A stretch of DNA of 46,246 nucleotides from Actinomycetota bacterium (GTDB taxonomy: Bacteria > Actinomycetota > Acidimicrobiia > Acidimicrobiales > Ilumatobacteraceae): contig WLHL01000010.1 of assembly GCA_009702755.1 (NCBI GenBank), positions 1-46,246 on the forward strand, given 5' to 3'. A program made the position numbers and the translations under genes. Within the stretch, counting starts at the first letter, position 1. Every line of letters begins with the position of its first letter. The notes under the pieces are model-generated. The model searched no databases, was not told the origin of the DNA, and worked only from the letters and a program-made list of their open reading frames with translations. Below are positions 1-46,246 of this stretch, piece after piece.

Positions 1-2
1 CT

Positions 3-41
3 TCCATCGCAGCAGCTCGTGAAGCAAGCGGATTGAAGTAA
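3..41 (+). CDS. C-terminal tail of an upstream gene (partial)
   Basis: An open frame enters from the left edge and ends with TAA at 39-41, coding for a short Ala-rich tail that ends in GLK. It stops four bases before the SDR start, so it is probably the last 12 codons of the preceding gene of the same operon. Nothing more can be said about its function. Confidence 0.4.
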   Translation, partial: SIAAAREASGLK

Positions 42-45
42 CTCA

Positions 46-825
46 ATGGATCTGGGAATAAAAGGCCGTTGGGCCATACTTGCTGGCTCCAGTCGCGGAC
101 TCGGGCGAGCATGCGCGGAAAGCATTGCGCGCGAAGGCGTCAACGTTGTCATCAATGGTCGCAGCCAAGAAGACGTTGATGTTGCAGTAGGGGAGTTGAT
201 GTCTCGTTATGGCGTACAGGCCATTGGAGTAGTGGGCGATTCGGCAGTATCGAATGTGCAGGATGAACTATTGGCCGTTTGCCCAACGCCAGACATTCTC
301 TTGCTGAATGGTCAAGGGCCATCACCAAAGACCTTTCTCGATATTGAAATCGAAGACTGGAATGCCGCTGTGTTGCAAGCACTCACTGGTCCACTAGGGC
401 TAGTGCAACGCGTTGTGCCTGGCATGAGAGAGCGCAGGTTTGGTCGCATCGTTGCCGTTAGTTCGGCAATGGTGAAATCACCTAATTCATTGATGAGCTT
501 GTCGCACGGGACTCGACTGGGTCTCACAGGAGTGTTGAAGGGTTTGTCAAAAGACCTCGCAAAATTCAACATCACAGTGAACCAGTTGTTGCCTGAAAGA
601 TTTGACACTGCACGTCAGGAACAAATGGCTCATGTCGCAATGAAGATGCTTGGGATCACGTACGAAGAAGCGCGTGCGCAACAGATTGCGTCAATCAAAG
701 CGGGCCGACTTGGACGTCCCGACGAATTTGGTGATGCGTTTGCATTTCTCTGTGCGGCACAAGCCGGATACATCAGTGGTCAAAATCTGCAACTTGATGG
801 TGGCAGTTATGAAGGAGTCTTCTAA
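46..825 (+). CDS. SDR-family protein with degenerate catalytic residues
   Basis: 259-residue Rossmann-fold protein of the short-chain dehydrogenase/reductase family, of usual length. The cofactor motif is G14-x3-G18-x-G20, and the catalytic-type serine lies at 139-140. The YxxxK position, 13 residues further on, reads SHGTR (153-157), so the catalytic Tyr is Ser and the Lys is Arg; the NNAG motif is also replaced by NGQG. A C-terminal SGQNLQLDGG segment is typical of the family. From memory, an SDR subgroup with NGAR-like motifs lacks the Tyr, so this is likely a natural divergent group and not a broken gene. It may use another acid/base or be non-reductive. It overlaps the next gene by one base (TAATG), so it is co-translated with two flavin-dependent oxygenase-like genes. 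The substrate is unknown. Confidence 0.85.
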   Translation: MDLGIKGRWAILAGSSRGLGRACAESIAREGVNVVINGRSQEDVDVAVGELMSRYGVQAIGVVGDSAVSNVQDELLAVCPTPDILLLNGQGPSPKTFLDIEIEDWNAAVLQALTGPLGLVQRVVPGMRERRFGRIVAVSSAMVKSPNSLMSLSHGTRLGLTGVLKGLSKDLAKFNITVNQLLPERFDTARQEQMAHVAMKMLGITYEEARAQQIASIKAGRLGRPDEFGDAFAFLCAAQAGYISGQNLQLDGGSYEGVF

Positions 826-1976
826 TGACAATGACAAGCTCTCGCACGAATAACTACGTTGCCAGACCAATTGAACAGTTGGTCAGTGAGATCTCTGCAT
901 TGCATTCGCAATTTGATGCAACCGCAGCAGAGTCGGAAGAACTGGGCGATGCGCCGCAGGAATTAGTAGACCTCATGCGCCAGATTCGCGTACCGATGAT
1001 TAAGGCACCGATTGAGGCTGGTGGTGATCGACTCTTGTTGGCCGATCAGTGTCGCTATTTCACCGCATTGAGTTATTCAAACGCGACAGCAGCATGGACT
1101 GGCTTTAACCACGCAGGTGCTGCAGCTGCCGCTGGGTCACGCCTGAGTGATGAAGGCCTTGAATTGCTCTTCGGATCCGACCCATCTCCGTTTCTTGCTG
1201 CGGTGGCATTACCAACAGGAACATTTACCCGTGTTGACGGTGGCGTATTGATGAACGGTACGTGGAACTATGCAAGTGGAGTTCGCCACGCTGATTGGGC
1301 AATGTTGACTGCGATTGAAGCTTCAGACCAACCTTCGGTCACTCTTGCAGTCATTCGTACAGCCGAAGCCACAGTGCATGGGGACTGGAATGTCATGGCG
1401 CTGAAGGGAACCGGCAGCGTGTCGATTACAGCGAAGGATGTGTTTGTTCCGACAGCATTAACAGTTAACCCAATGGAACCCCCCAAGCGCGGTGGTGCGA
1501 TTTTTGGGCTCAACTATCCGGTGTTTGTCGCTGGTGAAAACCTTGGGTTTACATTTGGTGCCTGCACGCGATTCATTGATGAACTTGTTGTGTATGCACG
1601 TGGTAAATCACGCGGCTTTGATGGTCGACTTGCTGATCGTGGTGCATTTCAATATGAACTCGGTCGCAGTGCACAACAACTTAAAGCCGTACAAGCCCAT
1701 GCGCTTGCCACACTTGCTGAAGTCGATGTTGCTATGGAGAATGGTCGTGAATTCAGTGCGAGAGATGAAGCTGGCGTGACTGCCATGACTGCATATTGCA
1801 CAGAGACTGCCGTCGCTGCCATTTCCCGACTCATGAGTTTTGCCGGCGCTGGTGCTTTGTTCAATACAAGCCCCTTACAGCGTTGTTTCAGAGATGCCCA
1901 AGGTTCTGCACAACACCTCGTGGCGTCGAATCAGTCGCTTGATAAATACGGTGCTGCATTGCTGGCGGACTCGTAG
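825..1976 (+). CDS. Acyl-CoA dehydrogenase-fold flavin-dependent monooxygenase (HsaA/DszC type)
   Basis: 383 residues with the acyl-CoA dehydrogenase fold: helical N-domain, central beta domain around 115-215, and a C-terminal helical domain of the Acyl-CoA_dh_2 type ending in PLQRCFRDAQGSAQHL. That C-terminus resembles two-component group D monooxygenases such as HsaA (steroid ring hydroxylation) and DszC, which take reduced flavin from a separate reductase. A true acyl-CoA dehydrogenase role is less likely. It starts on the ATG overlapping the SDR stop, with a GAAGGAG ribosome site at 811-817. It lies between an SDR and an aromatic-type FAD hydroxylase, so the operon probably degrades a cyclic or aromatic compound. 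No flavin reductase gene is adjacent. Confidence 0.8.
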   Translation: MTMTSSRTNNYVARPIEQLVSEISALHSQFDATAAESEELGDAPQELVDLMRQIRVPMIKAPIEAGGDRLLLADQCRYFTALSYSNATAAWTGFNHAGAAAAAGSRLSDEGLELLFGSDPSPFLAAVALPTGTFTRVDGGVLMNGTWNYASGVRHADWAMLTAIEASDQPSVTLAVIRTAEATVHGDWNVMALKGTGSVSITAKDVFVPTALTVNPMEPPKRGGAIFGLNYPVFVAGENLGFTFGACTRFIDELVVYARGKSRGFDGRLADRGAFQYELGRSAQQLKAVQAHALATLAEVDVAMENGREFSARDEAGVTAMTAYCTETAVAAISRLMSFAGAGALFNTSPLQRCFRDAQGSAQHLVASNQSLDKYGAALLADS

Positions 1977-1978
1977 TA

Positions 1979-3160
1979 ATGAAGATTGCGATTGTTGGTG
2001 GCGGAATTGGTGGGCTCACAACAGCTCTCGCGTTGTCGCAGAACTCGCATGACATCACAGTCTTTGAACGTTCTGCGGGAATCAGAGAGATTGGCGCAGG
2101 TGTACAAATCAGTCCTAATGCCGGGCGTCTCCTGCATTCACTAGGCCTCGGCACCGCGTATTCAGATATCTCTGTTAATCCACATCGAGTGGTGCTTCGT
2201 CGCTGGGAGGATGACTCCATTATTCGAGCGACCGATCTTGATGAAAGTTTTATCTCCCAACATCACGTTCCTCTTGCAAACGTGGCGCGTAACGAATTGG
2301 TAGAAATTCTCGGAAATGCAGTTGCTGCTTGCACAAATGTGACATTGAAGTTCTCAACACATGTTGTCTCAGTCGAACCAGGTGAGTCGTCATCCAAGGT
2401 TCTTTTCTCAGATGGCTCTTCGCAATCTTTCGACATCGTGATCGGTGCTGACGGCATTCATTCAGTTGTTCGTCGATGCGTTGGGGCTGCTGATAAGCCT
2501 CGCTTTAGCGGCTCAGCTGCATATCGCGCGTTAGTGCCGCGAAGTTCAGTGGAAGATTTGCCGATTGATGTGACGAACCGCATGGGGCCCGACCGCCATG
2601 TCGTGAGTTACTTCATTGGTCGAAATCGCAGTCACCTCAACCTCGTTTGTATTTCGCCAGAAGATTCTTGGGAGTCCGAATCATGGACTGAACAAGGAAC
2701 GAAGGAAGATTTGTATTCACGATTCGAAGGTTGGTCTTCTGACTTCCTTTCACTGCTCGACCGAGTGGAAGAACCAGTCTTTCGGTGGGCGTTGTATGAC
2801 CGTGAACCATTGGAGCAGTGGGGATTAGGCACGACCACTTTGTTGGGTGATGCGTGTCATCCGATGCTTCCATTTATGGCGCAAGGCTCCTGTCAAGCAA
2901 TAGAAGATGCAGTAGTTCTTGCTCGTTGTTTGTCAGGTGTGGGCACGAGTAGCGCATCAGATTCGTTGCGTAGATATGAAGATGTTCGGCAGGGTCGGAC
3001 AGCACAGGTGCAAACGTCATCAGTCATGAACAGAGATCTTTTCCACATGGTTGATGGCCAAGAGCAGCGCGACCGAGACATGATCTTCTCAATTAGCCCG
3101 CCGGGAATGTCCATTCTCGACTGGGTGTATGAGTACGACGCGCTCACAGTTGCTATCTAG
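1979..3160 (+). CDS. FAD-dependent monooxygenase, salicylate/6-hydroxynicotinate hydroxylase type
   Basis: 393-residue single-component flavoprotein hydroxylase (PHBH/UbiH fold). Visible motifs are the N-terminal GGGIGG at 7-12 followed by a Glu at the end of beta-2 (FER), the ADG motif at 157-159 that contacts FAD and NAD(P)H, and the GD motif at 290-291 followed by CHPMLPFMAQG. These enzymes insert one oxygen into an aromatic or enol ring with NAD(P)H. The start is an ATG two bases after the stop of the preceding gene, so it is the third gene of a tight operon. Its 3' end overlaps the convergent MFS gene by eight bases. Exact substrate unknown; the resemblance is to salicylate 1-hydroxylase-like proteins. 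Confidence 0.85.
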   Translation: MKIAIVGGGIGGLTTALALSQNSHDITVFERSAGIREIGAGVQISPNAGRLLHSLGLGTAYSDISVNPHRVVLRRWEDDSIIRATDLDESFISQHHVPLANVARNELVEILGNAVAACTNVTLKFSTHVVSVEPGESSSKVLFSDGSSQSFDIVIGADGIHSVVRRCVGAADKPRFSGSAAYRALVPRSSVEDLPIDVTNRMGPDRHVVSYFIGRNRSHLNLVCISPEDSWESESWTEQGTKEDLYSRFEGWSSDFLSLLDRVEEPVFRWALYDREPLEQWGLGTTTLLGDACHPMLPFMAQGSCQAIEDAVVLARCLSGVGTSSASDSLRRYEDVRQGRTAQVQTSSVMNRDLFHMVDGQEQRDRDMIFSISPPGMSILDWVYEYDALTVAI

Positions 3161-4385
3161 ACACGCCATCGTCAGGCAACGCGTTGACGCTGAGGTGACG
3201 AAGTGGGCCGAGAAAGCCCACCAGAAGAGTGACGGCAATGAACAATGCCCCGATCACGAATAGCAATGGCGCAATAGCAATCGATTGCACAATCAAGCCC
3301 AGTGCCAAGGTGCCAGCGGGAAGCGCTAAGTGCGTGAGAGAAAACTGTGTGCCAAACACAGGGCCATGCAGATGTTGCGGCACTCGTCGTTGTACTAAGT
3401 AGTTGGTCAATGGGCTGACGGGGCCGAATGCAAGTCCGAGTGCAAGCCCAAGACCGATAAATGCGATTGCGTCGGGGAGGAATGCCATTGCGCACACCAC
3501 TGCACCGATGAGCGACATCGAAATAACCACCAGATTCCTGGGCGACAGGATGCGAACGGCACGATGGAACTGCAGTGCACCGATCACGATGCCGACAGAC
3601 ATCGCTGACAATACAAAGCCCAATGTCTGCGGCTCGTCTAGGTCTTGGAAGTAGCGCGAGAGCACGATGGATTCAACCGGCATATAGATGGCGGTGAGCA
3701 TTGTGTAGAGACCGACGAGTGACAACAGCGGTTTGTCGAGCCACAGAGTGCTCACACCAAGGCGTGTTTCGCCGACAACGTTGCTGACGGAGAAGGCCTT
3801 GCCTTTCTCGCCCCGCACAGTGATGACTGGAATGAAGGATGCGGTTGCCGAAGCAAAAACAAATACAACTGCAATCACATAGAAGGTCGCGTTCACGCCG
3901 ATGATGCTGATTGCCAATGCTGCTGCTGTGGGGCCGATCACAGTGCCGATAGTTGCAACGGCTTCATAGGTGCCGTTGAACTTGGTGAGGGAGAGCCCTT
4001 CCTTTTCAACAACTGGCTGAATGAGTGACTTGCGAGCGGTTGCACCTGCAGGGTCAAACATTGCTCCGACAATTGCAATGACAAGAAGAGATGCAATGTT
4101 GAGTCCGAACACTGTTCCGATGATGGGAAAGAGGACTACCGACGTGGCTGAGATGATGTCGGCCCATACGGATACAGGACGGGCACCGAGAACTGCAATC
4201 AGTCCGCCAATGAGTGGGGCAGTAAAGATGACGGAGAGGCCACTAAGCCCCAGAACAATTCCTGCTTGCGCCGATGATCCTGTTGTTTCCAGAACCAACC
4301 ATGGGATTGCAACATGAACGGCAGAGTTTCCAGCAGCGCCAAAGAACGCCGATAATGCGAGCAGCTTGCTGTGGCTCACCTTCAC
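3153..4385 (-). CDS. MFS transporter (EntS/drug-exporter type)
   Basis: 410 residues, almost entirely hydrophobic, with about 12 predicted membrane spans and the cytoplasmic charged loop after helix 6 expected of the major facilitator superfamily. It resembles the MFS_3/EntS group of exporters of small molecules or siderophores, though the substrate cannot be read from sequence. The start ATG overlaps the stop of the flavocytochrome gene upstream by four bases (ATGA), so the two are translationally coupled. Pairing with a ferric-reductase-like protein makes iron- or siderophore-related export possible, but that is inference. The 3' end runs eight bases into the convergent monooxygenase gene. 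Confidence 0.8.
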   Translation of the reverse strand: MKVSHSKLLALSAFFGAAGNSAVHVAIPWLVLETTGSSAQAGIVLGLSGLSVIFTAPLIGGLIAVLGARPVSVWADIISATSVVLFPIIGTVFGLNIASLLVIAIVGAMFDPAGATARKSLIQPVVEKEGLSLTKFNGTYEAVATIGTVIGPTAAALAISIIGVNATFYVIAVVFVFASATASFIPVITVRGEKGKAFSVSNVVGETRLGVSTLWLDKPLLSLVGLYTMLTAIYMPVESIVLSRYFQDLDEPQTLGFVLSAMSVGIVIGALQFHRAVRILSPRNLVVISMSLIGAVVCAMAFLPDAIAFIGLGLALGLAFGPVSPLTNYLVQRRVPQHLHGPVFGTQFSLTHLALPAGTLALGLIVQSIAIAPLLFVIGALFIAVTLLVGFLGPLRHLSVNALPDDGVSR

Positions 4386-5800
4386 CTCGTTAGCACAGAG
4401 CGAACAAGATCATCAACGTAGCGAGACATGTCTGGTCCAACTCCGCTACGAATGTCAAAGCCTTCAATGTGAATGTGGCGCGCACCGTGTTGACGCAGTC
4501 CGCTCTTCATTGATTTGACGAGGGAATCAGGTCCGCACATCACGATGTGTGTATTTCGTAAGTCCTGATCATCAATTGCTGTGATCACATGATCGGGCTG
4601 AATGCGGTTCTTCTCGTCAGACGCATGCAGATGGAGATGAATATGCCCATCTCGTGCAGCCTGTTCAAGAGCGGTGATTGCAGGCGCAGTCGCTCTGGAG
4701 GGAACGCAATAGAAGAGGTGTGGGGTTGGTCTGTCATCAGGTAACTGCGAAATGGAGGCACCCAAGAATGGCGTGATTCCTACGCCACCAGCAATCCACA
4801 CAACATGGTCGACGTGCTTGTGGGGGATGGGGGCTAAACGTCCGTACGCACCTTCCACAACAACGCGGTCGTTCACAGCAAGTGACTCGATGAGGTGATG
4901 AGTCCAATCACCCAGATCACGGATGACGAATCGGAGAACAGGCTCATCTGGTGACGATGCAATGGTGAACGGATGTGGTTCCCGCAAACCAGGGACTTTC
5001 ACTGTGAGAAAAGCGAACTGACCCAGTTGATACTTGAGTGGTTTACCAATGGGTTCGAGCTCAATCGTGATGACATTGCCGGTGTGTTCTATGTGTGAGA
5101 CACGATGAAGTTTTCCTTTGCGGAACATGTCGCGCCACACCACTCGATACACCCATGCGGCAATTCCAAGAAACATGAACCCCGTGAACCATGCACCCCA
5201 GAATGAATCATTTGCATAGGGCTTTGTTGCTGTGTAGAAGTGCCAGCACGCAAATGCATACGGAAGAATCAGAAGCTTGTGGGTGAAACGCCACCATCGA
5301 GTGGGAATCCAGCGGAGAAGACTGATTCCCACGAGGATGTAAAGAAGGGTTGATCCAGTCTCGGCTAAGTCTTCAGCTGCGTCGGCAACGTCCCGAGATG
5401 CTCCGCGGATTCCTTTGATGTCGTCTGTTGTTTCCATATGAAGCCACATGGCACCAACGGACAATGCGCCCAACCAGCGATGCCAGATATACATGCGATC
5501 GACGCCGCCAAAAATTTGTTCAAGTGGAAGCGCACGTGTGGAGAGAAGATTGCTCCACGTCATCATCATGATGGAAACAGACCCAATAAAGAGGGCAAAG
5601 GCAGCGTTGCCGTCGCCGATGGTGTCGGGGAAGGCGAGCCACCCTATGCAGATAGTGATGATTGCCAAGACGGGCCCAATCCACGTGGATGACACGTGCA
5701 GTGGCTGTGGTCTCTGAGGTTTGGTGAGGCGCCAATCAGAGCGTGTACCGAAAAGCTTCTTGATGAGGACTTCGGCTCGCTGAATCATGCTTTGGGGCAT
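4382..5800 (-). CDS. Ferric-reductase-like transmembrane flavocytochrome
   Basis: 472-residue membrane oxidoreductase of the ferric reductase/NADPH oxidase superfamily. The N-terminal half has about six membrane segments with two His pairs spaced 14 (HRW...WLH) and 13 (HKL...CWH) residues apart, the expected bis-haem ligands. The C-terminal half has an FAD-binding domain with HPFTIASS and a nucleotide-binding domain with AGGVGITPF and CGPDSL. It should carry electrons from NAD(P)H across the membrane to ferric iron, oxygen or another acceptor. An open frame continues 60 codons further upstream but is Cys-rich and unlike the family. I chose ATG 5800 because family length fits and a TATTGT box lies exactly six bases upstream (leaderless start). 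Coupled by a 4-bp overlap to the MFS gene. Confidence 0.85.
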   Translation of the reverse strand: MPQSMIQRAEVLIKKLFGTRSDWRLTKPQRPQPLHVSSTWIGPVLAIITICIGWLAFPDTIGDGNAAFALFIGSVSIMMMTWSNLLSTRALPLEQIFGGVDRMYIWHRWLGALSVGAMWLHMETTDDIKGIRGASRDVADAAEDLAETGSTLLYILVGISLLRWIPTRWWRFTHKLLILPYAFACWHFYTATKPYANDSFWGAWFTGFMFLGIAAWVYRVVWRDMFRKGKLHRVSHIEHTGNVITIELEPIGKPLKYQLGQFAFLTVKVPGLREPHPFTIASSPDEPVLRFVIRDLGDWTHHLIESLAVNDRVVVEGAYGRLAPIPHKHVDHVVWIAGGVGITPFLGASISQLPDDRPTPHLFYCVPSRATAPAITALEQAARDGHIHLHLHASDEKNRIQPDHVITAIDDQDLRNTHIVMCGPDSLVKSMKSGLRQHGARHIHIEGFDIRSGVGPDMSRYVDDLVRSVLTR

Positions 5801-5806
5801 CACGAG

Positions 5807-5812
5807 ACAATA
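5807..5812 (-). promoter_or_regulatory. -10 box (TATTGT) for leaderless flavocytochrome mRNA
   Basis: TATTGT on the minus strand, followed by six bases (CTCGTG) and the ATG at 5800. No Shine-Dalgarno sequence precedes the ATG. This fits the actinobacterial leaderless pattern, in which transcription begins at the start codon. Confidence 0.55.
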
Positions 5813-5842
5813 CTCGCGTCCGTCTGACTCGTGAGTGCAAGA

Positions 5843-6025
5843 ATGGGAATTGTGAACGAGAGCAATACAACGCAAACAGAGCCTGTTGCAGCGGCAACAT
5901 ATGACCAGTGCCGAGCTCGATATGGAACTTTCTCTGAATGCCAGTTGTGCGGTGCAGATCTGATTCCGGAACACGCTCACTACAAATGTCGCACGTGCGG
6001 CTGGCGCGATAGCTGCTGCGACTAG
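5843..6025 (+). CDS. Small zinc-ribbon protein
   Basis: About 60 residues. The C-terminal half carries two CxxC pairs and a terminal CC (CQLCGADLIPEHAHYKC, then CRTCGWRDSCCD), a compact zinc-ribbon or rubredoxin-like knuckle. I recall similar short actinobacterial proteins but no experimentally defined function. The start is uncertain: ATG 5843 is given, and GTG 5831 is an in-frame alternative; neither has a clear ribosome site or -10 box. It is divergent from the flavocytochrome gene (42 bases apart) and ends 65 bases before the TIGR03086 gene. The dense Cys/Gly pattern makes chance unlikely. Confidence 0.65.
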   Translation: MGIVNESNTTQTEPVAAATYDQCRARYGTFSECQLCGADLIPEHAHYKCRTCGWRDSCCD

Positions 6026-6078
6026 TTATTGGTGCCAGCACCTAGGTGTCTGGTGAATACATGCAAGGGCAACTGGGC

Positions 6079-6084
6079 TACTTT
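6079..6084 (+). promoter_or_regulatory. -10 box (TACTTT) for leaderless TIGR03086 gene
   Basis: TACTTT followed by six bases (TTGTCC) and ATG 6091. It lies inside the longer open frame that begins at GTG 6046, so it argues for the shorter start. Confidence 0.55.
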
Positions 6085-6090
6085 TTGTCC

Positions 6091-6654
6091 ATGTCTATTG
6101 CACTCCTTCAGTCCGCCATCAACAATTTCAGCGAAGAGTTAGAAAAGACCTCTGATGCCGATTGGGCAAAAGCAACCAAATGCGATGGCTGGGATGTCAC
6201 TGCACTTCTTCGCCACATTGTTGGTGGTGCGGTTTCCTGCAACATGGCACTTCGTGGAGCAAAGCGTGACGAACTCTCTCCGTTCTTTCATAACTATGAA
6301 TTCAGTGCAGATCCTCGTGCGGATTACGCCGCGGCTGTTGCGGATCATGTAAAGGCATTTGAGGCGATTGCAGATCCATCAACAGTGGTGGAGCATCCGA
6401 TGATGGATATGCCTGTTGGGCAATTGATGATGTTCCGAATTTGTGACTTCGCATTGCATGCATGGGACTTGGGCGTCGGTATGGGTCGTGAGGTTGTCCT
6501 TGACCCGGCAGTGGTTGAATTTGCATGGAATAGCTTGTCGCCGATGGCTCCGATGATCGGCAACCTCGGCATGTTCGGTGAAGGCCCCAGTGGCAATGTT
6601 CCAGAGTCTGCAGATCTTCAAGCGCGATTGATTGACCTCACGGGTCGCCGCTAG
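6091..6654 (+). CDS. TIGR03086-type DinB/mycothiol-isomerase-fold protein
   Basis: 187 residues with the four-helix DinB-like fold of the TIGR03086/maleylpyruvate-isomerase N-domain family. Visible family marks are the CDGWDVTALLRHIVGG segment near residues 32-47 and the DFALHAWDLGVG segment near 115-126, whose His residues are candidate metal ligands together with H43. Related enzymes use mycothiol, but most members of this subgroup have no known reaction. The open frame can be read from GTG 6046. I chose ATG 6091 because homologues start about 25 residues before the DW of the first motif and because a TACTTT box sits six bases upstream. The gene is convergent with the DUF1330 gene. Confidence 0.8.
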   Translation: MSIALLQSAINNFSEELEKTSDADWAKATKCDGWDVTALLRHIVGGAVSCNMALRGAKRDELSPFFHNYEFSADPRADYAAAVADHVKAFEAIADPSTVVEHPMMDMPVGQLMMFRICDFALHAWDLGVGMGREVVLDPAVVEFAWNSLSPMAPMIGNLGMFGEGPSGNVPESADLQARLIDLTGRR

Positions 6655-6676
6655 TCCCAGACGAACTTCGAAAAGT

Positions 6677-7078
6677 CTATTGAGCACTGAAGAGTTGAGA
6701 TAACTCAACCAGACGGCTGTCGAGAAGTGCTGCCTCACGAACTTTTGAAATCTCGCGATACTTCGAGTCGTCCAACTTGTCGATGAAGTGTTGACGAGTG
6801 GGGTAGCGCACAAGAATCGCAAGATCCCATTCTTCATCCCCGATGATCGTGTTCTTAGCAAGTCCCATCCAAATGGGTTCGCTTCCAAACTTCACATCTT
6901 CTTGATCGTTCAACTCTCCATAGCGACGAAATGCTTGATTGCCGGTCATGCCGTCTACTCCGTACCCATCGATTGCGACATCGCGAAACTTCAATAAGTT
7001 CAGCATGACGACAGGCTCATTTGGGTCTAGTAGCCGCATTGCGTCTAACGCTGTTTCGTTTGCTTCAACATGTGGCAT
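6677..7078 (-). CDS. DUF1330 family protein
   Basis: 133 residues with the ferredoxin-like alpha/beta fold of DUF1330. The PVVMLNLLKFR segment is the typical first strand, and the ILVRYPTRQHFID segment the typical later strand of small dimeric proteins related to EthD and antibiotic-biosynthesis monooxygenases. No reaction is established for the family. The open frame extends to a GTG at 7105, but ATG 7078 is preceded at exactly six bases by TACAGT, so I take the shorter form. It is transcribed divergently from the Baeyer-Villiger monooxygenase gene. Confidence 0.8.
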   Translation of the reverse strand: MPHVEANETALDAMRLLDPNEPVVMLNLLKFRDVAIDGYGVDGMTGNQAFRRYGELNDQEDVKFGSEPIWMGLAKNTIIGDEEWDLAILVRYPTRQHFIDKLDDSKYREISKVREAALLDSRLVELSQLFSAQ

Positions 7079-7084
7079 GTGGCC

Positions 7085-7090
7085 ACTGTA
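7085..7090 (-). promoter_or_regulatory. -10 box (TACAGT) for leaderless DUF1330 gene
   Basis: TACAGT on the minus strand, then six bases (GGCCAC) and ATG 7078; no Shine-Dalgarno sequence is visible. Confidence 0.5.
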
Positions 7091-7219
7091 TTGCCTAAGC
7101 GTCACAACATGAATGTATTGACTGCATTCAATCGCGATAACTCAATGTCTACCTCGGTCCTGGCTCCGTCGATTACTTCTAGATGGGTGCTCAACTCTGA
7201 ATGATTGTGGAAAGGCACA

Positions 7220-7225
7220 TAGTCT
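7220..7225 (+). promoter_or_regulatory. -10 box (TAGTCT) for the Baeyer-Villiger monooxygenase gene
   Basis: TAGTCT followed by seven bases and ATG 7233. The GAGGT within those seven bases could act as a weak ribosome site but is too close to the ATG, so a leaderless or near-leaderless mRNA is more likely. Confidence 0.5.
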
Positions 7226-7232
7226 GAGGTCT

Positions 7233-9044
7233 ATGGCCGTTCAACTGACCCCCAGCGAGCGTGAAGAACTTCGAGAGAAGTACAACGCAGAGCGAGATAA
7301 GAGAATTCGCTCCGATGGCAACGAGCAGTACCAACAGCCATCGGGCAGATTCTCGAATTTGCTTGATGATCCGTACGTGCAACCTGCTGATCGTGATGCA
7401 ATCCATGACGACGTCACCGTCCTCATTGTTGGTGCTGGTTTTGCTGGACTCGTCACGGGGGCTCGTCTCAAACAAGCCGGCATTACTGATATTCGTCTGA
7501 TTGACAAAGCGGGAGACGTCGGCGGCGTTTGGTACTGGAATCGCTATCCCGGTGCAATGTGTGACACCGCAGCCATGATTTACCTGCCGTTACTGGAAGA
7601 AACAGGAACGATCCCTTCAGCGAAGTACGTGCCAGCGCCAGAGATTCACGCACACGCGAAGCGCATTGCGACCACGTTTAATCTGTACGAAGGCGCACTG
7701 TTCTCAACAGGGATTACTTCTCTTGACTGGGATGCTGATGCATCGCGGTACATCGTGCGCACTGATCGTGGCGATGTCATTCGTGCTCGTCATCTCGCAA
7801 TGGGCACAGGCCCGTTACATCGCGCCAAACTCCCAGGCATTCCTGGTCTGCAGTCATTTAAAGGTCATGCATTCCATACCAGCCGCTGGGACTATGAGTA
7901 CACAGGCGGCGATCCATCTGGCGCGCTCATGTCAAACCTTTCTGACAAGCGTGTCGGCATCATCGGTACAGGTGCAACATCTGTGCAGTGCGTTCCACAT
8001 TTGTCGCGTGCGGCCAAAGAATTGTTTGTGTTTCAGCGCACGCCGTCAGCTATTGATGAACGCAACAACCACGCCATTGACCCTGAGTGGTTTAGCGAGT
8101 TGAAGTCAGGGTGGCAGCGCGAGTGGATGATGAATTTCACTACTTTGCAAACGATGGGCTTTACTGACGAGGACTTAGTGAAGGACGGCTGGACTGATAT
8201 CTCACTACGCATACGTGATCGCGTGATTGAAAAGGTGCAAGCAGGGGAGGAGTTCGGACCAGACACTCTGCTCGCTGCATATGAAGAGAGCGATGATGAA
8301 AAGATGACGGAGATTCGTGCGCGGGTCGACAGCATCGTGCGTGATCCACAAGCTGCGGCAGGTCTGAAGCCTTGGTATCGCCAACTGTGCAAGCGTCCGT
8401 GCTTTCATGATGAATATCTGCAGTCGTACAACAACCCGGGTACACATCTCATTGATACTGAAGGGCGAGGCGTTGAACGCATTGATGAAACGGGCGTGTG
8501 GGTCAATGGTGTCCACTACGAGCTTGATTGCTTAATCATTGCTTCGGGTTTTGAAGTGGGCACGTCGTATTCGCGTCGCAACGGCTACGACGTTGCCGGG
8601 CGTGATGGTCAGTTGCTGTCTGAGTATTGGTCCGAAGGCATGCACACACTCCATGGAATCCATGTTCATGGTTTCCCCAATATGTACATCTTGGGTGCAG
8701 CACAAGCTGCGAATCTCATCTCCAATATTCCGCAGAATTATGTGGAGAACAGCGTCGCGATTGCTGCTGTCATCGCCGAAGCAGAACGCACAGGTGCGAT
8801 GGCAGTGGAAGTCACCAAAGATGCCGAGGATGCATGGATCGAGCTCATCAGTGGCGTACAACGTGGGTTGCGTGGCAACAGCGACTGCACCCCGGGGTAT
8901 TACAACAACGAGGGCAAGCCGATGGGTCGAAAGGAGCAGCTCAACAGCAGTGGGCACCCTGGCGGTCCGATTGCGTTCTTTGAGCACCTTGAGGCGTGGC
9001 GCACGTCGGGCGAGTTTGAAGGCCTGCAGTTCTCCCGCTCCTAG
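7233..9044 (+). CDS. Baeyer-Villiger monooxygenase (cyclic-ketone type)
   Basis: 603-residue type I Baeyer-Villiger monooxygenase: NADPH- and FAD-dependent insertion of oxygen next to a ketone to give an ester or lactone. Visible marks are the first Rossmann motif GAGFAG at 67-72, the GGVWYWNRYPGAMCD segment at 97-111, the family fingerprint F209-x-G211-x3-H215-x3-W219 and a second Rossmann motif GTGATS at 245-250. The roughly 60-residue N-terminal extension before the first Rossmann fold is typical of the larger cyclohexanone/cyclododecanone/phenylacetone group, unlike the EthA-type enzyme at 16479. It leads a run of rightward catabolic genes. A weak 6-bp hairpin follows at 9057-9073. Substrate unknown. 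Confidence 0.9.
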   Translation: MAVQLTPSEREELREKYNAERDKRIRSDGNEQYQQPSGRFSNLLDDPYVQPADRDAIHDDVTVLIVGAGFAGLVTGARLKQAGITDIRLIDKAGDVGGVWYWNRYPGAMCDTAAMIYLPLLEETGTIPSAKYVPAPEIHAHAKRIATTFNLYEGALFSTGITSLDWDADASRYIVRTDRGDVIRARHLAMGTGPLHRAKLPGIPGLQSFKGHAFHTSRWDYEYTGGDPSGALMSNLSDKRVGIIGTGATSVQCVPHLSRAAKELFVFQRTPSAIDERNNHAIDPEWFSELKSGWQREWMMNFTTLQTMGFTDEDLVKDGWTDISLRIRDRVIEKVQAGEEFGPDTLLAAYEESDDEKMTEIRARVDSIVRDPQAAAGLKPWYRQLCKRPCFHDEYLQSYNNPGTHLIDTEGRGVERIDETGVWVNGVHYELDCLIIASGFEVGTSYSRRNGYDVAGRDGQLLSEYWSEGMHTLHGIHVHGFPNMYILGAAQAANLISNIPQNYVENSVAIAAVIAEAERTGAMAVEVTKDAEDAWIELISGVQRGLRGNSDCTPGYYNNEGKPMGRKEQLNSSGHPGGPIAFFEHLEAWRTSGEFEGLQFSRS

Positions 9045-9132
9045 GGGCTTATCGGAAGAGCCCACAAGGCTCTGGTAGCACTTCTAATTCACCCTGAATC
9101 CCGACTACCGTCAGAGGGGTCAAGGGGGAACA

Positions 9133-10368
9133 ATGACAGCACCGGTGTATGTCCTAGGGGGCTACCAAACGGACTTTTCACGCAGCTATGCGAAGGAAGG
9201 TCTCGACATCTCTGACATGATGCGTGAAGCCATTGAAGGTGCGCTCGCAGATGCATCGGTGGAAGTTTCCGAAGTTGACACCGTGCATGTTGGCAACGCC
9301 TTTTCTGAACTGCAGCGCGGCCAGGGTCACCTCGGTGCCATGGCGTCACAAGTGGTGCCTGGTTTGTGGGGCAAGCCCGCAATGCGTCATGAAGGTGCAT
9401 GTGCATCATCGTCGCTCGCAATTCTCTCTGCGATGTCAGAGATTGAAGCAGGGCGTTACGACGTTGCGCTAGTGATTGGTGTTGAAGAACAAAAAGCACT
9501 CCCTGGTGACCAATCATCGATCAATCAGAACGCAGCATCATGGCAAGGTCATGAAGGAATTTCTTGCACATTCATGTGGCCAGCAGTGTTTGGCCTTCTT
9601 GGTGAGGAGTATGCCTACCGCTACGGACTTAATCGCCAGTATCTGAATCGCATCGCAGAAATCAACTACGGCAATGCAAAGTTGAATCCGTTGTCACAAA
9701 CACGCGCATGGAAGTTCACCGATTTAAGTTTCACCGACGATGATGTTGCGAACCCCATCATTGAGCCTGGCACACGACGTCAGGATTGCGGTCAGATTAC
9801 TGACGGCGCGTCCGCTCTGATTCTCTGTTCAGAAAAGTTCATGCAGCAATACGCACAACGTCATGCAAAGAAGGCTTCGGAGACTGCTCAAATTCTCGGT
9901 TGGGGTCATCGCAATGCAGGTATCAAGTTCATGGACAAGCTTGAGCGCAGCAAAAACGACACATTCGTCTTCCCTCACGTGAATGAAGCAATTACTCATG
10001 CCTTTGGCCGTGCGGGTATCTCTGATGTGATGCAGCTCGACGGCATTGAAACCCATGACTGCTTCACAACAACCGAGTACATGGCTATTGACCATTTCGG
10101 AATCACGGCTCCAGGTGAATCATGGAAAGCAGTGGAGAGCGGACTGATTGAACGTGGCGGAAAGCTTCCCATCAACCCCAGTGGCGGTCTCATCGGTGGT
10201 GGGCACCCTGTAGGCGCAACAGGTGCACGCATGGTGTTTGATGCTGTGAAGCAAGTGACAAATCGTGCCGGTGATGTACAGGTAGAAGGCGCCAAGACAT
10301 TTGGCACGCTGAACATTGGCGGCTCACTTTCTACTGTCGCAAGTTTTGTTGTTGGGGTGAGGGACTAG
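9133..10368 (+). CDS. SCP2-type thiolase / lipid-transfer protein
   Basis: 411 residues of the thiolase superfamily, SCP2-thiolase branch. It has the nucleophilic Cys at C90 (EGACASSS), the HDCF motif at 308-311 characteristic of SCP2-type thiolases, and the GGGHPVGATG loop with H358. The C-terminal Cys-Gly motif of classical thiolases is absent and reads NIGGS, as in many SCP2-like proteins. It would cleave a 3-ketoacyl-CoA, possibly a branched or sterol side-chain type, or have a lyase role as some homologues do. A strong ribosome site (AAGGGGG) precedes ATG 9133. It lies nine bases before the carotenoid oxygenase gene, so the two are probably one operon. Confidence 0.85.
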   Translation: MTAPVYVLGGYQTDFSRSYAKEGLDISDMMREAIEGALADASVEVSEVDTVHVGNAFSELQRGQGHLGAMASQVVPGLWGKPAMRHEGACASSSLAILSAMSEIEAGRYDVALVIGVEEQKALPGDQSSINQNAASWQGHEGISCTFMWPAVFGLLGEEYAYRYGLNRQYLNRIAEINYGNAKLNPLSQTRAWKFTDLSFTDDDVANPIIEPGTRRQDCGQITDGASALILCSEKFMQQYAQRHAKKASETAQILGWGHRNAGIKFMDKLERSKNDTFVFPHVNEAITHAFGRAGISDVMQLDGIETHDCFTTTEYMAIDHFGITAPGESWKAVESGLIERGGKLPINPSGGLIGGGHPVGATGARMVFDAVKQVTNRAGDVQVEGAKTFGTLNIGGSLSTVASFVVGVRD

Positions 10369-10377
10369 GAAATAGCG

Positions 10378-11892
10378 ATGGATCTTCGTACACGCGTACT
10401 GCAATCACAGATGCCCGACCCAGATGATGCACCGGCTTGGATCAATGATGAACTACACGCAGGAAACCCCTATTTACATGGGTTTTATGCACCGGTGATG
10501 ACGGAAGTGACTGCCGACGACCTAGAGGTTGAAGGCACGATTCCGGCAGACATGTATGGCGCGTATTACCGCCAGTCGCCGAACCCAATGTTTCGTCCGA
10601 AGTTTGATCATCACTTCTTTGACGGTGATGGCATGGTGTACGGCATCTACTTCCGTGATGGAAAAGTGAGCTTCTCGCGTAAGTACGTGAAGACAGAAGT
10701 ATTGATGGATGACATCAACGGAGTTGCGACAACACGCAACGGCATGATGGCGGAGTTTGACCTTCGTGATGCTGAAGCACGCGGCTATGAAGAGGTACGT
10801 AATCCTGATTACGTGCGTGATACTGCCAACACCACGCTGAACATCCATAACGGCAAGTTGATCACTGGTTGGTACAACGCCGGTGCGGTGTATGAACTTG
10901 ACCCCGTCACACTTGATACCAAGGGTTTGCAGGACTTTGGCGGAAGTTTGCGCACCACTCTTAATGCGCATCCGAAAACAGACATGCGCACAGGTGAACT
11001 CATTGGGTACGACTACGCAGACTTTGAAAGTTTCTACACCTATTACGTATGGGACAAGCATGGCGCGCTGAAGCACGTTGCCCGCATTGATCTGCCTGGT
11101 CCGCGTCTACCGCATGACATCACTATCACGGAGAACTACAGCTTGTTGCACGACTGGCCGTTCTTTCACGACCCTGACATGTTGAAGAGCATTGGTCGTC
11201 GTGTCGTTACGTTTAAGCCCGATATGCCTTCGCGAATTGGCGTCATTCCTCGTTACGGCACACAAGACCAAGTGAAGTGGTTTGAGTTCAAGCCGGGCTA
11301 TGTATTGCACATGGTGAATGCATGGGAAGAAGGCGACTGGATCATCATGGATGGTTGCATGCAGCCAGACCCGCGCATTAAGCGTGATCCGGCAGAAGGC
11401 CCACTGGCCAGCATGTTGGCGTACATGCGTGTGAAGTCACATCTGTATCGCTGGCGCATGAATGTGCGCACTGGCGAAACCTCCGAAGAATCATTGGACG
11501 ACCTCAATGTGGAGTTCTGTTTGCCCGATGTTGATCTCTACGGCCAAAAGACGCGATACTCGTATCACCAGCACATTCCGTTAGAAGCGAAGACTCTTAT
11601 CTTCACTGATCTCGTGAAGTACGACCATGAAACAATGAAGCGTGAGATGGTGAACTACGGCGATGGCTGGTTGGGTAGTGAGTCTGCTTTTGCGCGCAGC
11701 ACAAACGGTGGGGCAGAAGACAACGGATACGTCGTCACCATCTGCACCAATCTCGAGACGTATGCATCTGAATGTTGGGTCTATGCAGCACAAGACATCG
11801 AGGCTGGCCCGATTGCAAAAGTAAAACTTCCCAGCCGATGCGGTCCTGGCTTCCACGCAACGTGGGTCCAGGGCGAACACATCTGGGGCTAA
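10378..11892 (+). CDS. Carotenoid-cleavage-oxygenase family dioxygenase
   Basis: 504-residue non-haem iron oxygenase of the RPE65/carotenoid cleavage family, a seven-bladed propeller with Fe(II) held by four His. The expected ligands are all visible: H198 (NAHPKTD), H246 (LPHDITITENY), H311 (VLHMVNAWEEGD) and H493 (GFHATWV), 11 residues before the C-terminus as usual. Members split C=C bonds of carotenoids, apocarotenoids, stilbenes or phenylpropenes. No carotenoid biosynthesis genes are in the window. The neighbouring thiolase, crotonase and Baeyer-Villiger enzyme favour a catabolic role on an apocarotenoid- or lignin-type compound, which is inference. AGGAAA serves as ribosome site before ATG 10378. 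Confidence 0.88.
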   Translation: MDLRTRVLQSQMPDPDDAPAWINDELHAGNPYLHGFYAPVMTEVTADDLEVEGTIPADMYGAYYRQSPNPMFRPKFDHHFFDGDGMVYGIYFRDGKVSFSRKYVKTEVLMDDINGVATTRNGMMAEFDLRDAEARGYEEVRNPDYVRDTANTTLNIHNGKLITGWYNAGAVYELDPVTLDTKGLQDFGGSLRTTLNAHPKTDMRTGELIGYDYADFESFYTYYVWDKHGALKHVARIDLPGPRLPHDITITENYSLLHDWPFFHDPDMLKSIGRRVVTFKPDMPSRIGVIPRYGTQDQVKWFEFKPGYVLHMVNAWEEGDWIIMDGCMQPDPRIKRDPAEGPLASMLAYMRVKSHLYRWRMNVRTGETSEESLDDLNVEFCLPDVDLYGQKTRYSYHQHIPLEAKTLIFTDLVKYDHETMKREMVNYGDGWLGSESAFARSTNGGAEDNGYVVTICTNLETYASECWVYAAQDIEAGPIAKVKLPSRCGPGFHATWVQGEHIWG

Positions 11893-11944
11893 GTTCTTCG
11901 AAGCGAAGCATGTTTGTCTCGCTGATTACTTGCGAGGTACTTCC

Positions 11945-12400
11945 ATGGCCACTGTTTCCGTTACTCAAGACATTTCCGCTCCCGCAGAGCTTGTGTGGGC
12001 ATTAGTAACAGACCTTCCTCGAATGGGGGAATGGTCACCCGAGAACCTTGGCGGCGAATGGGTGAAGGGTGCAACAGGGGCAGCCGTGGGCGCACGATTC
12101 AAAGGTCGCAATAAGAATGGCAACAAGGCCTGGTCTTCGTCGGTGAAAGTCAATGAGGTCGACGCACCAAACAAGTTCAGTTTCGCATTGATGGCACTCG
12201 GCAAGAATTGGTGCGATTGGGTCTATGAGATCACCCCATCAGGCGCAGGTTGCACCGTGACACATAGTTGGATCGACCACCGCAGCAAGTTTGCAGACCG
12301 CCTCGGGAAGCTTGTCAGTGGCGTGTCGAATCGTGCAGAACACAACCGTCGCAACATGGAAGCCACGCTGAAAAACCTCAAGGCTGCTGCCGAGAACTAG
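11945..12400 (+). CDS. SRPBCC family protein (polyketide cyclase/START-like)
   Basis: 151 residues with the SRPBCC/Polyketide_cyc2 pattern: an opening beta strand plus PAELVWALVTDLPRMGEWSPE, alternating strands, and a long C-terminal helix (NRRNMEATLKNLKAAAE). The fold forms a hydrophobic pocket for lipids or polyketides; the ligand and any enzymatic role are unknown. The frame extends five codons upstream to a TTG, but ATG 11945 is better because a GAGGT ribosome site lies seven bases upstream and the strand begins there. It follows the carotenoid oxygenase gene at 52 bases and precedes the crotonase gene at 54. Confidence 0.78.
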   Translation: MATVSVTQDISAPAELVWALVTDLPRMGEWSPENLGGEWVKGATGAAVGARFKGRNKNGNKAWSSSVKVNEVDAPNKFSFALMALGKNWCDWVYEITPSGAGCTVTHSWIDHRSKFADRLGKLVSGVSNRAEHNRRNMEATLKNLKAAAEN

Positions 12401-12454
12401 AGCGCACAGCGCTGTGTGTGGCAATCTAAAGAAACACTTTTAGAGGAGATTGCT

Positions 12455-13198
12455 ATGGAAGTCTTGACAGAAATCACGAACAACGTTCTTGTTATTACGC
12501 TCAACCGCCCAGAGGCTGGCAACGCATTAAACGGAGCCCTCAGTGAGGGTTTGTCCAATGCATTGAATGATGCAGCTGAGAATCCTGAAGTGCGCGCCAT
12601 TGTGATTACCGGCGCAGGCGAAAAAGTTTTCTGCGCAGGAATGGACCTCAAGGCATTTGCTGCCGGTGAAGACATTGCAAAGATCGGTCTCGGTTTTGCA
12701 GCGCTTCGTCAGTGCAAGAAGCCACTCATTGCAGCAGTCAACGGCCACGCTCTTGCAGGTGGCTTTGAAGTGGTGTTGTTCTGCGATCTCATCGTGTCGG
12801 TGGAAACTGCTCGCTTCGGAATTCCAGAAGTGAAGCGCGGCCTCTTCGCAGCTGGTGGCGGTGTTCGTTTGCCAGCACGTATCCCAATGGCAGTCGCCAT
12901 GGAGATGGGCCTTACTGGTGACCCGATCAGTGCAGACCGTGCAAAGGAACTCGGCCTCATAAACGAAGTTGTTCCTGCTGCAGGTCTTCGTGATGCAGCT
13001 CTTGCGCTTGCAGGTCGCGTGTCGGCAAATGGTCCACTCGCTGTGCAGGCAACAAAGCAGTTGATGCTCGATGAAATCGGTGGCGGCAACCCAGCACTTC
13101 TCGGTGAATTGCAGAAGGTTGTCTTCAGCAGTGAGGACGCAAAAGAAGGCTCCATCGCTTTTGCACAGAAGCGTGCACCCGAATGGAAGGGTCGCTAA
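12455..13198 (+). CDS. Enoyl-CoA hydratase/isomerase (crotonase family)
   Basis: 247-residue crotonase: hydrates or isomerises 2-enoyl-CoA thioesters in beta-oxidation-like pathways. The oxyanion-hole segments are CAGMDLKAF (near 61-69) and GHALAGGFE (near 96-104). Both glutamates of hydratases are present, one in GGFEV and one in PEVKRG, so hydratase activity is plausible. The start is ATG 12455 with a strong AGAGGAG site at 12442-12448; a longer frame back to 12416 lacks support. The codon use is strongly biased (GCA, AAG, CGT), suggesting good expression. It is part of the rightward block that includes the thiolase. Confidence 0.88.
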   Translation: MEVLTEITNNVLVITLNRPEAGNALNGALSEGLSNALNDAAENPEVRAIVITGAGEKVFCAGMDLKAFAAGEDIAKIGLGFAALRQCKKPLIAAVNGHALAGGFEVVLFCDLIVSVETARFGIPEVKRGLFAAGGGVRLPARIPMAVAMEMGLTGDPISADRAKELGLINEVVPAAGLRDAALALAGRVSANGPLAVQATKQLMLDEIGGGNPALLGELQKVVFSSEDAKEGSIAFAQKRAPEWKGR

Positions 13199-13210
13199 GA
13201 CCTTTCGCAG

Positions 13211-13216
13211 TAGCCT
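13211..13216 (+). promoter_or_regulatory. -10 box (TAGCCT) for a short membrane-peptide gene
   Basis: TAGCCT followed by six bases (CGCATG) and GTG 13223, the same spacing seen before other leaderless starts in this window. An ATG at 13220 lies in the same frame but is only three bases from the box. Confidence 0.45.
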
Positions 13217-13222
13217 CGCATG

Positions 13223-13357
13223 GTGCGTAAAATATCCATGCTTGCCATTTTTACAACGGTCTTTGTTGACTTAGTTGGCTTTGGCTTCAAATTGCTCTTC
13301 CGTCCGAAGCATGTGACTACACACACTGGTGCATCTGAAGGTGTGCCATCGCACTAG
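13223..13357 (+). CDS. Short single-span membrane peptide, 44 residues
   Basis: Short open frame (GTG 13223 to TAG 13355-13357; ATG 13220 is an alternative start). The peptide is basic at the N-terminus (MRKIS), then has one hydrophobic helix of about 20 residues (LAIFTTVFVDLVGFGFKLLF), then a polar tail with several His and Thr. Its stop lies two bases before the ATG of the MFS gene, so translation is probably coupled. I do not recognise it. It could be a small transporter partner, a leader peptide controlling the transporter, or chance. The leaderless-type promoter and the coupling favour a real gene. Confidence 0.5.
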   Translation: MRKISMLAIFTTVFVDLVGFGFKLLFRPKHVTTHTGASEGVPSH

Positions 13358-13359
13358 AT

Positions 13360-14589
13360 ATGAACGACCAGGTGCGCGAACTGTGGCGCAATGTGGACTT
13401 TCGAAAGATGTTCGCATCGCGAGTAGTGAGCAACTTTGGAAATGGAATGACCCCCATTGCGTTGGCATTTGGTGTTCTTGATTTACCGGGCGGAAATGCA
13501 GGTTCACTCAGCATTGTGACAGCGGCGCACATGGTGCCACTCGTGCTCTTTATGGTGATTGGTGGAGTAGCAGCTGATCGTTTTGGTCGTGCATTGCTCG
13601 TTGGCGGAACAGACTTGTTGGGGAGCATCTTTGTGTCGATTAGTGCACTTGCGTTTCTGTCTGGTCACGCGTCAGTCCCATTATTGGCATTCAACGGCTT
13701 TGTCTTCGGAGTCTTGAATGCGCTGTGGTATCCGGCATTTACAGGGCTGATGCCACAGATCGTGGAGACACGTTTGTTGCAGTCGGCTAATGCTCTTGTC
13801 GGCATGGGTGCGAATCTTGCACTCACGTTGGGTGCAGCGACAGCAGGCTTCTTAGTTGCGGCGTTTGGCTCTGGCTGGGCCATCTTGATCGATGCACTTT
13901 CTTTCTTTATTGCAGGATGTTTGGTGTTCTCCCTGCGACACCTAGATCGCGACGCCCCAACGGACGAAGAAAAAAATGTGGGAATCATCACTCAACTGAA
14001 GGATGGGTGGATTGAGTTCTCTTCACGTCGCTGGATTGTGATCATTGTTGTTTCGTTTGCTTTCTTTCATCCAGCTTTTGAAGGTTTCATTGGGGTCATG
14101 GCGCCTGTACGTGCGAAGGAAGTTCTGCATGGTGCACGGGACATGGGCTTCATGATGGCGGGCTGGGGGCTCGGCGGTTTATTGGGAACGATTGCCGCAT
14201 TACGAATTCATGTGAAGCGACCGCTCCTCCTTGCAGTTGGTGTGATGCCTACTGTTTCATTATGGATTTTCTCAATGGCGGTACCAATGCCAATTTGGTT
14301 TCTTGTAGGAACTGCAGTCCTTGGAGGAATCGCAATTGATGTGATGTATGCCAACTGGTTGACGACATTGCAGACTTATGTTCCCGAGGAAGCGATGTCT
14401 CGCGTTGGTGCCTATGACGCGTTTGGATCAATGATTTTTGCACCGATGGGCCTTTTCGTGGCTGGTCCATTTACAAAATGGGTAGGTACTCAGACGGCGC
14501 TTGTTGTGGTTGGCACGATTGCATTAGTTGCTGCAAGCGTGCCACTTTTGTCGAATGAAGTCCGCACGTTGACACGTGCAGACCAGTAG
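13360..14589 (+). CDS. MFS transporter
   Basis: 409-residue major facilitator protein with about 12 hydrophobic spans and the motif-A-like loop GGVAADRFGR after span 2. It resembles the MFS_3/EntS group, like the exporter at 3153, and is probably an exporter of a small hydrophobic molecule; the substrate is unknown. No ribosome site precedes ATG 13360. The start follows the stop of the 44-residue peptide by two bases, which suggests coupled translation. The gene closes the rightward catabolic block and is convergent with the amidohydrolase gene (8 bases between stops). Confidence 0.82.
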   Translation: MNDQVRELWRNVDFRKMFASRVVSNFGNGMTPIALAFGVLDLPGGNAGSLSIVTAAHMVPLVLFMVIGGVAADRFGRALLVGGTDLLGSIFVSISALAFLSGHASVPLLAFNGFVFGVLNALWYPAFTGLMPQIVETRLLQSANALVGMGANLALTLGAATAGFLVAAFGSGWAILIDALSFFIAGCLVFSLRHLDRDAPTDEEKNVGIITQLKDGWIEFSSRRWIVIIVVSFAFFHPAFEGFIGVMAPVRAKEVLHGARDMGFMMAGWGLGGLLGTIAALRIHVKRPLLLAVGVMPTVSLWIFSMAVPMPIWFLVGTAVLGGIAIDVMYANWLTTLQTYVPEEAMSRVGAYDAFGSMIFAPMGLFVAGPFTKWVGTQTALVVVGTIALVAASVPLLSNEVRTLTRADQ

Positions 14590-14597
14590 CGGTTGCT

Positions 14598-16343
14598 CTA
14601 GGCGCGAACCAAACGGCCGGGGCGTTCCCCCGTGTCGACACCCTCGCGTCGTGTGATGATGCCATTCACAATGGTGGCAACGTACCCAGTTGCTGATTGT
14701 AGAAGACGACGTCCACCAGCAGGTAAGTCATTTGCTGTGTACGGAGTCGAGAGATGCAGATTCTCGAAATCAATGACGTTGATATCTGCTCGTTGACCCA
14801 CAGCGACCCGTCCGCGATCAGAAAGACCGAGCACTTCTGCTGTTGCGGTGGTCTGCAAGCGAACTGCTTCCTCAACAGACAACTTTGCACCGCGTTCACG
14901 GTCACGTGCCCAGTGAGACAGTAGGTACGTCGGAATGGATGCATCGCAAATCATTCGTACGTGTGCACCGCCGTCACTGAGGCCGTTAATCGCAGCAGGG
15001 TGGGTCAACATCTCGTAGATGACATCGTGGTTCTCGCCGACGTAGTTCAACGTGGGGAACATCAGGAATGCATTTCCGCCGTTGTCATTGAGTAAGTCGT
15101 ATGCCTTCTCGTCAGTGGAAACGCCATCGGCATCAGCAAGTGCTTTCACGCTCATCTCGGGGGTGGGTTCGTAGTCGGTGCCATTGCCCATTGCATAAAG
15201 GAGATGGGGGATTTGCCCCAGTCGTGGTCCGAGACCATCGAACTGAATGTGATGATTCACTGGCTCATCTTTTTCAGAAAGTATCTGCGCACGTACATCG
15301 GGCTTTGCAAGTTCTTTCTTCAAGTCATCTAGCGACAATGACTTCGCAAGCTCAATGAATGTTGGACGCTTGTTGAACTGGTGATATCCAGCCCAGCCAA
15401 TCATCATGCCGAAGGGGCGCGCTGCTACTTGTGGTCGCAGGTATCCGCCCTGTTCAAGAATCTTCGACGAATGATCCAGTGCTTGCTTCCATGCATCGGG
15501 CATAGTCATGTACTGCAAGAGCAAGAACGTGACTTTGAGGTCAGTGCGTAAAGCGAGTTCGCCCATCCACTCGAGTTCTTCTGTCATGCCCATTGTTGGC
15601 TGATCACCGCCATCAGGAAGAACTTCAGGTGCGACTTCAAAAAGTCCACCACCACCGGCAACAAGTGCATCGGCGAGTGCATTGAGTTCATCAGAGCTTG
15701 CAAAGGTGCCAGGAACCGGTTGGCCGTCCTTGGCCTTGTGGCCCATCGTGCGACTGGTGGAGAACCCCACTGCACCGGCCTCACGTGCTTCACGCACAAT
15801 GCGAGCCATCTCTGCAAGATCTTCTGCAGTGGCATCTTCGTTCCGTGCGCCACGTTCACCCATCACATACCCACGCACAGCGCCGTGAGGAACGTATGCA
15901 GCAATGTCGACGGCGTAGCGACGCTTGTCGATTGCTTGGAGGTATTCAGGGAACGTTTCCCACTCCCAACTAATTCCTTCATGCAGTGCAGTGCCAGGGA
16001 TGTCTTCGACGCCTTCCATGAGTTGCACAAGCCACTCTTCTTGTCCTGGTCGAACTGGCGCAAAGCCCACACCACAGTTACCAACAACCACGGTGGTCAC
16101 ACCGTGACAACTGGATGGTTCCAACAATGTGTCCCAACTGACTTGACCGTCATAGTGCGTATGAATGTCGATGAAGCCCGGAGTCACAAGCTTGCCGTGT
16201 GCATCAATCTCCTCGAATGCTTCGCCAACGATGCGATCAGCAACTTCCACAATGACCCCGCCAGAAATGGCAACGTCAGCAACATGCGATGGTGCGCCTG
16301 TGCCATCAACAACTGTGCCCCCGCGAATGATGATGTCAAACAT
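14598..16343 (-). CDS. Amidohydrolase, N-acyl-D-amino-acid deacylase family
   Basis: 581-residue metal-dependent amidohydrolase of the D-aminoacylase/dihydroorotase-like group. It opens with the beta-rich domain (IIRGGTVVDGTG), followed by the metal-binding H61-x-H63 in GFIDIHTHYDGQ, the NCGVGFAP segment, a later GLSDGGAHV segment with the usual metal-ligand region, and a C-terminal beta domain returning to GQRADINVID. Members hydrolyse N-acyl-D-amino acids or related amides, but many in actinobacteria are unassigned. The start ATG 16343 has a GGGGG site seven bases upstream and a TAGTCT -10 candidate at 16361-16366. It is divergent from the EthA-type monooxygenase gene. Confidence 0.85.
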   Translation of the reverse strand: MFDIIIRGGTVVDGTGAPSHVADVAISGGVIVEVADRIVGEAFEEIDAHGKLVTPGFIDIHTHYDGQVSWDTLLEPSSCHGVTTVVVGNCGVGFAPVRPGQEEWLVQLMEGVEDIPGTALHEGISWEWETFPEYLQAIDKRRYAVDIAAYVPHGAVRGYVMGERGARNEDATAEDLAEMARIVREAREAGAVGFSTSRTMGHKAKDGQPVPGTFASSDELNALADALVAGGGGLFEVAPEVLPDGGDQPTMGMTEELEWMGELALRTDLKVTFLLLQYMTMPDAWKQALDHSSKILEQGGYLRPQVAARPFGMMIGWAGYHQFNKRPTFIELAKSLSLDDLKKELAKPDVRAQILSEKDEPVNHHIQFDGLGPRLGQIPHLLYAMGNGTDYEPTPEMSVKALADADGVSTDEKAYDLLNDNGGNAFLMFPTLNYVGENHDVIYEMLTHPAAINGLSDGGAHVRMICDASIPTYLLSHWARDRERGAKLSVEEAVRLQTTATAEVLGLSDRGRVAVGQRADINVIDFENLHLSTPYTANDLPAGGRRLLQSATGYVATIVNGIITRREGVDTGERPGRLVRA

Positions 16344-16478
16344 GTCAAACCCCCATCGGGAGACTAATTCACGAATGAACCAGCCTCAACAGGGGGAGAG
16401 TCCAGCGGGAGTCAAAGTTCGACCCTTTCAAATTGGGGCCACCGTCTTAGTATCTGAAGTGGAAATCAGGGGGCAGAT

Positions 16479-17978
16479 ATGACCATGACCGCAGACTCGG
16501 GAACACAGCGCAAGCAGGGTATTGAGCACTTCGACGTCCTCATCGTGGGTGCTGGCATCTCTGGCGTGGGCACGGCCTACCACCTGCAAGATCAGGCTCC
16601 GGATAAGTCCTTCGTGGTTCTTGAGGCATACGAAACCTTTGGCGGCACCTGGCATATGCATACATATCCCGGTGTGCGCTCAGACAGCGACCTCTACACA
16701 TTTGGGTATCGCTTTAAACCGTGGGTCGGAACCCCCATCGCGTCTTCTGAAGAAATCAAGAAGTACATGGGTGAGGTCATTGAAGACAATGACCTCAATA
16801 AGCACATTCGATATCGCCATCGCATCATAGGTGCATCGTGGTCGAGTGCCGACAACCTCTGGACTGTTGATGTCACCAACCTGAACACCGGCGACACATT
16901 CCAGATGACCACAAACTTCTTGTGGATGTGTCAGGGCTATTACAAGCACTCAGAGGGATACACCCCTGAGTGGCCAGGCATGGATTCCTACAAGGGCAAG
17001 ATTGTCCACCCGCAGACATGGCCACAAGATCTTGATTACAAGAACAAGAAAGTTCTTGTCATTGGTTCGGGTGCCACAGCTGCAACTGTTGTGCCGGCGA
17101 TGGCCGAAGACGTTGAACACATCACGATGTTGCAGCGCTCTCCGACATATTTCATTCCCGGCCGTAATGCCAATGAACTGGTTGATCAGTTGCGTGCATT
17201 GCAGGTGAACGAAGAGTGGATTCACGAGATTGCTCGCCGCAAGACACTTGCGGATCAGCACATGGTGACTGTGATGTCTGTGCAAGAGCCTGACATGGTG
17301 CGCGACATGTTGCTCACTGGTGTGAAAGACCTCTTGCCAGAGGGCTACGACATGAAGCATTTCACGCCGTCCTACCGCCCATGGCAACAACGAATTGCTT
17401 TTGTGCCCAATGGCGACTTGTTCGCAGGTATTTCATCAGGCAAGGCAAGCGTCGTGACAGATGAGATTGAAACGTTCAACGCAACCGGAGTTCTCACCAA
17501 GGGTGGCACTCAGATTGATGCCGACATCATCATCACGGCAACTGGATTCAATCTCAGTGTGTTGGGCGACATTCCGTTCGAAGTAGATGGCAAGCCAGTC
17601 GAGTGGAGCCAAACGGTCACGTATCGCGGAATGATGTTCACAGATGTTCCGAACCTTGCATGGGTGTTCGGTTACTTCCGTGCCAGCTGGACGTTGCGTG
17701 TTGACCTCATGGCCGACTTCATTCTTCGCATGTTCAAGGTGATGGAAGAAAAGGGTGCTCAGCGAGTGACTCCACAGTTGCGTCCCGAAGATTCCGATAT
17801 GGAAGTGGGAAGTTGGATTGAGCCCAGCAACTTCAACCCGAACTACTTGATGCGTGCGCAGCACCTCATGCCAAAGTCGGGCACAAAGTCGGAGTGGAAG
17901 CACGACCAGGATTACTGGCAGGAAAAAGAGATTCTTCCTCTTGCCAATCTGGAAGATGGTTGTCTGCGTTACGAATAA
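16479..17978 (+). CDS. EthA-type Baeyer-Villiger/flavin-containing monooxygenase
   Basis: 499-residue FAD/NADPH monooxygenase similar along its length to mycobacterial EthA. It shows GAGISG at 24-29, the GGTW...YPGVRSDSDLYT region at 55-74 (the RSDSD segment is an EthA-group hallmark), the fingerprint Y171-x-G173-x3-H177-x3-W181 (Tyr in place of the first Phe), a second Rossmann motif GSGATA and the CQGYY segment. EthA oxidises ketones to esters and activates thioamide drugs; the natural substrate here is unknown. A strong AGGGGG site precedes ATG 16479, and TAGTAT at 16448-16453 is a plausible -10. It is one of two Baeyer-Villiger enzymes from different subfamilies in this window. Confidence 0.88.
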   Translation: MTMTADSGTQRKQGIEHFDVLIVGAGISGVGTAYHLQDQAPDKSFVVLEAYETFGGTWHMHTYPGVRSDSDLYTFGYRFKPWVGTPIASSEEIKKYMGEVIEDNDLNKHIRYRHRIIGASWSSADNLWTVDVTNLNTGDTFQMTTNFLWMCQGYYKHSEGYTPEWPGMDSYKGKIVHPQTWPQDLDYKNKKVLVIGSGATAATVVPAMAEDVEHITMLQRSPTYFIPGRNANELVDQLRALQVNEEWIHEIARRKTLADQHMVTVMSVQEPDMVRDMLLTGVKDLLPEGYDMKHFTPSYRPWQQRIAFVPNGDLFAGISSGKASVVTDEIETFNATGVLTKGGTQIDADIIITATGFNLSVLGDIPFEVDGKPVEWSQTVTYRGMMFTDVPNLAWVFGYFRASWTLRVDLMADFILRMFKVMEEKGAQRVTPQLRPEDSDMEVGSWIEPSNFNPNYLMRAQHLMPKSGTKSEWKHDQDYWQEKEILPLANLEDGCLRYE

Positions 17979-17990
17979 CGCCGCAACGCT

Positions 17991-18767
17991 CTAGCTCTTC
18001 CAGGCGGGGCAAACGCCAATCTTTTTGTAATGGCACCAATCACACAGTTTCGAGACGTTGCAGTGGAAGTCGCCTGTACCACACGCTGCATCGAGGGCTT
18101 CCTTGGTTTCCACAATGGTGCCTTTGGCGATCGACAACTTCACTGGTGTTGCAGCAAGTTCATGCTTGGCTGACTGCGTGAGATACAGAAGTTCCACTTT
18201 GCTGGTGGGCACTCCATCACTTGCTTCGAGCATCAGTGCGTACGCGAGCAACTGGAAGAACTTGTCGTCTTCCGATGTGAATTTCTCATTCGGAATTTTG
18301 CCCGTTTTGTAATCGGAGATGATGGCTGACTGCTCATCGTCAATCATCAAGCGGTCGATGTATCCGAGCATCTGAACACCTTCGACATCGGCTTCGAGCT
18401 TCATTTCCATCTCATCAAGATCTGTTTCGGCAGGATCTTCCAACTTCCACAAGTTGGTCATGCTGGCAAATGCCTCGACTTTGAAATCTCTGATGCCACC
18501 TTTGGGCTCGGTGAGGGCAAGTACTTTTGCTTCCCACTCGTTTGCAGTCCACAAATCGCCGGCCAGAGTCTTCAGCGAATCATTGGTGCGATCTTCGTGA
18601 GGCAAACCGTAGAGGTGTTCAAGTACCTCGTGAACAAAGGAACCAAGGTGCGTGGCCCACGATGGTGGTTCCTTGATGTTGTCGAATCGACCAATCTTGA
18701 ATTTCTGCGGACAGTCGCGGAAAGTGCGGATTGACGAAGGGGAGAGATACTCAGGCGGCGTGAACAC
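17991..18767 (-). CDS. RecB-like PD-(D/E)XK nuclease with Fe-S cysteines
   Basis: 258-residue nuclease domain of the RecB/Cas4/AddB type. The N-terminal LSPSSIRTFRDCPQKFK holds C19; motif II is the Asp in GYIDRL (D138) and motif III is D152-Y-K154. The C-terminus has C242-x2-C245-x7-C253. One early plus three late Cys is the pattern of 4Fe-4S-stapled nucleases of this superfamily. It probably acts in DNA repair or recombination. No cas genes or CRISPR repeats are nearby, so a Cas4 role is not supported. The start is GTG 18767, required because homologous sequence begins immediately. The upstream AATACT box at six bases is one mismatch from the local TANNNT rule. Convergent with the EthA-type gene. 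Confidence 0.82.
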   Translation of the reverse strand: MFTPPEYLSPSSIRTFRDCPQKFKIGRFDNIKEPPSWATHLGSFVHEVLEHLYGLPHEDRTNDSLKTLAGDLWTANEWEAKVLALTEPKGGIRDFKVEAFASMTNLWKLEDPAETDLDEMEMKLEADVEGVQMLGYIDRLMIDDEQSAIISDYKTGKIPNEKFTSEDDKFFQLLAYALMLEASDGVPTSKVELLYLTQSAKHELAATPVKLSIAKGTIVETKEALDAACGTGDFHCNVSKLCDWCHYKKIGVCPAWKS

Positions 18768-19008
18768 CCGATAAGTATTCCACTGCGGTGTGGCGAGGTG
18801 CGTCCATAACGGCGACAGTGGCCTTTTTACGGCGCTGAGAGATGAAAAGTGTTGTCGGTGGCAGGCTCATGAGGACTGCCTGCATCGCAAGATGGCTGGA
18901 AAATGACGCACAGTAAGCGCCTAATCCGATGGAAGAGATGGCCAGGACGACTGATTCGAGAACTGAACTTTTCTGTGGTGTGTGTTCCATGTAGCCATGG
19001 TGATACAC
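18751..19008 (-). CDS. Possible small membrane protein
   Basis: An 85-codon frame (GTG 19008; ATG 18990 alternative) fills most of the roughly 300-base gap upstream of the nuclease gene and overlaps its start by 17 bases. It encodes two hydrophobic stretches (SVVLAISSIGLGAYCASF and HLAMQAVLMSLPPTTLFIS), then a basic QRRKK segment and a polar tail, as in a two-span hairpin protein. I do not recognise it. There is no clear ribosome site or -10 box at the spacing used elsewhere. It may be real or chance; nothing else is evident in this gap. Confidence 0.35.
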   Translation of the reverse strand: MYHHGYMEHTPQKSSVLESVVLAISSIGLGAYCASFSSHLAMQAVLMSLPPTTLFISQRRKKATVAVMDAPRHTAVEYLSGVHAA

Positions 19009-19070
19009 ACACCTTTCTTTCAGGTGAACGACAAGCGAACCTGGCCAAAAGTGGTTGGAAACAGTTGGGG

Positions 19071-20045
19071 TTAGCGACCCATAGCGTTCATGGCGCCACG
19101 CGCATGGAGACGGTCCATGAACTCGGGGAGGTACGCATCTTTTGGTGCTTTGCGCACTTCATCGTCGAGCACAACTGCATCATCTCCGACCAGAATGCGC
19201 CAATCTCCGCGGGAGACTGAATCGAGAATGAACTTTGATGCATCTGCAGCTGACATCGGTGCAACATCGCGGAAGCCTTCTGCCCCCATCTTCATGAGAG
19301 CGCGAAGGTCGGCATCGCTGATGGCTGACATGTCTGTTCCTTGACGTTCGTAGCGCTCACGCACCTGATCAAGTTGCTGTTGCGTCATTGTCTCGGGGTC
19401 AGCGCCTTGCAACTTCTGTGAGTTGATCATGATGTCAGTACCGATGTGGCCAGGCATGACCACCGACGCGCGCAATGTTGGTGCGTTTAAACGGAAATCG
19501 GTGATAAGAGCTTCAGTGAAGCCCTTCACCGCAAACTTTGCTGCGCTATACGCAGTGTGCGACACATTGGGTCCGAGCGTTGCCCAGAAGCCATTGACGG
19601 AACTTGTGTTCACTACTTGACCAAATGGTGCAGCAAGAAGAAGGGGAAGAAAGGCGCGAGTGTTGTTGTATACGCCGCCAAAGCACACATTGAATGTCTT
19701 TTCCCAGCCGGCACGTTCATCGAGAACGAAACTTCCGCCGCCACCAATGCCTGCATTGTTGAACAAGACATGCACGTGTGGGCGCCATTTCGCAACTGCA
19801 TCGCGGAAGGCGAGGACTTCTGTCTCAACTGATACGTCGGCGATGTGGGTGAAGATCTGCCCGGTGTTGCCATCCGTGGTGCAGAGATCGACAGTGGCTG
19901 CGAGATTCTCTGGGATGACATCACACGTTGCGACATCGCACCCTTGAGCAGTGAGCTGACGAACAAGCTCGCGTCCCATGCCAGTACCACCGCCGGTGAC
20001 GACAGCGATAAGCCCGCCGTATCCATTTTCAAAACGCTCAGCCAT
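19071..20045 (-). CDS. Short-chain dehydrogenase/reductase
   Basis: 324-residue classical SDR: TGGGTGMG cofactor motif near the N-terminus, NNAG motif, catalytic Ser in NTSSVNG and YSAAK active site, plus a roughly 50-residue C-terminal extension beyond the usual 250. It resembles actinobacterial SDRs of the steroid/alcohol dehydrogenase kind with an unassigned substrate. The open frame extends 39 codons upstream, but ATG 20045 has a strong AAGGGGG site and matches the family start. The 5' region carries a perfect inverted repeat at 20061-20077 and a TACTGT box at 20083-20088, so the gene is probably controlled by a repressor not encoded nearby. It is divergent from the coiled-coil gene. Confidence 0.88.
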   Translation of the reverse strand: MAERFENGYGGLIAVVTGGGTGMGRELVRQLTAQGCDVATCDVIPENLAATVDLCTTDGNTGQIFTHIADVSVETEVLAFRDAVAKWRPHVHVLFNNAGIGGGGSFVLDERAGWEKTFNVCFGGVYNNTRAFLPLLLAAPFGQVVNTSSVNGFWATLGPNVSHTAYSAAKFAVKGFTEALITDFRLNAPTLRASVVMPGHIGTDIMINSQKLQGADPETMTQQQLDQVRERYERQGTDMSAISDADLRALMKMGAEGFRDVAPMSAADASKFILDSVSRGDWRILVGDDAVVLDDEVRKAPKDAYLPEFMDRLHARGAMNAMGR

Positions 20046-20060
20046 GGTGCCCCCTTTGTA

Positions 20061-20077
20061 TGTTGCGCGTTGCAACA
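20061..20077. promoter_or_regulatory. Perfect inverted repeat, probable repressor operator
   Basis: TGTTGC-GCGTT-GCAACA: 6-bp perfect arms with a 5-bp spacer. It sits between the SDR -10 box (TACTGT, minus strand) and its ribosome site, so it would cover the expected transcription start. The size fits TetR-type operators; the regulator is not identifiable here. Confidence 0.5.
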
Positions 20078-20082
20078 CATTG

Positions 20083-20088
20083 ACAGTA
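20083..20088 (-). promoter_or_regulatory. -10 box candidate (TACTGT) for the SDR gene
   Basis: TACTGT on the minus strand, 37 bases before the SDR start codon, leaving a short leader that contains the inverted repeat and the AAGGGGG ribosome site. Confidence 0.35.
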
Positions 20089-20131
20089 CTGCGTGGGGGT
20101 AGGTGAATGAAGAGGCGAGACACCCTCTCCG

Positions 20132-20137
20132 TAGAGT
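20132..20137 (+). promoter_or_regulatory. -10 box (TAGAGT) for leaderless coiled-coil gene
   Basis: TAGAGT followed by six bases (GATGAC) and ATG 20144, with no Shine-Dalgarno sequence. Confidence 0.55.
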
Positions 20138-20143
20138 GATGAC

Positions 20144-20824
20144 ATGCGTAAAGTGACGTCAAGTCTTATCGGAACCTCATTGTTTGCGGTGGCGTTGTCC
20201 ATCCTCGTTGTTGGTGTGGTGTGGGCAGGTTCATCCGCCAGGCAGATCTTTACTGCTGGTCCTAACGATTCCACCGAGACCACTGTTCCGACGGAAGGGG
20301 AGATTCCTGAACTCATCCCCGATGACTCGCTTCCACCATCAAACATTCTTGAGATAATCGGAGAACTGTCAGCGAAAGTGAGCAAGCTCGAAGAGAAAGT
20401 CGACGCGTATGAATCTGATATCGCTGCGGCGCGAGCAGAAGCTGCAACGGCAAAAGCAGCAGCCGAAGACGCAGTTGAAAAGATCGCGACGGTTGTCGAT
20501 GATGCAGCTGCCGCAATCAGAGACGCTGCCGCTGCCGCAGCCGCAGCCAACGAAGCCAGTGAACGCATCACGCAGTTTGAGAAGCGGCTATCTAAGTTGA
20601 CCGATGACGGTGTCTACACCGGAACAATTACACCCGGCCAGTTGTCTCGACGTCTTGTTGCTTCCGATATTTCTGGAGACTGGCCACTTGACCGCACGAG
20701 CGGTGAACTAGGCGGCGAGAAGGTAAAAGTCACCGGTTCAAGTTGTTGGAGTGATTATCGCTACAACGTCTTTATTGTTCCGGAAACATTCCGCGGACTC
20801 ACTTGTCTGAAGGTCTTGAAGTAA
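20144..20824 (+). CDS. Membrane-anchored coiled-coil protein of unknown function
   Basis: 226 residues, not recognised. There is one N-terminal hydrophobic segment (about 8-28: signal anchor or signal peptide ending near VWAGSSA), then an acidic Pro/Thr linker. A long coiled coil follows (about 63-150): Leu/Val/Lys/Glu heptads, then an extremely Ala-rich stretch. The C-terminal domain is about 70 residues (ISGDWPLDRTSGELGG, then two Cys at 201 and 221 that could form an extracytoplasmic disulfide). The architecture suggests an envelope protein that oligomerises through the coil and displays the small Cys-containing domain. It is driven by its own leaderless-type promoter and ends four bases before the convergent mannosidase gene. 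Confidence 0.75.
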   Translation: MRKVTSSLIGTSLFAVALSILVVGVVWAGSSARQIFTAGPNDSTETTVPTEGEIPELIPDDSLPPSNILEIIGELSAKVSKLEEKVDAYESDIAAARAEAATAKAAAEDAVEKIATVVDDAAAAIRDAAAAAAAANEASERITQFEKRLSKLTDDGVYTGTITPGQLSRRLVASDISGDWPLDRTSGELGGEKVKVTGSSCWSDYRYNVFIVPETFRGLTCLKVLK

Positions 20825-20827
20825 GAG

Positions 20828-23800
20828 TTACCGCTTGATGCGAATGGTTTGAATTTCGAAAGGTCGAAGTTCCACATCCATCACGCCGTCGGTGACATCA
20901 AGTGAGACATCGTCAGAGACCTCAAGGCCATTGCACAGTTCGGCGTCAATGGCTCCACCTACTTGCAAGGTGCCAAGGGTGCGACTTCCTAATGTTTCCC
21001 ACACTCGAACAATGAGATCTCCCGATTCATCGTCTGCTGGCTTGACGGCACTGATGAGTGCGCCATGAACTCGAAGGTCAATATCGAGAGGTGAGAGAAC
21101 TGGCGTGCCATCTACAACGCGAAGTGGATGCGCAATTCGCGCAGATTCCTCTTCCACACCGTCGAGAAGGGGATCGCCATCAGTGAGCATGACCGACCAT
21201 TCCAGGTGTTGCTGCCCGATGTCTGCCCGTGGGTCGGGAAAATGTGGTGCCCGCAGCAGCGTGAGTTTTAACTCGTCACCACGCACGTCGTATCCGCGAG
21301 GGCCATCGGCAAGAATCGCGACGCCGAAGGTACGTTCGTGGACAGCGACATAGCGATGTGCACAGACTTCGAATCGTGCGACATCCCAACTGGTGTTTGC
21401 ATGACGGGCGCGTTGAACATGACCGAACTGGGTGCCGCACAGTGCCTGTACTGATCGAAGTCCGGTCGGCAACTGCCACTGCAGTCGACGTTCTGACTCT
21501 TGCCAATTGGCATCGAGGGCGATGTCGAGAGTGGGTGAATGGGCACGCAAGGTGTAGCGCACGACAAATTGGGAATTGTCAGTCGCATATGCGCATTCGA
21601 CAACTGCACGAAGTGGGCCTGATTCAACAACTGCTGTTATTCCCTCATTCAGCCACGCCTCGATTGGAGCATTTGCATCTGTTGCGTCGATATCCCATGC
21701 GTCATACTCAGCGGGACGATCTTGTCTCAGCGTGAATGATGTAACAAGTCCAGGAGGAATGACATTTCTCTGACCATTCGAGATGGATTCAATGTTTCCA
21801 TTTCGTGTGATATCAAAAGAGATGAGTCCATTGGCAATACGCCACCCATTCGCAAGTTCTTCGACCGACACTTCTTGAACATCATCGGGGAGCTCGTGTG
21901 ATGTTTTTGCAGCAGCAAAGGGCGGCGCGGTTACCCATGCTGGTGAGCCATCAATATCGGCAACCGCATTGACAAGGACCGGGGCTGGATTGAGAACATG
22001 TGTGTCGCCCTTCTCCACCGGAATGACTCGAGCGAGGATGACTTCAATCTCTTCGGCGACTGCAGCGTGCTCCGCTTCCGTATCGGCGTGTACCCATGCA
22101 ATGGACGAGCCAGGAATGATGTCATGAAACTGCTGAGTGAGAACCCGTTGCCACAGGTCATCGATGCTCGCAGGGCGAACGCCAGCAGATGCTGACCACA
22201 GTTCAAGTTCATGTAAGAGCCGTTCGCTCCAACGGTTGCCTTGCTTTGTCTTGACTTGGGTTGAGAAAGTCCCACGGTGCTTTTCGAAATACATTTCACC
22301 AACCCACCGAGGGGCCGAAGCGCCGTATTCGTCGATTGTGTCAGCAAAGAAGTCTTTTACTTTTCCGAAGCTGACTCGAGGAACACCTTCTAGGTCGGCT
22401 GCAAGACGTGAACGATCAATCATCGTCTGAGTCGGTCCGCCGCCGCCATCGCCGTGTCCGTACAGCACGAGTGAGGATGATGCACCGGCATGGTCACGGA
22501 AGTTGCGTTCTGCAAAACGCAATTGTGATGCAGTCATGATTGCGTTGTAGGTGTCAACAGGGCTGAAGTGGGTGAACACCTGAGTGCCGTCGATTCCTTC
22601 CCACCAGAAGGAATGGTGCGGCATGCGATTTGTTTCGTTCCAACTCAGCTTTTGTGTGAAGAACCATTCACATCCGCCGTGCACCACGATCTGAGGAAGA
22701 CCACCGGGATATCCGAAATCATCAGGAAGGAATGCGCCGTTGCATGTCGTGTTGAACCACTGGCTAAATGCTCGTTGCCCTTGTACGAGTTGACGCAACA
22801 AACTTTCGCCCGATGGCAAGTTGAGATCAGTTTCCACCCACATGCCACCGATTGGTTCCCAACGTCCTTCTGCCACAAGACGTTGTACTTCTTGAAACAG
22901 TTCTGGAGCATCCTGCGCCACCCACGCATAGTGCTGTGCCTGGCTGTGGCAATACACCATGTCTGGATTGGTGTTGAGGAGATACACGGCGTTGGCGAAT
23001 GTGCGCAGTGCCTTCCGGCGAGTCTCTCGGATTGGCCACAACCATGCTGTGTCTAAATGTGCATGACCCGTGGCGATGATGCGATGCGCTGATGGGCCGT
23101 TACCAACGGAGAGGACAGCAGCAAGTTCTTCATGAGCAAGCGGCAGTGACTCCGTGACATTGTTGGAATCAAATGCCTGGTCACATCGTTCGAGTGCGGC
23201 AAAAATTCGTGCGCGTTGCGGAGATTTCTCTTCGAGGTCGAGGCAGAGATTGATGCACGTATGTAATGCAGTAGAGAATTGATTGATGTCGGAATGAAAG
23301 ACGCAGAGTCGTGCCGTTCGAAGTGTGTAGATAGGTGCGATGGGTGCCGTTGACGGATCGCCGTATGGCGTTGGCCCGTAGCCAGATTGATGTCCAGCGA
23401 TAATGGGCGTAGCTGCTGCTTCAATCCAAATCTCGATGTGCTCGCCAGACACGCCGGGTCCGAGGTGCAGGAGACGGCGATCAGGTTGGATGGCATGCAG
23501 TACCTTCCCATCGCGGTACGCAAGAGCTTCCACTTCGAAACCATCGCCACGTCCGATGAAGCCAAGATCAATATGGGCAACGAGTGGCTGATCTTGTAGG
23601 TGCGCGGGGACTTTCGCTGATAATCGAAACCACCGCGTGTGCCACGCGCGTCCCCATTTGGTGCCAATCGTGAAAGGCGCAAGTTGTGATCGTGTCGCAG
23701 TGTCGTATCCAGGCGACTCAAAGAATTCTTCTGTTGCAACAATCTCGAAGTTCAGACCATCGCTCAAGATTCTTGGCTCGACGCGGTCGCTGAGAAGGCG

Positions 23801-23842
23801 TTGTGCACGTTGCATGGCAGGTGCTGTCACACGATGAGCCAT
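20828..23842 (-). CDS. Alpha-mannosidase, glycoside hydrolase family 38
   Basis: 1004-residue GH38 enzyme, a retaining zinc-dependent alpha-mannosidase. Visible marks are the catalytic-domain entry GHAHLDTAWLWP with zinc ligands H262 and D264, the EPIGGMWVE segment near 328, the nucleophile region FLPDDFGYPGGLPQ (probable nucleophile D373) and the long C-terminal beta domains. No signal peptide is visible, so it should be cytoplasmic and act on imported or internal mannosides. The start ATG 23842 has an AAGGGG site upstream, and an AT-rich 75-base region with an imperfect palindrome separates it from the alkylsulfatase gene. No sugar transporter is adjacent, so the substrate source is unclear. 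Confidence 0.9.
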   Translation of the reverse strand: MAHRVTAPAMQRAQRLLSDRVEPRILSDGLNFEIVATEEFFESPGYDTATRSQLAPFTIGTKWGRAWHTRWFRLSAKVPAHLQDQPLVAHIDLGFIGRGDGFEVEALAYRDGKVLHAIQPDRRLLHLGPGVSGEHIEIWIEAAATPIIAGHQSGYGPTPYGDPSTAPIAPIYTLRTARLCVFHSDINQFSTALHTCINLCLDLEEKSPQRARIFAALERCDQAFDSNNVTESLPLAHEELAAVLSVGNGPSAHRIIATGHAHLDTAWLWPIRETRRKALRTFANAVYLLNTNPDMVYCHSQAQHYAWVAQDAPELFQEVQRLVAEGRWEPIGGMWVETDLNLPSGESLLRQLVQGQRAFSQWFNTTCNGAFLPDDFGYPGGLPQIVVHGGCEWFFTQKLSWNETNRMPHHSFWWEGIDGTQVFTHFSPVDTYNAIMTASQLRFAERNFRDHAGASSSLVLYGHGDGGGGPTQTMIDRSRLAADLEGVPRVSFGKVKDFFADTIDEYGASAPRWVGEMYFEKHRGTFSTQVKTKQGNRWSERLLHELELWSASAGVRPASIDDLWQRVLTQQFHDIIPGSSIAWVHADTEAEHAAVAEEIEVILARVIPVEKGDTHVLNPAPVLVNAVADIDGSPAWVTAPPFAAAKTSHELPDDVQEVSVEELANGWRIANGLISFDITRNGNIESISNGQRNVIPPGLVTSFTLRQDRPAEYDAWDIDATDANAPIEAWLNEGITAVVESGPLRAVVECAYATDNSQFVVRYTLRAHSPTLDIALDANWQESERRLQWQLPTGLRSVQALCGTQFGHVQRARHANTSWDVARFEVCAHRYVAVHERTFGVAILADGPRGYDVRGDELKLTLLRAPHFPDPRADIGQQHLEWSVMLTDGDPLLDGVEEESARIAHPLRVVDGTPVLSPLDIDLRVHGALISAVKPADDESGDLIVRVWETLGSRTLGTLQVGGAIDAELCNGLEVSDDVSLDVTDGVMDVELRPFEIQTIRIKR

Positions 23843-23878
23843 ATTGTCGTCCCCTTGCTGCTCAGGATCTTAAATACT

Positions 23879-23901
23879 GACGCAAATAAATGACTTACGT
23901 C
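23879..23901. promoter_or_regulatory. Imperfect palindrome in the mannosidase promoter
   Basis: A 23-bp element beginning GACGCAAAT and ending TTACGTC; eight of eleven positions are symmetric. It lies in the AT-rich stretch upstream of a TAAGAT -10 candidate of the mannosidase gene. It could be an operator for a LacI- or GntR-type sugar regulator; none is encoded here. Confidence 0.25.
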
Positions 23902-23917
23902 TAGTTGTTGAAGAGTT

Positions 23918-25819
23918 CTATGGCTCCACAATATGGAACCCAGGCGTGAACACGTCGAGGTTGCCAAAGATGGTCAAAAGCGCAGATGCATCGCCATCAA
24001 CAGTGATATTGCCTTCGTTGACTTGATCCATAAACGTTGTTTGTTGGGTCACGATGTCGACGAGTGTCATTCTCTCCATTGTCAACGTTGCTGCTGCCGA
24101 AGATTCATGACGGCCCTGCACGTGGAACAAGGTGCGGTTAGACAATCCCAACACCCACTTCTCGTTGAGATCAGTAAATGTCCAGTTGATGAACAGCTTT
24201 TGCCCACCCACTTCTTCTGACTTCAAGCGAACAGCAATGGTGTCAAAGACTTGTTCGACGGACATCGCGCGCAGAATGCCACGACCTCGTACAGGGCCTC
24301 CCATGAGCGGCGGAGGTCCGTATCGAAGTTCTTGTGCAGCATTGAGATATGCATTGCGGAATGTTGCCGACTCCGCTTGGTAGCCCATCTGCTCAAACGT
24401 GTCAGCTTGCAAGTCGCGAGCTGCCTGATTGGTTGCATCAGCAAAGATCAAATGATTCAGAAGTTCGACGACCCAGCGATAATCGCCGGCGTCAAACGCG
24501 GCACGTGCCTTGGCGAGAAGTGCATCTGCACCGCCGGCAAGTTCGACATAACGCTTTCCCGCTTCGACAGGTGGATACTTCTTCAGGTTTGAAGGGTTGC
24601 CGTCATACCAACTGAGGTATCGCTGGTACACCGCTTTTGAGTTGTGTACCAAGTCGCCGTAGTACCCGCGGGTGTGGTCGTTTGCAAGGAACTCTTCCGG
24701 TAACTGCAACGTCTCAGCAATTTCTGCAGCGACCAAACCGTGGTTTGCCCAGCGCATTGTTTGGTCGTGCATCCACTTGTAGAGGTCGCGCTGATTGGTG
24801 AGGAAGCCCATGAGATCTTCGTTGCCCCAACGTGGCCAGTGATGCGATGTGAATACAACGTCTGTTTGCGCACCGAACAATTCCATTGCTTCATTGATGT
24901 ACTTCGACCAATTCATCGCGTTACGTACAAGAGCGCCGCGAATGGGGATCAGGTTGTGCATTGTGTGGTTGCAGTTTTCTGCCATACATAATGCGTTGAG
25001 GTCGGGGAAGAAGAAGTTCATCTCCGCTGGTGCTTCTGACTCTGGTGTGAGTTGAAAGATAATGCGGATGCCGTCAACCGTCATCTCTTCGCCAGTGAAC
25101 GTGATGTCGTGGGTGGGCGCAATGAGTCCCGGAGGACCAATGGGGACAGAGTTACCAAGACCACAGTCGATGTGACCAGTCGGTGCTGCAGGCAAGAGAG
25201 GACCGAATTGGAAGAGTGCACGACGGCCCATGGCTGGACCAGCAATCACGTTCTCGCCAACGGTCTCATGCATGAAGTGCTCAGGTGCAATGACGATGCA
25301 TCGACCAGCGTCTACTTCTTCCTGCGTGGTCACACCAAGAACGCCGCCGAAATGGTCGGTGTGTGAGTGCGTGTAGATCACCGCAACAACTGGCAAGAAA
25401 CCAAGCTGTGCAGTCACGAGCTCATAGCTATCGCGAGCTGTTTGTTCCGTGGTGAGAGGGTCAATCACTAGCCAGCCGGTGTTGCCACGAAGGAAGGTGA
25501 TGTTGGAGATGTCATATCCGCGAACTTGGTACACGTCTTTACGGACTTCAAAGAGACCATGGTGATGGTTCAGCTGAGCGTGACGCCACAGGCTGGGGTT
25601 CACGGTGTCGGGGGCTGGGTTGCCGACTGCAAGGAAGTCGTAATCGTTGACATTGATGACCGTGCGACCATTGGGGTCCACAATGTGGCCGGTGGGGTGA
25701 GGGGCGATGAACCCCCGCGTAGCGCGCTCAAAGTCCCCAGCATCGGTGGGGATGGTGACCGCGGCGTTCCGTGCCTTGGTGTGTGCGGTTGCGGGCTTGT
25801 GGTGTTCGGTCCTCGACAT
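23918..25819 (-). CDS. Alkyl sulfatase, SdsA/BDS1 type metallo-beta-lactamase-fold enzyme
   Basis: 633 residues in three domains, as in SdsA1-type alkylsulfatases: an N-terminal metallo-beta-lactamase domain with H151-x-H153-x-D155-H156 (THSHTDHFGG) and a following NHTMHNLIPIRGA segment, a helical dimerisation domain, and a C-terminal SCP2-like domain that binds the alkyl chain. These enzymes release sulfate and alcohol from primary alkyl sulfates such as SDS. No signal peptide is visible, whereas well-known members are exported. I chose ATG 25819 because GGGAGG lies just upstream; ATG 25831 is an alternative. The divergent acyl-CoA dehydrogenase could help oxidise the released alcohol, which is inference. 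Confidence 0.88.
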   Translation of the reverse strand: MSRTEHHKPATAHTKARNAAVTIPTDAGDFERATRGFIAPHPTGHIVDPNGRTVINVNDYDFLAVGNPAPDTVNPSLWRHAQLNHHHGLFEVRKDVYQVRGYDISNITFLRGNTGWLVIDPLTTEQTARDSYELVTAQLGFLPVVAVIYTHSHTDHFGGVLGVTTQEEVDAGRCIVIAPEHFMHETVGENVIAGPAMGRRALFQFGPLLPAAPTGHIDCGLGNSVPIGPPGLIAPTHDITFTGEEMTVDGIRIIFQLTPESEAPAEMNFFFPDLNALCMAENCNHTMHNLIPIRGALVRNAMNWSKYINEAMELFGAQTDVVFTSHHWPRWGNEDLMGFLTNQRDLYKWMHDQTMRWANHGLVAAEIAETLQLPEEFLANDHTRGYYGDLVHNSKAVYQRYLSWYDGNPSNLKKYPPVEAGKRYVELAGGADALLAKARAAFDAGDYRWVVELLNHLIFADATNQAARDLQADTFEQMGYQAESATFRNAYLNAAQELRYGPPPLMGGPVRGRGILRAMSVEQVFDTIAVRLKSEEVGGQKLFINWTFTDLNEKWVLGLSNRTLFHVQGRHESSAAATLTMERMTLVDIVTQQTTFMDQVNEGNITVDGDASALLTIFGNLDVFTPGFHIVEP

Positions 25820-25965
25820 GGTGCCTCCCATATAGATGAGGTACTGACCTTAGCCAATAAGGATTAGGGAGGCAGAAGGGGGCCCTTCCGCCATGGGCTC
25901 GGAGTGCCGAGGAGAACTAGGGTGACCAGAGGGGTCAGAGCGGCCCACTGAATAGGGAGCGTGAC

Positions 25966-27285
25966 ATGCCAAAGCCAGGAATGCATTCAGCATCGGAGAC
26001 CGACGATTCGATGAATCTTGCGATGTCTGAGAAGGCCATCCCATTGTTCAACGCAGTAAAGAAGTTCATCGCTGAAGAAGTGGAACCCACCGCCGAGAAG
26101 TTCTATGCATTGGGTGAGGGTCGCGAGAACCGTTGGGATTACGCACCAGGCCAGCTTGAGCTTCTTGATGGGCTGAAGGCCAAAGCAAAAGCACAAGGTC
26201 TCTGGAACTTCTTCTTGCCCGATGCAGAGACCGGCGAAGGTCTTTCCAACCTTGACTATGCATATATCGCTGTTGAGTTGGGCAAGAACCCTCTCGCATC
26301 AGAGTCGATGAACTGTGCAGCACCTGACACAGGCAACATGGAAGTGCTTGAGCGCGTGGGAACACGCGAGCAGAAAGACAAGTGGCTCACCCCGTTGTTG
26401 AATGGCGAAATTCGCTCGGCATACGTCATGACAGAGCCAGATGTTGCATCGTCAGATGCAAAGAACCTGAAGTGCCTCGCATACCTTGACGGTGACGAGT
26501 GGGTCATCAACGGTGACAAGTACTACGCATCAGGTGCTGGTGATCCTCGTTGCAAGATCATGATCGTCATGTTGCTCACAAGCCCAGACGGTCCACCAAG
26601 CCGCAAGCACTCACAAATCCTTGTTCCGATGGATACACCTGGTGTGCAGATTGTTGGACCAATGGAAGTCTTCGGTGAAGACGATGCGCCTCACGGCCAC
26701 ATGCACATTCGTTTCACGAATGCTCGCGTACCGAAGGACAACATCTTGTTGGGTGAAGGACGTGGATTCGAAATCTCGCAGCTTCGCCTCGGACCTGGTC
26801 GTATCCACCACTGCATGCGTTCAATCGGTGCAGCAGAGCGTGCATTGGAACTCATGATTCGTCGTGGCCTTACTCGTGAAGCATTTGGTCGTCCGATTGT
26901 TCGTTTGGGTAAGAACCCCGAAGTCATCGCAAAGGCACGTATCGAGATCGAGGCTTGTCGTCTCATGGTTCTTCGTGCTGCCAAGGCAATGGACACCATG
27001 GGTAACGCGGAAGCACGTATTTGGGTGAGTGCCGTCAAGGCAATGGTTCCTATTCGCGTGTGCCAAATCATCGACGAAGCAATTCAGATGCACGGTGGTA
27101 CTGGTGTGTCGCAGTGGACTCCACTTGCGCGCATGTACGCCAGCCAGCGCACACTGCGTATTGCTGATGGTCCGGACGAAGTGCACTGGGGCGTTGTTGC
27201 TCGTGCTGAGATCAACCGCTACGAAGGTGAATCAACACCACCGAAGCCACAGGTCTATCGCGGCATGTTCTCTGGCCCAAGCTGA
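25966..27285 (+). CDS. Acyl-CoA dehydrogenase
   Basis: 439-residue FAD-dependent acyl-CoA dehydrogenase of the longer actinobacterial type (FadE-like, similar to acyl-CoA dehydrogenase 10/11). Visible features are the AYVMTEPDVASSDA flavin-binding segment near 144-157, the central beta domain, the REAFGRPI segment near 305 and the C-terminal IQMHGGTGVSQWTPLARMYASQRTLRIADGPDEVH region. It makes the first double bond in acyl-CoA oxidation; chain specificity is unknown. AGGGAG is its ribosome site, and TAGGGT at 25918-25923 a possible -10. Codon use is highly biased (GCA, CCA, CGT), suggesting strong expression. The F420-type gene follows after 11 bases. Confidence 0.9.
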   Translation: MPKPGMHSASETDDSMNLAMSEKAIPLFNAVKKFIAEEVEPTAEKFYALGEGRENRWDYAPGQLELLDGLKAKAKAQGLWNFFLPDAETGEGLSNLDYAYIAVELGKNPLASESMNCAAPDTGNMEVLERVGTREQKDKWLTPLLNGEIRSAYVMTEPDVASSDAKNLKCLAYLDGDEWVINGDKYYASGAGDPRCKIMIVMLLTSPDGPPSRKHSQILVPMDTPGVQIVGPMEVFGEDDAPHGHMHIRFTNARVPKDNILLGEGRGFEISQLRLGPGRIHHCMRSIGAAERALELMIRRGLTREAFGRPIVRLGKNPEVIAKARIEIEACRLMVLRAAKAMDTMGNAEARIWVSAVKAMVPIRVCQIIDEAIQMHGGTGVSQWTPLARMYASQRTLRIADGPDEVHWGVVARAEINRYEGESTPPKPQVYRGMFSGPS

Positions 27286-27296
27286 TTTCTTCGCAC

Positions 27297-28208
27297 ATGT
27301 TTTTTTCTGCTTGGGCAAACAGCGCGCATCCGTGGACTGAAGTTCGAGACTTTGTCTCGGAAGTCGAGAACATGGGCTGGGATGGTTTTTGGTACGCCGA
27401 TCACTACATGCCCAACACTCCCGATGGTGAACCCATCGGCGGGGATTTCCACGAATGCTTCAGTGTGCTGTCTGCACTTGCCGTCACCACATCGCGCCTT
27501 CGTCTTGGTTCGTTAGTAACACCCACCACGATGAACCACCCGGCGCTGATTGCCAATCGTGCTGCCACCATTGACCAGATCAGTAACGGTCGTTTCGTTC
27601 TGGGCATGGGTGCGGGTTGGCAAATCAACGAGCACAACGCTTTTGGCATTGAGCTTTTTGATGCCAAGGCACGCGTTAACCGTTTCGCGGAAGCAATCGA
27701 AATCGTGAAGAGCATGTTGAGCCAAGAGCGCACGACGTTTGCAGGTGAGCACTTCACGATTACGAATGCACCCTGTGAGCCAAAGCCAGTGCAGTCTCCA
27801 CTTCCGATTTTGGTCGGCACGGGTGGCAATCGCATGTTGCGTCTCACGGCACGGTTTGCACAGGAATGGAATACCTGGGGCACGCCCGAAGTCGCCGGCG
27901 GTGTGATTGCCAAACTACGCGAAGCCTGTGAAAAAGAAGGTCGCGACCCTGCAACAGTCCGCACTTCTGTTCAGCCACTGTTCTTTCTCACGCCGTCAGA
28001 CGAGGCAGCAGAGAAGTTGCGTCCTCACGTACCCGCTGATCGTTCAGTGGTGGGAACACCTAGTCAATTGGTTGATGCTGTCGCTGCATACAAAGAGCTT
28101 GGTTTCGATGAAATCTGTGTTCCTGATTTCACCATGGGTGCGAATGCGCAAGAGCGTCTTGAAAAGTACGGCATCTTCTGGCACGAAGTTGCTTCTCAGT
28201 TTCGTTAG
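27297..28208 (+). CDS. Luciferase-like (LLM) F420-type oxidoreductase
   Basis: 303-residue TIM-barrel protein of the luciferase-like monooxygenase superfamily, in the branch that in actinobacteria usually binds coenzyme F420 rather than FMN. Visible marks are the GFWYADHYMP segment near 33, TTSRLRLGSLVTP near 66, the GRFVLGMGAGWQINEHNAFGI region and the PILVGTGGNRMLR segment near 168. It could reduce or oxidise a ketone, alcohol or enoyl group; the substrate is unknown. Its ATG lies 11 bases after the acyl-CoA dehydrogenase stop, with no ribosome site visible, so it is probably read from the same message. It is convergent with trhO. Confidence 0.85.
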   Translation: MFFSAWANSAHPWTEVRDFVSEVENMGWDGFWYADHYMPNTPDGEPIGGDFHECFSVLSALAVTTSRLRLGSLVTPTTMNHPALIANRAATIDQISNGRFVLGMGAGWQINEHNAFGIELFDAKARVNRFAEAIEIVKSMLSQERTTFAGEHFTITNAPCEPKPVQSPLPILVGTGGNRMLRLTARFAQEWNTWGTPEVAGGVIAKLREACEKEGRDPATVRTSVQPLFFLTPSDEAAEKLRPHVPADRSVVGTPSQLVDAVAAYKELGFDEICVPDFTMGANAQERLEKYGIFWHEVASQFR

Positions 28209-28215
28209 ATAAATC

Positions 28216-29088
28216 TCAACGACAGTTCACGCACTGAGGTTCATCCTCGGTGGTGCACTCATCGCACACCAAGATACGAGTGCGGCATGTGAGCGTGCGG
28301 CAGTTGAAGAAATCGTTGGTGGCGCCACCGCAATAATCGCATTCGCCAAGAAGCAGTTCTTCTTTTCCGTACTCAAGCTTCAAGCGCTTATCAAAGACGT
28401 ACAGCGATCCTTCCCACAAGCCCTTGTCGCGGTATTGCTCTGCGTATCGAACAATGCCACCTTCAATTTGGTACACCTCTTTGAAGCCGCGATTCTTCAT
28501 GATGACAGACAAGATTTCGCACCGAATTCCACCCGTGCAGTACGAGACAATGGGCTTGTCCTTGAGATGGTCGAACTTTCCGCTCTCAAGTTCGCGAACA
28601 AAATCTGGCGTGGTTCGAGTGTCCGGAACAATCGCCCCACGGAAACGACCAATGCGAGATTCAAAAGCGTTACGTCCATCAAAGAAGACAACATCATCAC
28701 CACGTTCTTCCACGAGTGCGTTGACTTCATTAGGGGTGAGGTGTTGGCCACCGCCGATGACTCCATTCTCATCAACCTGGATCTCTCCGGGCACACCAAA
28801 AGTGACGATCTCTTCGCGGACGCGCACGCTCAGGCGAGGAAAGTCGTCGCCCACTCCTTCGGACCACTTGAAATCAATGTCCTTGAACGCAGCAAATTCA
28901 CGAGTCTCACGTACGTACAACTTCACGTTCATGAGTTCGCCACCGACAGTTGCGTTGATGCCGTGCTTGGAGATAATGATTCGACCCTTGAGATTTAGTT
29001 TCTCGCAGAGGGCGCGCTGCCACAGCCGAATCGCGATCGGATCAGCTAGTGGAGTGAATTTATAAAAGAGAACAATCTTTGCTTCGAT
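28216..29088 (-). CDS. trhO: tRNA uridine(34) hydroxylase (rhodanese-like TrhO), ATC start
   Basis: 290 residues when read from ATC 29088. The N-terminal acylphosphatase-like domain ([14 protein letters not shown], then [16 protein letters not shown]) is followed by the ferredoxin-like segment, the rhodanese domain with active-site loop CTGGIR and a C-terminal Cys-rich zinc-binding tail (CDYCGG...CDEC...CVNC). TrhO makes 5-hydroxyuridine at the tRNA wobble base. The first ATG in frame (28932) would delete about 52 strongly conserved residues. Between the upstream in-frame TAG and the conserved sequence there is no ATG, GTG or TTG, only ATC 29088 and ATT 29076. ATC sits exactly six bases after a TAGTTT box, as in other leaderless genes here. 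A base error changing ATG to ATC is the main alternative. Confidence 0.85.
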
Positions 29089-29094
29089 GCAACG

Positions 29095-29100
29095 AAACTA
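29095..29100 (-). promoter_or_regulatory. -10 box (TAGTTT) for leaderless trhO with ATC start
   Basis: TAGTTT on the minus strand, six bases (CGTTGC), then ATC 29088. It lies in the 21-base gap between the lipoprotein gene stop and trhO. The hexamer is identical to the one before padR. Confidence 0.5.
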
Positions 29101-29109
29101 CCTGCCGAA

Positions 29110-30765
29110 CTAGTCAGGTTCCGAAATTTCGATGGTGGGAACCGTTGTCGTTGTTGTTTGGTTTGCCTTACCTGGACTGAAGTTGCGAGGGGTTGCTGCG
29201 GAGACTCGGATCGGTGCGACGCGGGAGGGGAGAAGGGTCAACTTCCCTGTGTCATCAAGTGAAACATTGAGTTCAGTGGTTGCCGATTGTGATGTCAGAT
29301 CAATAGGGACAAAGGGACTGCGAGAACCATTTGCACCCTTGACCGATACTTCGATGCTGTTCTGAGAGATCGGCTTCACGGTCAATGTCTCGCCGGCGTT
29401 GAGCACACGACGCGAAATGCGAGACCCTGCAGAAAGACTCAGTCGTGCAACATTTTCTTTCGGTGCACGGACGGATGTTTCATCTGATGTTACGGAGATG
29501 AGGGCTGTTGAGCGATTCTTGTTGCTCAGGACATCGTGGGCAAGATTCCCTGTGACTTGAATGGATGCTCCATCCGAACGGCGCAGACCAAGAACGACAT
29601 CAGCGGCGGGAACATCTTGTGATGCACGCACAAGTCTCACGTCAAAGTTTTGAACTGTGACGGGAAGTGAAATTGTGACAAGTCCGCCGCCACTGCCTTT
29701 CCCAATCGAAACTATCGCTCCGTCGATTGAGTTATCTATGTCAGTGGGTGAAGTGCGGAGGACGCCATTCTCGGTCGTGACTTCGATAAACCCTGACGCA
29801 CGAATATCGCGTGAAGCAAGGGTGATGACATGTGAAGAGCGTGCAAGCGAAGAATTACAGAACGAACACTGAAATGGTCCCTTTCGTGTTGACATCGCAG
29901 TTAACTCGAGAGTGCCGGTTCCGCCGGACCATGTGTTGAAAGAGCCATCAACATTGCGGAACGCTCGTGGGTAGCGCCATTGGTTTGTCTGGGAATTCAC
30001 GAATAGTTCGAAGCGTTCTCCGGGGTGGTTGTTGTCATAGACATGAACAACAAAGTCATCACCGCGTTGTGTGACAGCGAACGGAGTCAGTGAATGACCC
30101 GATGGACCGTTGTAGATGCCGACGGTGTGGCCAACAGAGTGGGCGATTCCTTGGATGAGATCGTCAACCAGACGCAGGGGAGAAAGTCCACGTGATGTTG
30201 CAGCATGATCGGTGACTTCATTGAGAAACTGTGTTGCCCACCAATACACAACAGCTGAGTTGAGCTTTGCGTTGTCTTGAGAAAGAGCAGAGACGCTGGA
30301 CGTATTCGTTTGAAATGTGGAAGGAGAATCCATGCGAAGGAGAAACCGTGTGCTCAATGCGGCCAGACCTTCGCAGCGGCCACCGTTAAGAGCAGTGTTC
30401 CACTCTTCTAGTTTTTGAATTGCAGTAGGACGAAGAACGCAGGTGTCTTTTGGTCCTGCCACGCAGATGGAATCATGTCCGAATAGGTCAATCAGTGTTT
30501 GTGCTGTGACGTTGCCGTCTGCCGAAAGTGAGCGACCCCAGTTTTTAAATGAGAAGTCGTCCGACTTGATGCGAAAACCGTTGTCAATGCAAAGAACACC
30601 CTCTCCTAATTCAGGCGCCGCAAGGTCGGTGCAATGACTCAGTATTTGTTTCACTAATGCGCTGGTGTCCGGAACCGAGGGAGCAGTCGTGGTCGACGTT
30701 GTGCTGCATGCGCTACCCGCCAACACAAGGGATAGTGCAACCAAGGCCAGTCGTGGACGACGCAT
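29110..30765 (-). CDS. Secreted lipoprotein with a possible Cys-His-Asp catalytic domain
   Basis: 551 residues. The N-terminus is a lipoprotein signal (MRRPRLALVALSLVLAGSAC, Cys20) followed by a Ser/Thr linker. The region 120-250 has a papain/transglutaminase-like order of residues: C131 in GGRCEGLAAL, H224 in PSGHSLTPFAV and D244 in HVYDNNHPGE. I infer a Cys-His-Asp triad and a peptidase or related activity, but cannot assign a family. From about 260 to the end the protein is beta-rich with repeated short strands and a Pro/Thr tail. A TAGGGT box sits six bases before ATG 30765. It precedes trhO on the same strand but trhO has its own promoter. Confidence 0.7.
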   Translation of the reverse strand: MRRPRLALVALSLVLAGSACSTTSTTTAPSVPDTSALVKQILSHCTDLAAPELGEGVLCIDNGFRIKSDDFSFKNWGRSLSADGNVTAQTLIDLFGHDSICVAGPKDTCVLRPTAIQKLEEWNTALNGGRCEGLAALSTRFLLRMDSPSTFQTNTSSVSALSQDNAKLNSAVVYWWATQFLNEVTDHAATSRGLSPLRLVDDLIQGIAHSVGHTVGIYNGPSGHSLTPFAVTQRGDDFVVHVYDNNHPGERFELFVNSQTNQWRYPRAFRNVDGSFNTWSGGTGTLELTAMSTRKGPFQCSFCNSSLARSSHVITLASRDIRASGFIEVTTENGVLRTSPTDIDNSIDGAIVSIGKGSGGGLVTISLPVTVQNFDVRLVRASQDVPAADVVLGLRRSDGASIQVTGNLAHDVLSNKNRSTALISVTSDETSVRAPKENVARLSLSAGSRISRRVLNAGETLTVKPISQNSIEVSVKGANGSRSPFVPIDLTSQSATTELNVSLDDTGKLTLLPSRVAPIRVSAATPRNFSPGKANQTTTTTVPTIEISEPD

Positions 30766-30771
30766 TCCTGA

Positions 30772-30777
30772 ACCCTA
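30772..30777 (-). promoter_or_regulatory. -10 box (TAGGGT) for leaderless lipoprotein gene
   Basis: TAGGGT on the minus strand, six bases (TCAGGA), then ATG 30765. AGGA is too close to the ATG to serve as a good ribosome site. Confidence 0.5.
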
Positions 30778-30812
30778 GGGAACATCTGGCATTTGTGGGA
30801 GCATGGGAACCC

Positions 30813-31625
30813 ATGTCAGATGAATCCACTCTCGCTCCGCCCTCGCATTCCGCCAGTGTGCTCACCATTGTTCTGGTGGGCGTTGCGGCAGGGCTGCTTT
30901 CCGGCATGTTCGGCGTGGGTGGCGGAATTCTTCTTGTTCCTGGACTGGTGCTTATTGCCAAGATGGATCAGCGCGTTGCGCACGGTACCTCACTCGCCGC
31001 GGTGCTGCCTATTTCGGCGGCATCACTGATGTCGTATTGGTCGCATGATCATGTCGATTGGCGAGTCGCGGCATGTTTGGCAGCAGGGGCATTGCTGGGT
31101 GCTCTACTCGGAACACGATTGCTCAATGTCTTGCCGCATCGAACTCTTGCCATTGCTTTTGCTGGTCTCTTGATTGTCACTGCCATTCGCCTCTTCCTTC
31201 CGCTTGATTCAGGTGTGCGAGAAGTCCTGAATCTGGGTTCCATCGTTGCGTTGGTTGCCATCGGTGTTGCAACGGGCATCTTGGCGGGCCTTCTCGGTGT
31301 TGGTGGTGGCGTCGTCATGGTGCCGGCCATGATGATGTTGTTGCACATGCCATCAGCTTTTGCGAAGGGCACTTCAGTTGCCGTCATCATCCCCACTTCC
31401 ATCATGGGAACGTGGCGTAATCGCACAAAGAAGAACGTCGACCTCAAGGCTGCAAGCATCGTGGGCCTTGGTGGCATCCTCTCAGCCTTTGTTGGAGGAT
31501 GGATTTCCACGAAAATGTCCGACACTGTCTCAAATGTTCTGTTCGCCAGCCTTTTAACAGTGGTTGCCACCCGCTTGATTCTCCAGGTGAGAACAGAGGA
31601 CAAAGCAGGGGTAGTCCAGCACTAA
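30813..31625 (+). CDS. TauE/SafE family sulfite/anion permease
   Basis: 270 residues with about eight membrane spans and the internal duplication of TauE/SafE permeases: GLLSGMFGVGGGILLVPGL near 29 and GILAGLLGVGGGVVMVPAM near 156. Family members export or import sulfite, sulfoacetate and other small organic anions. The frame continues upstream to 30657, but that part overlaps the divergent lipoprotein gene and is not hydrophobic, so ATG 30813 is preferred; its ribosome site is weak. An alkylsulfatase is encoded 5 kb away, but no direct link is visible. The SDR gene follows after 22 bases. Confidence 0.85.
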   Translation: MSDESTLAPPSHSASVLTIVLVGVAAGLLSGMFGVGGGILLVPGLVLIAKMDQRVAHGTSLAAVLPISAASLMSYWSHDHVDWRVAACLAAGALLGALLGTRLLNVLPHRTLAIAFAGLLIVTAIRLFLPLDSGVREVLNLGSIVALVAIGVATGILAGLLGVGGGVVMVPAMMMLLHMPSAFAKGTSVAVIIPTSIMGTWRNRTKKNVDLKAASIVGLGGILSAFVGGWISTKMSDTVSNVLFASLLTVVATRLILQVRTEDKAGVVQH

Positions 31626-31647
31626 CGCCATGGAGTAGAACTTCTGC

Positions 31648-32406
31648 ATGGGTAAATCACGTCTCGAAGGCAAAGTCGCTCTGATTACGGGTGGCGCACG
31701 CGGTATGGGTGCTTCAGAAGCACAACTCTTCATCGATGAAGGCGCAAAGGTTGTCATCACCGACATCCTCGACGAAGTGGGGAATGAGACCGCGAAGCGT
31801 CTGTCTCCCGACGGCTCGGCATGCATCTTCGTGCATCACGATGTGACCAGCGAATCTGATTGGAAGGCTGTTCTTGAACAGTCACTCAAGGCATTTGGCC
31901 AGATTGACATCTTGGTCAATAACGCTGGCATCTTTGAGCGCGGATCAATTCTTGATACCGAGCTCTCTTCCTTTGAACGCACAATGGACATCAATGTCAC
32001 TGGAGTGTTCCTTGGCATGAAAGTCGTGGCACCTCATATGGTGCAGCGCCAAAAGGGGAGCATCATCAACATCTCATCTGTCGCTGGTCTCGATGGCACA
32101 CCAGGCTTTGTTGCATACGGCGCAAGTAAATGGGCAGTGCGCGGCATGACAAAAGGTGTGGCGAAAGAGCTCGCACCGTTTGGTGTTCGCGTGAACTCGA
32201 TTCACCCAGGAATCATCGATACACCAATGTTGCAAACCTTCGAAGAAGCTGGTGAAGGCGTGCGCGAGATGGTTCGCACGCGGATTCCTCTTGGGTACGA
32301 AGCAGAGCCCATTCATGTTGCGCGAATGGCTTTGTATCTCGGCAGTGATGACAGTTCGTACTCCACCGGCTCTGAATTCATCGTTGATGGAGGCTGGTCA
32401 GCATGA
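31648..32406 (+). CDS. Short-chain dehydrogenase (3-alpha/20-beta-HSD or FabG type)
   Basis: 252-residue classical SDR: TGGARGMG cofactor motif, an Asp after beta-2 (ITDI) that favours NAD, NNAG, catalytic Ser (NISSVAG), YGASK active site and the C-terminal SEFIVDGGW. It resembles actinobacterial 3-alpha-(or 20-beta)-hydroxysteroid dehydrogenase-like SDRs, but true substrates are usually unknown. The upstream TAGAAC box, six bases before ATG 31648, is one base away from the TANNNT rule. The stop overlaps the start of the molybdenum hydroxylase gene by four bases (ATGA), so the two proteins are made together and probably act in one pathway. Confidence 0.88.
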   Translation: MGKSRLEGKVALITGGARGMGASEAQLFIDEGAKVVITDILDEVGNETAKRLSPDGSACIFVHHDVTSESDWKAVLEQSLKAFGQIDILVNNAGIFERGSILDTELSSFERTMDINVTGVFLGMKVVAPHMVQRQKGSIINISSVAGLDGTPGFVAYGASKWAVRGMTKGVAKELAPFGVRVNSIHPGIIDTPMLQTFEEAGEGVREMVRTRIPLGYEAEPIHVARMALYLGSDDSSYSTGSEFIVDGGWSA

Positions 32407-34652
32407 GCATTCTTGGTACACGCGTCGTTCGCGTTGAGGATCCTCGGTTTCTCAAAGGCGAGGGAACATACATCGCTAATTTGCAAATGCCTGGTGCAGT
32501 GCATCTCACATTTGTGCGTTCTTCAATGGCACATGCTCAGTTGCTCGGTATTGATGCGGATGAAGCACGTTCCATGCCTGGCGTTCTGCATGTGTGGACA
32601 GCTGATGACATCAATCTGAATCCAGCACCGCCTGCGAATCCGATGATGAATGCTGGCATTACATTTCCGTATGTTGCCAAAGACACGGTGCGCTTCGTGG
32701 GCGACATCGTTGCGGTCGTTGTGAGTACCGACAAGACCCTTGGTATTGATGCAGCCGAAACGGTGATCGTTGATTACGAGCCACTTCCTGTCGTGCTCGA
32801 TATGGATGAATCATTCAAGGGTGATGTGCTGTTGCATCCAGAAGCTGGAAGCAACATCGTTCTTACTTTCGCTGCACGTGAAGATGGCGACATTTTTGCT
32901 GACTGTGAAGTTGTTGTTGAACTCACTATTGAGAATCAACGTGTTGCTCCTGCACCAATGGAAGTTCGTTCCTGTGCGTCGCAATGGGATGGCACGCGAC
33001 TCACACAGTGGGCATGCAGTCAGGGTGCGCATGGTGCTCGTGATGGCCTTGCCGACACACTGGGACTTGAGAAGGATCAAGTTCGTGTGATCACTCCCGA
33101 TGTCGGCGGCGGCTTTGGTGCAAAGTCCGGCGTATACGCAGAAGAAATCATTGTTGGCTGGGCTGCATTGAAGCTGGGTGTACCTGTTCGGTGGACAGAG
33201 AGCCGTACCGAGAACATGTTGTCGATGGGTCATGGTCGCGCACAGCGCCAGCGCACCCGTATGGGCGGGACGAAAGATGGTCGCATCACTGCGTACCGTT
33301 TAGATCTCTTGCAAGATGCTGGCGCATATGCAAAGGCTGGCGCGGTGTTGCCATACATGACTCGGCTCATGGCGGGCGGTGTCTACGACATCGCAAAAGT
33401 GCAGTTTGAATCTCACTCAGTTGTCACCAACACAACGCCAACAGTTGCGTACCGCGGTGCTGGACGACCAGAAGCGACTGCTGCAATCGAACGCACAATC
33501 GATGAGTTCGCACGTGTGTGCGGAATCGACCCTGCAGAGATTCGTCGTCGTAACTACTTGCAGCCATCTGCTTTCCCACTTGTCACCTCCATGGGTGCAA
33601 AGTATGACTCTGGCGAATATGAAGCTGCTCTCGATAAGGCATTAGATGCTGCGGGTTATGCAGACCTTCGTGCAGAGCAGGCTCGCCGACGCGCCTCGGG
33701 TGATCCGTTGCAGATCGGAATTGGGCTTGCGTCATATGTTGAGACAACAAACCCCATGGGTTCGGGCGATTACGGCTCCGTTGAAATCAAAGCCGATGGT
33801 GGCGCAATCATCCGTACAGGTTCTTCGTCGCATGGCCAAGGTCATCACACGGCGTGGGCCATGTTGGTGTCAGATGCAACAGGCATTCCCTTTGATCGCA
33901 TCGAATTTCACTTCGGCGATACCGATGACGTCATTCGTGGTGGCGGAACCGGTGGCTCTCGTTCGTTGCAAGTCGGTGGCAGTGCGGTCAAGTTGGCAAC
34001 AGATGCAGTTCTTGAAAAGGCACGTCAACGTGCAGCTGACTTGCTGGAAGCAGCTGTTGAAGACATTGTGATCGACACAGTGCGTGGAGCATTCCACGTT
34101 GCAGGTTCACCAGCGCCGGCTCGTACGTGGGCGGAACTAATGGTGGGCATTGATGCTCCGCTTGAGGCAGAAGTCGATTATGTGCCAGAAGGTGCAACCT
34201 TCCCATTTGGTTCACATGTGTGTGTTGTTGAAGTCGACATTGAAACCGGCATGGTCGGCGTAATGCGCCACATTGCGTGTGACGATGCAGGCACCATCAT
34301 TAACCCGCTGATCGTTGATGGCCAGGTGCACGGTGGTATCGCGCAAGGTGTGGCGCAAGCATTGTTGGAAACAGTTGCCTATGACGAAGACGGCAACCCG
34401 ATTACATCCAACCTTGCGGATTACGGATTCATCTCCGCTGCAGAGTTGCCCAGTTTTGAACGAGTCTCAATGGAAACACCAACGCCTCGCAACCCGCTGG
34501 GTGCAAAGGGAATTGGTGAAGCCGGAACCATCGGTGCAACACCAGCTGTTCAAAACGCAGTCATTGATGCTGTGAGCTATCTCGGTGTGACTCACATTGA
34601 CATGCCATGCACATCTATCAATGTGTGGAACGCAATTCAAGCTGCGCAGTAA
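32403..34652 (+). CDS. CoxL/xanthine-dehydrogenase-type molybdenum hydroxylase large subunit
   Basis: 749-residue large subunit of the molybdenum hydroxylase family: an N-terminal Ald_Xan_dh_C domain (GVLHVWTADDI, then VRFVGDIVAVVV) and the long molybdopterin-binding domain (GGGFGAKSG near 236, AYRGAGR at 349-355, GSGD and GQGHHTAW segments, and a C-terminal GAKGIGEAGTIG with the catalytic Glu). AYRGAGR matches the so-called form II CoxL loop, not AYRCSFR of true CO dehydrogenase, so a CO substrate is unlikely and an aldehyde or heterocycle more likely. The Fe-S and FAD subunit genes that normally accompany it are absent on both sides. It is coupled to an SDR by a 4-bp overlap. A molybdate transporter is encoded 9 kb downstream. 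Confidence 0.9.
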   Translation: MSILGTRVVRVEDPRFLKGEGTYIANLQMPGAVHLTFVRSSMAHAQLLGIDADEARSMPGVLHVWTADDINLNPAPPANPMMNAGITFPYVAKDTVRFVGDIVAVVVSTDKTLGIDAAETVIVDYEPLPVVLDMDESFKGDVLLHPEAGSNIVLTFAAREDGDIFADCEVVVELTIENQRVAPAPMEVRSCASQWDGTRLTQWACSQGAHGARDGLADTLGLEKDQVRVITPDVGGGFGAKSGVYAEEIIVGWAALKLGVPVRWTESRTENMLSMGHGRAQRQRTRMGGTKDGRITAYRLDLLQDAGAYAKAGAVLPYMTRLMAGGVYDIAKVQFESHSVVTNTTPTVAYRGAGRPEATAAIERTIDEFARVCGIDPAEIRRRNYLQPSAFPLVTSMGAKYDSGEYEAALDKALDAAGYADLRAEQARRRASGDPLQIGIGLASYVETTNPMGSGDYGSVEIKADGGAIIRTGSSSHGQGHHTAWAMLVSDATGIPFDRIEFHFGDTDDVIRGGGTGGSRSLQVGGSAVKLATDAVLEKARQRAADLLEAAVEDIVIDTVRGAFHVAGSPAPARTWAELMVGIDAPLEAEVDYVPEGATFPFGSHVCVVEVDIETGMVGVMRHIACDDAGTIINPLIVDGQVHGGIAQGVAQALLETVAYDEDGNPITSNLADYGFISAAELPSFERVSMETPTPRNPLGAKGIGEAGTIGATPAVQNAVIDAVSYLGVTHIDMPCTSINVWNAIQAAQ

Positions 34653-34655
34653 CTG

Positions 34656-35804
34656 CTAGCCCTTGATGCGTAGATTGCCTCTGGCAAGAAATGCACCACT
34701 TCCAATCAACACGAGCATCACAATGGTGCATACCCAAAAAGTGTGTCGGCCAATATGTTCATACGCAAAACCTGCGGTACCAGCAGCGAGACCACCTGTC
34801 AGTGTTTGCATGCCGCTGTACAAGCCTTGTGCAGATGCAAGACGTTCGCGCGGCGCAACGAGTGCAATTGCTGCTGAACCACCGGTAATGGTGAGGCCAT
34901 CGACCACTCCGTGGGCTAATCCAATACCCAACATGACATAGGGCGATCCAATGATGCCGTATGTGGCCATGAAGAGTGCCGCAATGGATAGTCCTGAGAT
35001 GCTGGCTTTGAATGGTCCGACTTGTTGAGTGAGTCGCCCGCCCAAGGGTGCAAGAAACAACATAGGCAGTGCAAAAATTGTGATGCCCACGCTTGCGACC
35101 CATGTTGGTGCTGCAATGTCATCCATCATCACGGACCACAATGCATCGAATGTTCCGATCATCACAAAGAGTGCGAGCCCGATGATGATTGCTCCTAGCA
35201 GTGGTCGAATGCGCAACAAGTCGAATGCAACTCGTTGCGTGGGCGCGTCTTCAACCGCGGTCTCGGCAACGTGCAGTTGTGAGATTCCGATGAATGTGAT
35301 GATCAATAGAGCCGTGATGATCAGGAATGGTGCGGCTAAACCGAATGCTTCGGCGGTTACTGCGGAGATAACTGGCCCTAATGCAAATCCACCGACACCA
35401 GCACTGACTGATAGCCCGAGATTGCGTCCCATGTTGTCTGGATTCGCCAAGATGATGATGCGACGTATCGCAGGTTCTGAACTTCCACTGCCAAGACCCG
35501 TGAGGAATCGTCCGAGTAACAAGATGGGAAATGAGCCGCCAAAGGCCATCGTGAGACAGCCGATGATTTCCACCGATATGCCAAAGAGAACGAGTTTCTT
35601 GGCGTGGCCTCTGTCTGCCAATGGGGCAATCAAGACATTGGCAATGAAGCCGGTGATGAAACCGGCAGCGACGAGGAACCCAAGCTTTGATTCAGAGATG
35701 GAATATGCATCGCGATAGTCGTCCAACAAGGTGAACATCACGCCGTAGCTCATCGCACCAAGGGCGCTGGAACAGAGAAGGAGAAAGAGGTGGCGAGACT
35801 TCAT
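34656..35804 (-). CDS. MFS transporter
   Basis: 382-residue major facilitator protein with about 12 hydrophobic spans and the typical loop ADRGHAKK after span 2. It resembles sugar- or drug-type MFS (TCR/Tet) members; the substrate is unknown. It begins 11 bases after the stop of the Nudix gene, so the two probably form an operon. It is convergent with the molybdenum hydroxylase gene, leaving three bases between stops, and no terminator hairpin is visible there. Confidence 0.82.
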   Translation of the reverse strand: MKSRHLFLLLCSSALGAMSYGVMFTLLDDYRDAYSISESKLGFLVAAGFITGFIANVLIAPLADRGHAKKLVLFGISVEIIGCLTMAFGGSFPILLLGRFLTGLGSGSSEPAIRRIIILANPDNMGRNLGLSVSAGVGGFALGPVISAVTAEAFGLAAPFLIITALLIITFIGISQLHVAETAVEDAPTQRVAFDLLRIRPLLGAIIIGLALFVMIGTFDALWSVMMDDIAAPTWVASVGITIFALPMLFLAPLGGRLTQQVGPFKASISGLSIAALFMATYGIIGSPYVMLGIGLAHGVVDGLTITGGSAAIALVAPRERLASAQGLYSGMQTLTGGLAAGTAGFAYEHIGRHTFWVCTIVMLVLIGSGAFLARGNLRIKG

Positions 35805-35815
35805 CGGTTGTTCGC

Positions 35816-36313
35816 CTATGACTGCAGTGAAGTCTTTACATGCTCAATGAGGTCAGGCCACGTGGCGCGAAGTCCGGGGTGAAGATCAAAACTTGCAACC
35901 TCGTCAATATCGACCCATCGCAAATCTGCTGATTCAGCGTTGGCCTCGTATGCACCAACGTCAGATGCTGCATGCGCGATCACCGTGTCGTAACGCCAGT
36001 TGCCATGATCATCGGAGTAGATGGCCTTGAAGGTGAGGTCATCAGGATCAATTCCCGTTTCTTCCCACGCTTCTCGTGCTGCGGCCGTCACAGGGTCTTC
36101 ATGCGAATCAAGCGCACCACCTGGCAGTGCCCATGTTCCACCGCCGTGTGTCCAACCGGCGCGTAACTGCAGCAACACACTTGTTGGAGTCAGGTCAGTA
36201 CGCACAAGCAACAGGCCCGCAGCGCCGTACAGGCCCCAATGGCGGGTGTGGCATCGCTCGCACAAAACCCATCCGTTGCCGTCACTGATTGCCATCCCTC
36301 GATGTTGGCACAC
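35816..36313 (-). CDS. Nudix hydrolase with N-terminal zinc-knuckle
   Basis: 165 residues. The Nudix box is complete, running from GGALDSHE to REAWEETGI and fitting G-x5-E-x7-REUxEExGU; it binds the metal for hydrolysis of nucleoside-diphosphate-linked compounds. Before it lies CxH...CxxC (CQH near residue 2, CERCH near 18), a small zinc-knuckle common in actinobacterial Nudix proteins. The specific substrate is unknown. I use GTG 36313 to keep the first Cys; ATG 36295 is an alternative but its GAGGG is only one base away. It is divergent from the kynurenine formamidase-like gene and leads the MFS gene. Confidence 0.85.
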   Translation of the reverse strand: MCQHRGMAISDGNGWVLCERCHTRHWGLYGAAGLLLVRTDLTPTSVLLQLRAGWTHGGGTWALPGGALDSHEDPVTAAAREAWEETGIDPDDLTFKAIYSDDHGNWRYDTVIAHAASDVGAYEANAESADLRWVDIDEVASFDLHPGLRATWPDLIEHVKTSLQS

Positions 36314-36363
36314 TCAGATGTGTTCTTCATATACGGATGCTCATTGCTCTACCGTGGAGTGAG

Positions 36364-37149
36364 ATGAATGGGTTTGATTGGCACAATGCAACTGCAGAAG
36401 AGGTTGATTTTCAGTATTCGCCGTCCAAATTCGCTAAGCGCCCTCTTGATGAGTATCTAGAGGAATACAGAACTCGTAGTGCGACAGTCGATGCTGCAGG
36501 ATTGCGACAGAAGAACGCTCCACTGCTGATCTTCATTCATGGGGGGTATTGGCAGAAGTTGTCGGCTGCGGATTCTTTATTCAACGGTCCTGATGCACAG
36601 ACCGAAGGCATTGCGCTACACGCAGTGGAATACACACTTGCGCCCCGTGCATCAATTGCAGAGATGGTGGAGGAATGCATCGCAGATGTGTTGCACACCA
36701 TTGATGAATTGCAGCCAACGCGAGTGATTATTGCCGGGTCAAGCGCTGGGGCTCACTTGGCTTCAATGTGTTCACGAAATTCTCACGTCGCGAGTCGCGT
36801 CGATGGGCTTGCATTGCTCAGCGGTATCTATGACGTTCGTCCTCTTGTTGCGACACCAACAAATGATCCCTTACGTCTCACTAGTGAATCTGCGGCTGCA
36901 ATAAGCCCGCAGTTGTTGCCCGTTGAGCATGCCGCACCTCATGCACTCCTCGCAGTGGGTGGACACGAACCTCCTGAATTCATCCGTCAGAATGCAGAGT
37001 TCGGTGAGTATTTACGTCCTCACAACGTTGCGACACAGATACTGGTTGACGAAGATCGAGATCACTTCGACTTGCCCTATGACCTATTGAAGCGGGGAAC
37101 CAAAGTGGGAGACTGGTGTCTTGGGCTCCTGAAGGGGAAGACACAATGA
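36364..37149 (+). CDS. Kynurenine formamidase-like alpha/beta hydrolase
   Basis: 261-residue alpha/beta hydrolase with the HGGYW oxyanion motif at 59-63 (the mark of the Afmid-type arylformamidases), the nucleophile elbow G125-S126-S127-A128-G129 and the catalytic His in the C-terminal DRDHFDLP segment. It would hydrolyse N-formylkynurenine to kynurenine. The assignment is greatly strengthened by its 4-bp overlap with kynureninase, the next pathway enzyme. The frame runs upstream to 36289, but ATG 36364 has a GGAGTGAG site and lies eight bases after a TACCGT box (36350-36355). Tryptophan 2,3-dioxygenase is not in the window. Confidence 0.82.
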   Translation: MNGFDWHNATAEEVDFQYSPSKFAKRPLDEYLEEYRTRSATVDAAGLRQKNAPLLIFIHGGYWQKLSAADSLFNGPDAQTEGIALHAVEYTLAPRASIAEMVEECIADVLHTIDELQPTRVIIAGSSAGAHLASMCSRNSHVASRVDGLALLSGIYDVRPLVATPTNDPLRLTSESAAAISPQLLPVEHAAPHALLAVGGHEPPEFIRQNAEFGEYLRPHNVATQILVDEDRDHFDLPYDLLKRGTKVGDWCLGLLKGKTQ

Positions 37150-38327
37150 ATGTGAACGAAGCACGTCTCCATGCGCAGGAACTCGATGCTCAGGATGCAC
37201 TCTCTTCGCTTCGTTCACATTTCGATATTCCTGAGGGGACCTTGTACTTCGATGGAAACTCTCTTGGGCCGTTGTCGTTTCGGTCACGCGAAGTGTTGCA
37301 CCGCACGATTGAGTTTGAATGGCGCGAGCGACTCATTCGTTCCTGGAATGAAGATTGGCTTGATATGCCAGCGCGCGTGGGCAATCTCATCGCACCCATC
37401 ATTGGTGCGGCGCCCGACACAGTGATCTGTGCTGACAACACGTCCATCAATTTGCACAAAGCGTTAATGGCCGCCGTTGCACTTCGTTCGGATCGTTCCG
37501 AGATTGTCGTTGACATCAATAACTTTCCGACTGACATTTACATTGCGCAAAGTGTTGCAAGCCAGCACGGCATGAAACTTGTTGCTGTTACAGCCGACGA
37601 AATTATTGGTGCCATCAATGCAAACACCGCGGTTGTCACCGCCACGCACGTTGATTACCGATCTGCACACATTCTTGATGTGGAAGGAATTACGAAAGCT
37701 GCACACGAGCATGGTGCACTCATGGTGTGGGACCTTGCTCACACGGCCGGTGCAGTTCCCTTTCATGCAGAAGCACTCGATGTCGACTTCGCAGTGGGGT
37801 GCGGGTACAAGTACCTCAATGGCGGTCCTGGTGCACCGGCATTCATTTATGTCGCTCCATGTTTGTTGGAAACGGCTGGGCAACCATTGCAAGGCTGGTG
37901 GGGCCACGCCGAGCCATTCGAGTTCGAGGTCGATTATCGCCCAGCGGTAGGAATCTCGCGTTTCCTCACAGGCACTGCCAATGTCTTGTCCATGAAGTCC
38001 TTAGAGGCTGCCCTCGAGGTTTTTTCAGGGGTTTCCCTAGAAAAACTCAGGGAAAAGAGCGTCAGTTTGACCTCATTCTTTATCGACCTTTTTGACGATC
38101 ATTTGGCTCCCCGGGGGTTCACTTTGGCAAGTCCACGAGCCCCAGAATCTCGTGGAAGCCATGTGGCGCTTGGGTTTGCAGGCGGCAAGGAGCTTGTCGA
38201 GGCCATGGCGGCCGAGGGGATTATCGCCGATTTCCGCCCACCAGACTTGATGAGGTTCGGATTCGCACCTCTCTATAACACTCACCAAGAAGTGGTTTCT
38301 TTGGTGGAACGCCTTTCCTCCTATTGA
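37146..38327 (+). CDS. kynU: Kynureninase
   Basis: 393-residue PLP enzyme of fold type I, of normal length. Kynureninase marks are LYFDGNSLGP near 36-45, the D/H pair in WDLAHTAGAVPFHAE, the PLP lysine K222 in GCGYKYLNGGPGAPAF and the GWWGHAEPFEF segment. It converts kynurenine to anthranilate plus alanine. ATG 37146 overlaps the stop of the formamidase-like gene (ATGA) and has an AGGGGAA ribosome site. The last third (from about 38000) shows different codon use (AGG, CCC, GGG) and a near-perfect inverted repeat at 38021-38045. The frame stays open and the protein looks normal there. Confidence 0.92.
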   Translation: MNVNEARLHAQELDAQDALSSLRSHFDIPEGTLYFDGNSLGPLSFRSREVLHRTIEFEWRERLIRSWNEDWLDMPARVGNLIAPIIGAAPDTVICADNTSINLHKALMAAVALRSDRSEIVVDINNFPTDIYIAQSVASQHGMKLVAVTADEIIGAINANTAVVTATHVDYRSAHILDVEGITKAAHEHGALMVWDLAHTAGAVPFHAEALDVDFAVGCGYKYLNGGPGAPAFIYVAPCLLETAGQPLQGWWGHAEPFEFEVDYRPAVGISRFLTGTANVLSMKSLEAALEVFSGVSLEKLREKSVSLTSFFIDLFDDHLAPRGFTLASPRAPESRGSHVALGFAGGKELVEAMAAEGIIADFRPPDLMRFGFAPLYNTHQEVVSLVERLSSY

Positions 38328-38343
38328 GGTACCCCTGATTTAC

Positions 38344-38385
38344 GGGTAGTTTTTGTCTACTACCCAGTAATGGCGAATCCCGCCA
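38344..38385. promoter_or_regulatory. Two adjacent hairpins upstream of livK
   Basis: GGGTAG (38344-38349) pairs with CTACCC (38360-38365) across a 10-base loop, and TGGCG (38371-38375) pairs with CGCCA (38381-38385) across five bases. They lie in the 80-base gap before the substrate-binding protein gene, just upstream of its AAAGGGG ribosome site. They could be operators or 5' leader structures; there is no U-tract, so termination is unlikely. Confidence 0.3.
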
Positions 38386-38407
38386 CATTCCTTAAAGGGG
38401 AAAACAC

Positions 38408-39535
38408 ATGAAGAAGAGTGTTCTGCGCGTTGGCGCATCAATGCTCGTTTTGTCACTCGTAGGCGTTGCCTGCGGTGGCAGCGATGACAGCTCAGCTGAT
38501 GCTTGTGAAGGCAACTCGAAGATTGCATTCTTCGGTGCACTCACCGGCGAAGCAGGCAACCTCGGTATCAACATCAAGAAGGGTCTCGACCTCGCTGTTG
38601 CTCAGCACAACGAAGCAAACCCAGATGCACAGATCGATGTAGAGGCATACGACTCACAAGGTGACCCAGACCAGGCACCAGCACTTGCTGACAAGGCAAT
38701 CGCTGACGCATGCGTCAAGGGCATCGTTGGACCAGCATTCTCTGGTGAATCAGCAGCTGTGAACGCAAAGTTCGAAGAAGCTGGTCTTCCATTGATCACA
38801 CCATCAGCAACAAACCCAGACCTTTCCAAGAACGGCTGGGACGTGTTCCACCGTGCACTTGCAGGTGACGACAAGCAGGGCCCAGGCGCTGCATCACGCA
38901 TCGTTGCTGACGGCAAGATGAAGGTCGGCGTTATCGATGACAACTCCGAATACGGCAAGGGTCTCGCAGACATCGTTCAGACATCACTTGGTGACAAGGC
39001 AGTTGAACTCAACAGCCTTGACCCAGAAGCAGCTGACTACTCAGCAGTCATCACCGCAGCGAAGGACGCAGGCGTTGACGCAGTGTTCTTCGGTGGTTAC
39101 TACGCTGCAGCAGGCAAGCTTGCAAAGCAGATGGCAGACGCCGGTGTGACAGCACAGTTCTACTCAGGCGACGGAACACTTGACGTTGGTTTCATTGAGG
39201 CAGCAGGCCCAGCAGCAGAAGGCGCAATCCTTACCTGCACCTGCGCACCAAAAGACTCCAACCCAGAGTTCTTGAAGGCATTCCAGGATGCAAACAAGGG
39301 TGAAGACCCAGCAACATACGCCGCAGAGGCATATGACGCAGCGTCTGTATTCCTTGCAGCAATGAAGGATGGCAAGACCTCACGTGGTGACATCCTTAAG
39401 TTCATCAACTCCTACGACGCTGCTGGTGTAACCAAGCAGCTCAACTGGGACGAGGCTGGCGAAGTAACTGGCTCGGCTGTTTATGCATACGAGATCAAGG
39501 ACGGCGCAATCAAGGGCATCGGTCTTATCAAGTAA
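38408..39535 (+). CDS. livK: Branched-chain amino acid ABC transporter substrate-binding lipoprotein
   Basis: 375-residue Peripla_BP_6-type solute receptor. The lipoprotein signal ends at Cys22 (SLVGVAC), followed by the GGSDDSS linker and the two-lobe domain that opens with IAFFGALTGEAGNLG. It delivers leucine, isoleucine, valine or a similar amino acid or amide to the LivHMGF complex encoded just downstream. The ribosome site is AAAGGGG. Codon use is extreme compared with its neighbours: Ala nearly all GCA or GCT, Pro CCA, Ser TCA, Lys AAG and Asp GAC, the pattern of a very highly expressed gene. A strong terminator follows at once, separating it from the permease genes. Confidence 0.9.
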   Translation: MKKSVLRVGASMLVLSLVGVACGGSDDSSADACEGNSKIAFFGALTGEAGNLGINIKKGLDLAVAQHNEANPDAQIDVEAYDSQGDPDQAPALADKAIADACVKGIVGPAFSGESAAVNAKFEEAGLPLITPSATNPDLSKNGWDVFHRALAGDDKQGPGAASRIVADGKMKVGVIDDNSEYGKGLADIVQTSLGDKAVELNSLDPEAADYSAVITAAKDAGVDAVFFGGYYAAAGKLAKQMADAGVTAQFYSGDGTLDVGFIEAAGPAAEGAILTCTCAPKDSNPEFLKAFQDANKGEDPATYAAEAYDAASVFLAAMKDGKTSRGDILKFINSYDAAGVTKQLNWDEAGEVTGSAVYAYEIKDGAIKGIGLIK

Positions 39536-39566
39536 TTCCTTTCGGAATCACTGAAAGTCAAAACGG

Positions 39567-39605
39567 CAGTCGGCCAGGGACGTTGTTCCCTGGCCGACTG
39601 TTTTG
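39567..39605 (+). terminator. Strong intrinsic terminator after livK
   Basis: CAGTCGGCCAGGGA (39567-39580) pairs perfectly with TCCCTGGCCGACTG (39587-39600), a 14-bp stem with a 6-base loop, followed by TTTTGT and preceded by AAAA. It should stop most transcripts after livK; partial read-through or a separate promoter (TACGCT 39608 or TACCAT 39636 are candidates) would supply livHMGF. Confidence 0.9.
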
Positions 39606-39663
39606 TCTACGCTGTTAATGACCCTCGTTCAGCTTTACCATCACTACGAAACTGGTTGTCTCA

Positions 39664-40788
39664 ATGCCTGATTGGCTCATTATCCGAACCTTCTGGGAAC
39701 TCACCGTTACCGGTCTGGCCCTTGGTTCCATTTACGCTCTCGTGGCCCTTGGCTACACATTGGTGTACGGCGTCTTACGCCTCATCAACTTCGCTCACTC
39801 TGAAATATTCATGGTCGGCACCTTTGGCGCGCTTCTCGCATCATCACAATTCTTGAGTATTCCCCTTCTTGAAGATGGGAACTATCCGTATCGCACGGGA
39901 ATGACTCTGATCATTTTCCTCGTGTTCATCATGTTGATTGCCATGCTCTTCTCGGGCATCGGCGCAGTGGTACTCGAGCGTGTTGCATACCGCCCACTGC
40001 GCGGCAACGGCGACGCATTTGGTGCAATTGTTCTTGCATTTCTCACTGCGTTCATCGTCTCGCTTGTTTTTGTTGATCAAGCAAAAATAAATGTGATCAT
40101 CGCCTTGTTGGCAACTGCTCCAATTTCGTATGCGTATATGCGCTTCTTTAAGCAAGGTCGGAAAGCACCGCGCCTAGCCTTCTTAATCTCAGCAATTGGT
40201 GCTTCCACCGCAATCTCTGAGGCTGTTGGTGTGTGGAGTAAGCATGGTCGCGATCAGTACCAAACACCTCGTCTTCTTGAAAAGAAAACGCTCTTCACAA
40301 TGTTCGGCACCGATGTGCGCATTGACTATGCGATTGTGATTGTCGGCGCCTTGCTCATGATGACCGCTCTCACGCTATTCGTGAACAAAACGCGCCTTGG
40401 CCGTGGTGTTCGTGCCGTTGCGCAAGATGCAGAAACATCACGCATTCTCGGCGTCAACGTTGACCTCATCATCATCGTGACGTTTGCTCTCGGCGGTGTG
40501 ATGGCCGGCGGGGCTGCAATGTTGTTCACCTTGGTGTACGACCAGACACGATTCAATATCGGATTCATCCTCGGCGTGAAGAGCTTCACTGCGGCAGTGC
40601 TTGGTGGTATCGGAAACCTCAAGGGCGCACTGCTGGGTGGTCTACTTCTCGGACTCGTTGAGAACTATGGCTCGGCAATCTTCGGTGGCCAATGGAAAGA
40701 CGTCATTGCGTTCGTCGTATTGCTAGTCGTTCTTATGTTCCGCCCTACTGGTTTGTTGGGTGAATCACTTGGAAAGGCCCGTGTATGA
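39664..40788 (+). CDS. livH: Branched-chain amino acid ABC transporter permease LivH
   Basis: 374-residue inner-membrane permease with about eight to nine spans and the LivH signatures TLVYGVLRLINFAHSEIFMVG and GRGVRAVAQDAETSRILGVNVD (the loop that contacts the ATPase), plus the GGIGNLKGALLGGLLLGLVE segment. It is somewhat longer than typical 290-310-residue LivH because of an insertion near 125-190 that contains extra hydrophobic sequence. It pairs with LivM. The start ATG 39664 lacks a clear ribosome site. Its stop overlaps livM by four bases. Confidence 0.9.
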   Translation: MPDWLIIRTFWELTVTGLALGSIYALVALGYTLVYGVLRLINFAHSEIFMVGTFGALLASSQFLSIPLLEDGNYPYRTGMTLIIFLVFIMLIAMLFSGIGAVVLERVAYRPLRGNGDAFGAIVLAFLTAFIVSLVFVDQAKINVIIALLATAPISYAYMRFFKQGRKAPRLAFLISAIGASTAISEAVGVWSKHGRDQYQTPRLLEKKTLFTMFGTDVRIDYAIVIVGALLMMTALTLFVNKTRLGRGVRAVAQDAETSRILGVNVDLIIIVTFALGGVMAGGAAMLFTLVYDQTRFNIGFILGVKSFTAAVLGGIGNLKGALLGGLLLGLVENYGSAIFGGQWKDVIAFVVLLVVLMFRPTGLLGESLGKARV

Positions 40789-41873
40789 GTCTGGTCCTCA
40801 ATTTTTGGTTGCGTGTGACCGCTCTGTTCTCGGGCTTCGGAGAACAATTCCGCGCAATGAACAAGTGGCAGCGTTACTCGGCATATGGCCTCGGCGTTGT
40901 TGCTCTATACCTCTTGCCCTATTGGCCTGATGTTCCTGTCTTAGGTCAGATCGTCAATACACCTGGTTCGCAGTTTGAAACTGTGCTGAATGATCAAGTC
41001 GTCATTTTTGTTCTGATTGCATTAGGTCTCAACGTTGTTGTTGGAATCGCCGGCTTGTTGGACCTCGGCTATGTCGGTTTCTATGCAGTCGGTGCGTACG
41101 TCACGGCCATCTTGACAAGTGCACATGGAAATCTTCCGTGGCTGTTGGCTTTGCCTATCGCAGTGGTGATTTCGATGTTGTTCGGGCTCATTCTTGGAAC
41201 ACCGACTTTGCGTTTACGCGGTGACTACTTGGCAATTGTGACTTTAGGTTTCGGTGAAATCATTCGTCTCACCGCTAAGAACATGGACTGGCTTGGTGCA
41301 AGTCGCGGCATCAGCAACATCAAGAAGCCACCATCAATGTTCGGATTGAAGTTCGGCGTGTTGGATGCAAAGCCGTACTTCTACCTCGGTCTCACGATGG
41401 TTTTCATTGTGATCTTCATCTTGCATCGTTTGGAGTATTCCCGCGTCGGTCGTGCATGGGTGGCCATCCGTGAAGATGAAGACGCTGCAGAGCTCATGGG
41501 CGTGAATACCTTCAAGTTCAAACTGTGGGCATTCACCATTGGTGCAGGCATCGGCGGACTTGCGGGTGTTCACTATGCAGGCAAGGTGGGGTTCATCAAC
41601 CCCGACAACTTCCCACTGCAACTTTCGATTCTGTTCCTCGCTGCCGTTGTCCTTGGTGGTTCAGGGAACATGTACGGCGCCATCCTCGGCGGAATACTTG
41701 TTGCGTACATGCCAGAGCGTTTACGCAACTTCTCTGACAAACGAATTTTGGTGTTCGGCATCGTTCTTGTTCTGATGATGGTGTTCCGCCCCGAAGGTAT
41801 TTTGCCAAAGCGAGTGGGAAATGAGCACAAGAAGCGAAGAGCTAGGTCCCAAGAAGGGGAGGTGGCCTCGTGA
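40785..41873 (+). CDS. livM: Branched-chain amino acid ABC transporter permease LivM
   Basis: 362-residue second permease. An N-terminal soluble stretch and one span precede the conserved LivM core: ALGLNVVVGIAGLLDLGYVGFYAVGAY, the GDYLAIVTLGFGEIIR segment, the SRVGRAWVAIREDEDAAELMGVN coupling loop and the GGSGNMYGAILGG segment. The C-terminus is basic (HKKRRARSQEG). ATG 40785 overlaps the livH stop, and the livM stop overlaps the livG GTG start, so livHMGF is one translationally coupled unit. Confidence 0.92.
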   Translation: MSLVLNFWLRVTALFSGFGEQFRAMNKWQRYSAYGLGVVALYLLPYWPDVPVLGQIVNTPGSQFETVLNDQVVIFVLIALGLNVVVGIAGLLDLGYVGFYAVGAYVTAILTSAHGNLPWLLALPIAVVISMLFGLILGTPTLRLRGDYLAIVTLGFGEIIRLTAKNMDWLGASRGISNIKKPPSMFGLKFGVLDAKPYFYLGLTMVFIVIFILHRLEYSRVGRAWVAIREDEDAAELMGVNTFKFKLWAFTIGAGIGGLAGVHYAGKVGFINPDNFPLQLSILFLAAVVLGGSGNMYGAILGGILVAYMPERLRNFSDKRILVFGIVLVLMMVFRPEGILPKRVGNEHKKRRARSQEGEVAS

Positions 41874-42646
41874 GTGAAGTACTCCTTGATTTCAACAATG
41901 TGACGATGCAATTTGGCGGTGTCACAGCGTTGAATGAAGTCAGCTTGCAGATTAAGCAGGGCGAGATCCTTGGCCTCATCGGGCCCAATGGCGCCGGCAA
42001 GACAACATGTTTCAACGTCATGACTGGTGTGTATGCACCAACACTGGGCACTGTTTCTTTCGAAGGAAAGAACCTCGCAAAGTTGAAGCGTTTTGAAATC
42101 ACCAAGGTCGGAATTGCACGTACGTTCCAGAACATTCGTTTGTTCTCAGAAATGACAGCACTCGAGAATGTGATGGTGGGAGCTGACGCACGCAAGAAGG
42201 CGTCGGTCGGTGGAGCAATTCTGCGCACATCCCGTCAGCGGCACGAAGAGAAAGAATCACGTGAGCGTTCCATGGAACTTCTTCAGTTCATGGGTATCTC
42301 TGACCGTGCTGAAACTGCCGCGCGCAATCTTCCGTACGGCTATCAACGCCGACTTGAGATTGCTCGCGCATTAGCAACAGAACCAAAACTTCTGTGCCTC
42401 GACGAACCAGCAGCCGGGTTCAACCCAGCTGAAAAGGAAGAACTCAATGAGTTGATTCTGAAGATTCGTGAGCAGGGCTACACGGTGCTGTTGATTGAAC
42501 ACGACATGAATGTTGTGATGAAGGTCAGTGACCGTGTTGCAGTATTGGACTTTGGTCAAAAGATTGCTGATGGCTTGCCCGCGGATGTTCGAAACAATCC
42601 TGCAGTGATTGCTGCGTACCTAGGAGTTGAAGACAATGCTTCTTGA
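41870..42646 (+). CDS. livG: Branched-chain amino acid ABC transporter ATPase LivG
   Basis: 258-residue ABC ATPase: Walker A GPNGAGKTT near 37-45, Q-loop within ARTFQNIRLFSEM, the LivG-type signature region LPYGYQRRLEIARAL in place of LSGGQ, Walker B LLCLDEPAAGFNP and the switch His in LLIEHDMNVVM. It powers LivHM. The start is GTG 41870, overlapping the livM stop (GTGA), with GGGGAGG eight bases upstream. Its end overlaps livF by 11 bases. Confidence 0.93.
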   Translation: MSEVLLDFNNVTMQFGGVTALNEVSLQIKQGEILGLIGPNGAGKTTCFNVMTGVYAPTLGTVSFEGKNLAKLKRFEITKVGIARTFQNIRLFSEMTALENVMVGADARKKASVGGAILRTSRQRHEEKESRERSMELLQFMGISDRAETAARNLPYGYQRRLEIARALATEPKLLCLDEPAAGFNPAEKEELNELILKIREQGYTVLLIEHDMNVVMKVSDRVAVLDFGQKIADGLPADVRNNPAVIAAYLGVEDNAS

Positions 42647-43346
42647 AGTCAATGATCTTCATGTGTTCTATGGTCGCATTGAGGCCATCAAGGGAATCTC
42701 TTTCACTGTGGGTGAGGGCGAAATCGTCACTCTGATTGGTGCTAACGGCGCTGGCAAGACAACAACGATGCGCACCATCTCGGGTGTTCGTACAGTTGCA
42801 CAAGGTTCCATCAAGTTCGAAGGGCAAGACATCACCAAGATGGCTCCACACGATCGTGTGAAGCTGGGCATCTGTCAGGCGCCGGAAGGCCGCGGCATTT
42901 TCCCCGGAATGACTGTGCGTGAGAACCTTGACATGGGCACATATGTCCGAGGCGGAAATGCCGCAGAAAAAGCAGCAGACCTTGAGCATGTCTTTCATCT
43001 TTTCCCACGTTTGCAGGAACGCATCACTCAGCTCGGTGGCACCTTGTCGGGCGGCGAGCAGCAAATGTTGGCAATCGGCCGTGCCCTGATGAGTCGGCCA
43101 CGCTTGCTTCTGCTTGACGAGCCTTCAATGGGGTTGGCGCCAATGTTGATTGCGCAAATCTTTGAAATCATTAAGCAGATCAACTCTGAGGGAATCTCAG
43201 TTTTGCTGGTGGAGCAAAATGCAACGCAAGCACTGCGTACTGCACGTCGTGGATACGTTCTCGAAACCGGTCATGTGGTGAAGGAAGGCAGTGGTCAACT
43301 CTTGCTTGATGATCCTGCTGTTCGTGCCGCATATCTCGGCGGCTGA
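42636..43346 (+). CDS. livF: Branched-chain amino acid ABC transporter ATPase LivF
   Basis: 236-residue ABC ATPase: Walker A GANGAGKTT near 36-44, the LivF-type Q-loop CQAPEGRGIFPGMTV, signature LSGGEQQMLAIGRAL, Walker B LLLLDEPSMGLAP and the switch Q in LLVEQN, typical of LivF. Together with LivG it forms the ATPase pair. ATG 42636 is preferred over the in-frame TTG 42627 because AGGAG lies nine bases upstream. It is the last gene of the liv operon, ten bases before the convergent padR stop. Confidence 0.93.
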   Translation: MLLEVNDLHVFYGRIEAIKGISFTVGEGEIVTLIGANGAGKTTTMRTISGVRTVAQGSIKFEGQDITKMAPHDRVKLGICQAPEGRGIFPGMTVRENLDMGTYVRGGNAAEKAADLEHVFHLFPRLQERITQLGGTLSGGEQQMLAIGRALMSRPRLLLLDEPSMGLAPMLIAQIFEIIKQINSEGISVLLVEQNATQALRTARRGYVLETGHVVKEGSGQLLLDDPAVRAAYLGG

Positions 43347-43356
43347 TCTTTCGCTG

Positions 43357-43863
43357 TTATAGAGACTTCTCAAGTCTCGTCAAGAATCGTTTGACGGCTG
43401 ATGCGCTCTCGCGTCGCCACATATCGACGGGTGTCTGCGCTGGGGATGATTCAATTGCGCGCAACAGGGGAGCAAAGGCTTCGTGTTGAGCGCTAAGGAA
43501 TGACTGTGCGGGTAGACCTGCACGGTCACGCAGCATCATCTTCACGACTAGTTCTGTTCGTACATCACGAAGGTGCTCGACCGGCTGGTTGAGCCAGGCT
43601 GTGATGTGGGACTTGCCCTTTGCCGTGGGGGAGATAATGACTTTGTCGGCACCCCCGCCATCTTTTGGCTGTGCCCGCTTCACAAGTCCATCGGCTTCGA
43701 GGGTGTCGATCGCTCGGTACACAAGTTGCCGCGAGAGCGTCCAAGCTCGGCCAATCTCACCACGTGGTGCTAGTTCCTCGTGGAGAGCCCATCCATGACG
43801 CGGTTGCAACACAATCAGCGCGAGAACGACGTCTCGTGCAAGTTGAGCGTCCTGCTTGGCCAT
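43357..43863 (-). CDS. PadR family transcriptional regulator
   Basis: 168 residues. The N-terminal winged helix-turn-helix is of PadR type (LIVLQPRHGWALHEEL, then LSRQLVYRAIDTLEADGLVKR, then DKVIISPTAKGK). The C-terminal helical part (VRTELVVKMMLRDRAG onward) forms the dimer interface of the longer PadR/VirR-like subgroup. PadR proteins are usually ligand-responsive repressors that often control a divergent transporter and themselves. This one is divergent from modABC, and the 55-base gap holds a 7+7 bp palindrome, so it is the natural candidate regulator of molybdate uptake. A TAGTTT box lies six bases before ATG 43863 (leaderless). Confidence 0.88.
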   Translation of the reverse strand: MAKQDAQLARDVVLALIVLQPRHGWALHEELAPRGEIGRAWTLSRQLVYRAIDTLEADGLVKRAQPKDGGGADKVIISPTAKGKSHITAWLNQPVEHLRDVRTELVVKMMLRDRAGLPAQSFLSAQHEAFAPLLRAIESSPAQTPVDMWRRESASAVKRFLTRLEKSL

Positions 43864-43869
43864 GGGCTC

Positions 43870-43875
43870 AAACTA
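43870..43875 (-). promoter_or_regulatory. -10 box (TAGTTT) for leaderless padR
   Basis: TAGTTT on the minus strand, six bases (GAGCCC), then ATG 43863. Its -35 region would fall on the palindrome at 43890-43908. Confidence 0.55.
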
Positions 43876-43889
43876 GCAGCGATTGGGAA

Positions 43890-43908
43890 GTAGTCACATT
43901 TTGACTAC
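43890..43908. promoter_or_regulatory. Palindromic operator between padR and modA
   Basis: GTAGTCA-CATTT-TGACTAC: 7-bp perfect arms with a 5-bp spacer. It overlaps the first three bases of the modA TACCAT box and the expected -35 region of padR, so a bound dimer could shut both promoters. PadR is the likely binder by proximity (inference). Confidence 0.65.
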
Positions 43909-43911
43909 CAT
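43906..43911 (+). promoter_or_regulatory. -10 box (TACCAT) for modA
   Basis: TACCAT, then seven bases (GCACGCT) and GTG 43919. It shares bases with the right arm of the palindrome. Confidence 0.5.
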
Positions 43912-43918
43912 GCACGCT

Positions 43919-44713
43919 GTGAAAGTGAAGCGAGTCTGTGTTACGGCTGTTGTAGCCCTTTCTCTCACGGCATGTGGGGAAAGCTCCACAGACTCAGCAG
44001 ACGATTGCAGCGTGGAGATCTTCGCCGCCAGCTCCTTATCGTCAGCATTGACGGCGATGACAGATGAATTACGTACTGAGTCGGGGTGCGACATCACGTA
44101 CAAGTTTGGGTCGTCCGGAAGCCTTGCGGCCACTATCGAGGCAGGAGCAACCCCCGACTTGTTCCTCTCCTCAGGCACTACTTCAGTTACTGCATCTGGT
44201 CTTGATGTGAAGACTTCGCGCGCCATCGTGGAGAGCAGTTTGGCAATCATCACAAGCAAGGGCAGTGTCGCATCCCGAGAAGTCATCGCAGTCGATGATC
44301 TTCTTGAAAAGAAGTGGAAACTCGGGCTGTGTGCAACTACTGCGCCATGTGGTGAATTGGCAGATGAAGTATTGACGAACGCTGGTGATGTATTGGGCAA
44401 CACGTTCGATTTTGGTCGTAATGCATTGGCAGACACCGAAGCAATCAACGCCTCTGATCTCTTGACAAAGGTAGAGATGGGCGAACTTGATGTTGTTCTC
44501 AGCTACGCAAGTTCCTGCGCAGACAACTCAGACCTCACATGCACCGTGATTCCTGCTGAGTTGGACGGACGTCGACTTGGCGAGAAGAGCACCTACTTCG
44601 TGACGCCAATCAATGGTTCTTCACAGGTCACGAGATTGCTGACATTTATGACATCGGCGAAGTTCTCCGAGCGACTGGTGACTGATTTTGGATTCGAAGC
44701 ATTGGTGAAGTGA
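43919..44713 (+). CDS. modA: Molybdate ABC transporter substrate-binding lipoprotein ModA
   Basis: 264 residues. The signal is a textbook lipobox (L16-T17-A18-C19) after a basic N-terminus. The mature part begins with the ModA pattern: EIFAASSLSSALTAM, then YKFGSSGSLAATIEAGATPDLFLSS, with the Ser residues that bind the oxyanion, and later CGELADEVL and VVLSYASSC. It captures molybdate (tungstate possible). I prefer GTG 43919 over the in-frame ATG 43910 and longer frames because it gives a standard-length signal peptide and lies seven bases after TACCAT. ATG 43910 overlaps the -10 box itself. It leads modABC; its stop overlaps modB. Confidence 0.88.
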   Translation: MKVKRVCVTAVVALSLTACGESSTDSADDCSVEIFAASSLSSALTAMTDELRTESGCDITYKFGSSGSLAATIEAGATPDLFLSSGTTSVTASGLDVKTSRAIVESSLAIITSKGSVASREVIAVDDLLEKKWKLGLCATTAPCGELADEVLTNAGDVLGNTFDFGRNALADTEAINASDLLTKVEMGELDVVLSYASSCADNSDLTCTVIPAELDGRRLGEKSTYFVTPINGSSQVTRLLTFMTSAKFSERLVTDFGFEALVK

Positions 44714-45495
44714 TGAGGCGCACTGCAAAAAGTCTCATAGCAATTGCAGTTCTTGCAGTAGCCGTTGTTGCCATTCCCATCATCGGTCTCTTTGTTCGTG
44801 TTCCGTGGACCCGCATGAGTGAACTGTGGTCGAACGACACTGCGTCCGCTGCTCTCCGCATCACGTTGCAGACATCTCTGGTTGCGACTGCATTATGTGT
44901 TCTGCTGGGCGTGCCGTTGGCATGGGCGATGTCCAACGCATCCGACAAAGTTCGTACTCTCGCGCGTGCTTTAGTCACGGTGCCTGTCGTTCTCCCGCCC
45001 GTTGTGGGTGGCATCGCACTGTTGTCAGCTCTGGGTAGAAAAGGCGTCTTTGGTGGGTTCCTTTCATCGCTTGGAATCTCTTTGCCGTTCACACAAACTG
45101 CTGTCGTGTTGTCTCAGTTGTTTGTAGCAATGCCGTTTCTTGTGCTGGCTGTAGAAAGTCAATTCCGCACAATGGATCGTGGCGTGATTGATGCGGCGCG
45201 CGTCATGGGCTTTGGTCCATTCCGCACATTCACCCATGTCGTTCTTCCGATGACAAAAGGATCAGTGATTGCAGGTGCAATTCTTGCCTGGGCTCGTGCA
45301 GTGGGCGAGTTCGGTGCGTCAATCACGTTCGCCGGAAGTTTGAAAGCCAAAACGCAAACTCTTCCCATGGCTGTGTATGAGTTGTTAGAGCGCGACTGGG
45401 AACTAGCGATGGGTCTTTCTGTCGTCATGGTTATTTTCGCTATTGGTGTAATTTTTGGATTGCGCTCGCAACTGCTGAACTCAGGTAACGCATGA
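44713..45495 (+). CDS. modB: Molybdate ABC transporter permease ModB
   Basis: 260-residue inner-membrane permease with about six spans. The binding-protein-dependent permease (EAA) loop is DAARVMGFGPFRTFTHVVLPM near 158, followed by the ModB hallmark AWARAVGEFGASITFAG. It forms the channel for molybdate with ModC as ATPase. ATG 44713 overlaps the modA stop by one base; the GTG codon just before it, at 44710, is an alternative. Its stop overlaps modC by four bases (ATGA). Confidence 0.9.
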   Translation: MRRTAKSLIAIAVLAVAVVAIPIIGLFVRVPWTRMSELWSNDTASAALRITLQTSLVATALCVLLGVPLAWAMSNASDKVRTLARALVTVPVVLPPVVGGIALLSALGRKGVFGGFLSSLGISLPFTQTAVVLSQLFVAMPFLVLAVESQFRTMDRGVIDAARVMGFGPFRTFTHVVLPMTKGSVIAGAILAWARAVGEFGASITFAGSLKAKTQTLPMAVYELLERDWELAMGLSVVMVIFAIGVIFGLRSQLLNSGNA

Positions 45496-46127
45496 GTTTG
45501 ATCATTCAAGGACGAATCCAAAGGGGAGAGTGCGCCTTTGATCTTCAGGAGGAGTTCTCTCCTGGAGAAGTTGTTGCTGTTGTCGGCCCCAATGGTTCAG
45601 GAAAGAGCACTCTTCTCTCGGTAGTTGCCGGGCTACTGCGCCTTGCAGAAGGATCGATGAGCCTGAACGGGCGCTGTCTTGATTCATCGAAAGACAACGT
45701 GTACGTAGAGCCGGAGCATCGAGATATTGGGATGATGTTTCAGTCGCTGCATCTTGTCGGCCAGATGACTGTCGTTGACAACATTGCGTTGGCGTTGCGA
45801 GCTCGAGGTGCTTCACGAAGTGAGGCACGAGCCGCTGCTCGGGAGCAACTGGTTGCAGTCGGCGCATCGCATCTTGCGGAGCGAAAAGCATCCGAACTCT
45901 CCGGTGGTGAGGCGCAACGAGTGGCCCTGGCCCGTGCCATCGCCACCAACCCATCAGTTCTCTTGCTCGACGAACCGCTATCAGCCATTGATGCCGCCTC
46001 AAAGGAGCCACTACGGGCAGTCTTGGCGGCTGTTTTACAGGAGTTCAAAGGAATCACCCTTCTGGTTTCCCACGACTCAGCCGATGTCTCCACATTAGCC
46101 AGTCGCTCCATCTCCCTCGGTGGGTGA
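45492..46127 (+). CDS. modC: Molybdate ABC transporter ATPase ModC, short form
   Basis: 211-residue ABC ATPase: Walker A GPNGSGKST near 33-41, Q-loop MMFQSLHL, signature LSGGEAQRVALARA, Walker B LLLDEPLSAID and switch His in LLVSHDSADV. Typical ModC proteins have about 350 residues because of a C-terminal TOBE/MOP regulatory domain; this one ends directly after the nucleotide-binding domain (SISLGG) at a clean TGA. It therefore lacks the molybdate-sensing domain that can inhibit transport when molybdate is plentiful. The assignment as modC rests on operon position with modAB. Confidence 0.85.
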   Translation: MSLIIQGRIQRGECAFDLQEEFSPGEVVAVVGPNGSGKSTLLSVVAGLLRLAEGSMSLNGRCLDSSKDNVYVEPEHRDIGMMFQSLHLVGQMTVVDNIALALRARGASRSEARAAAREQLVAVGASHLAERKASELSGGEAQRVALARAIATNPSVLLLDEPLSAIDAASKEPLRAVLAAVLQEFKGITLLVSHDSADVSTLASRSISLGG

Positions 46128-46144
46128 ATCCGACTGGTGACAGA

Positions 46145-46166
46145 AGGTAGAAAAATTCGGCTACCT
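46145..46166. other. Hairpin after modC
   Basis: AGGTAG (46145-46150) pairs with CTACCT (46161-46166) across a 10-base AT-rich loop, 18 bases after the modC stop. A TGTTTACC tail follows, so it may be a weak terminator or belong to the control region of a gene beyond the window. No gene is visible in 46128-46246. Confidence 0.25.
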
Positions 46167-46246
46167 GTTTACCTTCCGTTCACCTTGCCGTTTATTGGGG
46201 TACAGGTACTACTGAAAGTCTTTCTCAGTGCAAACCTTGGACACCC

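Follow-up and report, generated by a model that had tools for sequence, protein, structure and literature searches.

Start codons of the AUH class (ATC, ATA or ATT in DNA) are known, and so are leaderless genes. E. coli pcnB starts with AUU, which holds its expression low; it shares low expression via an AUH start with the reading of trhO developed here, and differs in being leadered and unrelated. Leaderless or nearly leaderless mRNAs with AUA and AUU starts occur in animal mitochondria, although with another ribosome, another genetic code and a modified tRNA-Met. Genes that prefer non-AUG starts were reportedly surveyed by Gvozdjak and Samanta in 2020.

IF3 is described as a repressor of AUH-class start codons (PMC5472188). 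The gene infC shares the start class of trhO and carries an AUH codon in the present order as well. It encodes IF3 itself and has a leader with purine-rich Shine–Dalgarno-like runs, whereas trhO encodes a tRNA hydroxylase and is apparently leaderless; the leader with a ribosome-binding site that belongs to the infC class was not found at trhO. In Streptomyces, the GTC start of sigR is repressed by IF3 and keeps expression low, as shown by experiment (PMC5472188). The likeness to trhO is considerable, as sigR is actinobacterial, starts outside ATG/GTG/TTG, is conserved in its clade and is mis-annotated by routine callers; the differences lie in the GTC codon, the leader and an extensive ribosome-binding site, AGGAGGTG (PMC5472188). 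Mycobacterial leaderless genes have ATG or GTG at position +1, and the genus studied here enriches the corresponding box spacing at ATG and GTG too. Only these two codons initiated at +1 there, whereas +1 of trhO is apparently AUC, AUA or AUU (PMC4633059). In M. smegmatis reporters, translation from +1 was seen from ATG or GTG only, in all but 547 of 343,242 reads, and ATC, used there as a presumed negative control, had low activity at a leadered Shine–Dalgarno site (PMC4633059). Why only AUG and GUG at the 5′ end start leaderless translation is left open in that work (PMC4633059). Neither a leaderless AUH start nor an unusual start of trhO was found in the literature searched, where subscription journals and preprints are poorly covered and absence is thus unproven; the same applies to a conserved union of AUH start and leaderless message.

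The window, i.e. the complete stretch of 46,246 nucleotides that was analysed, is part of a draft genome (G000:C2) from a genus that also holds relatives. Its minus strand contains trhO, the gene for tRNA uridine-34 hydroxylase, at 28216..29088 (290 codons plus stop when read from ATC), as delimited by the open frame, the profiles NF001133 and PF17773/PF12368/PF00581, and relatives. In minus-strand order the region reads TAG (29100-29098) TTT CGT TGC ATC (29088-29086) GAA GCA AAG ATT GTT CTC TTT TAT AAA, and the frame is uninterrupted from this TAG down to the stop codon at 28218-28216. The TAG is both an in-frame stop and the first half of TAGTTT (29095..29100, minus strand), the predicted −10 box according to the conservation of TAnnnT and its spacing in a sample of the genus. 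The 6-nt spacer CGTTGC (29089..29094, minus strand) between box and start holds no conserved codon when loci are compared. It is followed by the ATC at 29086..29088 (minus strand), which comparison of homologous positions across loci identifies as the putative initiation codon and which is the predicted 5′ end of the mRNA. The original prediction had placed ATC six bases past TAGTTT and had stated that ATG, GTG and TTG are absent between TAG and the region encoding the N-terminal domain. Both statements agree with the sequence, as the first such codon in frame is the ATG at 28930..28932 (minus strand), 52 codons past ATC and residue 56 of the open frame. This ATG, at which a listing of open reading frames limited to ATG/GTG/TTG starts the gene, lies inside the N-terminal domain. 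Upstream, a co-directional open reading frame of 551 aa (29110..30765, minus strand), with an N-terminus that looks lipoprotein-like by eye, ends 21 nt before ATC.

Enzymes of the TrhO class form ho5U34 on tRNA with O2, an activity that is predicted for the trhO product of the window. Its frame scores 244.3 bits against the NCBIfam profile NF001133 for TrhO (cut-off 170), with residues 8-241 on profile positions 1-227 of 229. The TrhO N-domain PF17773 matches residues 7-97 on profile positions 2-92 of 92, and the rhodanese domain PF00581 and the rhodanese C-terminal domain PF12368 are matched as well. The translation contains CTGGIR, an instance of the CxGGxR rhodanese motif given for TrhO in PMC6599085. 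The frame thereby combines an equivalog score above cut-off with an acylphosphatase-like N-domain and a rhodanese domain with CxGGxR, as expected of the TrhO class. Two solved chains, 9j5o (TrhO) and 4f67 (UPF0176, Lpg2838), align from frame residues 7 and 8, respectively. Together with PF17773 they bear out the earlier claim that the roughly 50 residues upstream of ATG 28932 form the TrhO N-terminal domain. A start at 28932 would cost about half of this domain; as it is complete only from ATC, its extent argues for the leaderless ATC as start. Two codons separate ATC from the conserved motif Lys-Ile-Val-Leu-Phe-Tyr; in other trhO genes the start and this motif are 2-4 codons apart.

The fetched trhO loci comprised 149 that could be anchored, 51 of them duplicates of another row and 98 distinct; three stayed unanchored, L023 because it was too distant and L184 and L185 because they were cut before the start. 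At the start position, 66 of the 98 distinct loci carry AUH (ATC 31, ATA 26, ATT 9), and 32 have a canonical codon at the homologous place (ATG 17, GTG 15). The window's family includes 71 genomes with a trhO match. Of these, 67 could be read, giving 68 loci, and G066 and G089 (match begins well inside the gene) as well as G106 and G195 (locus cut before the start) were left out. AUH is found in 67 of the 68 loci, i.e. AUU, AUC or AUA at the homologous start is conserved in relatives, as in the AUH-start class. The alignment of orthologues proposed together with the original prediction, in search of relatives with ATG, returned one such locus in the family, L020, which sits on a long branch beside AUH rows and lacks a box at 6-8 nt. 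In a 95-row protein tree, calculated by a quick method with the start region excluded and the short rows L187-L189 (all AUH) omitted, the 63 AUH rows all fall on one side of one branch; the start class changes once and the codon 12 times in total. Within the AUH clade, parsimony counts eight third-base exchanges among C, A and T, and none to G. For comparison, G is likewise absent from 7 of 52 fourfold columns in these genes, of which 6 encode Gly. Selection against ATG at the third base is thus weakly shown; firmer evidence comes from the 66 distinct loci, all of which keep the first two bases and the AUH class.

The box provides the second line of evidence. TAnnnT precedes AUH in 66/66 loci, at 6 nt in 26 and at 7 nt in 40. 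Such a placing accounts for 158 of 17,109 positions (0.9%) in the flanking sequence upstream of these loci, which excludes chance. In these loci, the −10 box is too near the start for any leader, and no conserved Shine–Dalgarno-like purine run was seen by eye before AUH in the 66 loci. The local use of this geometry was evaluated in a genus sample of 846 kb from G001, G003 and the window, with 829 selected open reading frames (those <120 codons skipped); a narrower box definition yielded too few matches and was replaced by the TAnnnT scan. Near the starts of open reading frames, ATG had TAnnnT at 6 nt in 70 and at 7 nt in 46 of 1206 cases, and GTG in 35 and 22 of 1188; for other codons the counts were 115 and 112 of 40,778. 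ATC (4 and 2 of 955), ATT (2 and 2 of 978), ATA (0 and 0 of 189), TTG (1 and 3 of 819) and CTG (2 and 2 of 618) remained at background. With ATG and GTG as the sole codons enriched at this spacing, leaderless starts locally follow an ATG-or-GTG rule, from which trhO departs. The +1 rule of M. smegmatis (RTG, i.e. ATG or GTG) would likewise be broken by the trhO clade, with AUC, AUA or AUU instead. The background level of ATC, ATT and ATA behind TAnnnT implies that few genes use a leaderless AUH. A general relaxation of leaderless starts in the genus was rejected on the same grounds. Start position, AUH identity, conservation and box can be read directly from the compared loci. The leaderless ATC start proposed originally is supported as far as sequence reaches, with ATC, ATA or ATT behind a box in the same place in other assemblies; the scope of that proposal was too narrow, as the AUH start is a clade-wide trait.

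Other start codons close to AUH were considered. Merely 1-3 codons separate the in-frame stop from AUH in 23/66 loci, so the start cannot in general lie far upstream, and a start further upstream was rejected for this reason. No in-frame ATG, GTG or TTG is found from stop to AUH in 40 of the 66 loci, and 26 have some such codon after the stop. In L009, L015, L016, L018, L019 and L118 it lies 2-3 codons ahead of AUH, where it overlaps the box or immediately follows it, and is not conserved. A start at the next Ile codon was rejected as well, because this codon encodes Val in L081 and L096.

We consider the following explanation, taken as a whole, probable. In the window's family, Acidimicrobiia that record titles describe as mostly freshwater, trhO would be transcribed from its own promoter, and the TAnnnT −10 box would make the A of AUC, AUA or AUU the first base of the transcript. 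From the box spacing we infer a transcript that begins at this A and is leaderless. Initiator fMet-tRNA would then read the 5′-terminal AUH, with full pairing at the first two bases and a mismatch at the third. Such a start would build in a low level of TrhO, which may rise under a shortage of IF3 or of free 30S subunits relative to 70S ribosomes. This expectation follows from the action of IF3 against AUH codons and, when IF3 is abundant, against leaderless messages; at trhO both effects would push in the same direction. The AUH of trhO is most likely a weak and perhaps IF3-disfavoured start. Set against the M. smegmatis rule, either the lineage differs or the output from AUH is low but sufficient. 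That these cells accept AUH starts is seen from infC, which has ATA or ATC in 28/28 readable loci of 30 (L125-L153; own genome L134), behind purine-rich Shine–Dalgarno-like runs. An infC-like link of trhO to IF3 would be an analogy, as infC has these runs and trhO does not. The limited expression of trhO and its truncation by automatic annotation, both anticipated by the original prediction, are plausible, and start calling limited to ATG/GTG/TTG would truncate genes of this kind.

Alternatively, a leaderless AUH could roughly match GUG in efficiency in this clade, owing to a change in the initiator tRNA or its modification or in the ribosome, and the codon would drift neutrally with no regulation attached. 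The eight exchanges of C, A and T at the third base fit this possibility, as do the control columns that lack G and the perhaps wider use of AUH in more than one gene. Still, we regard it as unlikely. Free drift should carry AUH to many genes and return ATG or GTG to trhO, whereas among the 829 open reading frames no codons other than ATG and GTG are enriched at the leaderless spacing. Moreover, an alignment of 10 IF3 sequences of the clade reveals nothing obviously altered, and among the 30 tRNA genes of the sample, which covers less than half of each genome, two are tRNA-Met(cat) and none has an odd anticodon.

A leadered message is the next possibility. Here AUH would be reached by re-initiation or 70S scanning on a transcript that stems from read-through or from an upstream promoter, and TAnnnT would not be the relevant promoter. 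The window itself is compatible with such a message, since its upstream open reading frame is co-directional and ends 21 nt away, so that re-initiation is conceivable there. Based on a coding-score heuristic, the nearest upstream frame is co-directional in 17/62 AUH loci and on the opposite strand in 45/62 (4/66 loci were excluded for too little upstream sequence or no upstream frame). Re-initiation from an upstream gene thus cannot account for AUH in general, given the 45 loci with opposite-strand neighbours, and 66/66 loci share box and spacing regardless. By eye, moreover, trhO lacks a conserved Shine–Dalgarno-like run before AUH, in contrast to infC of the same genomes with its purine-rich runs. 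Overall, a leadered AUH seems quite improbable to us.

A shortened protein, translated from ATG 28932 or from some other codon inside the gene, or else a decaying trhO, is suggested by the ATG/GTG/TTG-only listing that picks 28932. Either is very improbable, as the 52 codons before 28932 encode half of a known domain and can be aligned across the clade, and the distance from AUH to the next in-frame ATG, GTG or TTG varies from 6 to 88 codons among the 66 loci, with no one position common to them. An error of sequencing or assembly, with ATG read as ATC in the one draft assembly that contains the window, has next to no credibility and is rejected for the clade by its relatives, as ATC occupies the same codon in G012, G023 and G003 (L001, L003 and L004, probably identical to the records L031, L032 and L033), and ATA or ATT in more distant loci from different projects.

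The distribution of trhO is patchy, with a match in 71/221 genomes of the window's family f1 (E <= 1e-30) and in 16/397 genomes in a scan of the order (E <= 1e-60), 12 of the latter in the sister family f22. In f22, the homologous start is GTG in 12/12 loci, of which 11 have the box at 6 nt and one has it at 8 nt. Six trhO loci of Rothia and Corynebacterium have GTG as well, likewise behind such a box, and families more distant than the window's own show ATG or GTG. A box at 6-8 nt is present in 19 of the 32 ATG/GTG loci. The 13 loci that lack it, mostly ATG loci of other freshwater Actinomycetota, count against a leaderless AUH, as does the boxless L020. The simplest history suggested by these sequences is that AUH took the place of a leaderless GTG or ATG a single time, in the lineage ancestral to the window's family, and has been kept since; the tree leaves the direction of this change unfixed. 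A natural comparison is thus available within one order, with the same gene and the same kind of box in a GUG family (12/12) and in an AUC/AUA/AUU family (67/68). Such natural pairs allow asking whether ribosomes can initiate on a mismatched codon without a leader, by what route they would do so, and whether IF3 governs this.

Further AUH starts were sought by scanning for coding potential before the first ATG, GTG or TTG. The scan covered 1313 coding open reading frames, 400 of which have a late first start codon. Among the 26 of 400 matches listed, the top two ranks went to an MFS transporter and trhO, in this order, and a PAS-GGDEF-EAL gene and a gene of the saccharopine dehydrogenase family came further down; these four were coherent, and the rest of the 26 were judged by eye to be non-coherent. 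A cross-genome comparison, in which 282 of 1313 queries had a homologue in another genome, gave no convincing AUH start besides trhO, the other rows being put down, by eye, to similarity in a wrong frame or upstream.

The PAS-GGDEF-EAL gene was followed in L260-L274 and L315-L329 (own genome L264; also G001:C1:145887-147986). A conserved TCTGTGAGAAT-like stretch, which is not TAnnnT, is followed by about 6 variable bases and then ATC or ATA. By eye this arrangement is present in 30/30 loci from 29 genomes, and a pattern at 6 or 7 nt recovers 28/30, the exceptions being L315 with 5 nt and L322, which the pattern missed. In L318, a stop codon directly precedes ATA. An in-frame GTG three codons later in L323 and L326 and an in-frame ATG three codons before in L268 speak against AUH in this gene. 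Judged by this arrangement, it is an apparent second leaderless AUH gene of the genus.

Taken together, these cases suggest a small set of AUH-start genes and not one. It is conceivable, if doubtful, that leaderless AUH represents a real second mode of initiation in the lineage, against the RTG-only rule, and that a small IF3- or 70S-responsive group (trhO and PAS-GGDEF-EAL and, with leaders, infC and perhaps the MFS and saccharopine dehydrogenase family genes) shifts its output jointly as the initiation machinery changes state. If true, wobble-base modification and c-di-GMP signalling would be tied to ribosome supply.

The MFS transporter (L230-L240; own genome G000:C8:29998-31236) has ATC where its orthologues have ATG (L233) or GTG (L231). 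Its ATC has no clear box and is not clearly leaderless. For the saccharopine dehydrogenase family gene (L245-L259; own genome G000:C52:7476-8021), the case for AUH is weak and the start uncertain. Shortly past the upstream stop, 13 of the 14 readable loci (of 15) have ATT (10) or ATC (3), and one, L251, has ATG; three codons before ATT, TTG is found in three loci and CTG in two.
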